Shown here piece after piece: positions 1-64,000 of a DNA stretch of 64,000 bases. Location of the stretch: NCBI GenBank assembly GCA_029641185.1, contig JAPWGK010000005.1:868001-932000 (forward strand). The letters run 5' to 3'. Source of the stretch: Pseudofabraea citricarpa. Lineage: Eukaryota; Ascomycota; Leotiomycetes; Helotiales; Dermateaceae. The notes beneath the pieces were generated by a model. The model made no database searches, had not been told where the DNA came from, and saw only the letters and a list, made by a program, of their open reading frames with translations. A program made the position numbers and the translations under genes. Numbering within the stretch: position 1 is the first letter of the stretch; every line of letters starts with the position of its first letter.

Positions 1-1386
1 AGGGCAGTGCAGGACGAGCTATGCCAGCCACCCGTCCTCGTGCTACCCCAATTTCCCACGACAGAGCAACGTTCACCATCAGGGTATGCAGCCTTGGAAG
101 AGTAGTGGGAGGAGCTTGGCTGACAGAAATTTTCAGGATGGTCCAGTCTTCCACGGCAAAGCTTTCGGCGCAAAGTCTAATGTCTCCGGAGAAGCTGTCT
201 TCACCACATCCCTCGTCGGATACCCCGAGTCAATGACTGACCCCTCATACCGCGGGCAGATCCTCGTCTTCACCCAACCTCTGATCGGAAACTATGGAGT
301 CCCATCATCGGCACGCGATGAGCATGGACTTTTGAAATATTTTGAGTCACCAAACATCCAATGCGTGGGTGTTGTGGTGGCCGATTACGCTGAGAAGTAC
401 AGCCATTGGACTGCTGTTGAGAGCTTGAGCGATTGGTGTGCGCGTGAGGGTGTGCCAGCTATCTCTGGTGTTGACACCCGTGCTATTGTCACCTACCTGC
501 GAGAGGAGGGTTCTTCTTTGGCTCGAATTACCATTGGAGAGGAGTACGATGCCGATCAGGATGAAGCTTTCGTCGACCCCGAACAAATCAACCTCGTCAA
601 GAAGGTTAGCACCAAGGCACCTTTCCACGTCAGCTCGCAGAATGGAGATATGCACGTAGCAGTCATCGACTGCGGTGTCAAGGAGAACATCTTGAGAAGT
701 TTGGTCGGCCGCGGTGCTAGTGTCACCGTATTCCCATACGACTTCCCTATCCACAAGGTCGCTCACCACTTCGATGGTGTCTTCATCTCTAACGGACCGG
801 GTGACCCAACCCATTGCCAAGAAACCGTCTACCATCTTCAACGATTGATGGAGTCTTCTCAAGTTCCTGTCTTTGGTATCTGCCTGGGACATCAACTTCT
901 AGCTCTTGCAGCTGGCGCCCGGACCATCAAGCTCAAGTATGGAAACCGTGCACACAACATCCCAGCTCTTGACTTGACCACCGGTCAATGCCACATCACC
1001 AGTCAAAATCACGGATACGCTGTTGACATGACCACCCTTCCTTCCGAATTCAAGGAGTACTTTGTCAACTTGAACGATGGTAGCAACGAGGGTAAGTCTA
1101 TATCTGTCTGACTGATGGACGTCACTAATTTCGAATAGGCATGATCCACAAGACCCGCCCAATCTTCTCCACCCAATTCCATCCCGAAGCCAAGGGAGGA
1201 CCAATGGATTCTTCTTACCTTTTCGACATGTACATCGAGAACGTCCAGCGTTACAAGAAGAACCAAGCAGTGTATCCCGCCGGCAAGGACAACAAGCCAT
1301 CCCCACTTCTTGTAGACATTCTCTCCAAGGAGCGTGTTGGTGTTCAGCCTGCTCAGGCTGCAAGTCTTGCTGCTGCCGCCGCTTAG
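1..1386 (+). CDS. CPA1: Carbamoyl-phosphate synthase, arginine-specific small subunit (5' end outside window)
   Basis: Glutaminase subunit of arginine-specific carbamoyl-phosphate synthase: it hydrolyses glutamine and passes ammonia to the large subunit for citrulline/arginine synthesis, in mitochondria in Neurospora (arg-2). Three exons are visible: 1-83 (frame from base 3), 137-1091 and 1139-1386. The 53-nt intron at 84-136 joins ..ATFTIR to DGPVFHGK.., the expected family sequence. The 47-nt intron at 1092-1138 joins NDGSNE to GMIHKTRP. The class I glutamine amidotransferase part shows SNGPGDP, the nucleophile loop FGICLGHQ (Cys) and the His/Glu pair in [11 protein letters not shown]. About 427 codons are present. 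The start codon and mitochondrial leader should lie upstream: frame 3 is open to the window edge, and the ATG at 21 is probably internal. In Neurospora this gene is controlled by an arginine attenuator uORF; that region would lie outside the window. Confidence 0.95.
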
Positions 1387-1842
1387 TTTTCGGATCTGGT
1401 TTGTTGGGTGGTATTGGATTTTAAGCAAGCTGGCGTTGGTTTTGGGATTCAGTTGCAGAAAGTTTGCGCTGTGTTTGTGATAGTTTTACGCTTGAGAAGA
1501 CGAAGGAATAAAAGTCTTTTATTCGAAATGCTGTCCAGTGTTCAGTTCAAGTGACCTAGTTTTCTAAATGCAGTTTTACAGTCTATTGTGATCATGTACA
1601 ATTCCAACTTGGCTATCAACGTTGTTTGTTCACACATGCTTCTTTTGTAAGGACTCAAGGATATCAGCGACCAACTGTATATTACTGTCGTCGCCCAGAC
1701 CTGCCAATCTTTTCTTTGACTGCGAAGGTGATTTCAAGTTGTCCAAAGCAAAGCAAAGTCATATTGGTCACTAGAACTGTTCATCATCTAGCTACGATCC
1801 ATACGAATTGCTCCCGCAGTCTAGGATAGATAAATTCTCTAT
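1387..1842. other. 3' flank of CPS gene
   Basis: No gene seen. This is the presumed 3' UTR and spacer before the 54-bp repeat array. Short open frames here show no recognisable protein. Confidence 0.5.
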
Positions 1843-2058
1843 CCTCCATCTTCTGCACAAGACGGCGTCTGGTCTAACTCTACCTCATAAAGTTCTCCTC
1901 CATCTTCTGCCCTAGAGGGCATCTGATCCAACTCTACCTCAAACCGTTCTCCTCTATCTTCTGCCTAAGAGGGCGTCTGATCCAACTCTGCCTCATATTA
2001 TTCTCCTCCATCTTCTGCCCAAGAGGGCGTGGGGCGTCTGATCCAACTCCATCTCACA
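1843..2058. repeat. 54-bp tandem minisatellite, four copies
   Basis: The motif cctcYatcttctgc recurs at 1843, 1897, 1951 and 2005, an exact 54-bp period. The rest of the unit (agagggcgtctgatccaac followed by tctacctca) is conserved with a few substitutions, and the last copy has a small internal duplication of ggcgt. It is noncoding as far as can be seen. Confidence 0.9.
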
Positions 2059-2126
2059 ACGTGCGTTTTCTCTAAGACTCTTCCTGCCACAGTTATGAAC
2101 GTCAATTCCCCGATTCCCCTTCCCCT

Positions 2127-2130
<4 letters not shown>

Positions 2131-2180
<50 letters not shown>
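2131..2180. repeat. (CT)25 microsatellite
   Basis: Uninterrupted run of 25 CT dinucleotides. It creates spurious Leu/Ser and Arg/Glu open frames on both strands. Confidence 0.97.
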
Positions 2181-2184
<4 letters not shown>

Positions 2185-2574
2185 CGCGTCCTGGTCCTGG
2201 TCCTGAACCTGCACGCCCTCTCCTTAACCTCCCCTTGGTTAACCTCCTTTCCTTAACGTTATCCGCACCACGCATGCAAGGCCTACTTGTACACGCGATA
2301 GAGGGAGAGAGAGAGAGATTAGCTAACACAGTTCCAGGGCTTTACTCACGTCAATATCAAGATGTCAAGATCAAGAGTGCAAGAACAGAAGAAGGCAAAG
2401 AGAAGAGATGTATTCGGTGGCTAAGGAATGACAGCCTTGATGCGATGCCACACAAGCCCGGTTGGCTATTCTGCTCTGCTCTACCCAACGCGAGGGAAAT
2501 GCCCATCAGCATCCCATGAATACCCAAACAAAAACGCCATCCAATGTACGTCCTGAGACGGTAACACAAATGTC

Positions 2575-2860
2575 TATCAACTCCAACTCCAACGAAAACA
2601 ACAAGAAACGCCATGCCATGCGATGCACTGGGACAGGCAGTTCCCATCAACTCCAACGAAAGCAACAAGAAACGTCATGCCATGCGATGCACTGGGAGAA
2701 CCAATCTCCATCAACTCCAACGAAAACAACAAGAACGCCATGCTATGCCGAGGTCGAAACCGCACACATATCCGCAGCCACGAAACTTGTCAAACGCCAT
2801 CCGACCGATGTACCTGGACAGCGGATCACCACCAACTCCCACGAAACCCCCAATGAATGC
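2575..2860. repeat. 64-bp tandem minisatellite with a decayed last copy
   Basis: The block ccaacgaaaRcaacaagaa recurs at 2589, 2653 and 2717 (64-bp period), each followed by a catgccatgcgatgcactggg-type segment. A degenerate further copy (ccaactcccacgaaa) lies near 2830. It sits immediately downstream of the coiled-coil gene stop at 2915 (minus strand). Open frames through it are repeat artefacts. Confidence 0.85.
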
Positions 2861-2914
2861 CATCCGCGTTGAGCTTGTTTCTGGCCATGGCATACATACA
2901 TGAACTATCTGGTA

Positions 2915-3982
2915 TTAGCCAGAAACTATGTTCAAACCAATCAGATCTCTCAATCTGAGGCGCTTCTTGTCGATTGTGCCTGGAATTAGAGGTTTTCCAA
3001 GTTCGCCGATTATTGCATCAACTGTTTGCTCTAAACAACAAAATTAGTCGCATATAACAAAGTCAAAAACAGTTTATGCTAACCTGACAATCGATTAATA
3101 CCACCCGGTGTTTTGGGGAAGTTGGCAATTATCTCGTTTGTCGTAGTGTTACGAAGAGGTGATAGAGGGTATCTTGGATCAGTCAAGGCCCTATTTGCTA
3201 ATCGAGCAGCATTATTGCTATCACTGCATTAAACACGCCCATCAGTTAGTATAATTCTTTGGAAGGAATAGAATAAGTAATAATATCACTAACCTTGCTC
3301 TAGAAGAGGTACGCAAAGAACCAATGCTCTGGTCAAGATGGTCCAGTCTCTCACTGAATGTCTGTTCCACTTTGACGAATCTCTGTTCGCCATCGTCGAA
3401 CTTCTGTTCGACATCATTGAGCTTCTGTTGGAGGTCCCGATCAATATGATCTAATCTCTGCTCAACACCATCTAATCTCTGCTCAACACCATCTAATCTC
3501 TTCTCAACACCATCTAATCTCTTCTCAACACCATCGACTTTTTGATTCAAAGAACACAAGGTCTCGTTGATAGCACCTAGCGTCTGATCAATCTTATCAA
3601 ATCTCTGATTGGTTTGGAGAGCAAGAGCTTCCAATTTATCAAATCTCTGATTGGTTTGGAGAGCAAGAGCTTCCAATTTATCAAATCTCTGATTGGTCTG
3701 GAGAGCAAGAGCTTCCAATTTATCAGTCGTGTTGTTGGCCTGGAGAGCAAGAGCTTCCAATTTATCAGTTGTGTTGTTGGCCTGGAGAGCAAGAGCTTCC
3801 AATTTATCAGTTGTGTTGTCGGTCTTCTGACTGGCGTTTTGGATTTCTTGCAGGATGCCAGGTTCCGAACACAGTGCTGGAACGTTTTTCATTTTGAGTG
3901 TTTCGACTCTCAGCACTTCATGCGAATTTGACATTGCAGTATAGTCTGGCAGTTCCAGTCCTTGGTTTGGTAGGGCTGCCAT
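2915..3982 (-). CDS. Repetitive coiled-coil protein (paralogue of the gene at 5359-6183)
   Basis: I do not recognise a named family. Coding exons: 3982-3294, 3223-3084 and 3030-2915. The introns (70 and 53 nt) have GTTAGT/GTTAGC donors, CTAAC or CTAAT branch sites and CAG/TAG acceptors, and both keep frame, giving 314 residues. The start at 3982 is the first ATG in the leader's last exon. After a short N-terminus come about 5.5 copies of a 14-residue unit (TTDKLEALALQANN / QRFDKLEALALQTN), then four copies of the heptad RLDGVEK/Q, all predicted coiled coil with no catalytic motif. The C-terminal exons encode a non-coiled part rich in PLSPLRN and PGGINRLSE motifs, ending VSG. If intron 1 is retained, the frame instead ends in a hydrophobic tail (LVILLLILFL). 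The paralogue lies 1.4 kb upstream. Existence is well supported by consistent splicing; function is unknown. Confidence 0.75.
3448..3532. repeat. 21-bp (one heptad) coding minisatellite
   Basis: Four tandem 21-bp copies inside the coiled-coil gene, encoding RLDGVEK/Q on the minus strand. The period equals one heptad. Confidence 0.9.
3594..3815. repeat. 42-bp (two heptads) coding minisatellite
   Basis: Copies start at 3594, 3636, 3678, 3720, 3762 and 3804, an exact 42-bp period. They encode the 14-residue DKLEALALQ unit on the minus strand. Two subtypes occur: three copies with QRF and three with NNT. Confidence 0.92.
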
Positions 3983-4039
3983 TGTAGAGAGGCAAAAGCT
4001 TGTGGCGCTAGGCTGTGTGATTGAAGAAGTCTGAGGGAT

Positions 4040-4511
4040 CCTTGTACTGACTGCAAATAGAGTTAGTTGCGCAAACTGACCAGAAGTTGCTGCTGTGAGT
4101 GGGAGTGCTTGAAGAGTTTGGAGGGATCCTTGTGCTGACTGCAAATCGCGTTGCGCAGACTTACCAGAAGTTGCTGCTGTGAGTGGGAGTGCTTGAAGAG
4201 TTCGGAGGGATCCTTGTACTGACTGCAAATAGAGTTAGTTGCGCAAACTGACCAGAAGTTGCTGCTGTGAGTGGGAGTGCTTGAAGAGTTGGAGGGATCC
4301 TTGTGCTGACTGCAAATCGCGTTGCGCAGACTTACCAGAAGTTGCTGCTGTGAGTGGGAGTGCTTGAAGAGTTCAGAGGGATCCTTGTGCTGACTGCAAA
4401 TAGAGTTAGTTGCGCAAACTGACCAGAAGTTGCTGCTGTGAGTGGGAGTGCTTGAAGAGTTTGGAGGGATCCTTGTGCTGACTGCAAATCGCGTTGCGCA
4501 GACTTACCAGA
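4040..4511 (-). repeat. Three-copy 172-bp higher-order repeat in the gene leader, carrying splice signals
   Basis: Two ~86-bp monomers alternate (B-A-B-A-B-A reading the minus strand), giving a 171-172 bp dimer present three times. B monomers carry GTAAGT (G at 4507, 4335 and 4164). A monomers have a diverged donor (GTCAGT) but gain ACTAAC followed by TTTGCAG (last G at 4394, 4224 and 4051). Pairing B donors with A acceptors predicts introns of 112-114 nt (4507-4394, 4335-4224, 4164-4051) separated by 58-59 nt exons. None of those exons contains an ATG before the start codon at 3982. The repeats are seen directly; the splicing is inferred. Confidence 0.8.
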
Positions 4512-4574
4512 GTTGCTTCTCTGAGTGGGTTGTTTGGTAGAGAAGAAAGCTCGGAGTGGGGGGCCTTGCCAAGC

Positions 4575-4582
4575 TATTTATA
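4575..4582 (-). promoter_or_regulatory. TATA box of the coiled-coil gene
   Basis: TATAAATA on the minus strand, about 65 nt upstream of the first predicted leader donor at 4507. It places transcription start between the TATA box and the repeat array. Confidence 0.6.
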
Positions 4583-5358
4583 CACAGATGTTGCAGCACA
4601 TAGCAAACAGTTCCAGAATGTACTAGCGGCATTTATAGGTACACGTATGAAGTTCCAAATTTGAAGCCTTTATAAGGACACGCACAAAGTTCCAAAATCT
4701 TAGGAGACAACGCGTCACACGGAAACATGGGCTTTGTCACATGCTCACAAATCTGATGTTAGGTGTTGAATATGAATCCGACACCTGAGAAGTCATATGA
4801 CTGGGTTTATCCTGTTTGGTAGTTCCTCGTTAAAAGATTATTATTATTCTTATTCTATTTTAAAGAACAAGTTTTATGCTAGAATATCTGTGGGTATATA
4901 GGAGGGTATAATTTTGAAATATTAGAAGGGCTAAGTATCTAGTATATACTACTACTGTATTTATTTGTCACTTGTACTACTTAATCTTTTCTTTCTACTA
5001 TATATATGTGTGTATAATCTTATTATATAAAGCCTGCACACAAAGTAGATATCATTTAGTTCAGGTTCAGAAAGGCTAATAACAAAATAAGATAAGGTAA
5101 AGAGAAGAGATTTATTTGGTAGTGTTGATTACCCAAGTGGCTAAGCGACGACATCTGTAATATAAAATATCATACGGTCTAGCTATTCCACCCAATACAA
5201 ATGCCTATCTATTAGCAACTGTAAAAACTCAAAAAGAAAACTGTTATCTAATACAAATACACATCTATTCTAAGAACCTAACAAATATCATCTATGCTGG
5301 GTTTGTTTTTGGCCATGGCATCTGTACTTGGATAAAAAGGCTAAAAGAATATCCTAAC
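4583..5358. other. AT-rich spacer between the two coiled-coil paralogues
   Basis: No gene seen. Near 5295-5330 there is a short match to the 3' flank of the other paralogue (minus strand GCCATGGCCARAAACAA), which indicates that the duplication extended past the stop codons. Confidence 0.5.
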
Positions 5359-6183
5359 CTAATAAAGAAGTAGAATAACAACAAGAAATATCAGAGATAA
5401 TGCTACCAGTATTGTTACCATAGAGACTTGCAATGCTTTGATATTCTGTTTCATATCATCCAAGCTCTTCTCGATACCGTCAAGTCTCTGCTCAACACTA
5501 GTGAACATGGGATCGAAATCTTTGAATTTCTGATCGACATCATCAAATTTCCATTTGATGTTATCGAATCTATTACCAAATCCAATTTCAGATATCGCCT
5601 CATACGTAGCTAATATCTGATCGATAGTTTTATCGTTATTGTCGAATCTGTGATCAAAAACATCTAGTATTTTAGTAATATCAGCCATTGCATTATCAGT
5701 GCTATCGAGCCTCTGGTTAATAGTACCGAATCTCTGGTCAGTAGTATTGACCCTGTTCTGAACGGTGTCAAACATCTCATTGATGCGACGCTCAGCAGCT
5801 TGAGACTCACTGATGGCATGGTCGACCCGCTCACTGCTATTTCTGATCCGCTGCATGATCACAGGCTTGAAAATTGAAGCCATTGTTTGCCGCACCCGCT
5901 GTGTCTCGGCTCCCTTGTTGGGGGGGTTAGGGTCTAGCATTGCCAGATCCCGATTTTGCTCTTGCGGGACTTCTTGCTCTTGCTCTTGCTCTTGCTCTTG
6001 CACAGCTGCCGTTGTGGACGACTGTAGATGTGGTATTAAGCTCCGTAGCCTGTTTGAAGATGTTGGGGGAGCTGCAATTCTTGAGAACCGTGGTTGTGGT
6101 ACTGAGGTGCCTGGTATGGTTGAAGATGATGCAGGAGTTGCCATTGTCGAGGGCATTGGAAGTGCTTCTGGGTTCCGTGGCAT
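5359..6183 (-). CDS. Coiled-coil protein with C-terminal membrane anchor (paralogue of the gene at 2915-3982)
   Basis: Unrecognised family; single exon, 274 residues from the ATG at 6183. This start is preferred because the frame upstream crosses the TATA-like AT run at 6311-6334. Order: a Pro/Ser/Thr-rich N-terminus, a short (QE)n run translated from gctctt repeats near residue 65, a coiled coil with heptads such as TTDQRFGTINQRLDS and VEQRLDGIEKSLDDM, then a very hydrophobic terminal stretch (ILVALSLIFLVVILLLY) ending the protein. That arrangement is typical of a tail-anchored membrane protein. It resembles the neighbour in heptad wording (QRLD, VEQ, NQR) but lacks that protein's spliced C-terminal exons. 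Role unknown. Confidence 0.7.
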   Translation of the reverse strand: MPRNPEALPMPSTMATPASSSTIPGTSVPQPRFSRIAAPPTSSNRLRSLIPHLQSSTTAAVQEQEQEQEQEVPQEQNRDLAMLDPNPPNKGAETQRVRQTMASIFKPVIMQRIRNSSERVDHAISESQAAERRINEMFDTVQNRVNTTDQRFGTINQRLDSTDNAMADITKILDVFDHRFDNNDKTIDQILATYEAISEIGFGNRFDNIKWKFDDVDQKFKDFDPMFTSVEQRLDGIEKSLDDMKQNIKALQVSMVTILVALSLIFLVVILLLY

Positions 6184-6310
6184 GATTAAAGATACTGTGG
6201 TGCTGATGGTGAGTGTGGTGTAACTTGACTCGATGTTTCCTGCTGTGAAAAGACTATTGTCTGGCCAAGGAAACAGAAAGAAGGAAACGCAAAACGTGAT
6301 GTAGTAGGCT

Positions 6311-6334
6311 TTTATATATATATATATATATATA
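6311..6334 (-). promoter_or_regulatory. (TA)n tract acting as probable TATA region
   Basis: A tatata run that reads TATATA..TATAAAA on the minus strand, about 130 nt upstream of the ATG at 6183. It parallels the TATA box of the paralogue. Confidence 0.45.
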
Positions 6335-6956
6335 CACACATTGATATCCAAACACTGTTTATCCCCCCAGGCCCCCAGTAGAACAAAGAATTTAGGTCCA
6401 AGTAGCCCAAACTCAAGATAACACGGAGACAAAGGCTTTGTTATATGCTCACAAAGTTGATGGCACAAAGATGAAATGTATGTGCCTGCTTGTTTGTTTT
6501 AGTTTTCTTGACAATAGCCAGGCCCATTCTTTGTGGCATGCTTTGATATTACAAAGAAATGGTTTGTACAGATATGTCTATACCTATCTGTTTGGTTTGG
6601 TTTAAATAGAATATCAGAAGGAAGATAAGTTTTTCTACTACGTGTATATAATTCACTGGAATTGTTAAAATAAGGACATGGTTTTTAAACAATAGAATGG
6701 ATATCGTTATAAAGTATTTTAAATTCGTGGAATTTTTTAGAATTTTCATCACTCTTAGACATTTAAGAAGATAAGAATAACCCAAACCTACTTCCAATAA
6801 CGTTGATTGCGCTAAATTTGGAATATTCACAATCCCATTCACAGCATTCTCTGTATCGTGAATCGCAATCCATTTTCGCACGTACCTAGAGGTAGCAAGA
6901 CCTGTACCAACCCTTTCTTCCTACAACATATTCGATCTAAGATCGATTTTATCACC
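6335..6956. other. AT-rich divergent intergenic region
   Basis: No gene seen. Upstream region shared by the minus-strand coiled-coil gene and the plus-strand kinase gene. Confidence 0.5.
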
Positions 6957-8192
6957 ATGAACGCTACTACAAGCAATCAAGATCGTTCAGTAATTCCGAA
7001 GACGGACGATCAGAAAAATTCATCTCCGTCGTCAAGCAACATCGAGGATATCGAAGATCTTCAAGATCTCAACCTCGAGATACCTCTCTCAACCAAGGAT
7101 GTTGTGGTAATTGCAATCTCTGGATGTACTTCATCTGGAAAAACATCTCTCGCTCTCCTCGTCTCAGAGATCCTACGACTTGGACTCGGGGATTATCTCA
7201 GTGGACCACCGGAGCCGGCTATCATTCATCAAGATCATTACTTCACCGCCAAAGAAAAGTGCACGGAACTCATCACTTTCCGTCCAACCAAAAATGACGC
7301 GGAATATGTCCGAGCGAGTATTGGAAAGGGCTTTTGGGACCAAGGAGAATTCAAGGTGCCACTCAGCTCTCAGCTTCGAGGCAAGAATGCGAATGGTGGT
7401 GAGGAGTGCATCTTAATCAATGATGAAGATGATTCACAAGCTTCATCTTCAGCTCCTGCTCCTATCCGTTCAATCAATACAGATACTTGGGACGCCATGG
7501 AGCTCACAAAATTCGTCGAGGATCTTCGCCTCCTTCGCAACACTGAAGCCGAGGGCATCGAGTTCAGAAAGAACCTCATCACCTCTACTCAAGCCTCTGC
7601 CACAATCAACGCCGATCCGTTCCTCGCCGAATGGAAGGACAGCGGGATCTTCAAGACATTGGTTACGGCTGTCGAAAATTGGGCTAGCAACACCTGTCTC
7701 GTTTACGGCAAACCGATCCCGACTCTTGCCCTGGTGGAAGGTTTCCTGCTTTACGCGAAGCCTCCTGAGGATGAATCCAACCGGGATGCTAATCACATCA
7801 AGCATGAGATCGCCAAGAACATCGATATCAAGCTCATGATTCCTACCTCGAAAGCTTGCGCCGAAGAACGTCGCTTCTCGCGATCTAATTATATTGACGA
7901 GGCTCAGGGTGGAACACGTGTGCCTGGTCAGATGTGGAAGACAGAAGGTTACTTTGAAGATGTCGCCTGGGCCAATTATGTCAAAGAGAACAGTTGGATG
8001 TTTATCGGCAATAAGATTGAAGGGTTTGTTCCAGATGGCTGCATGGAGGCGAAGATCTTCGCAGGCATCCGAGGAGAGCACAACAGAATCCGGATCTTGA
8101 ATTTGCTTGATGCGAGTATGGGTTTCATGATGAAGTGGGCAATTAGTACCATCTTGACAGAGCTGAATAAGACGATGGATAGAGCTGAATAA
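6957..8192 (+). CDS. Nicotinamide riboside kinase / uridine kinase-like P-loop kinase
   Basis: Single exon, 411 residues. The ATG at 6957 sits in a good context (ATCACCATGA); the frame further upstream has only a GTG. A disordered acidic N-terminus is followed by the Walker A loop SGCTSSGKTS (about residues 55-64), then IIHQDHYF as in the nucleoside-kinase fold, where an acidic residue follows the His, and later ALVEGFLLYAKP, the Walker-B-like segment of nicotinamide riboside kinases. NRK enzymes phosphorylate nicotinamide riboside to NMN in NAD+ salvage. The protein is clearly longer than yeast Nrk1 (about 240 residues), with an insert between the HQDHYF and VEGFLLY segments and an extended C-terminus, so substrate specificity is inferred only. 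A generic uridine-kinase-like ATPase is the alternative. Confidence 0.8.
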   Translation: MNATTSNQDRSVIPKTDDQKNSSPSSSNIEDIEDLQDLNLEIPLSTKDVVVIAISGCTSSGKTSLALLVSEILRLGLGDYLSGPPEPAIIHQDHYFTAKEKCTELITFRPTKNDAEYVRASIGKGFWDQGEFKVPLSSQLRGKNANGGEECILINDEDDSQASSSAPAPIRSINTDTWDAMELTKFVEDLRLLRNTEAEGIEFRKNLITSTQASATINADPFLAEWKDSGIFKTLVTAVENWASNTCLVYGKPIPTLALVEGFLLYAKPPEDESNRDANHIKHEIAKNIDIKLMIPTSKACAEERRFSRSNYIDEAQGGTRVPGQMWKTEGYFEDVAWANYVKENSWMFIGNKIEGFVPDGCMEAKIFAGIRGEHNRIRILNLLDASMGFMMKWAISTILTELNKTMDRAE

Positions 8193-10053
8193 GACGATGG
8201 GCGTGAACCACATGTCTGTCCATTAATAAGCTTCTTCTAGTTCGTTGCAGAAAGTAAGTTGTTAGGCAGAGAGTAGGCCTGAAACTACTAGGCTTACTAG
8301 GCTTTTAGAAGAAATACAAAGATAAACAATTGACTTCTGGAAATAAACACTGATTTTGTGTGATTTTGAGGGTCTTAATACTTGAAGGCTTTTTTGTTCT
8401 CATAGGATTCAACGTGATTGTACGCTTCTATTGACTACATGATTTGTAGTGGCTCTTAACAATTCAACATCATCAAGAAACTTGCCCCTTCATAGTTCGT
8501 TCCTCAGGTTCTCTTTGCTTTCCCCAATGGTTCTGAGTGACAGAATGCGATTAGATAACGAGTCTCCAAGTACATCGTCTCGCTTAATACAGAAAAGGGG
8601 CACACCCGTGCTAAGCGAGCCATCACAATGTAGTATCACGAGAAATGCAACGCAACTTCTATGACAAGAATATCTTACCCCCAACCTAGTTCCTCTCAGA
8701 GATACTTCGTTATGCTAATCCATATCACGTACTATCAAATTACACAGGAATGGCAGCAGGAACGCAGATTTGGTGGACAGCGTATCTTTAGAAATGAAAT
8801 CCTGAAACTACTTTGAGGGCTTTTCTGGCCACACTATTCCAGATAGTTTCAAAGTTGTGCCTATAGAATTTCATTGACAAACATTATGGTGCAATTCAAT
8901 GTAAATTAACGATATCATGATGAGGATATGTATGCACAGACAATTACCAACAGGCTCTCATCTGCATTCCAGCCGCGAAATCTGTGACAGCAGGCCAGAT
9001 TGAAACGGTATGCGACTAGTAAAACTACGCGTATTTGGTATCGAGAGAATCTCCAGAACTCTACAAACTATATAACCAGGCGATAAGGTGGGAGGGCGTA
9101 CCGTATTGAATAAGCGACAACTAGTGTGAAAGCTTATTACAAAATCATTTCTATCCCGTTACTTTACTATACTTTACTAGCCTAACTAAAAGATATATTT
9201 TTGCAATGCAAGAAAGGTGCCTAGGTTCAACGTTGGATTCGAGATCCAGGAATTTCTCTTGTGGTTCGAGCAAAAGTTACGAACCTGGAAGTATGAGCAA
9301 ATCTGCCTTCTTTCCGTCAACACTCCTTGGCAGGCATATTAAGACAGTACAGGAAACACAATTTGAAACATCTCGAGTTAATATGACTATGAGTTATTAA
9401 TTGAGAATTTTTGATGCTGTAAAACGAATGCGAAATTATCCAGAATTTGAGTGAGCGCTGAGGAAAAGGAAACAACTCGTTGTTCCCCATGACTGAGCCA
9501 AGTGGCGACTTTGTGTATCAAATGATCTAAGCCACCTAAACAGTTGGATTTGATGTTTCAAGCCCATCCGTGGGGTTTGGACGGCTAATTTTCTTGGCCA
9601 TAATTTCATGTTCCAACCCAGGTAGGCATTACATTTTAGCTGTCTTTGAATTTTTTCCTTCTGTGAAAAAAACGAAACAAAAACGAAAACGAGGACATTA
9701 AGGAAAAGAAGCAGAAATTTTGATCATAGCGAAACCATTAATTCCCGCAGAAAGTTTAAAGCAAATTTGAAGAGAACGGTCAATGATGAAAATCATGTGA
9801 TGCTGCATGTCCGAAGGGTATTAGCAATTTAGGTGGGGTTTAGTGGGGTTTAGTGAGTTCTCATTTCTTATCGCTTGTTATTAGCGAATGATGGAAAAGT
9901 CACCACGGATGGTGTCATCGAAGATTTAGTTTCGATTCATATTCATCTTGCATACAAATACTGCGAAAGAGGAAAACGGGTCCAGACAGTTGCCGATACG
10001 ATAAAACACTGGACAACTCGTTTTTCTTATCGGGCCAGGCTCAAACCGCAGTC
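8193..10053. other. Gene-free AT-rich interval
   Basis: No supportable gene, tRNA or element seen on either strand over 1.86 kb. The right end is the promoter side of the permease gene. Confidence 0.5.
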
Positions 10054-11727
10054 ATGACCGACTATCAGTTCAAGCATCCATCTAGCGACTTCCCCACCAG
10101 CGAGGAGCAAGACCAAAATGCCGGCACCGAGACAATTGACCCCACGAGCGGCGTGAAGAGAGGTCTGAAGACAAGGCATCTCAGTATGATGGCTCTGGCT
10201 GGTATCATAGGACCGGGTCTGCTCATTGGATCTGGGGGAGCATTGGCCAATGGAGGGCCGGCAGCCTTGCTTATCGGATTTGGGGTAATTGGGTTCATAG
10301 CCTTCAGTATCATGCAATCGCTCGGCGAAATGACTACACTATACCCCAGCGGTGGTGCTTTTACTTCTCTCGCTGATAGGATGGTGGATAAGGCTTTTGG
10401 TGTAGCCGTTGGATGGAACTACTTTATCATTTGGGTTGCCGTTCTCGCTAACGAGTATAATGTACTCTCCAGCATTTTCGTCTTCTGGGAAGATACCGTG
10501 CCATTGTGGGGTTGGTTTTTAATATTTTGGTTTCTATTTCTGGCTTTCCAGCTTCTGGGAGTTGAAGCTTTTGGGGAAGCAGAATTTTGGTAGGTGCTCC
10601 GAACCAGTTGTGTTGAATAGAGTTGGATACTGACACGATTTAGGCTTGCTCTTCTCAAACTTGCTGGCTTGGTTGCTTTCTTTGTATTCTCCATCGTTTA
10701 TGCTGCAGGAGGACTTAAAGGCCAAGACGAGGCATTGGGGTTCCGATATTGGCATAATCCAGGTGCATTTGCCAATGGTTTCCGTGGCGTGGCTCAAGTC
10801 TTCGTCTTCTGTTCGACATTCTACGCTGGAGTAGAATCTGTTGCCGTGGCAGCAACAGAGACTAGAAATCCAGGAGTTGCCGTACCGCTCGCTATTCGAC
10901 AGGTTTTCTGGCGCATCATTTTTATCTATATGGGTTCCGCTTTCTTCTTCGGCCTTACCTGTCCTTCTAACGACGAGGGCTTAACTGGTGGTGCAAGCAG
11001 AGCACTTCGAAGCCCAATGACGATTGCTATCCAAAATGCTGGATGGGAAGGTGGTGTGCATCTCGTCAACGCCTTTATCTTTGCGACCTGTCTCAGCGCC
11101 TGCAATAGCTCGATTTACATTGGATCTCGAACCATTCTCTTCATGGCACAAGAAGGAAAGGCTCCAAGATTCTTGGGAAAGACTGACCACAGAGGAGTGC
11201 CTATTTACGCCATCGTTTTCACCAATCTTTTCGGAGCTCTATCTATGATGAACGTCAGTACAGGAGCAGCTGCCGCGTACAGCTACATCGTTAACCTTTC
11301 TGGTGTTTCGACCTTCCTGGTCTGGGGATCCATCTCATTTATTCATATTCGGTTCCGGTCCGCTTGGAAAGCACAAGGCCATTCTCCAGATGAATTGCCT
11401 TTCAAATCATTCGCTTATCCATACAACGCATATTTTGGTCTTGGGGCCAATGTATTCCTTGCTCTGGTTCAAGGATGGACTACTTTGTCGCCATTTAATG
11501 CCGGCAATTTTGTTGATGCCTACATCTTGCTGCCACTTTTCCCAATCATTTACGTCGTGTACAAATTTGTTTTCAAAACGAGATATTGGGAATTGCTCGA
11601 AATCGATCTAGCTTCAGGACGGAGAAAGGATTTGGATGGTCCCCGGCGTGATGAGGAAGGCGTCTTTGGAACAGTCCCCGTAGCTAAAAGGCCAACTTTG
11701 TGGCAGAGGCTACTAAGGAACTTCTGA
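10054..11727 (+). CDS. Amino-acid permease (yeast AAT / YAT family, APC superfamily)
   Basis: Plasma-membrane amino-acid/H+ symporter family. Exons 10054-10589 and 10644-11727, with a 54-nt intron (GTAGGT..TTTAG) splitting the Trp codon of EAEFW, give 539 residues, the usual size. The cytosolic N-terminus leads into GLKTRHLSMMALAGIIGPGL, the YAT-family first membrane segment with its GxxGxG-like unwound helix (GIIGPGLLIGSG). Later family marks are SLGEMTTLYPSGGAF, GWNYFIIWV, ESVAVAATETRNP and SACNSSIYIGSRTI. About twelve hydrophobic segments are visible. The C-terminus is basic and polar. Substrate cannot be read from sequence; close relatives are called general, lysine or proline permeases. 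Confidence 0.93.
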
Positions 11728-13444
11728 TTTTAGCGGTGGCATTTAATATCTCCATAGAAAAGCATCATAATTAACTGTGACCCAATCCCTTTTACAAATC
11801 AGAGTATCTTGTCTATTAGGCCAGATACCACCAAATCTTATTGCCTGTTGTCGGTATCTTGCCGCAGGGGATGTAAAAAATCAATCCTCCATATTCTATC
11901 ACATTCCAAGACACGAACTTTCTATATAGGATGTCATTTTCTTTTATAATAACCGTAAGCGGCCTGCTGGCAACCGTGCAATGATTGGCAGTCGTATAGA
12001 CATTGACAACAACAGGTTTTATTAGTTCTTTTCTCTAAAAATCTCGGCACCTACGCAGACTAACTATAAGGTTAGCAATACAAGACAAAGCAAGTGTTAT
12101 GTCCATCGCCGCTAGATCATGTTCCAGTTGTCGCTATCTTCTCCTCTGCAGCTGCAGTGGCTTATGGGGCTTGTGCAGGTTATAGAGATGGTGCGGCTCG
12201 TAGAGATAATACTACTTTTGGAAATAACGCACGTGGAGAAAGTGCAACTTGTAGTGATAATACAATTTGTGGTGATGAAATGGCTTATAGATATAACTTA
12301 GCTTATAAGATTCTGTTCTTTTGAGTTATACGTATTTATGAACACTGCATACACGCTATTGTTAAAAGGCCACTAAAGAATTCACAAGAGTTAAAGTATG
12401 TTAGGTAGCTTTGCTATAGATCTGCATATGATATTCTGTTAAGCTATAAAAGCAAGATTCCAATAAACTCTTCGATCTGAAGGAAGTGTGTATTCTGGGG
12501 GGGAAATAAAGAAACATTTTCTTCTACAGGTTCTTGTCATATCCTTCAACGAAAGAAAGCCTGGCTTCTAGAGCCTTGTAAAAAGATTGCAAGAGTTGGA
12601 TCTGGTCGGATAAAGATGTGAATTTGTTTCTGGACAGGAAGAGAAGTAACCCAAATTCATGTGATAACATATATAAAGTACTCCTAGTCATGTCAAGAAT
12701 ACCAAGTCCCGAGACAGAACGCCCAAACCTAATTCATGTTGTGCTCAAACCAAGCATCGCGTCTTTCTTTACTGTGCTGTCCACTCCACCCTGATTGGTA
12801 TATGGCCATCATACGAACCGTGCTACCTGCACCATACAAGGTACCGGTACCATCTCCTATGCCTATCGCGTTGCAGCAACCCAATCTAATCTAAGCGACA
12901 CAAAAAAGAAACAATCACTCAGCCCTAAGAGAAGAAAACGGCCAAAAGAGAGATAATATAAAAGCACAGCTCCGCCAAGCTCGCTCTTTGAGATCCATAC
13001 AAATCAACTCGAGAGAGAGAGACGTGTTCTAAGGTCCTATTAAATAACAGGTCAAAGCACATGTCAAAGACCACTGAAATCTCTTCCCAGATCAAAGATG
13101 GGGTGATTTTCCTCGCTTGGCATTTGGAGAACGAAAAAAAAAAAAAAAAAAAAAAAAAAACAGACCCAGTTCTAGCCGATGGTGACATCTGACATGAAAA
13201 TAACGACATAGCTCTCGCTCGAGCAGGCGAATATCCATCTTCTGTAGCACGTATGGGAAATGAGAATTTCGGGCTCTGTTCGGCCCAAGGCTCGAAGAAA
13301 AATAAAAATTGGACGCCTCTCTCGAATGTGCCAGGGATCGGTCCTGGCTAAGGTTTGTATAAGATGGAGTGACTTTGCTTGTTTCCCTTTTGCTTTCTTC
13401 CTGTCCACCTTATTCTTGCCTGTATCTTGATCACCGTACCAGTC
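11728..13444. other. Gene-free interval with an A27 homopolymer
   Basis: No supportable gene over 1.7 kb. An uninterrupted run of 27 A lies at 13134-13160, within 300 nt of the transporter start codon at 13445. A 76-codon frame at 12094-12324 is low-complexity and has no start context or partner exons. Confidence 0.5.
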
Positions 13445-15204
13445 ATGGGTGTACCGGTCGTCGCCAATTCGAGCGAGGAGCCCGCGTCGGGAAATACAAG
13501 TGCCCATGGGAACGGGAACGGGAATGAAGTCGAAGAATATGCAGAGCAGAAACCCGTCTCCAGATTCACGAGATGGTATCGCAGCCCCTTGTTCAATGTC
13601 ATTATCGTGGGCTTGATCTCGTTCACGCAGCCGGGGATCTGGAATGCTTTGAATAGTGAGTTGGCATCTCCGCCTTCATCTCATCGCCAACATAAATCCA
13701 TCGCCAGAAGGAAGCAGAGGCTAATCAGGCACGAATATTTTAGATACCGGAGCAGGAGGTCAACAAGAGCCATACCTCGTGAACGCAGCTAACTCGCTGA
13801 CGTTTGGGTATGTTCCAACTGAAGCACCAGAAGAGAGAAAAAGAAAGAGAAAACTAATCAGAAGAACAGACTCATGGTCTTCGGATGTCCGCTATTCAGC
13901 ATCCTCGCCAACAAATTCGGTGTCAAGAACATCGTGATCCTCGGGACTCTGGGCTACGCACCATATTCAGCGTCCCTGTACGTCAACAACCGCTACGGCA
14001 CAGAATGGTTCGTCTTGTTCGGCGGCGTGACGTGCGGCATTGCCGCTTCAGCCTTGTGGGCATCCGAGGGTGCAATTGCATTAGGATATCCTCAAGTCAA
14101 GGACCGCGGGAAGTTCAGTAAGTCCATCCCGTTATTTCTTCATCTCCGCGCAGAAATACTAACCAGGAACAAAGCCGGCATCTGGTTGGGTCTCCGCGAG
14201 CTCGGTCAGTTGATCGGGAGTTCCATCCAGCTATCACTGAACGTGAACGCCAACAAGAGAGGCCGAGTCGGGTACAGCACGTATCTCATCCTGATCGGAC
14301 TGCAATGCGCAGGCCTGCCACTGTCGCTCTTGCTCTCCCCGCCAGAGAAGGTGATCCGGCCAGACGGGACGAAGATCGGCGACCCGACGAAGAACAAGCT
14401 GGTGCTGAAGGAGTTCCGCAAGCTGTGGGCGCTCCTGAAGACGTCGCGAGTCTACCTGCTGATCCCGATCCTCATCGGCTTTAACTGGAACAGCACGTAC
14501 CAGGGCATCTACCTGACCAAGTACTTCTCGGTGCGGTCGAGAGCGCTCGGGGCCTTGACGTCGGGCATCGCTGCCACGGCCGCCAACGTCTTCTGGGGCT
14601 GGTTCTTGGATATCAAGGCGTTCTCGCGCCCCGTCGTCGCGAGGATCGCTTGGTTCTCCTTCGTCACCGTCATGCTCTCGCTGTTTGCCTGGCAGGTCGC
14701 GAATGAGCATCTGTACTCGAATACCGTGCCTAAGATCACCATAGACTGGGCTACTCCCGGGTTCGGCCGTGCATTTGCTGTTAATGTCATGTTCCGGTAT
14801 GTTTTATTCATCATCTTCCTCCGTCCTGGAAACCCGAGAACTAATCAACATGCTCGCGTAGTTTCTTAAACGAGAGTCATTACATGTTCGTCTACTGGAT
14901 CATCGGCACCTTCAACAACGATATAGAGACTTTGACTCTGACCGTTGGTATTGTAAGAGGTTTTGAATCGGTCGGCTCCGCAGTCGCATTTGGTCTCGGG
15001 GCCGCCCATGGTGTTAGTCCTATGGCCAACTTGATTGTCGCATTCGTCATGTTCGTCATCTGTATTCCAACCACCTCCATGGTTGTCTTCCAGGTCCCTG
15101 AGCATCCTAAGGATAAGGATTCGATCCAGGAGGATAGTGAGCAAGAAGCCATTGATGAAATCCCGGTTAAGAATCTACATGCTGGAGATCAGAAGGCTAT
15201 ATGA
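13445..15204 (+). CDS. UNC93-like (DUF895) MFS transporter
   Basis: Five exons: 13445-13655, 13744-13807, 13870-14117, 14175-14796 and 14862-15204, giving 495 residues. All junctions keep frame, for example NALN|NTGAGGQQEPYLVNAANSLTFG across intron 1 and NVMFR|FLNESHYMF across intron 4. The protein begins with a polar N-terminus of about 45 residues, followed by YRSPLFNVIIVGLISFTQPGIWNAL (first membrane helix). Further marks are LWASEGAIALGYP, WLGLRELGQLIG and NSTYQGIYLTKYF, all characteristic of the fungal UNC-93-like major facilitator group. About eleven to twelve helices are visible; substrate unknown. The start at 13445 is the first ATG in frame. The middle exons are notably GC-richer than the flanks. 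Confidence 0.9.
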
Positions 15205-15567
15205 GATAAGATTTGGGATTATCTTTGTAGAGTTTGGATAGACTTGCTGCCATAGAAATATCAATTTAATTTTAATAGTCTTGCAAGACATTACCCACAA
15301 ATCATATTGATTTATCTTGAGTGCTTGTCTATCTGTCTCAAATTTACGTGCCAGTCGTTAAGTATAAATGAAAACACAAGTTAAGTAGGGTATTACGTAT
15401 CATTCATCATCATAACCTGATCTTACATAACAAGCTACACCTAACTCCGATCTTACAACTTTAGCAAAGCAATAGTACTGGTACAGACTGGTACACAACC
15501 TCTCCCTGACTCTAGCCTCTTGTGCCTAGCCTAAAACCAAGAAATTGCACCAAATAAAATGGGGTAT
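15205..15567. other. Convergent 3' intergenic region
   Basis: Holds the 3' ends of the transporter (plus) and phosphotransferase (minus) genes. Nothing else seen. Confidence 0.5.
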
Positions 15568-16994
15568 CTATTTGACCTTCTTTGCTTCCTCCTCCTCATT
15601 CCATGGATGCTTGATAGTCAAACACCAAATATCAAGATGATCGCAGATAGTAACGATAACATCAATCTAAAAATGGTCAGCAAGAAGTGGATTGAATAAC
15701 AAGATGAAAACTTACCACAAAGCTTCCATAAACACCGATTGCCATGCCCAACATGCAGAACATGTATGCAACTTGGTAGATGTCATCACCGAGGGCACTT
15801 GGCCATCCGATACCAATGTTCTGTTGTAAGAAAGGTCCCAAGGAATCGAAGACGCCATAAGCTAGAGGAAGAACCAGTACATTGTAGTATGGGAAGTCGA
15901 GAAGTACGAGATGAGCCGTGATGATCTGACCAACGGAGTATGCATTAACAAGGCCAGCATAGAATGCAAAAGGCACTAAATGATTATGCAGGATGTTGGG
16001 TTGCAAGTAGAGATATGCTGGGATAAGCGTCCATGTAACAAAGAATGGAACAAGTCCAAGTAGGGCACCGCGGGATCTATCGCCTCGGGCACGACGAGCT
16101 TTGATAACGTTCTGGGCACTAAAAAATTGTTAGTGCGGCCCTTTTAATCGCACAAGTAACTTACCTTTGGATAGTGTTGAGAACGAGAACAAATCCGCCC
16201 TGTACCATATACCACTCATTGAAGGGCATCTCATAGATTGCATCCGGAATAATGGAAAGATGAGGAATTCCTACGGTCCTGAACATCGACTGTTGCCAGA
16301 AGCTAGCGCCGCCTTTGATAGCAGTGAAAGCATAGACCAGCACCAAGATAACAATACCCTCCACGGGGCCTGAGATCAAGCCGAGTGTCAAAGTCTTGGT
16401 ATGGTATTCGTCCCATGTTTGTACATAAAAGGTCAAGAGGGCTACAGCACAATTAGCACATTTCATAAACTAGTTGTTGTTCGGCCTTACATCCAAACAA
16501 AGTCATGACAGTCTTCCAGCCCATTCCAAGGTTCTGCGAAGCTGCAAAAATCAAGCATTCGAGGGAGGTATTGACAGCATCAACGCCATGGTCGAAAAGT
16601 TCTCCGAGAGGTCCGCTCTGATGAGTTCGGCGTCTGCGGAATTCATTAGCAAGGTCACAACATGCACAGAAACGCATACAACTCACGCTTGACTTCCGTC
16701 CACGGCATCAAAGGTCTGGTAGAGGAAGAGCCCAACAGCCCAACTAGCATAAACCCAGGGAGGACAGTCCTGGTCCAAGGTGGGATTGTACCACAGCAGG
16801 GTCAACAAGTTGACGATAACGAAGGAGAATCCGCTGAGCGTAATCAAGTTCGGGGCCATCCACATGGGGAAGCATTTTATCACAACATGGGTGTAAAAAG
16901 GCTTCAACACGTAACGGGAGAGCAAGGAGTGATCAACGCCAGAATATTTGTACTGCTTCAGGTTGGGCAGTTTTTCTTGACGCACGTACACCAT
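15568..16994 (-). CDS. EPT1: Choline/ethanolamine phosphotransferase (CDP-alcohol phosphatidyltransferase)
   Basis: Last step of the Kennedy pathway: transfers phosphocholine or phosphoethanolamine from the CDP-alcohol to diacylglycerol in the ER/Golgi membrane. Five exons: 16994-16687, 16633-16491, 16441-16165, 16118-15716 and 15666-15568, giving 409 residues, the family length. The CDP-alcohol signature DGx2ARx8Gx3Dx3D is complete: D99 G100, A103 R104 (the Ala codon is split by intron 1), G113, D117 and D121 (in GELFDHGVDA). Further family marks are MAPNLITLSGF, FYVQTWDEYHT and the C-terminal DHLDIWCLTIKHPW. Multiple membrane helices are present. Whether the enzyme prefers choline (CPT1) or ethanolamine (EPT1) or uses both cannot be told. 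The next gene, gamma-COP, lies upstream on the same strand, 377 bp away. Confidence 0.95.
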
Positions 16995-17371
16995 CTTTGC
17001 GGTATGGTGGTGGTATATGAAGCTGTTGTGGGAGATGTGGTGAAAGGTGTTGATCTGCTGCTGTTCTTTTGACCTTTTTCGAGTCGAGATTCAAGGACGC
17101 GCCCGACGCCAAGACTGTACGTCATGGGTACAAAAACCCCTATCACGTGTCACCGAGAGTTTGTTTGCAGTAGGTCTCACAAAGAGCTTTTGTTCTGAGA
17201 CATTCCAGTCATGGCCTTGGGCAATACTGAATTTTATTCTTCCCCTGGACTCCAACGTCATCGACATTGGCTTTGTTTACAGAGCCATTTTCCTGTTGGT
17301 CATAATTGGGAAACCATTATCTAAACAAATGCACCAGATGCTCAACTCCATCCTTTACTCATTTCGCTACC
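16995..17371. other. Tandem intergenic region
   Basis: Lies between the gamma-COP stop and the phosphotransferase start, both minus strand. No additional gene seen; it should hold the phosphotransferase promoter. Confidence 0.5.
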
Positions 17372-20317
17372 TCAAGCAACAGACCCAATTACCAAAGCAG
17401 CCATACCTTCTTCATCACTTCGTACCACAATCTTACTTGTGACACCAGACTTGGTCGAATATGCCATTCTGATATTGGCAACCACCTTGCCGCCTGTGAC
17501 TGTCTTTCCGAAAAGCTTGAGTGTATGTGTGGTGGTGTTGATCGGTACATCGGTACCTTCGAGGGCTTGTAATGACAAAGTCTTTGCCAGTTGTTCCGTT
17601 GCGTCTGTAAAATGTTAGATTTAGGTAGAAGATGGATATATAAGGGTAACGTACCTGCAATACTCTTTACGCCGCTCAATTGCAGCGTCTCCTCTGCTTC
17701 CTCCCCAGATGCGCCAACCTGTTCCCAGATGTGATTGAAGTTACCAGCAAAGGCCGGGACAACATAATCGCTTCCAGAAAGGTCCAGGTCCTCAACTTGG
17801 TATTCATCGTCATAGCCTGTCTCTTCAGGCTCACCAGTTGTAGGGTCGATCTCCTTGCTGGTGAACTTCAACACGTTTGTAAAGCTGCTCGCAGGGAATG
17901 CAGCCTCGCCTCCAGTCTTCTTAAACGACACGTAAATAGTTCCGGGCTCATCTGTCGCAAGCTTGGTAGCAGGAATGATGAAATCTTCCTCAAGCTCATC
18001 CTCTTCTGTTGGAGTAGCTACGACAGAGACATCCTCGAGAACGGTATCGGGGAGTGTGTTCTTCACCTCATACTGGAGAACAATGTGCTCCTTGAAGATA
18101 TGTTTGACCACCGAGACAACATATTCTGTCTCAGACTCGGTCAACTCAACAGCAGGAGATGATTTCAAAACACTTTCGTAGGCCTTGAGTTCCGGAATGG
18201 CCAGTAGCTCTTGGGCATACTTTTGTGCAGCTGCTGATGCTGTTGCGATAGCCTCGGCTCCAGATGGTGCAGACTTGCTTGGGCCAGACTTTGGTGCCTT
18301 AATGGTTGGTGTAGCAGTTGTAAGTTTCTTGGATCTATCTTCTGCATCTGCTTGCTCCTTTGTGACAACTGGGATAGATGCAACATCAAATGGAGCGTCA
18401 AAGGTTGATTTGTCCTCGGCTGTGACATACATGACCAACTGGTGCTCGAAATATGGTAAGGCGAAAGTGCTCTCTGCCATGTATTAGAATAGGAAATGAT
18501 TGGTGACTTAGTGCACTTACCATTCTTAACGAAGCGATCGGCCATTTCATCGGACTCGGTCATCAATCTCAAGTTCAACGCAGCACGATCACGGACTTCA
18601 TCATCTACATCATCCAAGCATCTGGTCAAGAGAACTGTGACACTGCGCTTGACTTCAGGATCTTTCTGTCCAACACCAAACTTGGCCAAAGCAGTCACTG
18701 CTGCAGCGCGAACAATGGCGTTTTCTAGAACCACACGATTGTAGATGTACCTGATGTACTTGGTGGGCTGAGAAGTTTTGGGTCCTTCCAATCCAAGCAA
18801 ATGCAAAATTCGGACAGCCAGCTTGGTGAACTCACAATCCTCAATGAATTCGCAGAGATGTGCCAATGCATCTTCTTTCGAGTCGGGTACAAATTTAATC
18901 AGGTCGAACATACTCTCCACAACGGCTCGCTTGAATTCAAATCCTCCCTCGTCTCTCAGGATGCCACTCAGGAATGCAAGCATACCAGCTTGCTTGTTAG
19001 GGAATTTAAGGCAGAGAGTTCGGATTGCTTCAACGATTGTGATCTTGAACTCGTCTGTGATATCAGCCATAAAGCCAGAAATCTGCTTCATCAACCGGTC
19101 AACACTAGCTTCGTTGCCTGTCTTGAGAAGTGTGGTGATAGCAAATGTGGCAATGGAACGATTGGTGTTAGAGATGAGAAGTTCAATATCGGGGTTACAA
19201 GGATGAACAGCTTGTGGTTTGAAAGAGGCAAAGTTGTGTAGGATGCGAATAGCAGCGAATTTAGTCACCGCTCTAGGAGAGGTGAGGAAAAGCTGTAGAA
19301 CGTGGATTGCTTGTGTGACCTCAGCATCTGTGACGTCTCGCATGTCGCAAATAGCCTTTGCAGCCTCGAAGTTAACCATTTCACTCTTGTGTCGGAGCCA
19401 GCCGTCCAGTAATTGCATCATTGGCTTGCGAAGCTGCTGGTCCTCCTCAGCCAATTGCGCTGCTAACCGTACCAACATGACTGTTGCTGCCGGACTCTTG
19501 ACTGCGCCAGGAGCTCCAAACTGCTGTACCATCTTGACCAAGGCCATCCTGTCGTGCATTCTCATCTGGTAGAGAAGTCCGATTGCGTGGTACTGCGAGA
19601 TTGTGGAATTGTTCGTTGGCATTTGCGAGCTCGAAGTCGAGAAACCAAGGGAGAAACCACCAGATGACTTCGTCGAGGAAGCAGCTTCTTGAGTTTCGCT
19701 CTGCCATCTTCTAACAACATCTCGTGCGATTGGCAGGAGATGATATGATGAAACGAGGGCGGCCGAGGAAACAGATGGGTTCTTGTCCACAATTGCTGTC
19801 TTCATAACACGCTCAATACTTTGCACAGTTGTAGCCTGGATCTGTTAGCTTGGTCCCCTTCCTAGCGCGCCTCAAGAACCCACGTCAATGATACGGCACA
19901 GAGCTCGAATAGCGTTTGGTCTATAGATCGCATCCGTTCCACCGCCAGTATCTTTCATGATTGTACTTGTGACCATAATAATGTCCTCCGCTGAGTTTGC
20001 CAACTCTTTGATAATCAGGTGAACCACCTGCCGTAAACTGGCATCTTTATTCTGGAAGAGTTTCGAGATACCAAAGAAGAGGGTGGTGGCTTCATTGGTA
20101 GGGAACCGCTCCCCGGTATAGAGGAGGAGGGCAATCTTGGTGAGGAGGACTCGACATCTGCGCGGCTGAATTGGAGAGGAATTGAACAATCGTGCTATGC
20201 CTTGTGAGCTGAGTTGGCTTCTAGAGGGGGGGATGGCGGACCTTCTTGGAATACAGAGGTTCTGTCGACCTTCATGACGGTCGATTCCGCATCTTCATCT
20301 TTCTTGCTGTAACTCAT
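17372..20317 (-). CDS. SEC21: Coatomer subunit gamma (gamma-COP)
   Basis: Subunit of the COPI coat that forms retrograde Golgi-to-ER vesicles. Exons: 20317-20242, 20200-19884, 19835-18521, 18473-17655 and 17604-17372, giving 919 residues, matching the family. The N-terminus MSYSKKDEDAE and the following RLFNSSPIQPRRCRVLLTK and KNPSVSSAALVSSYHLLP segments begin the adaptin-like alpha-solenoid trunk. A linker with SGAEAIATASAA leads to the appendage domain (ALEGTDVPINTTTHTLKLFG, near the C-terminus). Introns 2-5 have good signals (for example GTAAGT..CAG at 18520-18474). The first intron (20241-20201) has a weak GTCCGC donor and an AAG acceptor, so the exact exon 1 junction is the least certain part. 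The large middle frame reads through an intron, which would otherwise suggest two separate genes. Confidence 0.96.
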
Positions 20318-21113
20318 GGTAGCAAGGTAAGCTCCCCAGCTTCACAAATTGCAGAACAAGAAAAGGGTGGTAAATAAAGTGGTAGCTTGTGCTGTATGGG
20401 ACACGCTTTCGCGACGAGCGACGTTGCCAAATCGGTGGGTATGGGCAAGCGAGTCGCAGCGGATTATAGTTCACCCGAACGAATGTAGCTGATACAGTAA
20501 CGTGTGCTCGGTACGTATCCAGGTAACACACTTTCTCATGCTGTCTTTATTTAATCTTATACTTCTTTCTGTCTCACAGATTCTTAGAATCATCTTAGTA
20601 AAGAAAAAGAAAAACTGGGAAAATTCTGTTCAACCTAGGTAGACAACTTAGTCTGCCGGGTTGGGGTTCGATTGATGTTTTTCAAGTGCCCATGCAATGG
20701 CCGAAGCATTGTAGGGATCAACATTGCCAATGCATGAATAGCTATCGCTACCAATACAATCGTCAAGTCATGAACTCAAGAACACTAGTAATTCTTTGCT
20801 TTTCTTCACCAGAAGACAGATTCTGTTGCTATGAATCGGACCCGAGGCTGTGGCCAGCTCTGTCAACATTCCTTTGGGTTGCTGAAAGCAGGACAAGACT
20901 TTTAAGAACCACCATACAACTGCAATTTTCTCTGTTGTTTATTTTGAAAACAATCTGTCCATTATTACTTTTGGTTTGTTCGGTACTGCTTACTAGCCGC
21001 CGTCGTTAGCTTTAAAATAGGCGCTTGCGCTGTCGGCAAGCAAGCTAAGCGAAATGCTACATGGAAAGTGCAAAAAGTATGCAGACTGATTTCTCAGCCA
21101 AGAACAAAATTGC
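20318..21113. other. Upstream region of gamma-COP
   Basis: Promoter side of SEC21 and then spacer down to the tRNA gene. No other gene seen. Confidence 0.5.
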
Positions 21114-21118
21114 AAAAA
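21114..21118 (-). terminator. Pol III terminator of the tRNA gene
   Basis: A run of five T on the tRNA strand, 8 nt after the tRNA 3' end. Confidence 0.65.
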
Positions 21119-21125
21119 TATAATG

Positions 21126-21262
21126 TTCCGCTGCCGGGAATCGAACCCGCTGTTATATTTGTTAGTATCTGTTGTGGTGTGTATGTGAGTCAAGATGTAC
21201 TTACGGGCTGCCCGGCGCTCTCTGGTGAAAGCGGGCTATGTTAACCCCTACACTACAGCGGA
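21126..21262 (-). tRNA. tRNA-Glu(UUC) with an anticodon-loop intron and a spliceosome-like insert in the T arm
   Basis: The mature 72-nt molecule folds completely. The seven-pair acceptor stem is TCCGCTG/CAGCGGA with discriminator A. The D stem is GTGT/ACAT, with the loop AGGGGTTA that forms part of a good A box. The anticodon stem GCCCG/CGGGC carries loop CTTTCAC, anticodon TTC (Glu). The T stem is CCGGG/CCCGG with loop TTCGATT (B box). Two inserts must be removed. The first is 10 nt at 21225-21216, between positions 37 and 38, where nuclear tRNA introns always sit. The second is 55 nt at 21204-21150, at the variable loop/T stem border; it begins GTAAGT, contains ACTAAC and ends AACAG. A single long intron cannot explain the gene, because positions 38-48 lie between the two inserts. 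Whether the gene yields a functional tRNA is not known from sequence alone. Confidence 0.85.
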
Positions 21263-23243
21263 TGTCTTGCTGTGAAGATGTTTGCGTTGGGAGAATTGCC
21301 TTATTTGAATACTTATCGATAAGAGAGAAAGGGAATGCCGAGCACACTCATAAACTTTGCATCCACCTTTTTCAGCGTCAAAAAAAGGCCTAATCCGATT
21401 TAATCGTAGTATAAAAGTATTTTTTCTTATATGTATAAACTTATCTACTTTCAATTATAGTAGAGCTACCATCTCGCGTAACTCTACAAACTGATAAACC
21501 GGTCACCGAGTCTTAAAACTGGTCAATATGATCAGACTCTTCAACTCATTTGTAAAAATACTCATAAGTATTTTGATTTCATATTCTTGAAAGCAAGGGA
21601 CCTATATTTACTTTATCCAGAAAGTCTGTTCGGTGTCTACATCTAACTATTCATTAATTATGAAATCATAAAGCTACCCCTAGCAAGTCCCACAGATCCC
21701 CTCGCGTTCAAAACCAACGGCGAAAAAAGCCACAGCGGACCTCGAGGTGTGAGCTGTCTCGTTCACGTCACAAACAATCCTTCCAAGGCCATCCCGCCCC
21801 AAGCGTGCAAAACGGTTGAATCCGAGCACCACGTAGCGGTACGGAAAGCATGCAGATTAAGAGATATCTCAAATAGCGTCTCTGCTATGATCTCATGAGC
21901 GGTATGATCAACGGCCTTCTGGAGATCATGCTGGGGATCACAGGGAGCTTAAGGATTTTCTGAAACCTAGCCATTTAAGCCTTTGTGACGGACCGACGGA
22001 AACGGCTGTCACTTCTTTTCTTCTAGCTCCCATCAACGGATGGATTTTCTCTGAAGTTCCTGTTCCCCCCCTGGCACCGACTTGAGACAGAGCCTTTACC
22101 ACGGCTCCGGCTGGCTCATGTAGCAATTATGACAGCCGAACACGACCAAGCATAAGCCGATTTGAAGAGGGAAGAGAAGGCAAAAACAACAGCCTATCAG
22201 CATACGGTCTTGAGTTGATGAATGTATCTTGCTGGAGGCAGTGTTTTGAAAAGCGAGCAGGTGGCCCCTCACCGGACGGCATGTTAACCTTAATGTGGTG
22301 ATTTTCCGCTACCTGGGTTGCGATGGTGATCGGTTCTGCGGTTTGCATCCTCCAGCACAGCACAGAGCACACCAAACACTGAGGACGGTCCAAGTTGCAG
22401 TGCGTGCAGGTTGGCGTGGTTGGGGCTCACGGCATGCTTCGGCTGACCTGAACTGACCACCACAGGCAAAAGACAGCAGAATCATGGATGGGAGTGGACT
22501 GGACTGGACCTGGATCTGGACCTGGACCTGGACCCGTGATCAATCAGAAGAAGCTGGCTGGCCATGGCTGATGCGGCCACCAGCAGCAGCAGCAGCAGCA
22601 GCAGCACCACTACCACGTCTTCCTCCCCCTTGAACTCCTGCGCTGAGGAGCATGAGCTTGTCGCATATCGCATACCGCTTACAGTACAGTACAGGGCCGC
22701 AAAGCCCACACCCACACCCACTCCCACTCCCACTTCCTCGCCGTGTCTGTCGTACTGTACCTTAGACGAGGATGAGTGTGGGGTCAAGATCTGATAAAGT
22801 TTCACTTCGCTGCCGCGGGACAAGGGGAGATGGCTGAGAAATCAACACCTCTTCGATTCTGTTCCTACTGTACCGGGTTGGCATTGAAGGCATAGACAAG
22901 TCTCAGCGTCGGTCGGATCCAGAGTGGCATTTGTCAGAGGTGAGGGTGAGGGTTATTAGAATACTACGGTCAGACGGTGATGGGAATAAGGCTGGCTGTG
23001 TTAATGACCGGGATGGCACAGGTGCTATACACCAGACAAGTGCACCACCAGTTGTCCTGACTTCCATACTTTAAGCTTCATTCACCCTGCACCTGCACCA
23101 CCCCTTCAGCCCTCCAGCTTTCCCCCTCCATTTGTGTCGCCGTCGCCCTCTCAGACGACTCCTCCTCCACCGCTCCCATCCTCTGTCCCACTACTAGATC
23201 CGGCATATCTCCCTCTCCCCCTCCCTCGTTGCCATCATCCGTA
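21263..23243. other. Intergenic region with a cluster of simple repeats before the bZIP gene
   Basis: No gene supported. Contains a (GGACCT)n-type tract at about 22494-22536, (CAG)8 at about 22581-22605 and (CCCACA/CCCACT)n at about 22708-22737, which together produce artefactual open frames. The last 200 nt are pyrimidine-rich, as expected for a long fungal 5' leader. Confidence 0.5.
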
Positions 23244-24251
23244 ATGGATTACCCATACTTCCAAGCGGCCCCTCAGCCATACCAGTTCCTCGGCCTGCCT
23301 CCAACCCCATCGCATACCAACTCCGCTCACTCGGACGACTTCAGCAATGGATCGCCTCCGGTAGTCAGTCAGACCGATGGAACCTCTCTTCTTCAGCTTC
23401 CATGCTAACCGGTGCAGGATCAGTACGACCAGTTCCAGCAGTTTGATCAGTACGGCTTCAGCAACCACAATGTCGTCCAGCAGATTAAACCCCCGAGCCC
23501 GACGCCACAGCACAAGTCCTCGGTCGCCTCGATACACCACAATGTGAACCACAGCCAGAACCAGGTGCACGATGCCAATCCGATGGATCTGAACGACGAC
23601 AGCAACCGCCAGCGGGGCGGGAGCAACAGCGACGACGAAGAAAACATGACTCCCGCGCAGTCCCGAAGAAAAGCCCAGAACCGCGCTGCGTGAGTATATC
23701 CTCACGTCTCTTTCTGTATGCGCGCATGAAGCTGATTATTCTGACCTAGCCAACGCGCCTTCCGCGAGCGCAAGGAGCGCCATGTCAAGGACCTCGAGGC
23801 CAAACTCGCCGCCCTCACCTCCTCCTCGTCAAACCTCTCGACCGAGAACGAACTCCTGCGCCAGCAGCTGCAGCGGGCATCGACCGAGAACGAGATCCTG
23901 CGCGCCACATCGGGCCATCAGCATTCGGTCTCGCCGCCACCTACGGCAGGCCCCTTGCGGTACACGCCCAAGGACTTCTACACCGAGGTCTTGGAGCCGC
24001 ACGACAACAAGACCATCTCGCACCGCGTCTCGGAAGGCGAGAGCGGAGAGAGATTACTAGCTGCGGGCGCGACGTGGGATTTCATCATCAACTCAGAGCA
24101 GTACAAGAGGGGGATGGTGGATGTGGGTGATGTCAGCGAGAGGCTGAAGACGCAGGCACGGTGCGATGGCCAGGGACCGGTCTTCGAAGAGCGAGTGATC
24201 CTCGCGGCCATCGAAGCCAGCGTGGCCAGCGGCAACGACGAGCTGCTGTAG
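23244..24251 (+). CDS. AP-1/YAP-type bZIP transcription factor
   Basis: Nuclear DNA-binding protein. Exons 23244-23360, 23418-23689 and 23750-24251, giving 296 residues. Intron 1 has a clear GCTAACCGGTGCAG end; intron 2 splits the Ala codon in QNRAAQ, a common place in fungal bZIP genes. The N-terminus (QPYQFLGLPPTPSHTNS) is a conserved fungal motif. The basic region QSRRKAQNRAAQRAFRERKE (residues 120-139) carries the YAP-specific NxxAQxxFR pattern and is followed by a leucine zipper (heptad Leu within about 146-180). The C-terminus contains TWDFIINSEQYKRGMVD and a final VILAAIEASVA block that recurs in this group. There are no clear Yap1-type cysteine-rich redox domains, so direct oxidant sensing like Yap1 is not implied. 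Target genes unknown. Confidence 0.9.
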
Positions 24252-26217
24252 GAGGGGAAACTACGACGATGGTGCGGCAGAGCGTTTTACGAAACCGGTG
24301 TTCTAAGGAGGAAAATCAACGTCTGGGAGGCTGCCTCGGCTATTACAAGTTGGTCGGGTTTTTTGAAGGGTGTTTCTGGTGTTCACACAGTCTCCATTCC
24401 AATCATGGAACTCTGCATATTAAGGATTTTTTATTTTCATTCGCTAGTACTCATTCTTACCTCGGTGCTCTTTCTGCGTGCGTGCGTTGAGAAAGAGAAA
24501 ATTTGAAATTGATAACAGAGCAGAGGACCAGAGTCAGCCGAAGTGCTTTCGAGGTCCTATCAAAGAGAAAAAACTGCCTCCTTACGAACAACACTGGTGC
24601 GATGAACTCACAGATAGATGATTAATCAATGATCTACCTACCTAGGTACGTACCTATTTAAAGCTGAGACACGGCCGAACTTGTTTCCAACTTTGGTCCT
24701 GTCCCTAGTACCTACGAAGTACCCACTCCGCCGTGCCTACCCAGGTACCTGGAGGTATTGTATCCATCCGTCTCTTATCTCAAACCTGAGGCCTGAGCAC
24801 GGCCAGACGAGATCTCGGACTGATAAAAGAGAAAAGGAAGAAGAAAAACACTAAGACGGAGCTGGCCAAAGCAGATCTTTTTAACTAGCTACCTTAATCT
24901 GAGCACCTAGCTCCCGTCCCCCCTCTCCTACCCTATATATATATTTACCAGTTCACGGTCTAAGCTCAACGACCTCCCGAAACTCACGGCAGCTGAACCC
25001 TGTATTGATAATCACAGGTCTGTCTAGAGCTTAGCTAAAAGCCGCACAGTTTTAGGTTTTGCTGTGTCAAGTTAGCGAGCTTTTGATTTCCTGAAAGGGC
25101 TTTTGGAGTTTTCTTTTTTTTTTTTTTTTTTTTGGAGTGTTATCGTGAGAGGTGCTCTTGTTATCTATCAGCCTATCTCGCTATTCGTCTCGCAGGCGGT
25201 GATTTGAATTCCCCGCGGTTTTCTTTTTATGGATCGGGGGAGTGAGAGGGAATTAGGAGAGAGAGTTGAGATAGAAGGAAGATCATGTGCGAGAACGGGA
25301 ATTGAAGGGGTTTGGATGTATTCTTTTTAACTTTTTATCTCTTAGACGTTGGTTCTCTTTTTCTGTTCTTTGGAAGTATGATAAAAAGGGGATCAAATCA
25401 AGTATACTAAGAGGTGATGTTATATTTGAGACGAGACTCTACTTGTAAATAACAGAACCACACAAGGTCCCTAAGATAAGAGGCACACAGCCGGTGGTTT
25501 GTAGCTGATGAACGTGGTGTGTTTCTCTTTCTCGTCTTGCTTGGTTGGTTGTACCTTCGCTTAATATAAGCTGCTACAGCTGTTTAGCTCACCGGGCCAG
25601 TATGATTATCTTACATCACGTACTTCTTGTCCTTAGATCTGGCCTGTTAAAAAGAGGCAAGTAATTGGAAGGCATGTGATTGTTACAAGAGATTGTGACC
25701 AAGAAAAGAAAAGGCTGGAAAAGGAAGAAGAAGAAGAAGAAGAAGTTTCGATATTGGAAAACGCGTGGTCGCCACGAAAATGAAAGACTGTGTGGACTAC
25801 ACAGTAATCAAGAATTGACAAGCATCAACAAGTCTTCTGGCAGGTTAAGAGGGAATGCTTTAGTGCATAGGGATTATGTAAGGGTTGAGAGGTAGCAAAC
25901 CATTTCCGCAAGACATCTGAGCTGGAAACATCCGAGCAGCTTTCACAGACAAGCATAGCATACTTCCCCCTAAAGAGATCCGCAAGACGGAAAGACTTAA
26001 TACATATATTCAATACAAAGCACAGGAAGCAGAAGCAGCAGCCGCTAGCCCAAGCTCTTCATCCCAAACGCCCCCATAAAGCCAAACTAATACAACAAGA
26101 CGCTGCTGAAGCGGCATAAGATATACAATCCCTAGGCCCAACCCCCCAATTTCCAACTCCAAGCTCTTTTGATATCATATAAACACGTATCCAAGCCGCT
26201 CAAGCAAGGATCAAGCA
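24252..26217. other. 2-kb interval with palindromic CCTAGGTA-type motifs and a T20 run
   Basis: No gene supported. At 24626-24760 there are clustered cctacctaggtacgtacct-like palindromic elements; a T20 homopolymer lies at 25114-25133 and a short (AAG)n tract near 25715-25745. Confidence 0.5.
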
Positions 26218-26895
26218 TCAAGCATCATCCATTTCGACCTCGCCCATAGCAGAATAATCCAAGAACTCAGCCTCGCCAAAATCCATACCCTCATTCTCCT
26301 GTCCAGGAGCAGTACGATAGTTCTTCAATCCATCCTTCTTCCTCCTGGGGACAGCCATGCGGCGATTGCCTAAAACCCGCATGTCGATTCCAGCATCGAG
26401 ATCCTGATCCTCGTCCTCCTGCTCGAGAAATCTCCTCTTATTCGTACCCTCCTCAGGGACGGAAACCACGCTCTCCTGACTGCTAGCCCACGACATATCA
26501 TCCCACGCATCATTGGACTCCTGGACGGCCAAACCGCCGACCTTCAGGATACCACAGAAGGGCGTGAGTTCTCTGGGGCGGGATGACGACGCCGGGATGC
26601 AAGGTGTGCTGTTGCTTCGCGGGTCCATGCCTGGATGGCCGGCGCCCGAATCCGTCTCTGAGAACAGCGTGAAGGCCGAGTAGGCATTGCCGGTCTTGTA
26701 GCCCTCGGGGACCGACTTGCGGACGCGCATGCCGACCGACAGGAGGTTTGATTGCACCTGCGATGACAGCTCGGGCGTTGGCAGCGCATTGGTGTCTTTG
26801 GCCTTGGAGCTTGCGCTTGCCGGTGAGAAGTACGACGTGATGGACGCTTGAGATCCAGGGCCCGCATAGGGCCTCTTTGCCTGATGGCCCGTCAT
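26218..26895 (-). CDS. Spd1/Dif1-like ribonucleotide reductase regulator with a PIP box
   Basis: Single exon, 225 residues from the ATG at 26895 (the frame upstream begins only with GTG). Near the N-terminus QASITSYF (residues 16-23) fits the PCNA-interacting PIP box Qxx[IL]xx[FY][FY]. A conserved block, NLLSVGMRVRKSVPEGYKTG at about residues 50-70, matches the core of the Spd1/Dif1/Sml1-related RNR-inhibitor family that controls the location or activity of the RNR small subunit. The rest is disordered, with an acidic patch (EQEDEDQDLDAGID), a basic patch (RRMAVPRRKK) and an acidic C-terminus. In S. pombe, Spd1 is destroyed on PCNA through CRL4-Cdt2; the PIP box here has T-S instead of the T-D of that degron. 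The family call rests on the short core motif. Confidence 0.75.
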   Translation of the reverse strand: MTGHQAKRPYAGPGSQASITSYFSPASASSKAKDTNALPTPELSSQVQSNLLSVGMRVRKSVPEGYKTGNAYSAFTLFSETDSGAGHPGMDPRSNSTPCIPASSSRPRELTPFCGILKVGGLAVQESNDAWDDMSWASSQESVVSVPEEGTNKRRFLEQEDEDQDLDAGIDMRVLGNRRMAVPRRKKDGLKNYRTAPGQENEGMDFGEAEFLDYSAMGEVEMDDA

Positions 26896-28054
26896 GATAG
26901 TTCTACGCACGCAGATACGGCGAGCGATGAAGATGAAAGATGAAACGAGCGTGTAGGACTGAAAGGAGAAGGCGGCTTTGCTTTATCGATTCGGATGGAC
27001 GGACGGCTCGAATACTTGGATGCGTGCGATAAGTCGAGAGCTGCCAACTTGGAAGAGGGGTCCTTGGTGGGGTTGATGGCGTGTTTCACAAGTGGATACA
27101 AGAAAACCTGTGCAGGATTATTTTTGTGAAAAGAGTCCGTCCAGAGTTGTGACGTTGATGAGGGGACGAGATCTGAGCAGAGAGCAGACGAGGCGGGGGA
27201 GTGAATGAATGGCTGGGGAAGTCCGGCTTTTGAGACTTCAAACCGCGACGACGCGAATTTTGGCGTTGGGTTCGAGACTTTTTGGCTATTTCTCGTTCCT
27301 GACCACAATTATTCCCATTGAGCCTTCAAATGTATTTTGTTGGCAGAAGAGAAGTTGTGTGATATACTTGGATTATCAGAAACTGCAATTGGTGCCTCAA
27401 CGCTTGCTATCTTGCGCCATCGTTGATTATTCTTTATTGCACGCCATTTGATGAATCCGGCGCTTTGCCAATGGGAAGCTCGGAATAGGTCAAAAATGGA
27501 AAATGTGGGATATTGTTACTATCAACTTTCTTCTGGTGTGAGTATGGGGAAAGCAGACACGATAAGGAGATCAACCAGCTGAGCACGGAATCACAGTCTC
27601 ACCGCACGTCATGATAATCAAGGAACAGTTCGTGGTCAACCTTATTTTGTAATGCACAAATCCCAAATCCACCAATCTGCCCACTGGGTATGTAGCAATC
27701 CTCAACAAGCTTCCCACGTCATCGCGTCAGTCAATCTATCGGTGGTAGATCATCTGAGCACTAATGTGAAAGAGTTTCCAGCCGGTCATATCCACACTAT
27801 GCAGTTTTTCGCGCGTATCGAGACACACCATCCACCAAAAGAAATAAACAAGGGGCACAATTGAATTTGTATTTGATGCAAGATATCCGGATCCCAAACG
27901 CCCTTTTGCTGCTAGAGGAATTTTGGCTAGTCCATCTTCTATCCGTCAAATCTTGTATGCTTGCGAGTAGAAGAACCATCTTAAAGAGCCCTCATGATCG
28001 TGACGTAAAACCGAACCGCAGAAGACGTAAGGAAAGTAGCGAGGGGTGACATGT
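26896..28054. other. Intergenic region
   Basis: Upstream of the Spd1-like gene and downstream of RPS27. Nothing else supported. Confidence 0.5.
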
Positions 28055-28584
28055 CTACTTTCTGCGGAACGAGCAGCCCTCTGTCAGACGAGCCTTTCCT
28101 CCTGTTGGTTGGCACAGAACGGTCGAGCAGCCGGCACAGATGACAACGGTTTGTGCGTGGGAGAAGACGGTGGTGATGGTGAAGCAGCCGGGGCACTTGA
28201 CATCCATGAAGAAGGATCTTGGGGCTGGGACAAGGTTCTGGTGTCGAAGTCAGTCTCTGAATCTTCTGATGTATCGAGAGCCCTATGGTGTCCGTACCTT
28301 AAGCTTGTGCTTGCGAGCCTCAGCGGCTGGGGTTGGGTTGAGAAGGTCAACGGCGAGAACCTATTCAGGCAGCACCACGTTAGCATCTGACTTCCAATGT
28401 CCCAGATGAAGCCCTCCAGTGTCCAATCCATCTCCATCTAGCTTGCGTATCGCCATTCTGCTGTCCCTGTATCCATCCTCCATCTTTGGCGGTTCGCAGT
28501 AGCTTCTTCTACATTGTGGCAATGTCGTGTGTCCGTTTTCGCCTTCACTATACATTCGTAGGGGCAAGAGGAATTCCTTACCAT
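28055..28584 (-). CDS. RPS27: 40S ribosomal protein S27 (eS27)
   Basis: Zinc-ribbon protein of the small ribosomal subunit. It is split so that no long open frame marks it. Exon 1 codes only the ATG (28584-28582); intron 1 is 221 nt (28581-28361, GTAAGG, GCTAACG branch, TAG end). Exon 2 (28360-28298) encodes [21 protein letters not shown]; intron 2 is 60 nt (28297-28238). Exon 3 (28237-28055) holds the rest. The 82-residue product contains the family's zinc motif CPGC..CAGC ([33 protein letters not shown]) and the conserved end [15 protein letters not shown]. An intron directly after the start codon is common for fungal ribosomal protein genes. It is head-to-head with PLP2, with 374 bp between start codons. 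Confidence 0.97.
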
Positions 28585-28958
28585 GTTGACGGTTTGCGAT
28601 TACGATTTCTGTTGTTTTGTTTTGACTGACGGGTCTTTCGTCGGTGATCTGGATTTTCTTGGACGTAGAGAGCGGATGTCAGTCGTGGTCGATGGTAGAG
28701 GGTCAAGATCGAAAGAGGGGATCGTGGAAAATGGAAATGTGCGAACCCTCGAAGCTAAGCGAAAATCTCCAAAATTCTGGACCCACTTTGTCACACGTGA
28801 CAATAATACGGAACAAAAAAATGTCGATTGCCAAACGAGCGAGCGAGCTGAGGCCCCGAACCCGACTTGGAGGGGCAGCGCAGCGGGGGCCTGATGCATC
28901 TTGACGCTCTGGTGTCCGTCCATGTACACGACAACCAAAGAAACAACCACAATTCAAG
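28585..28958. promoter_or_regulatory. Bidirectional promoter region of RPS27 and PLP2
   Basis: 374 bp between two divergent start codons. It must hold both promoters and 5' leaders. No specific factor site is asserted. Confidence 0.55.
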
Positions 28959-29779
28959 ATGGCAGCCCCCATGGAAGAGCGCATCAGTGTGCCAATAGAC
29001 GACCCAAATGCAGACACCGAATGGTAAGTATTCTCTTGAATTACCATGGAGCAAGTGCTCATATTCTTAGGAACGATATCCTTCGCAGTAAAGGCATTAT
29101 TCCCGAGAAGCCACCATCTCCTACACCCTTCATTGAAGAAGCCATCTTGGAAGGTCGAAGATTGGCGCACGAGAACCGTTTAGAAGGAAAGGATCTCGAT
29201 GAGCTTGACGAACTAGAGGACGAAGAAGATGCAGCATTCCTAGAGAAGTACAGGCAACAACGAGTCCAAGAGCTTGCGTCTCTAACCAAGAAATCACTAC
29301 ACGGGTCGGTATATCCGCTATCGAAGCCAGATTTTGTGAGAGAGGTTACCGAGGCTAGTAAGAATGGGCCAGTGTTGGTAAATCTTACGAGCAGCTTGGG
29401 AACGAATATTGAGAGTAGGGTTCTCACGGAGCTATGGAGAACAGCAGCTAGGGAATATGGGGAGATCAAGTTCTGCGAGATGAGAGGGGATTTGGCCATC
29501 GAAGGATACCCCGACAAGAATTGCCCGACAATACTGATTTATAACAAGGGGGATATCGTTAAGCAAGTCGTTACCCTTATGACGATGAATGGGGTCAGAA
29601 TTAGCATGAAGGAGATTGATGATTTACTCATTGAAATTGGAGCATTACGAGACAACGACATGAGGGTACAGAAGAGGAGGAGAGACAAAGAAGAGGAAGA
29701 GGAAGAGAGCAGGGAGAAAGGTGGAATACGAGGAAGTAAAAAACAGGCCAACGTAGAGGATGATGATGATTGGGATTAG
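28959..29779 (+). CDS. PLP2: Phosducin-like protein (PLP2/PDCL3 group)
   Basis: Cytosolic cofactor of the CCT/TRiC chaperonin in actin and tubulin folding. Exons 28959-29023 and 29071-29779 (47-nt intron GTAAGT..TTAG within the Trp codon of NADTEWNDIL), giving 257 residues. DPNADTEWNDILRSKGIIP is the hallmark N-terminus of the PDCL3/Plp2 branch. An acidic helical linker (DLDELDELEDEEDAAFLEKYR) is followed by a thioredoxin-like fold (VLVNLTSS, AIEGYPDKNCPTILIYNKG) that lacks the redox CxxC, as normal for phosducins. It ends in a charged tail with DDDDWD. Confidence 0.93.
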
Positions 29780-29935
29780 AGGATTTGATCACAGCTGCAT
29801 ATTCCAGGAGTCTAGGACGAAACGTGCAAGCCTCGAAAATGGTACATGGATTTTTAATTTTCTTTTGGTATCAAGTTCGGTTCATACTACTTTCTTGCCT
29901 CACGCCTCAACACCGACAACTACTTTAGGACCATT
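29780..29935. terminator. Convergent 3' region between PLP2 and the alcohol dehydrogenase
   Basis: Only 156 bp separate the two stop codons, so the transcripts probably overlap or terminate back to back. AT-rich, with a tttttaattttc run near 29850. Confidence 0.4.
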
Positions 29936-31433
29936 TTAGATGACAGCCGAAGGCTTCACATCTCCAGCCTTTAAGCTACTTAACTCTGGAGTACCAGGAG
30001 CTCGGGGGTGAGAAAATCTCGTCTCAACGAAGGTCTTCATGATACCCATTTCCTTCTTGTCGAAAGCCTCGTACAACTCCCTGAACTCGTCGATCTTGAA
30101 GCGATGCGAGAGAATAATGGTAGGATCAAACTCTCCAGTCTCAATCTTCTTCAACAGATCCTTCCAGTATTTCTGTACTGGGGCTTGACCGGTTCCCCTC
30201 AATGTGATACCCTTCTCCATCAAAGCGCCAATCAAGAACTGGTTTGTTAAAGCAGCATAGTCCGCAACAAGCGAGATAGTTCCGAACTTTCGAACAGCAC
30301 GAAGAGCCTCGTTCACAATCTCGCTGCTGTCCGTCTCAAGACCAACAGCTCGCTGGACGGTATGCAAAATGCCCTTAGTATATCTGAAAGCTGCAGCATC
30401 AATACCACAATCCACTCCATCAGGCTCCAACTCATAGATCTTAGAGACGACGTCAGTATCGACGTCAAAGTTGATGACATCACAACCGATATTCTCCTTG
30501 GCGAGTTGCAGTCTTTCCTTGACATTGTCGATCACGATAACTCTTCGAGCTCCAGCAAGCTTACTCCATTTCGCGGCGTATAATCCAATAGGACCGGCTC
30601 CCCAGATAGCAACGCTCTTGCCCTTCTCGACATCGGCGCAAATGACTGAGTGATAAGAGGTAGGAATGATATCAGAGAGGAATAAACCCTTCTCATCAGG
30701 AACGTTGTCTGGTAGTTTCAAGAGGTTCACATCACCGAATGGGCAGCGCACGTATTCGGCCTGTCCACCAGCAAAGCCTCCCGCGAAATGGCTGTATCCG
30801 AATAGTCCTGCAAACGGTTTGCCGTAAAGTTTCTCTTGCACCGATGAAGAATTCGTCTTGTCGCACATGGAAGAGAGTCCCTCCTTGCAAAATTTACATG
30901 CCCCGCAACTACGTTCATCCAATTAGCCCAAGATTTTGATTTCGCTATCAAGATCAGGGAGGACATACGCGATCTGGAAACTCGCCACAACTCGGTCACC
31001 TTTCTTGACATTCTTGATCGCTGAACCAACCTCGTCCACAATACCACACCATTCATGGCCTAGGATATCACCTCGCTGTAATTGTAGGATTTCCTTCTTT
31101 AAAAGATGGAGGTCAGATCCGCATACGGTAGTTCCTGTTACTTTACAGATGACATCCGTTGGCTCTGTAATAGCAGGAACTGGTGCTTCTGTAACTCTGA
31201 CGTCTAAAAGCGGAGATATATTAGTTTTTGGATTTTTTAAACTTCACTTCGAAGCTTCTTTCGTTTCTGTAGTGAGACGTACCATCTTTGCCGAACCACT
31301 GCAGCGTAAGTTGCGATTCATCAGGTCGCATGTTCGGCGTGTTCGTGGTAGCGGTTGGTCGATCTCCCAGAGCATTCTGGGCTTGGTTCGCAACCGTGGT
31401 TGTGATACCAGGAGGTGTGATATTCGTCGTCAT
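29936..31433 (-). CDS. Zinc-dependent alcohol dehydrogenase (formaldehyde-dehydrogenase-like MDR)
   Basis: Exons 31433-31283, 31203-30969 and 30908-29936, giving 452 residues. Introns GTACGT..TTTTAG (79 nt) and GTATGT..GTAG (60 nt) rejoin FGKD|DVRVTEAP and FQIA|CGACKFC. GroES-like catalytic domain: TVCGSDLH (catalytic Cys), GHEWCG (catalytic zinc His/Glu) and the structural-zinc lobe CGACKFCKEGLSSMC. Rossmann fold: VAIWGAGPIGL and the acidic VIVIDN, favouring NAD. The YSHFAGGFAGGQAEYVRCP block is typical of the glutathione-independent formaldehyde dehydrogenase-like group. Substrate not determinable. An in-frame ATG at 31532 would add 33 basic, Ser/Thr-rich residues, a possible mitochondrial leader; I chose 31433 because homology-like sequence begins after it. 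Confidence 0.9.
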
Positions 31434-32529
31434 GATGTCTTGTGGTAGTTCTGTACTTCTGAGTCTCGAGGTTGTAGAGTTTGGAGAATCGTGTCGTGGA
31501 GAATGTTGTTTTAGTTTGAAGAGCGAGTGCATTCACTGCAGGCAAGATATCATAAAGGTATAAGAAAATGAGAGGAGAGTGTGGAAGGGAGGAAGCTACA
31601 CTTTAACTTCGATAGAACTCCCAAATCGCATCCGGAAGCCATCCCGAAAACATCAAATCTATGACACGCTTTACACTGGAAATCCCATGTTAAAAAAAAG
31701 GGTACAGGTACATTACCATGTCACATCATGTCATGTCATACCTGAAAAAATCCAAACCCCTCTTAAACATACCCCGCCATGCCATGCCATGCAATGCAGC
31801 AGCATGTGGAATCCATCGATGCTGGCAAATGAATGACGTATTGCCCAAAACACAAAAGAAATAAAAATAAAAAATAAAAATTTAGGCGAGGACGCCCGCC
31901 AGCGGCAGATCTCTCACCCAATCCCTTTTCCCTTTCCCCTCGCTACCAGGAAGACAACCACAGAAGGGAGAATCAGTAAGCTCTTACTGAACATGATGAA
32001 ATCATGGCTCGGTCTTTTGATTTGTTTGTTTCGTCGATGTGCAAGGGAGGGCCGGAGGGACATGGGTGGCGAGATCGTCTTTTTTTTTTCGTTGATAGCC
32101 GACTGCGTGAAGACAGTTTCGGGCATAAGCTGAAGGATACAAGTTGTACAGTACCATCCTATCAATGAGGTCAGCTCATCCCAACTTCCTCGATTCTATT
32201 TAGCCGCCCCGATCAATTGTGACGTTTTTTAAGCTTAATGATTTCTAAGCTCAGATCTACAGTATGGTACCTACCTTGGTTTCCTACAAGGCATCTCCAA
32301 GCGATGAGGGTTTCCTCGGTGCACATTCGGGATTCGTGTTTGCGTACGGAAGCACCTGGGTATGCATATGAGAGGATCATTTATTGTATGCTATTACAGC
32401 TACATGGACCAAAAAGGAAGATATGCGCTATGATAACCCGAGACGCTAAATCGACAATGAACAATAACAAATTACAAAAAAAGAGAAAGACAATTGTAGC
32501 AATGAAAGGTAGCTAGCTTCATGCAGAGT
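31434..32529. other. Intergenic region
   Basis: Promoter side of the dehydrogenase and 3' side of the LRR gene. Short catgtcatgccatg-type repeats lie near 31715-31800, echoing the gccatgccatgc text of the 64-bp minisatellite. No gene supported. Confidence 0.45.
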
Positions 32530-34341
32530 TCAATCCATATCCATTGTCCGTTCTGGGCCATTGGTGACCAACTTGACAATACCGGCTCGCGTCTCTTGTT
32601 TGGCTCGTACACTGTTTGGCTTTCCCGGTACGCAGAGCCAGCTACAACCCCGCCTCATCAGCGGTACCATACTCTCTACACGATCTCTCTCATTCTCCTT
32701 CTGTCGTAGAGGACTTGCAGCACTGGACGTCGTCTTGGTATCTGTCACCCTGGCTAATTCCCACCACTCAATCCATTCCGTTCGAGGGATGATGAAGTTT
32801 CTCTGACATATCGTACATAGACTACCGCCTGATTCTTTCTTTGCATTAGCCTGAAGTAGAAGCTCCTCAAGATGCTCAGGTGACTCATCCGGGAGAAGGT
32901 CTGGCAGATACGGTAACTGTGGAGTCTTAGAGCAGGATGTCAAGGCGACCTCTAAGAGAGATGGCGCGCGTGATGGTCCCGTTCCTCGCGATGCAGGAGC
33001 TTTAGGGACATCTTCTGCATCTGCAATATGAATCGAGTTGCCAACTGCAGGGGCAAGATCTCCTGGTAGCTGAAGTCTAGATCTTTCTTGTGGGGTGTCC
33101 CTCGGAAAGATAGGTCCCTTGAGCAAGGTACCTGAGATGTCTCGAAATCGTACTTCAGTTCGGCAGTTGTAGGCAACATGCCACTTCGGAGACCATTCAT
33201 CTGACGTTTCCTGCTCAGAATCTGCGTTAAAGCTATCGTAGGTACTAGCTTGCGTCTGCTGGCGATTGGTACCAAATATTGGCGAAATCTCCTCGTCTTC
33301 TGCCACTTCAACCTCTTCTCCCCCAGATCGATCATTCGGTTCATAGAATGGATTTGGGTGAAGTTGAAGACTTCTCAAGCTTCCGTCCTTCGATACCAGA
33401 TCCAGTATTTCATACGGGAGATGGTTCAGAGCGTTTTGTGAAACATTAAGTATTTTCAGATTGTTTAGGCTGCCTACTTTTGGTGGTAACTCTCGCAATC
33501 GATTGTCACGAAGAGTTAGAAAGGTGAGCCGGTCCAGGGTGAAAAGCGAAGCTGGAAGAGAGGAAAGTCTGTTTGATGCAAGGTATATCTTTAAATCAGG
33601 AATAAGTGATTCAAAGGTGACACCCGCTGACAACTTAGGAAAACATGTAAATGTTATAAGAGGTGATATGGTGGAATTTGAGAGTGACGATAGGCCAAGA
33701 GATCTATAGAAGTATTAGTAAGTACCTACTCAGCCATAATTATGCGTGGTCAATTTAAGGACTTCCACAAGCCAACAAAGGTTTGTGAATTCGGATGAAA
33801 CATACGATAAAACAATATCTTCATCACCCTCCTCTAGACAGTTCTGAATCTGCTTTCGTGCCAAATCTTCTGGATCCGGCTCTTCCCGTTGCACTCTGCC
33901 AAAAAGACTCCTGGAACTTGGAGGTAAGACTAACTTCGCACCGCTCTCCTCGATAATTTCCGATTTCTGGCGCTGTTCAAACTCCAGACCATCGACGAAA
34001 TCTTCAATATCCGTTCCGTCGCTTCCCAAAAAAACCCCACTGTCAAACTGTCTCGCCAATGTCCTCTTGCTCTTTACCGGTTGAGAATTGTCATTCGAAT
34101 CGGAGGGCGGATCTGAAGCTGGCTGCTGACGAAACCATGGTCCTCTGTACTTTCGTTTTTGGCGCTTTGAAGTGTAATTATCGGCGGATGGATCATCGTC
34201 GCTGGAGAATAGCGGGGGGTCGCTGGACGCCGGTGGACTGAGACGGGCGCGTTTTCTTGGTGAGCTGCCTGCTAATTCATCCAATCTTCTCGCAATTGGA
34301 TTTGCCCGAGCAAAGCTGGGTAGGGTAGGCTCTTCGTCCAT
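32530..34341 (-). CDS. Leucine-rich-repeat protein with C-terminal Cys pairs
   Basis: Exons 34341-33806 and 33703-32530 (intron GTATGT..CTATAG, 102 nt, splitting the Ser codon in IVLSS), giving 569 residues. The start at 34341 (MDEEPTLPSFARANPIARRL) is chosen over frame upstream because that begins a typical fungal N-terminus. The first ~180 residues are disordered with basic patches (KRQKRKYRGPWFRQQP), followed by two to three LRRs (IYLASNRLSSLPASLFTLD, LTFLTLRDNRLRELPP, LKILNVSQNALNHLPYEILD). The C-terminal third contains CTICQRNFIIPRTEWIEWW and RRGCSWLC, a likely zinc-binding module. Probably nuclear; the molecular role is not known to me. It is divergent from the SET gene. Confidence 0.8.
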
Positions 34342-34764
34342 GGTGTGGAATGTGGTGGGGATGAGATGGTTGCTTGACTGAGGATATCCCACCGAGGTGT
34401 TACGCGTTATTGATCTGACGCGCTTCGCCAAGCATCATCACGTGTCACGCCATTAAACTTTATTATGGATACCAGGGCCAGGGACAGCATTTGAACGACA
34501 ACCCATTAGTCAATCTACAAATCTTGCTCTGCATCTTTCACACTATCCATCTCGAGCTTGCAGATACCCTTTTTAGCTACTCACTCGCAAATCATATAGC
34601 TGTGCTGTTGACTACAACATATTTGACTCAGCCAATCCTCTTTGTTGAGTATGTTACACAGTTTCAACATTCGTGGCAGGTCGCCCACCAGTGGAAGTCG
34701 CACAATGTTTACGTCCATGACTTATCTTCCACCATCATCTTCAACCCTTCGATAGCACACGAGA
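34342..34764. promoter_or_regulatory. Divergent promoter region of the LRR and SET genes
   Basis: 423 bp between start codons. It contains a segment at 34497-34572 with a diverged second copy at about 37601-37675. Confidence 0.5.
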
Positions 34765-36555
34765 ATGTCGAGCTTCGCAACTGACCTCATGTATGCCCTT
34801 CGGGATATACCAGGGAAGGGTAAAGGACTCGTCGCCACACGAATGATCCCTATGGGCACGCGCATCCTTTCTGAAGAGCCTATCATCAGAGTATCCGAAG
34901 ATGCGCCTGATAGCCAAACTCTACGAGAATCCATATGCCAACAAGTCGATGCGCTCACTCTGGATCAACGACGAGCTTTCCTCTCCATGCACAACATTTA
35001 CAACGAAGACGCTGCCTCGCTGTATCTAGGAATTGTCCGAACGAACGCTCTTCCCATTGGGGACAATGAAATGGAAGGGGGCATATTTCTTGAGGCGTGC
35101 CGCATTAATCATGCCTGCGATAGTAATGCCCAGAAAAGCTGGAATGAGAACATTAATCGACACACTGTCCATGCAAAACGTGACATTGAGGAGGGCAACG
35201 AGATTACAATATGCTACCTCGGCGTTCTTAAGGGCCGTGAATCCCGTCAAGAGGCTCTTCGAAGAAAACTCGCGTTTAATTGTTCGTGTCGTCTTTGCTC
35301 CTTGCCGTTGGAGCAGAGTGAAAAAAGTGACAGAATCCTGGATGGAATCCTCAAGCTAGATAGTCTTATTGGCAAAGATGGCTTGTTAGGGATCTTGTCG
35401 GCCCCACTACAAAAACTCCAATACGTCGATCAACTGATCCAGCTTTACAATGAGCTAGGTCCGAATGACAACGGTTTGCCAAGGGCTTTCTTCGATGCCG
35501 CACAAATCGCTGTCGCCAATGGTGACCTAGCCAGGGCGCGAATTTTCGCTGAGCGGGCAGTACTTGGATGGACTATCCTCGAAGGTGACGACAGCTCCAA
35601 TGTGCTTCAACACAAAGCGCTTTCCCAGGACCCCTTGAAGCACGAGCTGTATGGAATGTCGATGAAGTGGAAGAATACTGTCAACGAAATTCCTCAGGGA
35701 CTAAGCTCAGAAGACTTTGAGGATTGGTTGTGGAGGAGGGAGAAGCCAAAAAAACCCGGACAGGCACAAGACTTTCGTAAACGGGCGACATTCCCGAGTT
35801 TCAATGACTTACCAGGCGAGAATTACGCTGATCCTGAGTTCTACTCAAGTAATGACGGGGTTAAGTACAGACCACGACGACACTGGTTGTTCCTGGCCGA
35901 GATTATGGACTTCGGCACATTGACCCGTCTGCAAATGGACATCAAAGATGTTGATGGTCAGACGATTCCGCTCTTCTTTTATACAGATGGGCGCGGCAGT
36001 GAAATAGCACCTTCAAAGATTCAGAACGGGTACACCGTTGCAATTCTCAATGCACAGCGGCACTCATTCATGTTTTCTGAACCGGGAATTCGTCTTGAAG
36101 AGCCCACACATATCAAGGTACCAATTCAAGTTCCCTTAAGATAACAATGAGCCCGCCTTACTAACGCAACCTGATCCTACAGATATTTCCATTGTCTTTA
36201 GAAGAGTTGCTGGCGTTGAGCGACCGGGTCCAAAAGTTCTCCATGGAGGTGAATGGAACAAAAACATGTCATGGATGTGGTAAGCAGGCAGCCTCGCTAA
36301 AGAAGTGTGCCAAGTGCTCGCTTTTCTGGTACTGTAATGGAGTAAGTGGTCATCTGAACCTGTCCCATTTTAGTATGATACTAACCTTATTACAACAAGG
36401 CCTGCCAGATTACTGGCTGGAATGAGAAAGGCCACAAAGCAGACTGTAAGCTTCTTAAGGATGCTGATTTGAACCGCTTATTTTCTCTCGATTGGGATAA
36501 TTTTGAAGGTCAAATTGGATTTCCCTTGAGCAATGCAACGTTGAGAAAAGGCTAG
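34765..36555 (+). CDS. SET-domain protein with a C-terminal MYND zinc finger
   Basis: Exons 34765-36117, 36183-36341 and 36400-36555, giving 555 residues. Both introns have CTAAC branch sites and sit at codon boundaries. The SET domain is N-terminal: GKGKGLVATRMIPMGTRILS, then RINHACDSNA (the NHSCxPN-like cofactor motif), GNEITICYLG and the post-SET cysteines FNCSCRLC. A helical middle with TPR-like character (FFDAAQIAVANGDLARARIFAERAVLGW) follows. The MYND finger is at the end: C480-x2-C483, C493-x2-C496, C502, C506, H516 and C520. SMYD enzymes carry MYND inside the SET domain; here it is about 330 residues downstream. Lysine methyltransferase activity is plausible but unproven; the substrate is unknown. 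Confidence 0.88.
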
Positions 36556-38061
36556 GCTAGGCTGTATCCTGTCATTATTTCATGCATCAGTCAAGGGACG
36601 ATGTGGCAAAGCGTAGATATATTCTACTGTAGAGTAAAAAGGAAGCTCTAGTACTGCTGAGCCTTGTGCCCTTCGTCATTCTGTTTCAACAACCAATATT
36701 CTCAGACAACTCAGTAAGTCACCAAAAGATTTCTCCTGGAGCATCACACCCAGCCCATCAGACCTAAAAATTTCATTCAGGATCACTAACGGCACCTCTT
36801 CAACTTGATCGATTCTTATGTATGATAGTAAAGGTAAGATTGTTTGCCCTTCGACACTTCCGCATAGTTTCAATTGAATACCACTCTTCGATTTCCTTGT
36901 GGGATATATAGGAAGGTATTGCTGGTGGTGATTCGGATCAAGTGTTGAAGGCAAGGTCGACGTAACCTGATCAAATCAGAAAATTTCCGATGCACGAGGA
37001 GAAAAGATGCAAACCGTAACAATCCTGACCCAACCCGGCGGTCTATTTAATGCCCTTCCCAGGACAACCACCATATGAGATCGATATAGCGATGTCAAAT
37101 GCACCTGCTGAGCAATTCCATCGCCCCATTCTGACTGGGGTTTGAATTTGAAGAGTTTGCCTCGCGGCGCCTTCTTATTTTTCATGTTGCTAATAGTGTG
37201 TGCTATGTCTTCGAGAGCAGTATTTCAGGAAGGCACAAAATGGAGCAGACAAGTTAAGGGACTAAGAATGCATCCTCGGTCAGCGGAGTAAGTATAGAAT
37301 CAAGTGAGGGGGTTTGCACGTGACTATAACTGACATATTAAAGGAGCCGGCATCTGCCTTCATTATTATTTGGCACCTGCTGGAGCAGCCAGCTTTGAGT
37401 TTTACCAAGCCAGCAGCTTATACGACGCTGTCGGCTAATCCTCAGTCGGCACTCACTTTCGATGGTTACCCCACCTGGAAATTAAGCCATATAATTCGCT
37501 ACCTCCTCAGTAGACTGGGAAATAAGTGTCACACTTTAAACACTCTCTGCGTTAATCTGGACTCGCTTCTTATATATGGATTTTCAAAGACGCTGTTTCG
37601 ACGACAACCCATCAATCCATCTACGTCTTATTCTGCGTCTTTTACGTTATCTATCTCGAGCTTACGGATATAAAATTTATCCCATTGTTCAGTCAAGTTT
37701 ATCGTCAAGCAAGCCATTTCTGTTCTCTCAAAGGGCAGACGTCGCACTATATCAATATATTTCCCTTCGGCGAGAAGTGGAGAGACAAGTCAAGCAGTCT
37801 TGATTATATTGTGGCAACATAAGGATTGAGATGATCAACAGTATAAAGACGATCAACAGTTTAAGATTACTACCCTATTCAAGAACCTGCGTCGAATACA
37901 AAAGAGAGAAATATAAAGATCAAAGCAAAAAGAAACAACCAAGAAACATCAGTCAAGTTACTTGAAACCCGGGCTCAGTATGAACTTGTCATGAACTTGT
38001 CTTCGGACCTTCGCCATCAAGCAGATCCAAGCCAAAGAAAGTAGTACCAAGCTGGTACGGT
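36556..38061. other. Intergenic region with a diverged repeat copy
   Basis: No gene supported. About 37601-37675 matches 34497-34572 with mostly C/T and G/A differences. It may be a relic of a duplicated or mobile segment. Confidence 0.45.
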
Positions 38062-38523
38062 CTAAGAAGCTGCGTTGAAGTAGTCGTTGGTTCCATCGTC
38101 CCCATTGTTACCAGCCGCCTCCTCGAAGTCCCCGCTTGTTGTTGTATCAATGTACACCCCTTCCATGGCGTGCCATGGCTGCTCCCTTTCGCTCTCATTG
38201 AGCCATCCATCCATTGGCGAAGCATACTCCATGGTAGCGGCATTGGTCGAATCGTTGGAGAAGGACTCCCATGGCCGGGGTACATAATAGTACATCTGCT
38301 GTCCGCCAGCACTCTCTTGGGCAGTTGTTGTGTCTTCGACTGTTCCTTGTGGGGCGTTCGCATCTGATGTGTTCTCAGCTGGTGCGATGCTGGCTTGAGA
38401 CTCTCTGTGGGCCTTTTGGCTGGAGCCACCGCTCTTAGCGCGTCGGCTCTTCTCGCCCTTGGGAGTCTTTCGGCGATCAGATTGATGAGCAGACTTGGAG
38501 CTGTGCTTGTTGGTTTGTCCCAT
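38062..38523 (-). CDS. Hypothetical low-complexity protein
   Basis: Single-exon frame of 153 residues with a proper ATG. The first 45 residues are Lys/Arg/Ser-rich (HQSDRRKTPKGEKSRRAKSG), possibly a nuclear or nucleic-acid-binding segment; the rest is acidic, Ser/Thr/Gln-rich and ends with DDGTNDYFNAAS. No domain recognised. Support is base composition and a clean start only. A divergent gene (Clr5-ankyrin) starts 829 bp away. Confidence 0.5.
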   Translation of the reverse strand: MGQTNKHSSKSAHQSDRRKTPKGEKSRRAKSGGSSQKAHRESQASIAPAENTSDANAPQGTVEDTTTAQESAGGQQMYYYVPRPWESFSNDSTNAATMEYASPMDGWLNESEREQPWHAMEGVYIDTTTSGDFEEAAGNNGDDGTNDYFNAAS

Positions 38524-39352
38524 TGTGGCGTGGCAGACTGGAAGCCAAGAGAAAAAACAAAGAGTAATTGGTCTTTGAAGTATATATCTGGTGTGGGTGC
38601 GAGTCCAGAGCTCGATGGAGATCAGGCAGGAAATGTAGTGAAAGTGATGAGAGTTAGAGGATGACAGGAGGAAGAATCGACGGCGAGCTGCTTCATTAAA
38701 TAATCTTTTGGATCTGGCAAGCTCACCTCTGGAGACCTTTCAGAACACATGGCAAGGCAACATGCGTAAAATTGGTCCCTCTGACGGGTTTGGATCTGGC
38801 AAATGAGAGCTCATCATTCCGGAAGGCAACGCTCTTGTGCCCGATTAGAAAACCAATGCCGACTCGGTACCTGCATTTTGGATGACGGTTTTGTAGCCCT
38901 CGAAAGAGATCAAATCTGTGTCACGAGTTTTCCCACCGATCTGGGAACCGGTGTCTTGGCAGCTGCAAGTCCATACAGCTATTGGCGACGGTTTCTTGAT
39001 GGGCGAATGAAGGCATGGCATTTCAGCCGCCTCATCGTCGCTGGGGTGGCTGACTGTTCCTCATCATGCAGGGATGACACGTTGTGCTCCACGAAGTTGT
39101 GGCCATGCCAACATGCGGACGACGGTTTTTGAACGCAGCCAATTACAAGGCGCTTCATGACTGCGCGGTACAAATTGAGCGTCATATGCATCGCTTCCTG
39201 CCAGCCTTGCCTTCCTCTTAAGAACCCTTCCAACCGCTCCCCCTCAAGAAAAATTCATCACCTCATTCCCCTCCAGATCTGCAGCATCTCTTGATTGCTC
39301 TCCTTTACATCAACATTTCCCCCCTCCTCAGTCAGCATACGCGGTCGCGAAA
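38524..39352. other. Divergent intergenic region
   Basis: Upstream sequence of the hypothetical gene and of the Clr5-ankyrin gene. Nothing else seen. Confidence 0.5.
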
Positions 39353-42300
39353 ATGGCCTCGAAATGGGAGCCTCACAAGGGCACGATCACAGACCTCTAC
39401 ATGGACCAAAACCTAAAGTTGGACAAGGTCATAGCTGTTATGGAAGAGAGTCATGGCTTCTCTGCCAGGTTAGAACAAAACCCTGCCATAATACTACATA
39501 ATACGCTAACCATCTACAAAGCAAAACCCAATACGAGAGACAACTGAGGAAATGGGGCTTGTTCAAGAACATAAAGCAGGCATATTTGAAAAAAATCAAG
39601 AACAAAATCGCAATCAGACGGAACGAGACAAAAGAGAGCGTTGTTTTTGTCAAAGGGAGAATTATCTCAGAGATCGAGATCAAGAGGAAGTCAGCTCGCT
39701 GTTTCATTCCTACAGCAGAGCAATTTATGAAAGGTATGCCCCACTACTTACCAAGACAGTGCACTAGCTGAACAAGATTAGCAATGCATTCTGCTACACC
39801 AGAAGGTATCATCTTTCACACACCGCCTCCTGCTTCTTGCATGGACTGGGAAAGTACAGAGCAGGATACTGAATGTAAGTTGCACTAATTGACAGGAAAC
39901 TGCACTGGCTAAATAGGATTAGTACTCCGTTCTGCTACGCCGCAAGCAACTGCCATTCTCACATTGGCTTCTATCTCGTATATGGACTGCATACGTACAA
40001 GAGAACTTCCTTGGTCCTTCTTTGTGCGACAAGTTGATTCAATAGGTAAGGCAATTAGAACATCACGATAAGGTCTAGAAATTATTAATAGTCTCTCAGG
40101 CAATCTTGATAGAATAATTCATATGCCTGTAGATATGCTCGAAATCGGCATACCCAGGCTCTGTCAAGTAGTTCCTAAGGACCACTGGAGCACAATAAAA
40201 TCGATTTCTGATAATTTAAATGCCACTATACCCGTCAAGGATGATCTGGAGATCATCGACACACTGCGGCAGATTACAACGCCCGGTTCCAAAAAAGGAA
40301 CTTTGGAGTTTCTCAAGTTGGCAGTCTATTTGTTATCAAACAATCTCCTTTCTGACTACCATTGCAATAAAGTTAGCAGCGCCACAATGCTCACTGACCA
40401 AATCTTTAGATGGTTTCAAATAGGAAATAATTACATGTTCCTTAAGGCTATCCTCTCCAACCGAATACCCACAATTGATGCATTCGCGGAGAAAATCTTT
40501 TCTAGCGCAATGGAATCGGAAGATGGGTTCTTTTTGAGAATCTTCCTCGAGTCAGGGATGAGCCCAAACCTTATCATTTGGGACAGAGACAATTCGAGTT
40601 TAACCCCTCTCCAATTTCTAACGGGGAGGAAGAATCTTGAACTAGTAAGATTATTTCTCAAATTTGGAGCTGACTTGAATGGTATTGGTTGTAAACACCG
40701 GACGTGTCAGACTCCCCTTCAGATTGCTGCTAGACTTGGGAACATGAAATTAGTTGACTTACTCCTTTCTCATGGTGCTGCTGTAAATCGTCGCACATCC
40801 AGAGATAGACCATCGGCCCTTCAACATGCTGCAAGAGCAGGGGACATTCAAATAGCGAAAAGGCTCCTTGACGCGGGGGCAGATATCAACACTCGATGGG
40901 GAAGCGCGTTAGAATGTGCTGCTCGGAGCGGGTCAATGGAACTAGTTCAGATGTTTCTTGACCATGGTGCAGACATCAATCCAACCCTGAGCGACAGCGT
41001 GTTTGATCAATATCTTACATATGATTTTGACCAGAAATTAATAGAAAACACACCATTGCAGTCTGCTGTGATGGTTGAGAATGTTGAGATGGTCAAATTA
41101 CTGATTGAGCAAGGAGCAGACGTGAATGCCCCAGCACGACCAAACGGTGGACAGACTGCACTTCAACGAGCCGCCGAAGGAGAAAATGTGGAAATATTTC
41201 AGCTCTTGCTGCAGAATGGCGCTGACGTCAATGCCCCGCCGCCGCGTTTTATTTTCACAATCCCGTCTTCGCGTCGAGAGGAAAGGGTTACTGCACTCAC
41301 GGCGGCAGTATCTGCGCAGAATCACGCTTTTGTGAACATTTTGCTAGAAGCCGGGGCAGACGTTTATGACAGTAGAGGGACTTCTACAGCATTAGAGAAA
41401 GCAGTAGAGGTAGAGGATTTGGAGATGGTGCAGATTCTTCTTCGCGCTGGGGCCGACGCCGCTAAAGATCGATCGATTGTAGCTGCCGCTGGAAGTGCGA
41501 ATACTGAACTACTTTCAGTCCTGATGAACGCCGGCGCAGACATCAACCAAAATCATGGCGAAGCCTTGACCCGAGCGGTAGAGAAGGGAAATGTGAACCT
41601 CGTTGGGTTTCTATTGGACAACGGCGCAGATCCAAATAATGGACTTCACAATAGTCACCGGGCAGCTATTCAAGCAGCAGCATATCTGGAAGACATGGAA
41701 ATCATCCAGATTCTTCTTATTGCGGGCGCAGATGTCGACCGATTTTGTAGATCGCGCTACGATGGTAAACATTCACTAAACGCTTTGCAGATAGCAGCCA
41801 GGAAAGGAAATCTGGTGATTCTGCGCAAATTAATCTTTGCTGGCGCAGACATAAATGCCCCAGCTTACAGAAATCATGGAATGACCGCCCTCCAAGCTGC
41901 AGTAGCACACGGGAATATCGAAACCATTCAGTTTCTACTAGATAACGGCGCGAATATAAACAGCCCGGCTGCTGAATCGTTTGGAGTCACTGCTTTGCAA
42001 GCTGCCGTGGGCACAGGTGACCTACAGATTGTTCAAATTTTATTGGATGCTGGTGCTCATGTTAACGACCTTCCTTCGAGATCCAATGGATACTCTTCTC
42101 TGCAGATAGCAGCGAGTATTGGGAGTGATAAACTTATCAGGCTTTTACTAGATAAGGGGGCAGATATCAACATGCCAGCGGGAGAAATGTTTGGTCTAAC
42201 TGCACTACAAGCCGCTTCAGAGAAAGGGCAGTTCGAAACCGTAAGACTATTGCTTGAGGCTGGGGCAGATGTTAATGCTCCGCCTGGTAGGAGTTATGGT

Positions 42301-43056
42301 GTGACTGCATTGCAGGCTGCTGCAGAAGGCGGGTTTTTACGTATAGCACAATTTCTCATTGACCATGGAGCTGATGTAGATGCACCTGGATCAGAAGAAT
42401 CTTGCAGTACCGCCCTTGAATTTGCCGCAAGAGAGGGGCGTATAGATATGTTGAAGCTTCTTCTAAATGCCGGTGCAAAGATAACAGGAAAATGGCGTGC
42501 TCAATTTAAAAAGGCACTGTGGCTTGCTACTGACCGGGGTAATAATGCAGCAGCGAAGTTTCTAGAACATCATCGGATGTCTGAGGGGTATCAAAGCGAT
42601 GAAAACGATGACAGCGATGAAAGCGATGAAAGCGATGAAAGCATTTATTGGGAAAGCGATGAGAGTTCTGATTCGGAAAGTGAGGTATCGGAAGAAGATC
42701 AACCTAAATACTCCGAAAACGAGGTCATTGTGGAGGTAGACGAAGAAATTCTTGATGGGGAATTTGAGGAATCGGAGGAGTCTCGAGTTGAGGAACCTGG
42801 AGGCGAAATCAACTCGGAAGAAAGGATGGAGGGTTTATGGGGAAATGAAGGATTTTCTAATTACTCTTATGGCTGGGTTGATGAGCCCCAGGGCGAAGTC
42901 AACGTGGAAGAGAGGATGGAGGTTCTATGGGAGAATGAAGGATTTTCTAACTACTCTTATGGTTGGGTTGAAGAGCCCGATGGCCAAATTAACTTGGAAG
43001 AAAGTACGGGGTTTGTCTGGGAAAATGAGGGATTTCCTAATTACTTTCCTGGTTAA
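39353..43056 (+). CDS. Clr5-domain ankyrin-repeat protein with acidic tail and terminal repeats
   Basis: Five exons: 39353-39468, 39522-39733, 39782-39874, 39923-40045 and 40100-43056, giving 1166 residues. All four introns (48-54 nt) keep frame; the third uses the downstream GATTAG acceptor, since the nearer AATAG would create a stop. The Clr5 domain (W-x-hK..I..LY.., then SKTQYERQLRKWGLFKN) occupies residues 1 to about 60, with the intron inside it. About 18-19 ankyrin repeats cover roughly residues 345-1000 (units like VTALQAAAEGGFLRIAQFLI and GADVNAPxG). Then come an acidic Ser/Asp run (DDSDESDESDES) and three copies of a 33-34 residue unit (WENEGFSNYSYGWVEEP..) to the C-terminus. Probably a protein-interaction scaffold; function unknown. 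Confidence 0.87.
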
Positions 43057-43929
43057 TTTTCCTATGAGTACACAGATATGATCTTGCTACTTTTCTTATT
43101 CTTATATCTTGCAACTTTTATATTATACCTTTTAATTTGGATTAGTTTACTTATATCCTGATTGATTTATCACTAAGTGTAGGCGACTCGACTTCATAAC
43201 TGCTGTTCTCGCTTAAATAAGTTAAGCGATCGATTTTATGGTAGCGAGCGCTAATTAGCATGGTATGGAATACCAATCTATTCATGGCACCGGAGAGATC
43301 AAGGCTTTTATATCCATTTAGATGACTCAATACCCTTTGGTTAAGAAGCGAGTTTTAGTTTCGATTGCTTCGCAGTTATTGCGCGCCTTTTAGCAGCTGC
43401 CCGCATTCTTTCTACTCGCTAACTGCTTTCCGAGTGTCAAGTTTGTTGTAGTTATGATTCAGTTCATAATCAGTTACTCGATGCTTTTTAGTTGTCAAAC
43501 TTGTTCGAGTCAGGAAATGCATTATAGTTAAATGTCCAAGTATATTTTAAATTGTCACGTGCAAATTAGTAGCTTGATACCACGGGATGATGAACTATAG
43601 CTGGGACAATCAATTATTTCAAATTATTTGCCCGCACAACTCAGAATGCTTCTATAACGGGATACTGATTATCTATTTCTTATTTTTTATTCCTAATTGT
43701 TACGTGTTTACTTGTGGATTGGAAGAGGCTATACACGTGACCTGCCAGCACTGAGATAGATACTGAAAGCCTTGCGAGAATTAAGAAGTTTCCATTGGAT
43801 AAGAACTAACACGATTTTTGTGCGACATGCGTGAGAGGAAGCTATATTGGGAATGGAAGTGGTGGGCATCAGCTTATCTCATCTTCCAAGGCGTCTTCCA
43901 AGGCTGTATTCTGTCCGTGTTGATGATAA
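43057..43929. other. AT-rich spacer
   Basis: No gene supported between the Clr5-ankyrin and C2H2 genes. Confidence 0.5.
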
Positions 43930-45125
43930 ATGTGTCGGTTCAATTGGCGACAAGTAAGGCCTCACAGTACTCCCCCACGCTACAGCCCACAGCCAGTATG
44001 GCCGCAGCAGCCTTATCTATGCATGAGTTATATAACGGGACCAGTATCTCCCGACCAGCAGTGCTTCAGAGACCTCCCACGAGCGATATCTTCTGCCGAC
44101 CCACGCAAACTGGTTAGCCCAACCGAAGCCCTCGTACCATCAAATTGCGCACTCCGTCTTCTGAAGGCGGAATCTGCGCGAGCCAGCCAAAATTACATTT
44201 GACTTACATGATGTGTTCCTCCATGAGACCGACTTTTTGCAATTGCAGAACCCTTATTATGACTACCTATATGACCAGAGACCAGACCAAGGCTACCAAA
44301 AGAGCCATGCTATAGACGCAGCCGACGAGTTGTTGGCAAATTATTCAACACCGAACAAGGATGCCTTTGAATTTGATGAGGACGATGCTGTGTTTCAGTT
44401 ACTGCAGGAAAACCAACTCCCAGCTTTCGAGTCGTCTTCGGACTCTTGGGCTGCAACGACAACCGACGTAATTAATATCCAACCCGATGAAATATACAAC
44501 GATATTTTACAATTCCTACCATCTCAGACTCCAATTTCAACGGACTCAGAAGCCACAACACAATGCACCCAATTTTCTTCAGTTCCCGATGGTCCAGCAT
44601 TTTCCCGATCTCAAAAAGACGGCCAGTCTTTGATGTCTTCTGAGAGTTCATCGACTTCAAGCGATGATAACATCTCAAGATCGAAGATAGACCCACCGGG
44701 CACAAATATATGTCGCTGGGAAGCATGCGGCAAGTCATTCAAAACAAACGCCCAACTCAAGTAAGTCAATCCAATCCCCCTCCAGATCCCCTCAAAAAAC
44801 CCATCTTCCTAACCCAAGTTTTAGCCACCACCTCCGGAACCACTCCAAACCCTTCCAATGCCCATCCTGTGCAGACCGGCACCCGACTAAGCGACAGCTC
44901 GACCGCCACATCAACGCACGGCACACCAAGAGGGAAAAGTACTACTGCCTCGCGAGGCGATGCAGCCGGTCGCTCGGCTCTGACCGCCCCTTCAACCGTG
45001 ATGATAACTGCCGTAATCATATGAGGAAGGTGCATGGCTTTGCTGATGCTGGAGTGAGCGAGTGTGGGATGGATGAAGTGACGAGGAAGACACGCGAGCA
45101 GCGGAGGGTGAGAGGGAGGAGGTAG
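43930..45125 (+). CDS. C2H2 zinc-finger protein, 5' exon structure unresolved
   Basis: The 3' part is secure: exon to 44760, intron 44761-44824 (GTAAGT..TTTTAG), final exon 44825-45125. It encodes CRWEACGKSFKTNAQLNHHLRNH, a C-x4-C-x12-H-x4-H finger interrupted by the intron, a second finger CPSCADRHPTKRQLDRHINARH (C-x2-C) and a third Cys/His group ending HMRKVHG. The acidic region before it (FEFDEDDAVFQLLQ) could activate transcription. The 5' part lies in another frame (SPQPVWPQQPYLCMSYITGPVSPDQQ). Either an intron ends at 44248 (donor at 44113 GTTAGC or 44134 GTACCA), or the A4 run at 44189-44192 carries a one-base frameshift. The start may be the ATG at 43930 or at 44023. It could be intact or a recent pseudogene. 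Confidence 0.68.
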
Positions 45126-45702
45126 TGGATGATAGATTAACCGGCTTTAAATCTTTTCTTGTATTGTTCTCTTGGCTTTGTGTTCCATTTTCAAGGATTT
45201 GGTTTGGGTTAGAGTGGATCTTGAGACCAAGTTTTTTAATTGTCTCTTTTATGGCGCGGATGTGGGCCTTTTTGAGTGCGTACACTTTTATTTCGTCTTT
45301 TCTCCTCTTGTTAAGAGGAGAAGAGAGAAAATGATTGATGACTCTAGATTTATTAAGTTTTGGATTTTATGCACGCTATGAAGAACATTCATTCGAGAAA
45401 ATAACCCATCGAGGTAAAATACTTGACGAGGTACTAGTTAAGTGACATGTAATGCTACAGTAATGTTTTCTCACCTTAATCTGTAGAGAGTACGACTGAA
45501 CAATCTTTGAATCACTCATGCAACGTCGAGTAATGAAAATATGAATTAATTGTTCTATCACCGATAGCGAATACAACAAAAAACTCTAGAGAAGAAAAAC
45601 AAAGCAGACCCCGACACCACCCCCATAAAATATTAAGAAAAAAGGTAACATGTATATGTTCAAGAAAGTAAGCCGCCGCACATCAATACCCCTCTCCAGT
45701 TC
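45126..45702. other. Convergent 3' intergenic region
   Basis: Lies between the C2H2 (plus) and laccase (minus) stop codons. AT-rich, no gene. Confidence 0.5.
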
Positions 45703-47600
45703 TTACAAACCACTATCAATCTGATCCACCACATCGGTATTGGTGTAGGCAGCCCAGTCGCGGCACGTCTGAGCCATGACCTGTGGGATATTGCGGTTCT
45801 GGATCTTCGCAGGCTGCTCCAGCATATTCGCGTACAAGCCTCCAGAGACGTGCCAGGCGATGTGGCAGTGGAAAGGCCAGACACCTGGGTTATCGGTGTT
45901 GTACTGCATGACGATGTGGCCACCGACACGAACCTGCTGCACATCTCTTCTCTGCGGGTTGGCTGGTCGCACGATGGTCGTGCCGTCCCAATCACCTGGT
46001 CCCTCGTGGAGGATCTGCATGTTGTGCCCGTGGAGATGCATTGGGTGAGCAGCCGGAGAGTGGTTGTTTACCACGATACGGATTGTCTGGTTGGTGCCGA
46101 AGTTCTTGACGTTCCATTGTGGCTGGTAGGTGAAATTGCCTTGGTTAGCGAGCAGGAGGATGGGGTTGTTGAAATTGGCTCGGAAACTCGTCCCGTCGAA
46201 GGTCCAGAGGAAATGACCAGTGGCGTTGACGAAGGTGTTGATCTCCATGACCTTGGTAGTGTCAGGTGTGGGAGTAGGAGTGATGGAATAGAATGGTTCG
46301 GTGATGGCTAGGTCGTCGTTGGCACAGGTTCCTGGGTCAGGCACATTCCAGGCCGTGCTGGTGGGTGCCTTGGTTGTGTCGGCTTTGTCGTAAAAGATTG
46401 CGGCCAGCGCATTGCCTTGAGTAGTCACAGAGCAGATGGTGGAGATATTTGATCGCATCCAGAATGCTGAGTTGGACTTGCCTACGTTGGCGGTTACGAG
46501 CACATCGGTACGCTGTCCGATGCCAAGAGTTACAACGTTGGTCTGGTATGGCTTGACAGGAACGAAGTCGTTGGCAATAACAGTCATCTGTTACATATTA
46601 GTGCAAATTCTATTGCTTAGTACATTGAAAACTTACTTGATGCCCGTCGATGCTGAACCTTTGAATACCTTCGGCTCCAGCATTGATTAAGCGAAGTCGA
46701 TGTGTCTTGCCAGTGGTGAACTTGAACTTGGAGATTCCAGCATTATTGGTACACTTAGTGTTATCCCCAGGAGCTTTGGTAGAACAGTCGAAATCCATCT
46801 TGCCGTTGATCAGGTTGTTATCAGAAGCTGGGGCAGGGTTTCCTCCAGCAGCAAGAGGAGCAGTGACTTGTTTGATAATGTCAAAATACTCCGTGTGATA
46901 GTAGTCGGTAAGGAAGACTGGTCCAAGATCAATATCATAGTCTGCGTTGCTTGGTCCGTGAATGATCATAGGTCCGAGAAGTCCACCTGCGTACTGAGCT
47001 GAGTAGTGAGAGTGATACCATGATGTTCCGTATAGATCAGCCTTGAACTGGTAGGTGAAAGAGGATCCAGGAGCGATGGGACATTGTTGCACAGCAGGCA
47101 CTCCGTCATACCAAGGGGTTTCTTTCTGAAGAAGTCCATGCCAATGGAAGGAGGTTCCTTCTTCAGGGCCGGTGATTTGATTGTGGACTGTAACCTGAAT
47201 GATGTCTCCCCAATTTGCTTCGATCACTGGTCCGGGAAATTGTCCGTTGATTAAGAGAACTTCCTTAAGATAGCCATCCGGGGCTATCATTCCTCGCTTG
47301 ACAGTGAAATCGTATGATCGAATGACTCCAGTGGTAGGAGACTGGGTGTAAGGATTGCTACCAGCAGCTGTAAGAAATCCCCAGGGAAATCCATTGGGCA
47401 AAGGGTTGTTTTTGAGAAAAAGAGGAAATGTAGGAGCCTGGAGAGTGCCCCATAGTGAAAGACTAGATGCATATTAACACACATATCTCGAAAAGAAATC
47501 TGGTACCAGGAGCTTACCCGTTGGTCTGCTGTTGTGTCAAGGCACCGATTATGCCTAGAACTCCTCCAAGGAGATTCGAGATTACACTAAAAAGACCCAT
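45703..47600 (-). CDS. Secreted multicopper oxidase (ascomycete laccase)
   Basis: Oxidises phenolics with reduction of O2 to water, outside the cell. Exons 47600-47518, 47462-46637 and 46587-45703; introns of 55 and 49 nt keep frame; 597 residues. The N-terminus ([19 protein letters not shown]) is hydrophobic and fits a signal peptide. The four copper-binding signatures are present in order: [21 protein letters not shown] and [14 protein letters not shown] (type 1 His-Cys-His; the axial position ten residues after the Cys must be read from an alignment). Several NxS/T sites are present. The protein ends DSGL, the C-terminal plug processed or inserted into the active-site channel in ascomycete laccases. 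Roles in pigment, lignin or toxin-phenol handling cannot be separated from sequence. Confidence 0.94.
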
Positions 47601-50600
47601 GATGAACGGATATTAAACTATAAGAATGAAAGCTGGTTGTCGAAAGCCACTGGAGCTGATGAGTGAATATGAGAATGAAAGAGCAGGTTCATCGAGATTT
47701 ATATACTTCATCTCCACCGTCATTGTCCAGCACTCTGCACTTGCATGGCTTTACTAGTTCTGTTAGTGAGAGTAGGAGAAAGCGATTTCTTACGATCAAG
47801 CCACCTCGTGTTCGAGTCGGTGGAAGACATCAACGGGCTATGGAGTCATAGCTCACCAGCCAAAATCGGATGGAGAGGGCCGAGAGTAAGGAACGGAACA
47901 CTAAGTCATCCATTCTGATGTTATGGGTAAGGGGCAAACGGCCAATAGAACATCTTCAGTATACAGAAAAGCCACTATTGCTCGCTAAAGGCGCAGCGCA
48001 TGGTACCTGACGAGTAGACGCTAATGTGACTTCAAAGGCCCATGATTTGCGTGCAGCATTAGGCGATTTCTCTGTCGGTGCTCATAACCCCCCAGACAAA
48101 GCCACAAAACAAATACCCATGGCCTCTTCTACACGGACGCTCAACCGAAAAGGCGGAAGTAATACTACTGCTAAGCCATTGGGGTTTGGACCTCATCATT
48201 TAGGGGTGATAAGAACAGAACGGACCGAAAGTCAAACTGTATAGAACTAGCCCAAATGAGATCCAAAGCCAGGTCTGTGGGCCCGAAGCGGTTACTATTT
48301 TCGTTAATCCACGGCTCTGTCGCGTGCTCTCTAGTATGCCGTACGCTACTCAGTTAGAGGCGGAATTCTCGGGTTTGGTAACGAGCCAATGTAGACATCC
48401 AGCTTCGGATTATTCTAGAATTTGAGTATGTAAACGCATAGGGAAAGGCCACGCAAATTGAAGACTTCCGATAGGTCCCAAGGATTAAAAACTGTCCTAC
48501 ATCAGGTGTTATTGTTTTGGTAAGTGCCTTGGAGCGGGACGAAACGCCTCAGCTGAACATATTTCCGCAGTGCATCGTCTGAAGTGAAGAGGGAAAATGT
48601 TGCTCAGAACGTGTTTCCCAGTAAAGAACAAAGTGAAACAATGGGAGTATGAGTGATTGGACGAAGTAGGTACCGGGATTCCGAGATTTCAGTCTAAATC
48701 GTATGTATGCAGGTTGTTAGCTCTAATGTCCAACTAAATGTGTGCTGCATGTTCAGATCAACATGGTTTTCAACGCCAGGTGAGTGGCACCATGTAGTGT
48801 AGTTGCCAATGCGAGAGGTATCAATGACCTCTCCACATGTCCAAGCTGGGAAGCCTTCCAAAGAGCGGGATTAAAGATCTCGGAACGGGCCAAAATTTGG
48901 CTTGGGTGGAACCTCGTTTTCTGGTCAGCTTGTACAGACCCAACGGCTGGATGTGCAGGAGGCTCACGAATCATGTCAGTGCGAACCGTGCAATTGTTTC
49001 ATCCACGCGAAAGAAAGGTCCGGCCAGAGATGGGCGGGTGGTGTGGCCTCTCTCCCGCTTCTGGCACAGTCCAGACCCGTTCGGGACGATCGACGCTTTA
49101 CGTTAATACTACTACATCGTAGTGTTCGTCTGAATATGTGCTAAAGGAGCCAAGCTGGTCAAGCTCGTAGCTAGCTCCGCCCAAAGTTGATGAGCCTCAA
49201 CGAGATCGAGCCTTGTGCTTGGGGTTGTGTTGATGATCCCCAAGGATAGTAATTCCGCAGAGGCGCTTAGAGGGGTAGAGCGTGAGTCGGCATTAGCTTT
49301 GCGACGTGAGCTGCATATTAAAATTCGCTCCGTCCCATCAGCGACCGGGGAAGAACAAAACAAGCTTTGAGTAGGCTCCGTTGGTCGTATTGATGCAGTG
49401 GCCTGATGCACACAAGAACGGTAAGAGTCAACCATTGAGGTTTTAGCCTCGCAATCGTATAACAGTATTGATGTCAAGCATGCATCGCTATACTAGACGG
49501 AAGATCATTGATTCTTGTATCAGACCCACCGAATAAATCCGATCCGCGGTGGCTGAGCTTATGTCAGGTTACTAAGATGTATATGGTTCATTTGGCATGA
49601 TTCCGTGGAGAAGAAAAATCATGTCCTTTAGAGCCTCGTATTTTCCCACCTGCAAATCCGATTACCGTAGAAAAGGTGAGATTTTCCGCAACCTCAGAAT
49701 TTTCTTTGGAGAAAATCGGCATCCATAATAGAAGGGGCTCCGTGACCAGAACTGTAGCGGCGGGATGGAACCTCGTTGACATTCGTGGCTTTGCATGCAG
49801 TTTTTGGAGTCCTGATGGTTACACAATATTGCGGTTACAATAGAGTGATGTGGGCTTGCATGTATCTGCAGAACTTTTCTGAGCTATAACAATTACACCT
49901 AGCCATCGAGAGAGACATCAGCTCTTTGCGAATAGAGTATGATTTGACGGGTGAAAGATTGCTAACATTTAGCCGCCTCGGTTCTTGTTAAAGATCAACC
50001 ATAGCTTCGGATATTTCTTTGCTGACCGACGACCAGCCTGCCGGTATATGAGTCGCCCCAACATCATGAGACAGTCTCAACTGTTGGAACTGGGGTCTGG
50101 AGAAACATGTGAATCGGTGATGATACAAGGTTTACTTCGAAGTACTCGGGTCCTGTTGACGGTCCTCTTTTGGTTAGCCAGCATGCGTTTGTATTCTCTT
50201 TATCTCTCAAGATTGATGTCCCTGTAGATTCTGTCATCGTTGTAAGACATAAACACTTGTATAGGCTTATCGAAAGTGTGCATAAGCCAGAAGCCAGAAG
50301 GTGGTCCCACTAATAAGTTGAAGGGAGTTCTCGCAAGCCTTGCGAGATATTCGCATGCTTGTTTTTTCGTGTCCAACATGCCAGCTTATGATAAGCTTTC
50401 CGGTGGCACCAGAGATGCTAGACTTGCAGATCTCCGTAACTAAAAGGAGAAATATACAAGCATGAATTGCTGCATTGGTGTTTCCACCACATCACCATAC
50501 TGCCTTGATGGCTTTGGAATGGACCTAATAATTGAAGCAATTTTTGACAAATACCCTACATGCATGAGTGCAGCTGGAGAACATGACCAAAACAAGCCTC

Positions 50601-51108
50601 ATAAAAAGCTTACTTGTGATGACAAGTGCAGTAGCATCATGCAACGCGGAAGCGCTGAATGAGACCATGGAGAACAAGGATTCCAAGTACCTGCCATTCA
50701 AGCTTTGTTATGATGTATTGACTAAGTACTACTGATCTCGAGTTGGTAGTAGTTTCTAGTTTACAGAGCATGTGCTATGCCTGTTTGCTATCACCAAGTG
50801 CATCTTTGATAAGATGGCGCTGAGTGTAGTGTCTCGAAGTCCTCCGGGTTCTTTGATAACAGCCATCGACTCATTGCCAGCACCCAGTTCTTCTCACTTG
50901 AATATCAATATTGGATCGTGTTGGGAGAAAGAAGGCGACGTTTTTCGATGTTTGCTAACACTTAGATATACAGTATATTCAGACCCATTTGCTGAAATTG
51001 AGCTTCCTTCCCATGCAACGCTCATATATTAGACCCAAGACTTTTGTACAGTTGTCAACGCCGTTTGCCGATTTGGGTTCCTCCCTCGTTGCCAAATTCT
51101 CAAGTTGC
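47601..51108. other. 3.5-kb gene-poor interval
   Basis: The first ~250 bp are the laccase promoter side. Beyond that no open frame has family features, partner exons or good context. No tRNA or intact element was recognised. A decayed insertion or lncRNA cannot be excluded. Confidence 0.5.
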
Positions 51109-51650
51109 TTAAGCTGGTCGATATGGCTGTCGAGGCATAATGATGGGACGTCTTCGAGACTTTGCAAAGGCTTCGGCAGCTTGTTGCGATATGGCGTCGG
51201 ATCGAATAGTACTTCCAATGGACATGAAAAATCTGGATTGGAAGAGGCTTTTAGTAAAGCCAGTAGAGGATGAGGATGAGGCTTACCCAAAGGTTGCACC
51301 AGAGCCAAGCATGTACTGGCCTAGAGTCCTCATGACACCATTTGGACCGGCACCGTAACGCATGATGTTGACCGAACCTATTCTACTCAGAAACAACTCT
51401 GGTACTCAATTGGATTTTTGCATACCGAAGATAAAACCAATTATAACACCGACAGCTAGAATCCAGGTTAGCCGAGAAGATGCTGTGGTAGATGTTGCCA
51501 GTGTAACTTACTGCCTCCCATCATGGCGCCCATCTTGACTTTACGCCCGAGTTGATTAGTATGTGTTCATTCGTCCATGTGTGCTGCAGGAGCCTTACAC
51601 TTATCAAGCATGGACTGTCCGCCCATTGGAGGACCAGCTGCGACAGGCAT
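51109..51650 (-). CDS. MGR2: TIM23 complex subunit Mgr2 (ROMO1 homologue)
   Basis: Small inner-mitochondrial-membrane protein that gates lateral release of preproteins from the TIM23 translocase. Five exons, none long enough to stand out: 51650-51599, 51538-51512 (27 nt), 51455-51426 (30 nt), 51377-51287 and 51232-51109, giving 107 residues. All four introns have standard ends (GTAAGG..AAAG, GTAAGT..CTAG, GTATGC..ATAG, GTAAGC..CCAG). The assembled protein shows the family core: MPVAAGPPMGGQSMLDKFKM, then GGTVGVIIGFIFGS (glycine-rich helix 1), MRYGAGPNGVMRTLGQYMLG and GATFGFFMSIGSTIRSD (helix 2). It ends in a basic tail with RRRP. The family call is strong because sequence conservation continues across every junction. 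Confidence 0.93.
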
Positions 51651-52500
51651 CGTGAAATTCGAATATGCGATTACAAAAGGTACGAGGTTGGGTTGGAGAG
51701 AATGGTCGCAAACCGCCTGAAGAAGCTTTACTGTGATCCAGAATCTGGAGAGTCCGGATCAATTTAGATGCGGGCCGACACGAACCTCGAGATGCGGAGA
51801 AGCAAACAAGGCACGTGATGTCAACCACTGGTAGTGTAAGAGCGACACATCAAAACGAAAGAGGTTACTCAAACTTAGACGTTATTCCCAGCATCAACTT
51901 GGGCTCGTCAAGTCCATGTTTTCTTGTCTGTGCCGGTGCAGATGCAAGTCAGTTTGACGTGTACAACCCCGTGCTGAACTGCGCGCGTGCTCTGATGTCT
52001 GCGGCCTCGCTGATTGGCTGATTAGCCGTATCTCACGACTTCCATACGACTGCGTCGGATCCCTTCTCCAAAAAGCCCATCAACGGTCAAAAGGCAACTC
52101 CTATCACGAGCAATTCCCTCGAGCCTTGGGCCATTCCTTGTGTGAGTATCTGACCCTCTTCCTCAGCTATCCGCCATCTGCCCTGCAGCAACTAGACCAA
52201 GTCAGAACTGCCGCTCGTCACTGCCGTCATAGCGGTCTCGAAACAACTACAGTAGCTAACAATTTTTGTGCTGTAGTAGTCCATAGACCTGTGTATCCCC
52301 TCCAGTCACCCTCACACCGATCCAGTGCCATCCGAATATCTGCGTGAGGGCCATCAACCCAAGGCATCGCGTAGCCTCGACTGCCTGCCGGGGGATCAGG
52401 GACGGCGTGCAATAATCACAAGCTGGCAACTTCAGCAACACTCCAAGCCATCAGCTCAAAGGCTTCTTGCATATAAAGGTCTTTGTCAAGAGTCTCGCAG
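51651..52500. promoter_or_regulatory. Divergent region between MGR2 and the FHA gene
   Basis: 850 bp holding both promoters. The sequence just before the FHA start (tctcgcag|ATG) could also be an acceptor of a 5' leader intron. Confidence 0.45.
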
Positions 52501-54814
52501 ATGACGGCAGTAGCAAATCCGCCGAGTTTTCAGCAGATTAATCGGTCAGCATGGGGCGCTAGTCAGGGAGGGATGGACACCGACGTCGCCAGGATGTTTA
52601 TGCCTCGAAAGAGCGCGCAGCGCTCGAATTCATCATCTTCAATAGCTTCTAATTCCTCAGCATCTTCCACTGCTACAATTTCGCAACCCTCCCCCCAAAC
52701 CAATGGTGCTTCGATGCCTGTTGCTGGGGACCTAAGTGCATGGGGTACCCAAGGCGCGGCAAGAAAAAAGCCACAACGGACAGGACCATGGCCTACAAGC
52801 AAAGCAGAAGCCATGTCAGGCGTCTCAAATGCGCGGCCACAATCTATCCTCACCACAAATGGACCTTCTGCTGCGTCTTCCATGTCGTCCATTCATCAAC
52901 CGTCCTCAATAGTCCCGTCGCAGCATCTTCAGCAGAACCCTTCGCAGCAGTTGAATGGAACTCGCACTAGCACACAGCCTGTTGGAGAAGGGAACCCCGT
53001 TCTTTATCTGCTATCGATGAATGGCACATTTGAAAGAAAGACGATATCAGTGCCTTATTATCCTGACAGTTTGAGGATTGGACGACAAACTAACGTTAAA
53101 ACGGTTCCTACACCCTCGAATGGTTTCTTCGACTCCAAGGTCTTATCACGGCAGCATGCAGAGATATGGGCAGATAGAAATGGCAAGGTTTGGATTCGAG
53201 ATGTTAAATCGTCAAACGGCACTTTTGTCAACGGCGCCAGATTATCCCCAGAGAATCGAGACTCCGAACCACATGAGCTTCAAACGCAAGACCACCTGGA
53301 ACTTGGTATCGATATCGTTAGCGAAGATCAAAAGACAGTTGTTCACCATAAAGTGGCGGCAAAAGTAGAACATGCAGGTTTCTTGGGTACACCGACTAAT
53401 ATTATGGACATGAATTTTGGAGACCTAGATCCGGCAAATGGGGCAATGATGTTGCCATCGCAGAGTGGTGGGCCATTTAGAGGCAGGACTGGGAGTCAAG
53501 GGTCGGTTGCAAGTAATGGACGCATAATTCCAGCAGGTAGTATGGGTGGTAGCCAGATGAGCATGGGCCAGACTCGACCGATGAATTTCTGGTTGACGCC
53601 GGTGACCACAGAGCAGATCGTGAAAAGACTAACTGTAAGTCTCGGTCAGCCATGGGAGATAACCTTACTAATGTCAATAGCACGAGATGAGGACTGCGCG
53701 CATACAGACGAGTGACCTTGGTCGAACTGAAGCTTTCATTGGTGGAATTTTGTCTAAGGATGAGCTGAAAGAGAGTGCGAAACCTGCTATTCCTGAGCCT
53801 AGCAAAGCTCCCCAGGTCAACGGCTCATCTTCTCCATTTCGACTGGACTCGAAGCCGCGATTTTCGGACCCCCCCGCACCCCCGCCTCAGCAGCCCCTTC
53901 CAGAAAAGCCAGACTCTGCACGATCACAGGCAATTGCTGATCCTTCATCGCCTTCATCTTCGCTTAAGCGATCTAATACTGAGAGACCTCGATCGGTACC
54001 AAACTCCTCTCCTGTCCGCCAGGAAGCTACCAGTCAAATCATCACATTGGTTGAGGCTTTATCAACTGCGAAAAAGGAACTCGAATCTCAAAGCCTCCGG
54101 CTGCGGGACCTCGAGGAGATGTTACAAAAGGAGAGGCAGGCAAGAGAAACAGCAGAAGACATGGCCCGTAAACTGGAGATGCAGACGACAGAGTCTCGGA
54201 TGAACGGACATGCGAAGGGTGGTGTAGAAGGCTCGATTCTGGAGGAGGCCTTTGAACCACCAGCAGAAACCATTGAGGTATCAAGTGAGAAGGCTCCGGT
54301 TGAAGCATCTATTGATCCGAAGGCCGTGAATGACTCAGCTTCTCTACTGGAGGAGCGCCTTACGGCAATGATGGTGGATATGGAGCAGATGAAGAAACAT
54401 ATGGAATCATTCAAAGCCCGAGCGGAGACTGCGGAGGCTGAAAGAGATGCCGATCGAAAATCTCTAGCAGAAATGGTTCAGAAGATTCGATCGGATGAGG
54501 ACGCTAGAAGATCGTCTTCTACTGAACGAGGAGCATCCCCAAAGCTCAATGGCGCCCCTAAAGAGCCCGTGCAGAACGGAAGTGCTGAGATACTTCTCGC
54601 ACCACTTCTGCAAAAAGTTGGCTTGACAAATGGCTCGGCTTCAGAAACCGAGCCTGGACGGTCCACGGCTGGCGCTCTCTCGCGTCCTCCCGGCGGCGCA
54701 GACTCACTATTGTACCATACTTCGCCCTACGCTTCTATGGTCGGGGTTGTTCTTATAGGAATGGGTATCATGGCGTACTTGAATGGCTGGCAACCACCAA
54801 AGGTGGAACGATGA
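52501..54814 (+). CDS. PRO45: FHA-domain, coiled-coil, tail-anchored STRIPAK protein (SLMAP/PRO45/Far10-like)
   Basis: Exons 52501-53634 and 53681-54814 (46-nt intron GTAAGT..AATAG at a codon boundary), 755 residues. Order: a disordered Ser/Gln-rich N-terminus; an FHA phosphothreonine-binding domain at about 190-275 with LRIGR (191-195), SRQHAEIW and SSNGTFVNG (237-245); a linker with Pro-rich segments; a coiled coil at about 500-650 (ALSTAKKELESQSLRLRDLE and later MMVDMEQMKKHMESF); and a single C-terminal membrane helix (SMVGVVLIGMGIMAYL) just before the end. This is the architecture of SLMAP, Sordaria PRO45 and yeast Far9/Far10, which anchor the STRIPAK phosphatase-kinase complex at nuclear envelope, ER or mitochondria. 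It acts in cell fusion and fruiting-body development in filamentous fungi. Assignment is by domain order. Confidence 0.87.
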
Positions 54815-55903
54815 AGAAGGGTCTCTACCCTCGATGTAATATGGAAATCCTACCACGAGACAGTCGACTCTGTCAATCTCCTTTGTCATATGGTGGCGTT
54901 TAATGGTGCATGGCTGTACAAACTGGCGGGTTTTGGCAGCATACGATTTATTATGTTTCCCTTGTTTTTCTTTCTCTATGGTGACGAGTAAATGAGATCG
55001 CTGCATTGGGTCAGATGAAAGGTCTTCTTGAGTACGCTTGAGGGATTAAAATGCATTCATGTCCATATTGTCTCTGCACTTACTACAATCGATGGACTTT
55101 ATCTGCTGGGTTGCATGAAAACATGATTGAGGAAGCGAGTGACTGCGAGCGATTCCTCCCTAATGTCGCCTCTTAACGAGTGCTCAAAGCACCGTCTTGG
55201 CTTGTGAGAGACAACGTGCTACCAATCTTAAAAGACTTCAATAATAGGATCAATCTAAGGTACTTCTTTCTCCGGGGGAGGACCATCGGCAGACGTTATT
55301 ATCCGGTATATACGCAGTCTAAACGTACTGCCGGCTCTGTCACTGGGATCACGTTTGTTAATTGAGTTTGCTCTTGCTTGATATCCGAGTGGGAGGTTCC
55401 TTGGACGATGCACTATCCCATAGCTAGCGACTCTCTCTGACTCTCGCTCACTGCCCAAGCCCGAAAGCTGCTAGGTTACTTGCAGCAAACACAGCATTCA
55501 GTCGTCGCTAATTCCTCTTGTTCTGCTTCTGCTTCTGCTTCTCCCCGAGTCCCCAGAACTTGTGCTCGACGTGCAGCCGGATTCCGAGGCAGGGGGCTGG
55601 TCCTTGAATTTCGGGCATTTGGCTGGCTCGACGTTGCACCAGACTGGCCGGGCTTGTCAATATCAAACCTCTTATGAATCAAAATGGCGGCAAACAGTGG
55701 AGATCAAATCCCAATCGGCAGAGCCCAATCATCATCGGGGCAGATCGCCGGGCGCAGTGGGTGATTGGCAGCGATTACCAACCCCGGCCGAACCCCAAGA
55801 CCCCCCAAGCACACCTTAAGCTCCTTCTCAAGATGTCACTACTCAGGAACCGACAACACCTTATCATCTTCGATGTCGCCCTCTGCAACTGTCGCGCCCT
55901 TCC
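54815..55903. other. Intergenic region between the FHA and Zn2Cys6 genes
   Basis: 3' UTR of the FHA gene, then the promoter region of the next gene. A short (TTCTGC)n tract lies near 55517-55540. No gene supported. Confidence 0.45.
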
Positions 55904-58183
55904 ATGCGCATTTCCAAGAAGCCGTCGGGGATGCCAGCTGATGCCACCGCACAAGGCAGGATGCCTCAGCTCTCGAGGTCGCCTTCACACCCTGTCCCAA
56001 GCGAAAATGAGGGCGAAGTGAACTTCTCCATTTCTGACAACTTCCAGACAGACTACTATGATGCCAGCGAAGCGTATGCCGCCGAAGGGTGGAATACATC
56101 AGCCACGGCGCCCTGGCTGATTCCCCAACATGCCTGGTTGCCAACGGATGCTTTCCCCGTCGCAAGCAGAACGACGAGGGAAGACTCATCTTTATATGGA
56201 CCAACAGCACGCGACCAGTATGTACCATACGACGCTGCACCCAACGTCTATGCGATCGAGCACCATCAGTCTCGTGTACAACCTCAACTTCCCCAGGTCT
56301 TGTCTTCCGGAGCGGATTACCATTTCCAGACACCGGAAGATCAGTCGTCTGGGTACTCCTCGTTTCAAGCTCTAGCTCCCCACAATCATCCCCATGTCCA
56401 TACTTATCCGGAGCAGATATCACCTACAGCTGTTCAGATTCAGGAATGGTCACCGCCGTATTCAGGCAACGGGTCTAACAATATACCTCCCATTCCTGTT
56501 CGTTCTCAGCCTACAGTACCGGAACCAGTACCGTCGCCAGTCTCAGCCCAACAGCCTCCGCTCCAGTTCCATGATGAGAGTAGGACCTTTTATCCTGAAG
56601 AGAAGCCAGCACGACGCCCTGCGAAGAAGAGGGCGAGAGTTCTGACCCCGGAGCCTGAGCCGGATATTAATGAGTTTGTATTGGTCTTTGAGACTGCTCC
56701 TGTATGTGCTTGCAACCTAATCTAGAGTTTCCCTCTACCTGAGGACCCACTAACAATATCGACAGGGTGCTTTGGCAAATGTTAAACGACGGCGTAAACT
56801 TGACGCTCCTGTGAGAAAGGCAGCCAAAGAAGTTCGGAAAGCAGGTGCTTGCCATCAATGTCGATTCCGGAGGCGGACAGTAAGCTGATATAAATCTCTG
56901 AAACTCAAGAGCTTCAACTAACCTCTGCAAAGTGTTCAACTGGGACGCCTTGTAATTCCTGTATCAAGAACGGCAATGGCCTTCAAGAACTCAAATGCCA
57001 GCGTGAGAGCCCATTCGTGGGAAAGCTAATGCATGGATGTAAGATCCACAATCTGTATGCAGTAAATTCAAGGCACTAATAATCTTAGATTTTGAACATT
57101 CGTCAAAGAAGAGAGTTGTTTCCTTTAATATCAAAGCTAGCTCCCTCAAATCGTTGCCCAATTCCTCCAGGGTTAAGGTTACGATAGATGGCATAGGGAG
57201 ACACTCGCACCCTCTTGAGGTTCCAGCATTAACTCAACTTTTCGAAAGCTTCAGCCTTGAAGAAAAGGCAACAATTCGACAGACTGAAGCTCAAGACAAT
57301 TCTACCAATAGTAAACCGGACGATTCGACATCTGTTATTATTATCGAAGACAGTTTCGCGTTAGCTATTGAGCAGTGGGCAGTGGAATATTCGTCCAAGT
57401 TTGTTCACGCGGCAGGGCCAGAATTTCATTCAACAACCATGGCCCAGATACTCGGAACAGCATATGTCAAGAAAAGGTTACCCGAGGTGAGCATTTCGTA
57501 TAGGTTAAGGTAATATTATAAAGCTAACATTTTCAGTCGGAGCTAGTAGCTGCAATGCTCAGATTGGCCTCAATTGCCTTTGTGCTACGTGCCGGGGTCA
57601 AGTATACTTGCAAAGATGCTTCACCTTCTAAATTCCGAACGGTGCAAGCGAAAGTCGATACCATCTTGTTCCAGCGCCTCAGGCTTGCCGAGGAAGACAT
57701 GTACCGGATGCTTCAAAAACTGATTTTTCGAACTGCCGGATCCTTGACCCGGGATCAGATATACCCCGTAGCTCTCGTTTTATGGCAGCTATTGCGAATC
57801 TTGTGTCTTTCTGCTAGCCATTTGGCTAATATTGTGCAGCGCTTCCAAGCGACAGGTAAAAAAGACCACTCGCAGGACCAAAAGTACGGAGCTAATGTTT
57901 GAGCACAGCGTCTGGACAAGCCGACTATCACTTGTTTGGCCTCAAGCTAGTCATCTCAACCCATCTCGCCCTCTTCCGGTCTAGCAATCCTTTACTTCTC
58001 GATATGACGGACGAGTTCAACCAAGACTTGCTCCAGAGAGATCCGGAACTCATCAAGCTCGCCGTAGAGATGCGGAAAGTGGTGATGAGTTTCCGGGACA
58101 AGGGATTCCCTGAGCTGAAGGGCAGCATCGCGTACAGGAAGGAGATGTTTGATTATTTCAGGAAGGTCTACGGTGGGAAATAA
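55904..58183 (+). CDS. Zn2Cys6-like transcription factor with an internal Cys cluster
   Basis: Six exons: 55904-56701, 56766-56879, 56933-57038, 57089-57486, 57537-57855 and 57909-58183, giving 669 residues. Each intron has a GT..AG pair and a CTAAC/CTAAT-type branch or close match, with phases that fit. The N-terminal 250 residues are disordered and Pro/Gln-rich. Basic residues (VKRRRKLDAPVRK) precede CHQCRFRRRTCSTGTPC, giving C295-x2-C298-x6-C305-x5-C311-x2-C314-x11-C326. This is close to the binuclear zinc cluster, but the last spacing is longer than usual. The C-terminal half is helical (AIEQWAVEYSSKF, QADYHLFGLKLVISTHLALF) and similar to fungal regulator middle regions. Target unknown. 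The first ATG in frame was chosen; an upstream start cannot be excluded. Confidence 0.82.
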
Positions 58184-59973
58184 GGCGTTGGTGATGATAC
58201 CATGGCAGGAAATTGTCGCTCTCGGTACTGGTCACAAATAAAATCTCTAATCTAATAAATGCACGATGTTGGGGTTGTCTTTCATGTCATCAGGATCTCT
58301 ACATTTGGTGATGCGGAAATAAAAGGTGCCAGAATTTACCATCCACTCACGCAAAGGTCGCAATACTGCTCGGTCGCAATATCACGTCGCAGCACCTACA
58401 GCTTCGCCCGCGGAATTCACGCATCAGTCACAGCGTGGTACCTTGCATGTCAAGACGGTCATTTTGTGGCAGTACGGCAGATAACCAGACCGGCCGGTGA
58501 GTAATAACAAAAAAGGTACAGTGAGTACAGTACAGTAATGGCGCAACAAACCCGCACGGCAAACTGGGTCGCGTGCGCGTGTGCGCCCTGTCGTGGGTCT
58601 TTCTATCGCCTATAGCAAATCGGCCTCGGGCTCTCCTCAGGCGAGTGAGAGTAAGACGAACACGAACCCACTGCTGGATTCACCAACAGCCTGGAAACGA
58701 GCAACGAGCAACGAGCAACGAGCAACGGAGGAGGCCTCTGGGAGGCCTCGGTCGTGAAAAGCCTTACTGCGCAGACGGCCAGGCCAGGCCATCATCTGAT
58801 CTGGGTCGAGTGAAAATGACGAAATACCGACGACGACGACGCCGGTGTGGCCCTTCATAGGGCGATATTGCAATTTCTTTTTGCTTCTTCTTCTTCTTTA
58901 GTTGGCCGCGGTGGCGTCTGCGTTTGTGTGTGTGTGTGCCTGTCCGCCTGTGGCCTCTTTTCTCCTGCTCGTATCTTGTCTTGTTGATGAGGTTGGCGTG
59001 GAGGGCGTGAGTGTGAGTGCCTTGAGAGGGCGGCCTCCAGTCGCAGTCACTCGGTCGCTCGCTACCTTAGGTGTGGTGTCGGCTCCGCTCCATCAGCTTC
59101 AGTTCCAGTTCCCTCTCCTCGCCCTCGCCCTTGGCCCTTGAGGCCCCCTACGGGCCCTGATCTACGCCAGCAGCCACTATCCGCCGTCTTGTTCTGCACA
59201 CATGGGATTTGCTTCTGGGAGGCCTCTGGAGGGCGCTGACTGACGGGTATTTATGTATATATATTTAGATGGTCTTCTCGCTCTTGTAGGCTGTCTTGAC
59301 TTCACACCCTGTAAAACATTACTCGATCCCCCGGATACTTATTCGTCGCTTGATATATTGTTTTGGACTCGACTCCACTTATTGATAACAACAACCATCT
59401 ATCTACCTATATCGACTTGGAACCGTAATACCTTTTTATATTGTAGCTTCGCTTTTTTTGCAATAGTAGGACCTCGGAAGTGGTAGGTGTCTTTCGTTTA
59501 TATATAGCTCCTGCTTGTTGACTGACTTGATATAGAATTATTTACTTCCACATCGGAAAACATCTTCGTCCCGGAGCAACACGATTTTGGAGTTCCAGAT
59601 CACCCTCGAGGGGATTTACACCGAAAATATCCACTGTTCGCCTCCAGAAGGTGTGTAATGTTTTCTACCCAGTCTGAAAAATCAAGAAGCAGAAAAGAAT
59701 GACGGAAAATCACGAAGAAAGATAAAGAGAAAACACAGAAAATCTACTCTGCGGTTTTGATTTGCATCTAACTAACAGTGTAAAGTCGCCATCTAGAAAA
59801 GGTTACCCCACGCAGTACCCGACCAGGAGAGCAGCAGGACCTTACATCAGCATAACCGGTACGAAATCGGTACGGGGGAATTTGAGTTACCTCTTGTACT
59901 CATACAGTGACCCCTCATCTCTTCTCTCGCCTCTCTCGAAGCAGCATTCGCAAGGATTCGCCTAATAAGGACC
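58184..59973. other. Intergenic region with short tandem repeats
   Basis: No firm gene. Contains about five ACGAGCA-type units at 58688-58728, a GT run near 58925 and pyrimidine-rich tracts resembling a long transcribed leader near 59250-59650. Confidence 0.45.
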
Positions 59974-60153
59974 ATGTCGTCCAAAAGGCCCCAAGGGCAA
60001 CCGAAACCGCAACCCAAACCGAAGCCACAGCCTTACGACCCCTGTAAGCCTCTTCTTTTCTTTTCTTTTCGTCGATCTCTTGGTATTTCTCAGGACTGCG
60101 TTAGATCTGATAACTGACTTTGACCTTCCCCTCGATCAGATTATGGGCGATGA
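59974..60153 (+). CDS. Candidate 27-residue Pro/Lys/Gln micropeptide gene
   Basis: Exon 1 59974-60043, intron 60044-60139 (GTAAGC..GATAACTGAC..GATCAG), exon 2 60140-60153. The spliced frame starts with ACCATGTCG context and encodes alternating QPKPQPKPKPQP followed by YDPYYGR and a stop. The canonical intron and tidy frame are seen; that it is a real gene is inference. It could be part of a leader of a noncoding transcript. Confidence 0.3.
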
Positions 60154-60542
60154 GGCGTTTGATCGGCCGCTTTGTGGTGGTGGAAGGAAGTGCCAATGCA
60201 CAAGCGAGAGGGGGAATGTCAACATCGAAGTTCTCTCACTATGATGGGATTGTAAATTAGAGATGAGCGAGGACGGGGCACGGCAGGGCAAGGCACGAGG
60301 CACAGCGCGGGGCACTTTCTTGAAAGGGGGATTTCGGGATCGGCCCGTTCAAGGAAAGGATCAAACGCAAAAGGCTTATTGGGACAATATATTTATGCTA
60401 TTTAAACTCTTGGCACCGTGCAGATGCAGCTGCAACCGACATATCTACACGTGCATGAAGAACCGAAATAAATAAAAAACAACAACAGGAAATAGAAGGG
60501 AAGACAACGCAAGACGGGATATCATTCGAATCGAAAACACTC
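60154..60542. other. Intergenic region
   Basis: No gene supported. Contains short GGCAC-rich imperfect repeats near 60280-60310. It is the 3' side of the secreted-protein gene. Confidence 0.45.
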
Positions 60543-61681
60543 TCATGCAACCATAATTATATACTGCCCGTCCAGCTGGGTCATTCCTGACACGGCGATC
60601 CTATCTTCCGGCAGCTCGTTCACCACCTGTGAGCATTTCGATATCGGCACGAATTGCTCGCTCGTTGCAGCCAGTGCTCTCTTGGCAACTACAAGCGACG
60701 TGGAAGGTGCAGCCCCGGTTGGTTTGAGCGCAGCTAACATAGCTCGATTGACTATAATAACAGGTTAAAATAAAATAAAAAGGTAACACAGCAGTTGGAC
60801 ATGGCAAGGACTCTGCTTACAAGGAATGCGCATCTGAGAAACCACCTTGGCGTTCGCATCACTCGTATTGACGACCCAGGCGAACGAGTTGAGCGACTGC
60901 ATGTTCGCCGGCAGCGTCTCTGGTTTCACCCCGTTGATGATATCAACGTTCATCTGCAGAGGCGTTTCCGATTGTGTAGAGAATCTCAATCCGTCGACAA
61001 ACTCAGCCTCTTGGATTCCGGGACCGCCTGTCATGTTGACCGTCCTCGTCGCTCCTTGGCCGTACTGAACAAAGATCTGGTTGGTATCGAGAGACTGCCT
61101 GCCAAGAAGCATGAACTCGCCATCCAGACTCGTCATCTTGATAATGCGAGTGTTGTTCTCTGAGCGGTGCACGTTCCTCGCTTGCTCGTTGATGACCCAG
61201 CTCTTCTTGTCGGCTGCCAGCGTGCCAACATAGGTGTTGGCTTGCTCAACACCCATGCTCGCAAGCATCGCCGGCTCGAAGGGGATCTCGATCTTGGCTA
61301 TCAAATCATTGGCCGTATCACTCGTCTTGATAATGTATGAATAGTTGGACAACGCTACGAAACCTTCGCCTGTCGTCCCAGACACAAACTGCGCTGCCAG
61401 TGGTTGCGTGTTCTGCTGCACAACCAGGGTCCGGTTCGCTGGCGAGAAGAGATCTAGAGCCAGACCGTCGACGAAGTCTTGGTCGGTCCTTTCCATCTTG
61501 GCTTGGTCAGTATGGACTTGTCATAGGCTGAATCGTGAAAACTCACTGCTCCTGCAATCTCTATGGTGTCGCCAAAAGTAGGCAGTTTCTCCGTCTCATT
61601 TTGAGAAAGTACCGAAGAATACAACGACGAGAAAACAAAAGAGAAGAGGATGGCACCAGGCCCGTGAAGACTGGACAACAT
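60543..61681 (-). CDS. Secreted protein of unknown function with two similar modules
   Basis: Exons 61681-61547, 61496-60821 and 60751-60543, giving 339 residues. Introns GTGAGT..CCAAG and GTAAGC..TATAG keep frame. The N-terminus MLSSLHGPGAILFSFVFSSL is a signal peptide with likely cleavage after SSVLS; the mature part has several NxS/T sites (NETE, NRT, NYS, NNT, NMT). An internal duplication is visible: FVDGLALDLFSPANRTLVV / FVDGLRFSTQSETPLQM, YIIKTSDTANDLIAKIEIPFEPAMLAS / WVVNTSDANAKVVSQMRIPFNRAMLAA and MTSLDGEFMLLG / MTQLDGQYIIMVA. I do not recognise a named domain. Probably a cell-wall or extracellular protein. Confidence 0.82.
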
Positions 61682-63168
61682 GATGACGTGGCAGGGAGGG
61701 TTTATTCAACAAATACAGAGTTGCAAGAAAGCGTACGATTGATTAAAGAAAGTGGGGCGCCAATGTCTCTCCTCTGATCTTCCGCTGATCTGCGGATATT
61801 CTCCATATTTGAAGAGATGGCCAAGAACGAAAGACGCCCGCCAGATAGGACTTCTCGTCCACTCATTTGGCTGCTTGAGCAAGTAAAATGACTATCCGTT
61901 AGTGCTTGCGTCTGTGCCGGTTCACAGCGCAGGTTTCAACCCCGTCCAGAGCTTCTCAAAACGACACTTGCCAAGTGCAATGACATCCCTTTGCGGGTGA
62001 CAGACTGTATAAGTGCGATTCAATTGCGCGCTCCCAGTGACATTCTACTTGTTTTCGCCGCATCTCCTTAGGGGTAAGTGTGGTGCTCGGTAAAAACGCC
62101 TTCCGTGGACACCGTACAGTACCTGCAGTAGGAGGCACCTCATGGTCGCTAGACACAACTGAGGTTTTCATATCGACGAGTAATAGTTCTCTCCTTATTG
62201 AAGCACCTCAAGCCGAGTGCCAAGACGATTGTATGATTTTAACATTTATTCCGAGCTCGGAATTGCCGCGGCCTCCGGGGAAGTCTATAGAGTTCTTCGG
62301 TAAAGCCGCCGAAGCTTCAGGCACAGAAGAAAAACACACCCCTTGCGAAGATGTAGAGAGGGAGATAGCAGCAAGGGTATCTCAGCTTGTAGTCTGCTTA
62401 AGCTTTCACCAAGACTAAAAATACTCGCGTCTGATCCAGCCCTTGTGAGCGCGAGCTTGAATCGCACAAGTGTGAAACGAAACACGTCCGGGCGAAGCGA
62501 TCATAACATGTGGTCGCGCGCTTCAGAGCCAGTATATCGGGCATCGAATGTCACCACAGGATCTGCCAAGGAAAGTGTAAGTATAAGCTTCCCACAAGAA
62601 TTTGCTGGGCATGTCACTGGCGAGGGTCTCTGACGCGGTCCAGATTCGGGACGAAGCGCGAACTCATCTTCAGGACCCCGGTCAGACTTTATTCTTTTGC
62701 CCCCCGTTGCGTCTCATATGGCTCTTTCACAGGCCTTTTCAGGGAACCGTTTGGGACCCCCGGGTTCTCGTGCTGCTCTGTTGCTGATCAGGTCGTCTCT
62801 ACTCGGCCATGGTTGGTTACAGATCTTTGCTCCCAAGAGCAGTGACACCTCTTGGAGATCATGCTGTCACCTCATTCTCGCCATTGGTTATGCAGCCCCA
62901 AACTCCGCCGAAGATACGAACGGCTTCGACTTATTCCTATCTACTCCTTTGCGTTATTACCCTGTCTTCAATAACTCAGGAGACGTTCATATCTAGAGCC
63001 AAGCGCCGACCATATTCATGCCATAGAAAATCGTCACCAGATCGATCACAAGCTTCACTCACAACACCGATGTTTTCAGAGAAGTGCAATATTTCACGAT
63101 AGTCTTTTGAACTTTTGCTGCAGCTTCAACTCCCCTCACTCCAACACTGCTCTTGAATCCCGCCCACG
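61682..63168. other. Divergent intergenic region
   Basis: 1.5 kb between the secreted-protein and MFS start codons. Open frames of 60-112 codons here overlap one another and show no family feature; none is supported. Confidence 0.5.
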
Positions 63169-64000
63169 ATGGCGAACATTCGGGAACCCGAGTTCCCACC
63201 GTTGGTCTACCAGCGTTCTGACAACTCAGGAACAACAAATGAAACGTGGGACTCGCGATTGGAAAACGTCCAAAGCAATACTTCTTCAACGCGTCGAGGA
63301 GTGGCATTCGCAGAGGCTAACAACGAAGAGAGACCGAAGATGACACCGAAGCGAGCAAGAGAACTGCGGTGGTCACACCAATCACTTGATGGAGGATGGG
63401 TACTGGCAAGAAGATCTCGCATACCGTCGAGAGCATGGAACCGAGAGAGCATTCAGATATTCGGCGATTTCCAAGACTTCGAAAGTAACTCTGAAGAAGA
63501 TGGATCCCGACGCCGTGCCGATCAGGATTCCGATGACGAGAATGACCCATTTGACGATCCACGACAGAGCCGCGATCTCTCTTCGTCTTCGACTTCCAGA
63601 GTGAGCAGTATGGCTCCGTTAGAGAAGACTGTCTCCGAACCACCTTACCATATATTCACCATGGCGAAGAAGAAGCAAATGGTCTACATCGTCAGTTTAG
63701 CGGGCCTGTTCTCACCACTCTCTAGTAATATTTACTTCCCAGCTTTGGGCCAGATCGCTACTGTTAGTTTGCCCTTCTCTAATCTGTTTGGTTCCCGGAT
63801 CGGGCTAACTTGAACAGGACCTGAACGTCACTATTTCGCTTGTCAGTCTCACGATCACCGTCTACATGGTTGTTCAAGGTATTGCGCCTTCTTTCTGGGG
63901 CCCCTTCTCAGATACTATCGGTAGACGTCCTGTTTTTGTTGGCACGTTCTTGGTGTATCTTGCCTCCAATGTTGGACTTGCTTTCAGCAACAACTTCGCT
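63169..64000 (+). CDS. DHA1-type MFS drug/proton antiporter (3' end outside window)
   Basis: Exon 1 63169-63762, intron 63763-63817 (GTTAGT..GGCTAACTTGAACAG), exon 2 from 63818 past the window edge. About 175 cytosolic residues, Ser/Arg/Asp-rich and probably disordered, precede the first helix (QMVYIVSLAGLFSPLSSNIYFPALGQI). After the intron DLNVTISLVSLTITVYMVVQG leads to APSFWGPFSDTIGRRPVFVG, the MFS A-like signature between helices 2 and 3. This matches the 12-helix DHA1 multidrug group (QDR/Flr-like). Only about 259 codons are visible; substrate unknown. Confidence 0.9.

Follow-up and report, generated by a model that had tools for sequence, protein, structure and literature searches.

In Pseudofabraea citricarpa, the window analysed here (the whole stretch of 64,000 nucleotides) contains a nuclear tRNA-Glu(UUC) gene that is, with a probability of about 0.87, functional, transcribed by Pol III into a precursor with both a 10-nt endonuclease-type intron and a 55-nt U2-type spliceosomal intron, and part of a set of such genes, namely six tRNA genes and the U6 snRNA gene. 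The gene anatomy, the splicing signals and the pattern among paralogues are seen directly in the genome, and from these we infer removal of the 55-nt intron by the spliceosome. The original prediction of a Pol III tRNA transcript whose maturation depends on two machineries, the tRNA endonuclease and the spliceosome, is still the best reading and is supported by the introns found in two tRNA-Glu genes, four tRNA-Thr genes and U6.

The tRNA-Glu(UUC) gene and the mRNA introns of the window

The tRNA-Glu(UUC) gene is located on the minus strand (positions 21126..21262) and contains two introns, with a total length of 137 nt and a mature length of 72 nt. It was recognized by its sequence, by a match to the Rfam tRNA model and by ARAGORN after removal of the insert. 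Exon 1 (21226..21262, 37 nt, nucleotides 1–37) includes the 5′ strand of the acceptor stem, the D arm with the A box and the anticodon UUC. The 10-nt intron (21216..21225) follows at 37/38, the canonical position for the tRNA endonuclease. Exon 2 (21205..21215, 11 nt) consists of nucleotide 38, the 3′ strand of the anticodon stem, the variable loop AGCC and C49, which is the first nucleotide of the T stem. The 55-nt insert (21150..21204) is placed between T-stem nucleotides C49 and C50; its signals, shuffling results and a paralogue on contig C43 identify it as a putative spliceosomal intron. The last exon (21126..21149, 24 nt) comprises the remaining T arm, the 3′ strand of the acceptor stem and A73. 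As predicted, the A box, the B box and a T5 run resembling a Pol III terminator (about 21114..21118) were all found intact.

The insert, read from 21204 to 21150, begins with GTAAGT and ends with AACAG, as had been described. The branch-site motif ACTAAC is also present, but it had been placed 15 nt before the intron end, whereas the hexamer actually ends 11 nt before the 3′ end. The 55-nt deletion cannot be shifted along the sequence, because the flanking base C differs from the last intron base G and the first intron base G differs from the following C.

No tRNA was reported by ARAGORN with the 55-nt insert retained, and none in the run on the whole window. When the insert was removed, the program called the resulting 82-nt gene tRNA-Glu(ttc) and placed a 10-nt intron at 37/38. 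These calls agree with the earlier statements that exact deletion from GT to AG restores the T stem CCGGG/CCCGG and a 4-nt variable loop, that the insert breaks the arm if left in place and that a second, standard 10-nt insert is present at 37/38. The unspliced gene scored 30.8 bits against the Rfam tRNA cut-off of 29 when a 301-base stretch was searched with lax filters; it was not reported by the Rfam scan of the whole window at the gathering threshold. In the spliced tRNA, the acceptor (UCCGCUG/CAGCGGA), anticodon and T stems are fully paired and the short D stem contains one G-U pair. The minimum-energy fold of this RNA is not the cloverleaf.

To describe the signals, a strict rule was used, namely a GTANGY start, a YAG end and YTRAY located 4–20 nt before the end. 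Only 1 of 200,000 shuffles of the window insert obeyed it, and for each insert of the set described below the number was 0–1 per 200,000. An insertion by chance was rejected on the basis of the shuffles and the paralogues.

The introns of the coatomer gamma (COPG) gene (17375..20317, minus strand; 99% identity with Phlyctema vagabunda, Leotiomycetes, Helotiales, across 79% of the query) were used for comparison. Protein homology revealed three of them (17605-17654, 18474-18520 and 19836-19883), and the stretch that separates coatomer exons 1 and 2 was dropped as an intron candidate since it had no GT start. The three introns are 47, 48 and 50 nt long, start with GTAAGT, GTGGGT and GTACGT, contain CTAAT or CTAAC 8–9 nt before the end and terminate in CAG. 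A scan of the window for mRNA introns gave 19 rows corresponding to 17 distinct introns, of which 5 were dropped (no frame shift and no homology support) and 12, including the three from COPG, were kept. These 12 predicted introns have lengths of 46–79 nt, and 9 of them pass the strict rule; of the other three, two start with GTG and one has its branch site 3 nt before the end. Their likeness to the tRNA insert is partly built in because the scan demanded GTRNGY, CTRAY and YAG, and only the COPG introns are independent. As these three homology-backed introns resemble the insert in length, branch motif and CAG end, the claim that it has the signals of mRNA introns in the window holds.

The coatomer gene lies downstream on this strand, with its start at a distance of about 800 nt, so that the insert might instead belong to a Pol II transcript that runs across the tRNA, for instance in the coatomer 5′ leader, and be unrelated to tRNA maturation. 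This is extremely improbable: splicing reconstitutes the T stem exactly, the C43 copy has an identical junction although its similarity to the flanks of the window gene ends within about a dozen nucleotides, and splicing of the D-arm introns likewise reconstitutes the tRNAs of the Thr genes exactly. An intron of the tRNA precursor itself is the reading followed below.

A second tRNA-Glu gene, four tRNA-Thr genes and U6

The second tRNA-Glu gene is located on contig C43 (about 1361076-1361282, 207 nt), and its exons comprise the same 72 nt as those of the window gene. It contains a 51-nt D-loop insert at 20a/21 (GTAAGT...TCTAAT...CAG), a canonical 31-nt intron at 37/38 and a 53-nt T-arm insert at 49/50 (GTAAGC...ACTAAC...CAG). 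The last one has the same position as the window insert and a different sequence; the similarity of the two 49/50 introns is borderline, with 26 of 500 shuffles scoring as high. BLAST similarity of the flanks of the two genes extends no more than about a dozen nucleotides beyond the gene.

Several pattern searches in the genome were related to these genes. A pattern of CTAAC plus AG just before the T arm was found at 9 places, compared with 5 for the reversed control pattern. The nine places are the window gene, C43:1361243, two tRNA-Glu(CUC) genes and five places without tRNA features (lacking the combination of an acceptor partner and an A-box start at the position tested), and the T-arm junction is common to two of them, the window gene and C43:1361243. 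A 21-nt pattern covering the T arm and acceptor had exact matches only at the window and C43 loci, with two further places at 3 mismatches. The pattern of a T-arm insert of the GTAAGT type occurred at 3 places (4 in the control) and that of a D-loop insert at 13 places (33 in the control), and the sole tRNA among them was the window gene and the C43 gene, respectively. Another intact tRNA-Glu(UUC) gene, with a different body and a 25-nt intron at 37/38, was found at C7:650083, and thus the pair of genes in the window and on C43 may be dispensable. Six tRNA-Glu(CUC) genes have introns at 37/38 only. In two tRNA-Glu(CUC) loci (L061 and L064, on C12 and C32), the 37/38 introns end in the branch-site-like CTAACAGGT and have no GT start; this ending is probably due to chance.

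Four tRNA-Thr(AGU) genes, which emerged from the survey of 100 of 107 B-box sites, have one common 72-nt sequence, and each contains a GT-AG insert in the D arm. Three inserts are located at 23/24 (56, 55 and 55 nt; one gene on C28 and two on C34) and one at 19/20 (55 nt, on C10). The splice points of the Thr introns can each slide by one base, and the GT-AG option was taken. The three 23/24 introns are related to each other, as 3, 0 and 0 of 500 shuffles reached the observed scores, and the 19/20 intron is not clearly related to them (40 of 500 shuffles). The two genes on C34 also have about 35 nt downstream in common. A C50/U64 mismatch is present in the T stem of all four copies, and the minimum-energy fold of the spliced RNA is a cloverleaf with a shortened T stem. 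ARAGORN misnamed all four genes (L159, L161, L162 and L128) as Val(cac) or Ile(aat). With the intron left in, three of them scored 43 bits, above the cut-off of the Rfam tRNA model, as matches that tolerate inserts.

A search of the genome with a 31-mer running from the anticodon to the T arm, with up to 3 mismatches allowed, gave 4 places, which are the four intron-bearing genes, and none in the control. No intron-free Thr(AGU) copy was found with this 31-mer, which would not detect a Thr gene interrupted at 37/38. A doubtful candidate for such a gene is locus L100 (C1:1559074-1559404), which ARAGORN called Thr(agt) with a 16-nt intron. It has G at position 14 and a T-stem mismatch, gave no match to the Rfam tRNA model and is either a pseudogene or a tRNA-like RNA.

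The U6 snRNA gene was found at C2:955479-955745 (locus L095) with 33.2 bits, which is under the cut-off of 44. This was the one match in the genome; the search scored 47 of 2951 candidates, and further U6 genes are possible. Three GT-AG inserts of 55, 50 and 52 nt are present, the second of them directly 3′ of ACAGAGAAGA, and their removal leads to a U6 of 110 nt with an intact ACAGAGA region and a T run at the 3′ end.

Taken as a set, seven GT-AG introns in the six tRNA genes (two Glu and four Thr) and three in U6 were compared. All ten inserts are 50–56 nt long (51–56 nt for the seven in tRNA genes). Their starts are GTAAGT (7), GTAAGC (2) and GTACGT (1), so that GTANGY fits all ten, and their ends are CAG (9) and TAG (1). 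YTAAY is present in 10/10 (one as TTAAC) within a hexamer ending 10–11 nt before the intron end, and three of the ten contain further YTRAY-like motifs elsewhere. According to the numbering of this analysis, the tRNA inserts are placed at 19/20, 20a/21, 23/24 and 49/50, and none at 37/38. These four positions, three of which (19/20, 20a/21 and 23/24) are close together, suggest repeated gain.

The state of the genes was evaluated by their exons and flanks. The exons are identical at 72 of 72 positions between the two Glu copies and among the four Thr copies, and the introns differ. Exon-confined gene conversion could in principle also be a source of identical exons. All seven tRNA introns are located between the A and B boxes, both of which are whole, and therefore the internal promoter is intact. 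A run of T5 or longer starts within 25 nt downstream of all six intron-bearing tRNA genes; T4 or longer within 60 nt was found for 64 of 75 other tRNA genes and 18.6% of random sites. The upstream motif CAA[AC] accompanies 6/6 of the genes, 65/75 of the other tRNA genes and 34% of random sites, and a TATA-like motif 4/6, 50/75 and 17%, respectively.

These data make a tRNA pseudogene with a chance insertion a most unlikely reading of the window gene. The identical 72 nt in the C43 copy, kept together with different introns, argue against pseudogene status, as do the paired stems of the window tRNA (with one G-U in the D stem), the intact Pol III flanks of the intron-bearing genes and the repetition of the pattern in four tRNA-Thr genes for which no intron-free sister was found. 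On the other side, there is the separate intact tRNA-Glu(UUC) gene. The original prediction would have counted several intact genes of this kind, together with a silent window copy, against itself; one such gene was found, and its body is a different one. In addition, PMC4090602 describes eukaryotic D- and T-arm insertions as located mostly in one of many synonymous genes, which were supposed to be pseudogenes.

For working genes, the consequence is more general. It is likely that the spliceosome is an obligatory tRNA-processing machine in this lineage, with repeated gain at four sites in tRNAs and three in U6: every Thr(AGU) gene found, and hence the decoding of ACU and ACC, would depend on spliceosomal excision of an intron from an RNA made by Pol III.

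Proposed removal of the introns and comparison with known systems

In the textbook picture, a protein endonuclease that recognizes structure cuts the introns of nuclear tRNAs at a single site, 37/38. U6 is not known to be among its substrates, and the spliceosome is not known to process tRNA. In the proposed pathway, Pol III would transcribe the pre-tRNA, the GT-AG intron would be recognized by its sequence (GTAAGT, ACTAAC and CAG) and removed by the spliceosome as in the mRNAs of the host, the 10-nt intron at 37/38 would be cut by the tRNA endonuclease, and the ends would be trimmed after the T arm becomes foldable. As the 49/50 intron splits the T stem, it would have to exit before T-arm folding and probably before trimming of the 3′ end.

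Alternatively, the ectopic inserts could be removed by the tRNA splicing endonuclease, which is very unlikely. All seven carry the signals and length of mRNA introns, although the endonuclease recognizes structure, and the same signals are present in U6, which is not known to be a substrate of this enzyme. A simple helix test gave 1 bp for the window insert and 2 bp for the 49/50 insert of C43, and a helix of at least 3 bp was possible at the tested place in 3 of the 7 inserts. The test itself does not discriminate: values of 1–7 bp were obtained for 38 introns called by ARAGORN, a few of them doubtful (at least 3 bp in 30/38), and 1–5 bp for the seven ectopic inserts, so that the sets overlap. 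What speaks for the endonuclease is that non-canonical introns, including those of the T arm, are known in eukaryotic tRNAs and that BHB motifs are considered critical in Cyanidioschyzon merolae (PMC4090602).

In that alga and in the nucleomorph of Guillardia theta, introns are located in the D, anticodon and T arms, with several per gene (PMC4090602 and PMC9602550). The review PMC4090602 ties the C. merolae introns to the tRNA endonuclease and BHB motifs, describes the splicing of the G. theta introns (3–24 nt) as not understood and contains no word starting with "spliceosom". Unlike these introns, the tRNA inserts studied here are 51–56 nt long and have GT-AG and branch-site signals. They also differ in position, constancy of length and sequence signals from the canonical 37/38 introns, which are present in the same genes (10 nt in the window gene and 31 nt in the C43 gene).

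Spliceosomal introns are known from other small RNAs. According to PMC10484740, the mRNA-type intron of fission yeast U6 is spliced and is thought to derive from reverse splicing. The U6 introns of fission yeast and other fungi resemble those described here as GT-AG introns in a short structured Pol III RNA, and U6 of the analyzed genome has three; the difference is that the host here is a tRNA, outside the spliceosome. Because a tRNA is not a spliceosome RNA, its acquisition of introns cannot be attributed to a place near the catalytic centre. Fungal U3 snoRNA genes contain GT-AG introns with branch sites of the RCTRAC type in 138 of 310 genes, with presence varying between paralogues, and the same 2017 paper recognized no small structured RNAs other than U3 and U6 as frequent hosts of introns (PMC5832005). 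The U3 introns are thus similar to the introns found here in having GT-AG and branch-site signals within a structured small RNA and in differing between paralogues; tRNA is not one of the hosts named in 2017. Among the papers listed by the literature searches, which covered published work largely outside subscription, none dealt with spliceosomal introns in tRNA genes.

If the proposed reading is true, tRNA genes with spliceosomal introns tie protein synthesis directly to the spliceosome, and Pol III transcripts besides U6 can be spliced. They would also offer a natural test of the origin of new introns by reverse splicing into abundant structured RNAs. Such genes can be missed or misnamed by annotation programs, as ARAGORN gave no tRNA for the two Glu genes and Val or Ile for the four Thr genes.

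Scope of the genome search and other loci

The genome searched comprises 43,985,132 bases in 43 contigs. A total of 107 B-box sites were found with GGTTCGANTCC; the survey covered 100 of them, corresponding to 97 distinct contexts after identical tRNA copies were collapsed, and the C43 Glu gene in addition. Other tRNAs may be missed because this survey covers a single T-arm spelling. Among 134 distinct GGTTCRANYC sites, 68 passed an acceptor and A-box filter, and GT-AG inserts at positions other than 37/38 occur in 6 of the 68; the rows include L068, a contig from a virus collection, and L141, a doubtful composite that was not counted. The window gene escaped the genome search with the Rfam tRNA model, in which 63 of 1716 candidates were scored.

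No intron-free relative was found in the contigs of prokaryote genomes or in IMG/VR. Two IMG/VR contigs (L067 and L068) contain an isolated T arm with the 3′ half of the acceptor, 23 nt identical to the window tRNA, and the rest of the tRNA is absent.

A pattern of CTAAC before the anticodon arm was found at 9 places compared with 15 in the control, namely three known Thr genes, an ambiguous tRNA-Tyr and five places without tRNA features. The tRNA-Tyr gene (L166, C39:404426-404756, minus strand) has a 64-nt intron at 37/38 that contains TTACTAAC...TTCAG, and GTAAGT extends across the anticodon. This is possibly a nested spliceosomal intron or a matter of chance, and the gene was kept outside the counted set.

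The survey also revealed a tRNA-like family (L122, C7:82124-82941, three copies, and L072, near C11:111353) with acceptor-like ends of 7 bp, a B box, the motif TCTTCGGA and a variable middle part. These elements are probably transcribed by Pol III; they gave no Rfam match at E 0.05 and weak matches under the cut-off at E up to 5. Two further loci (L149 and L150; C23:2265980-2266310 and 2280745-2281075) yielded nothing in Rfam, even with E values of up to 5 allowed. They encode two related RNAs that share CCAACTTACCCAGCGT and have a B box close to the 3′ end, and these are probably Pol III RNAs as well.
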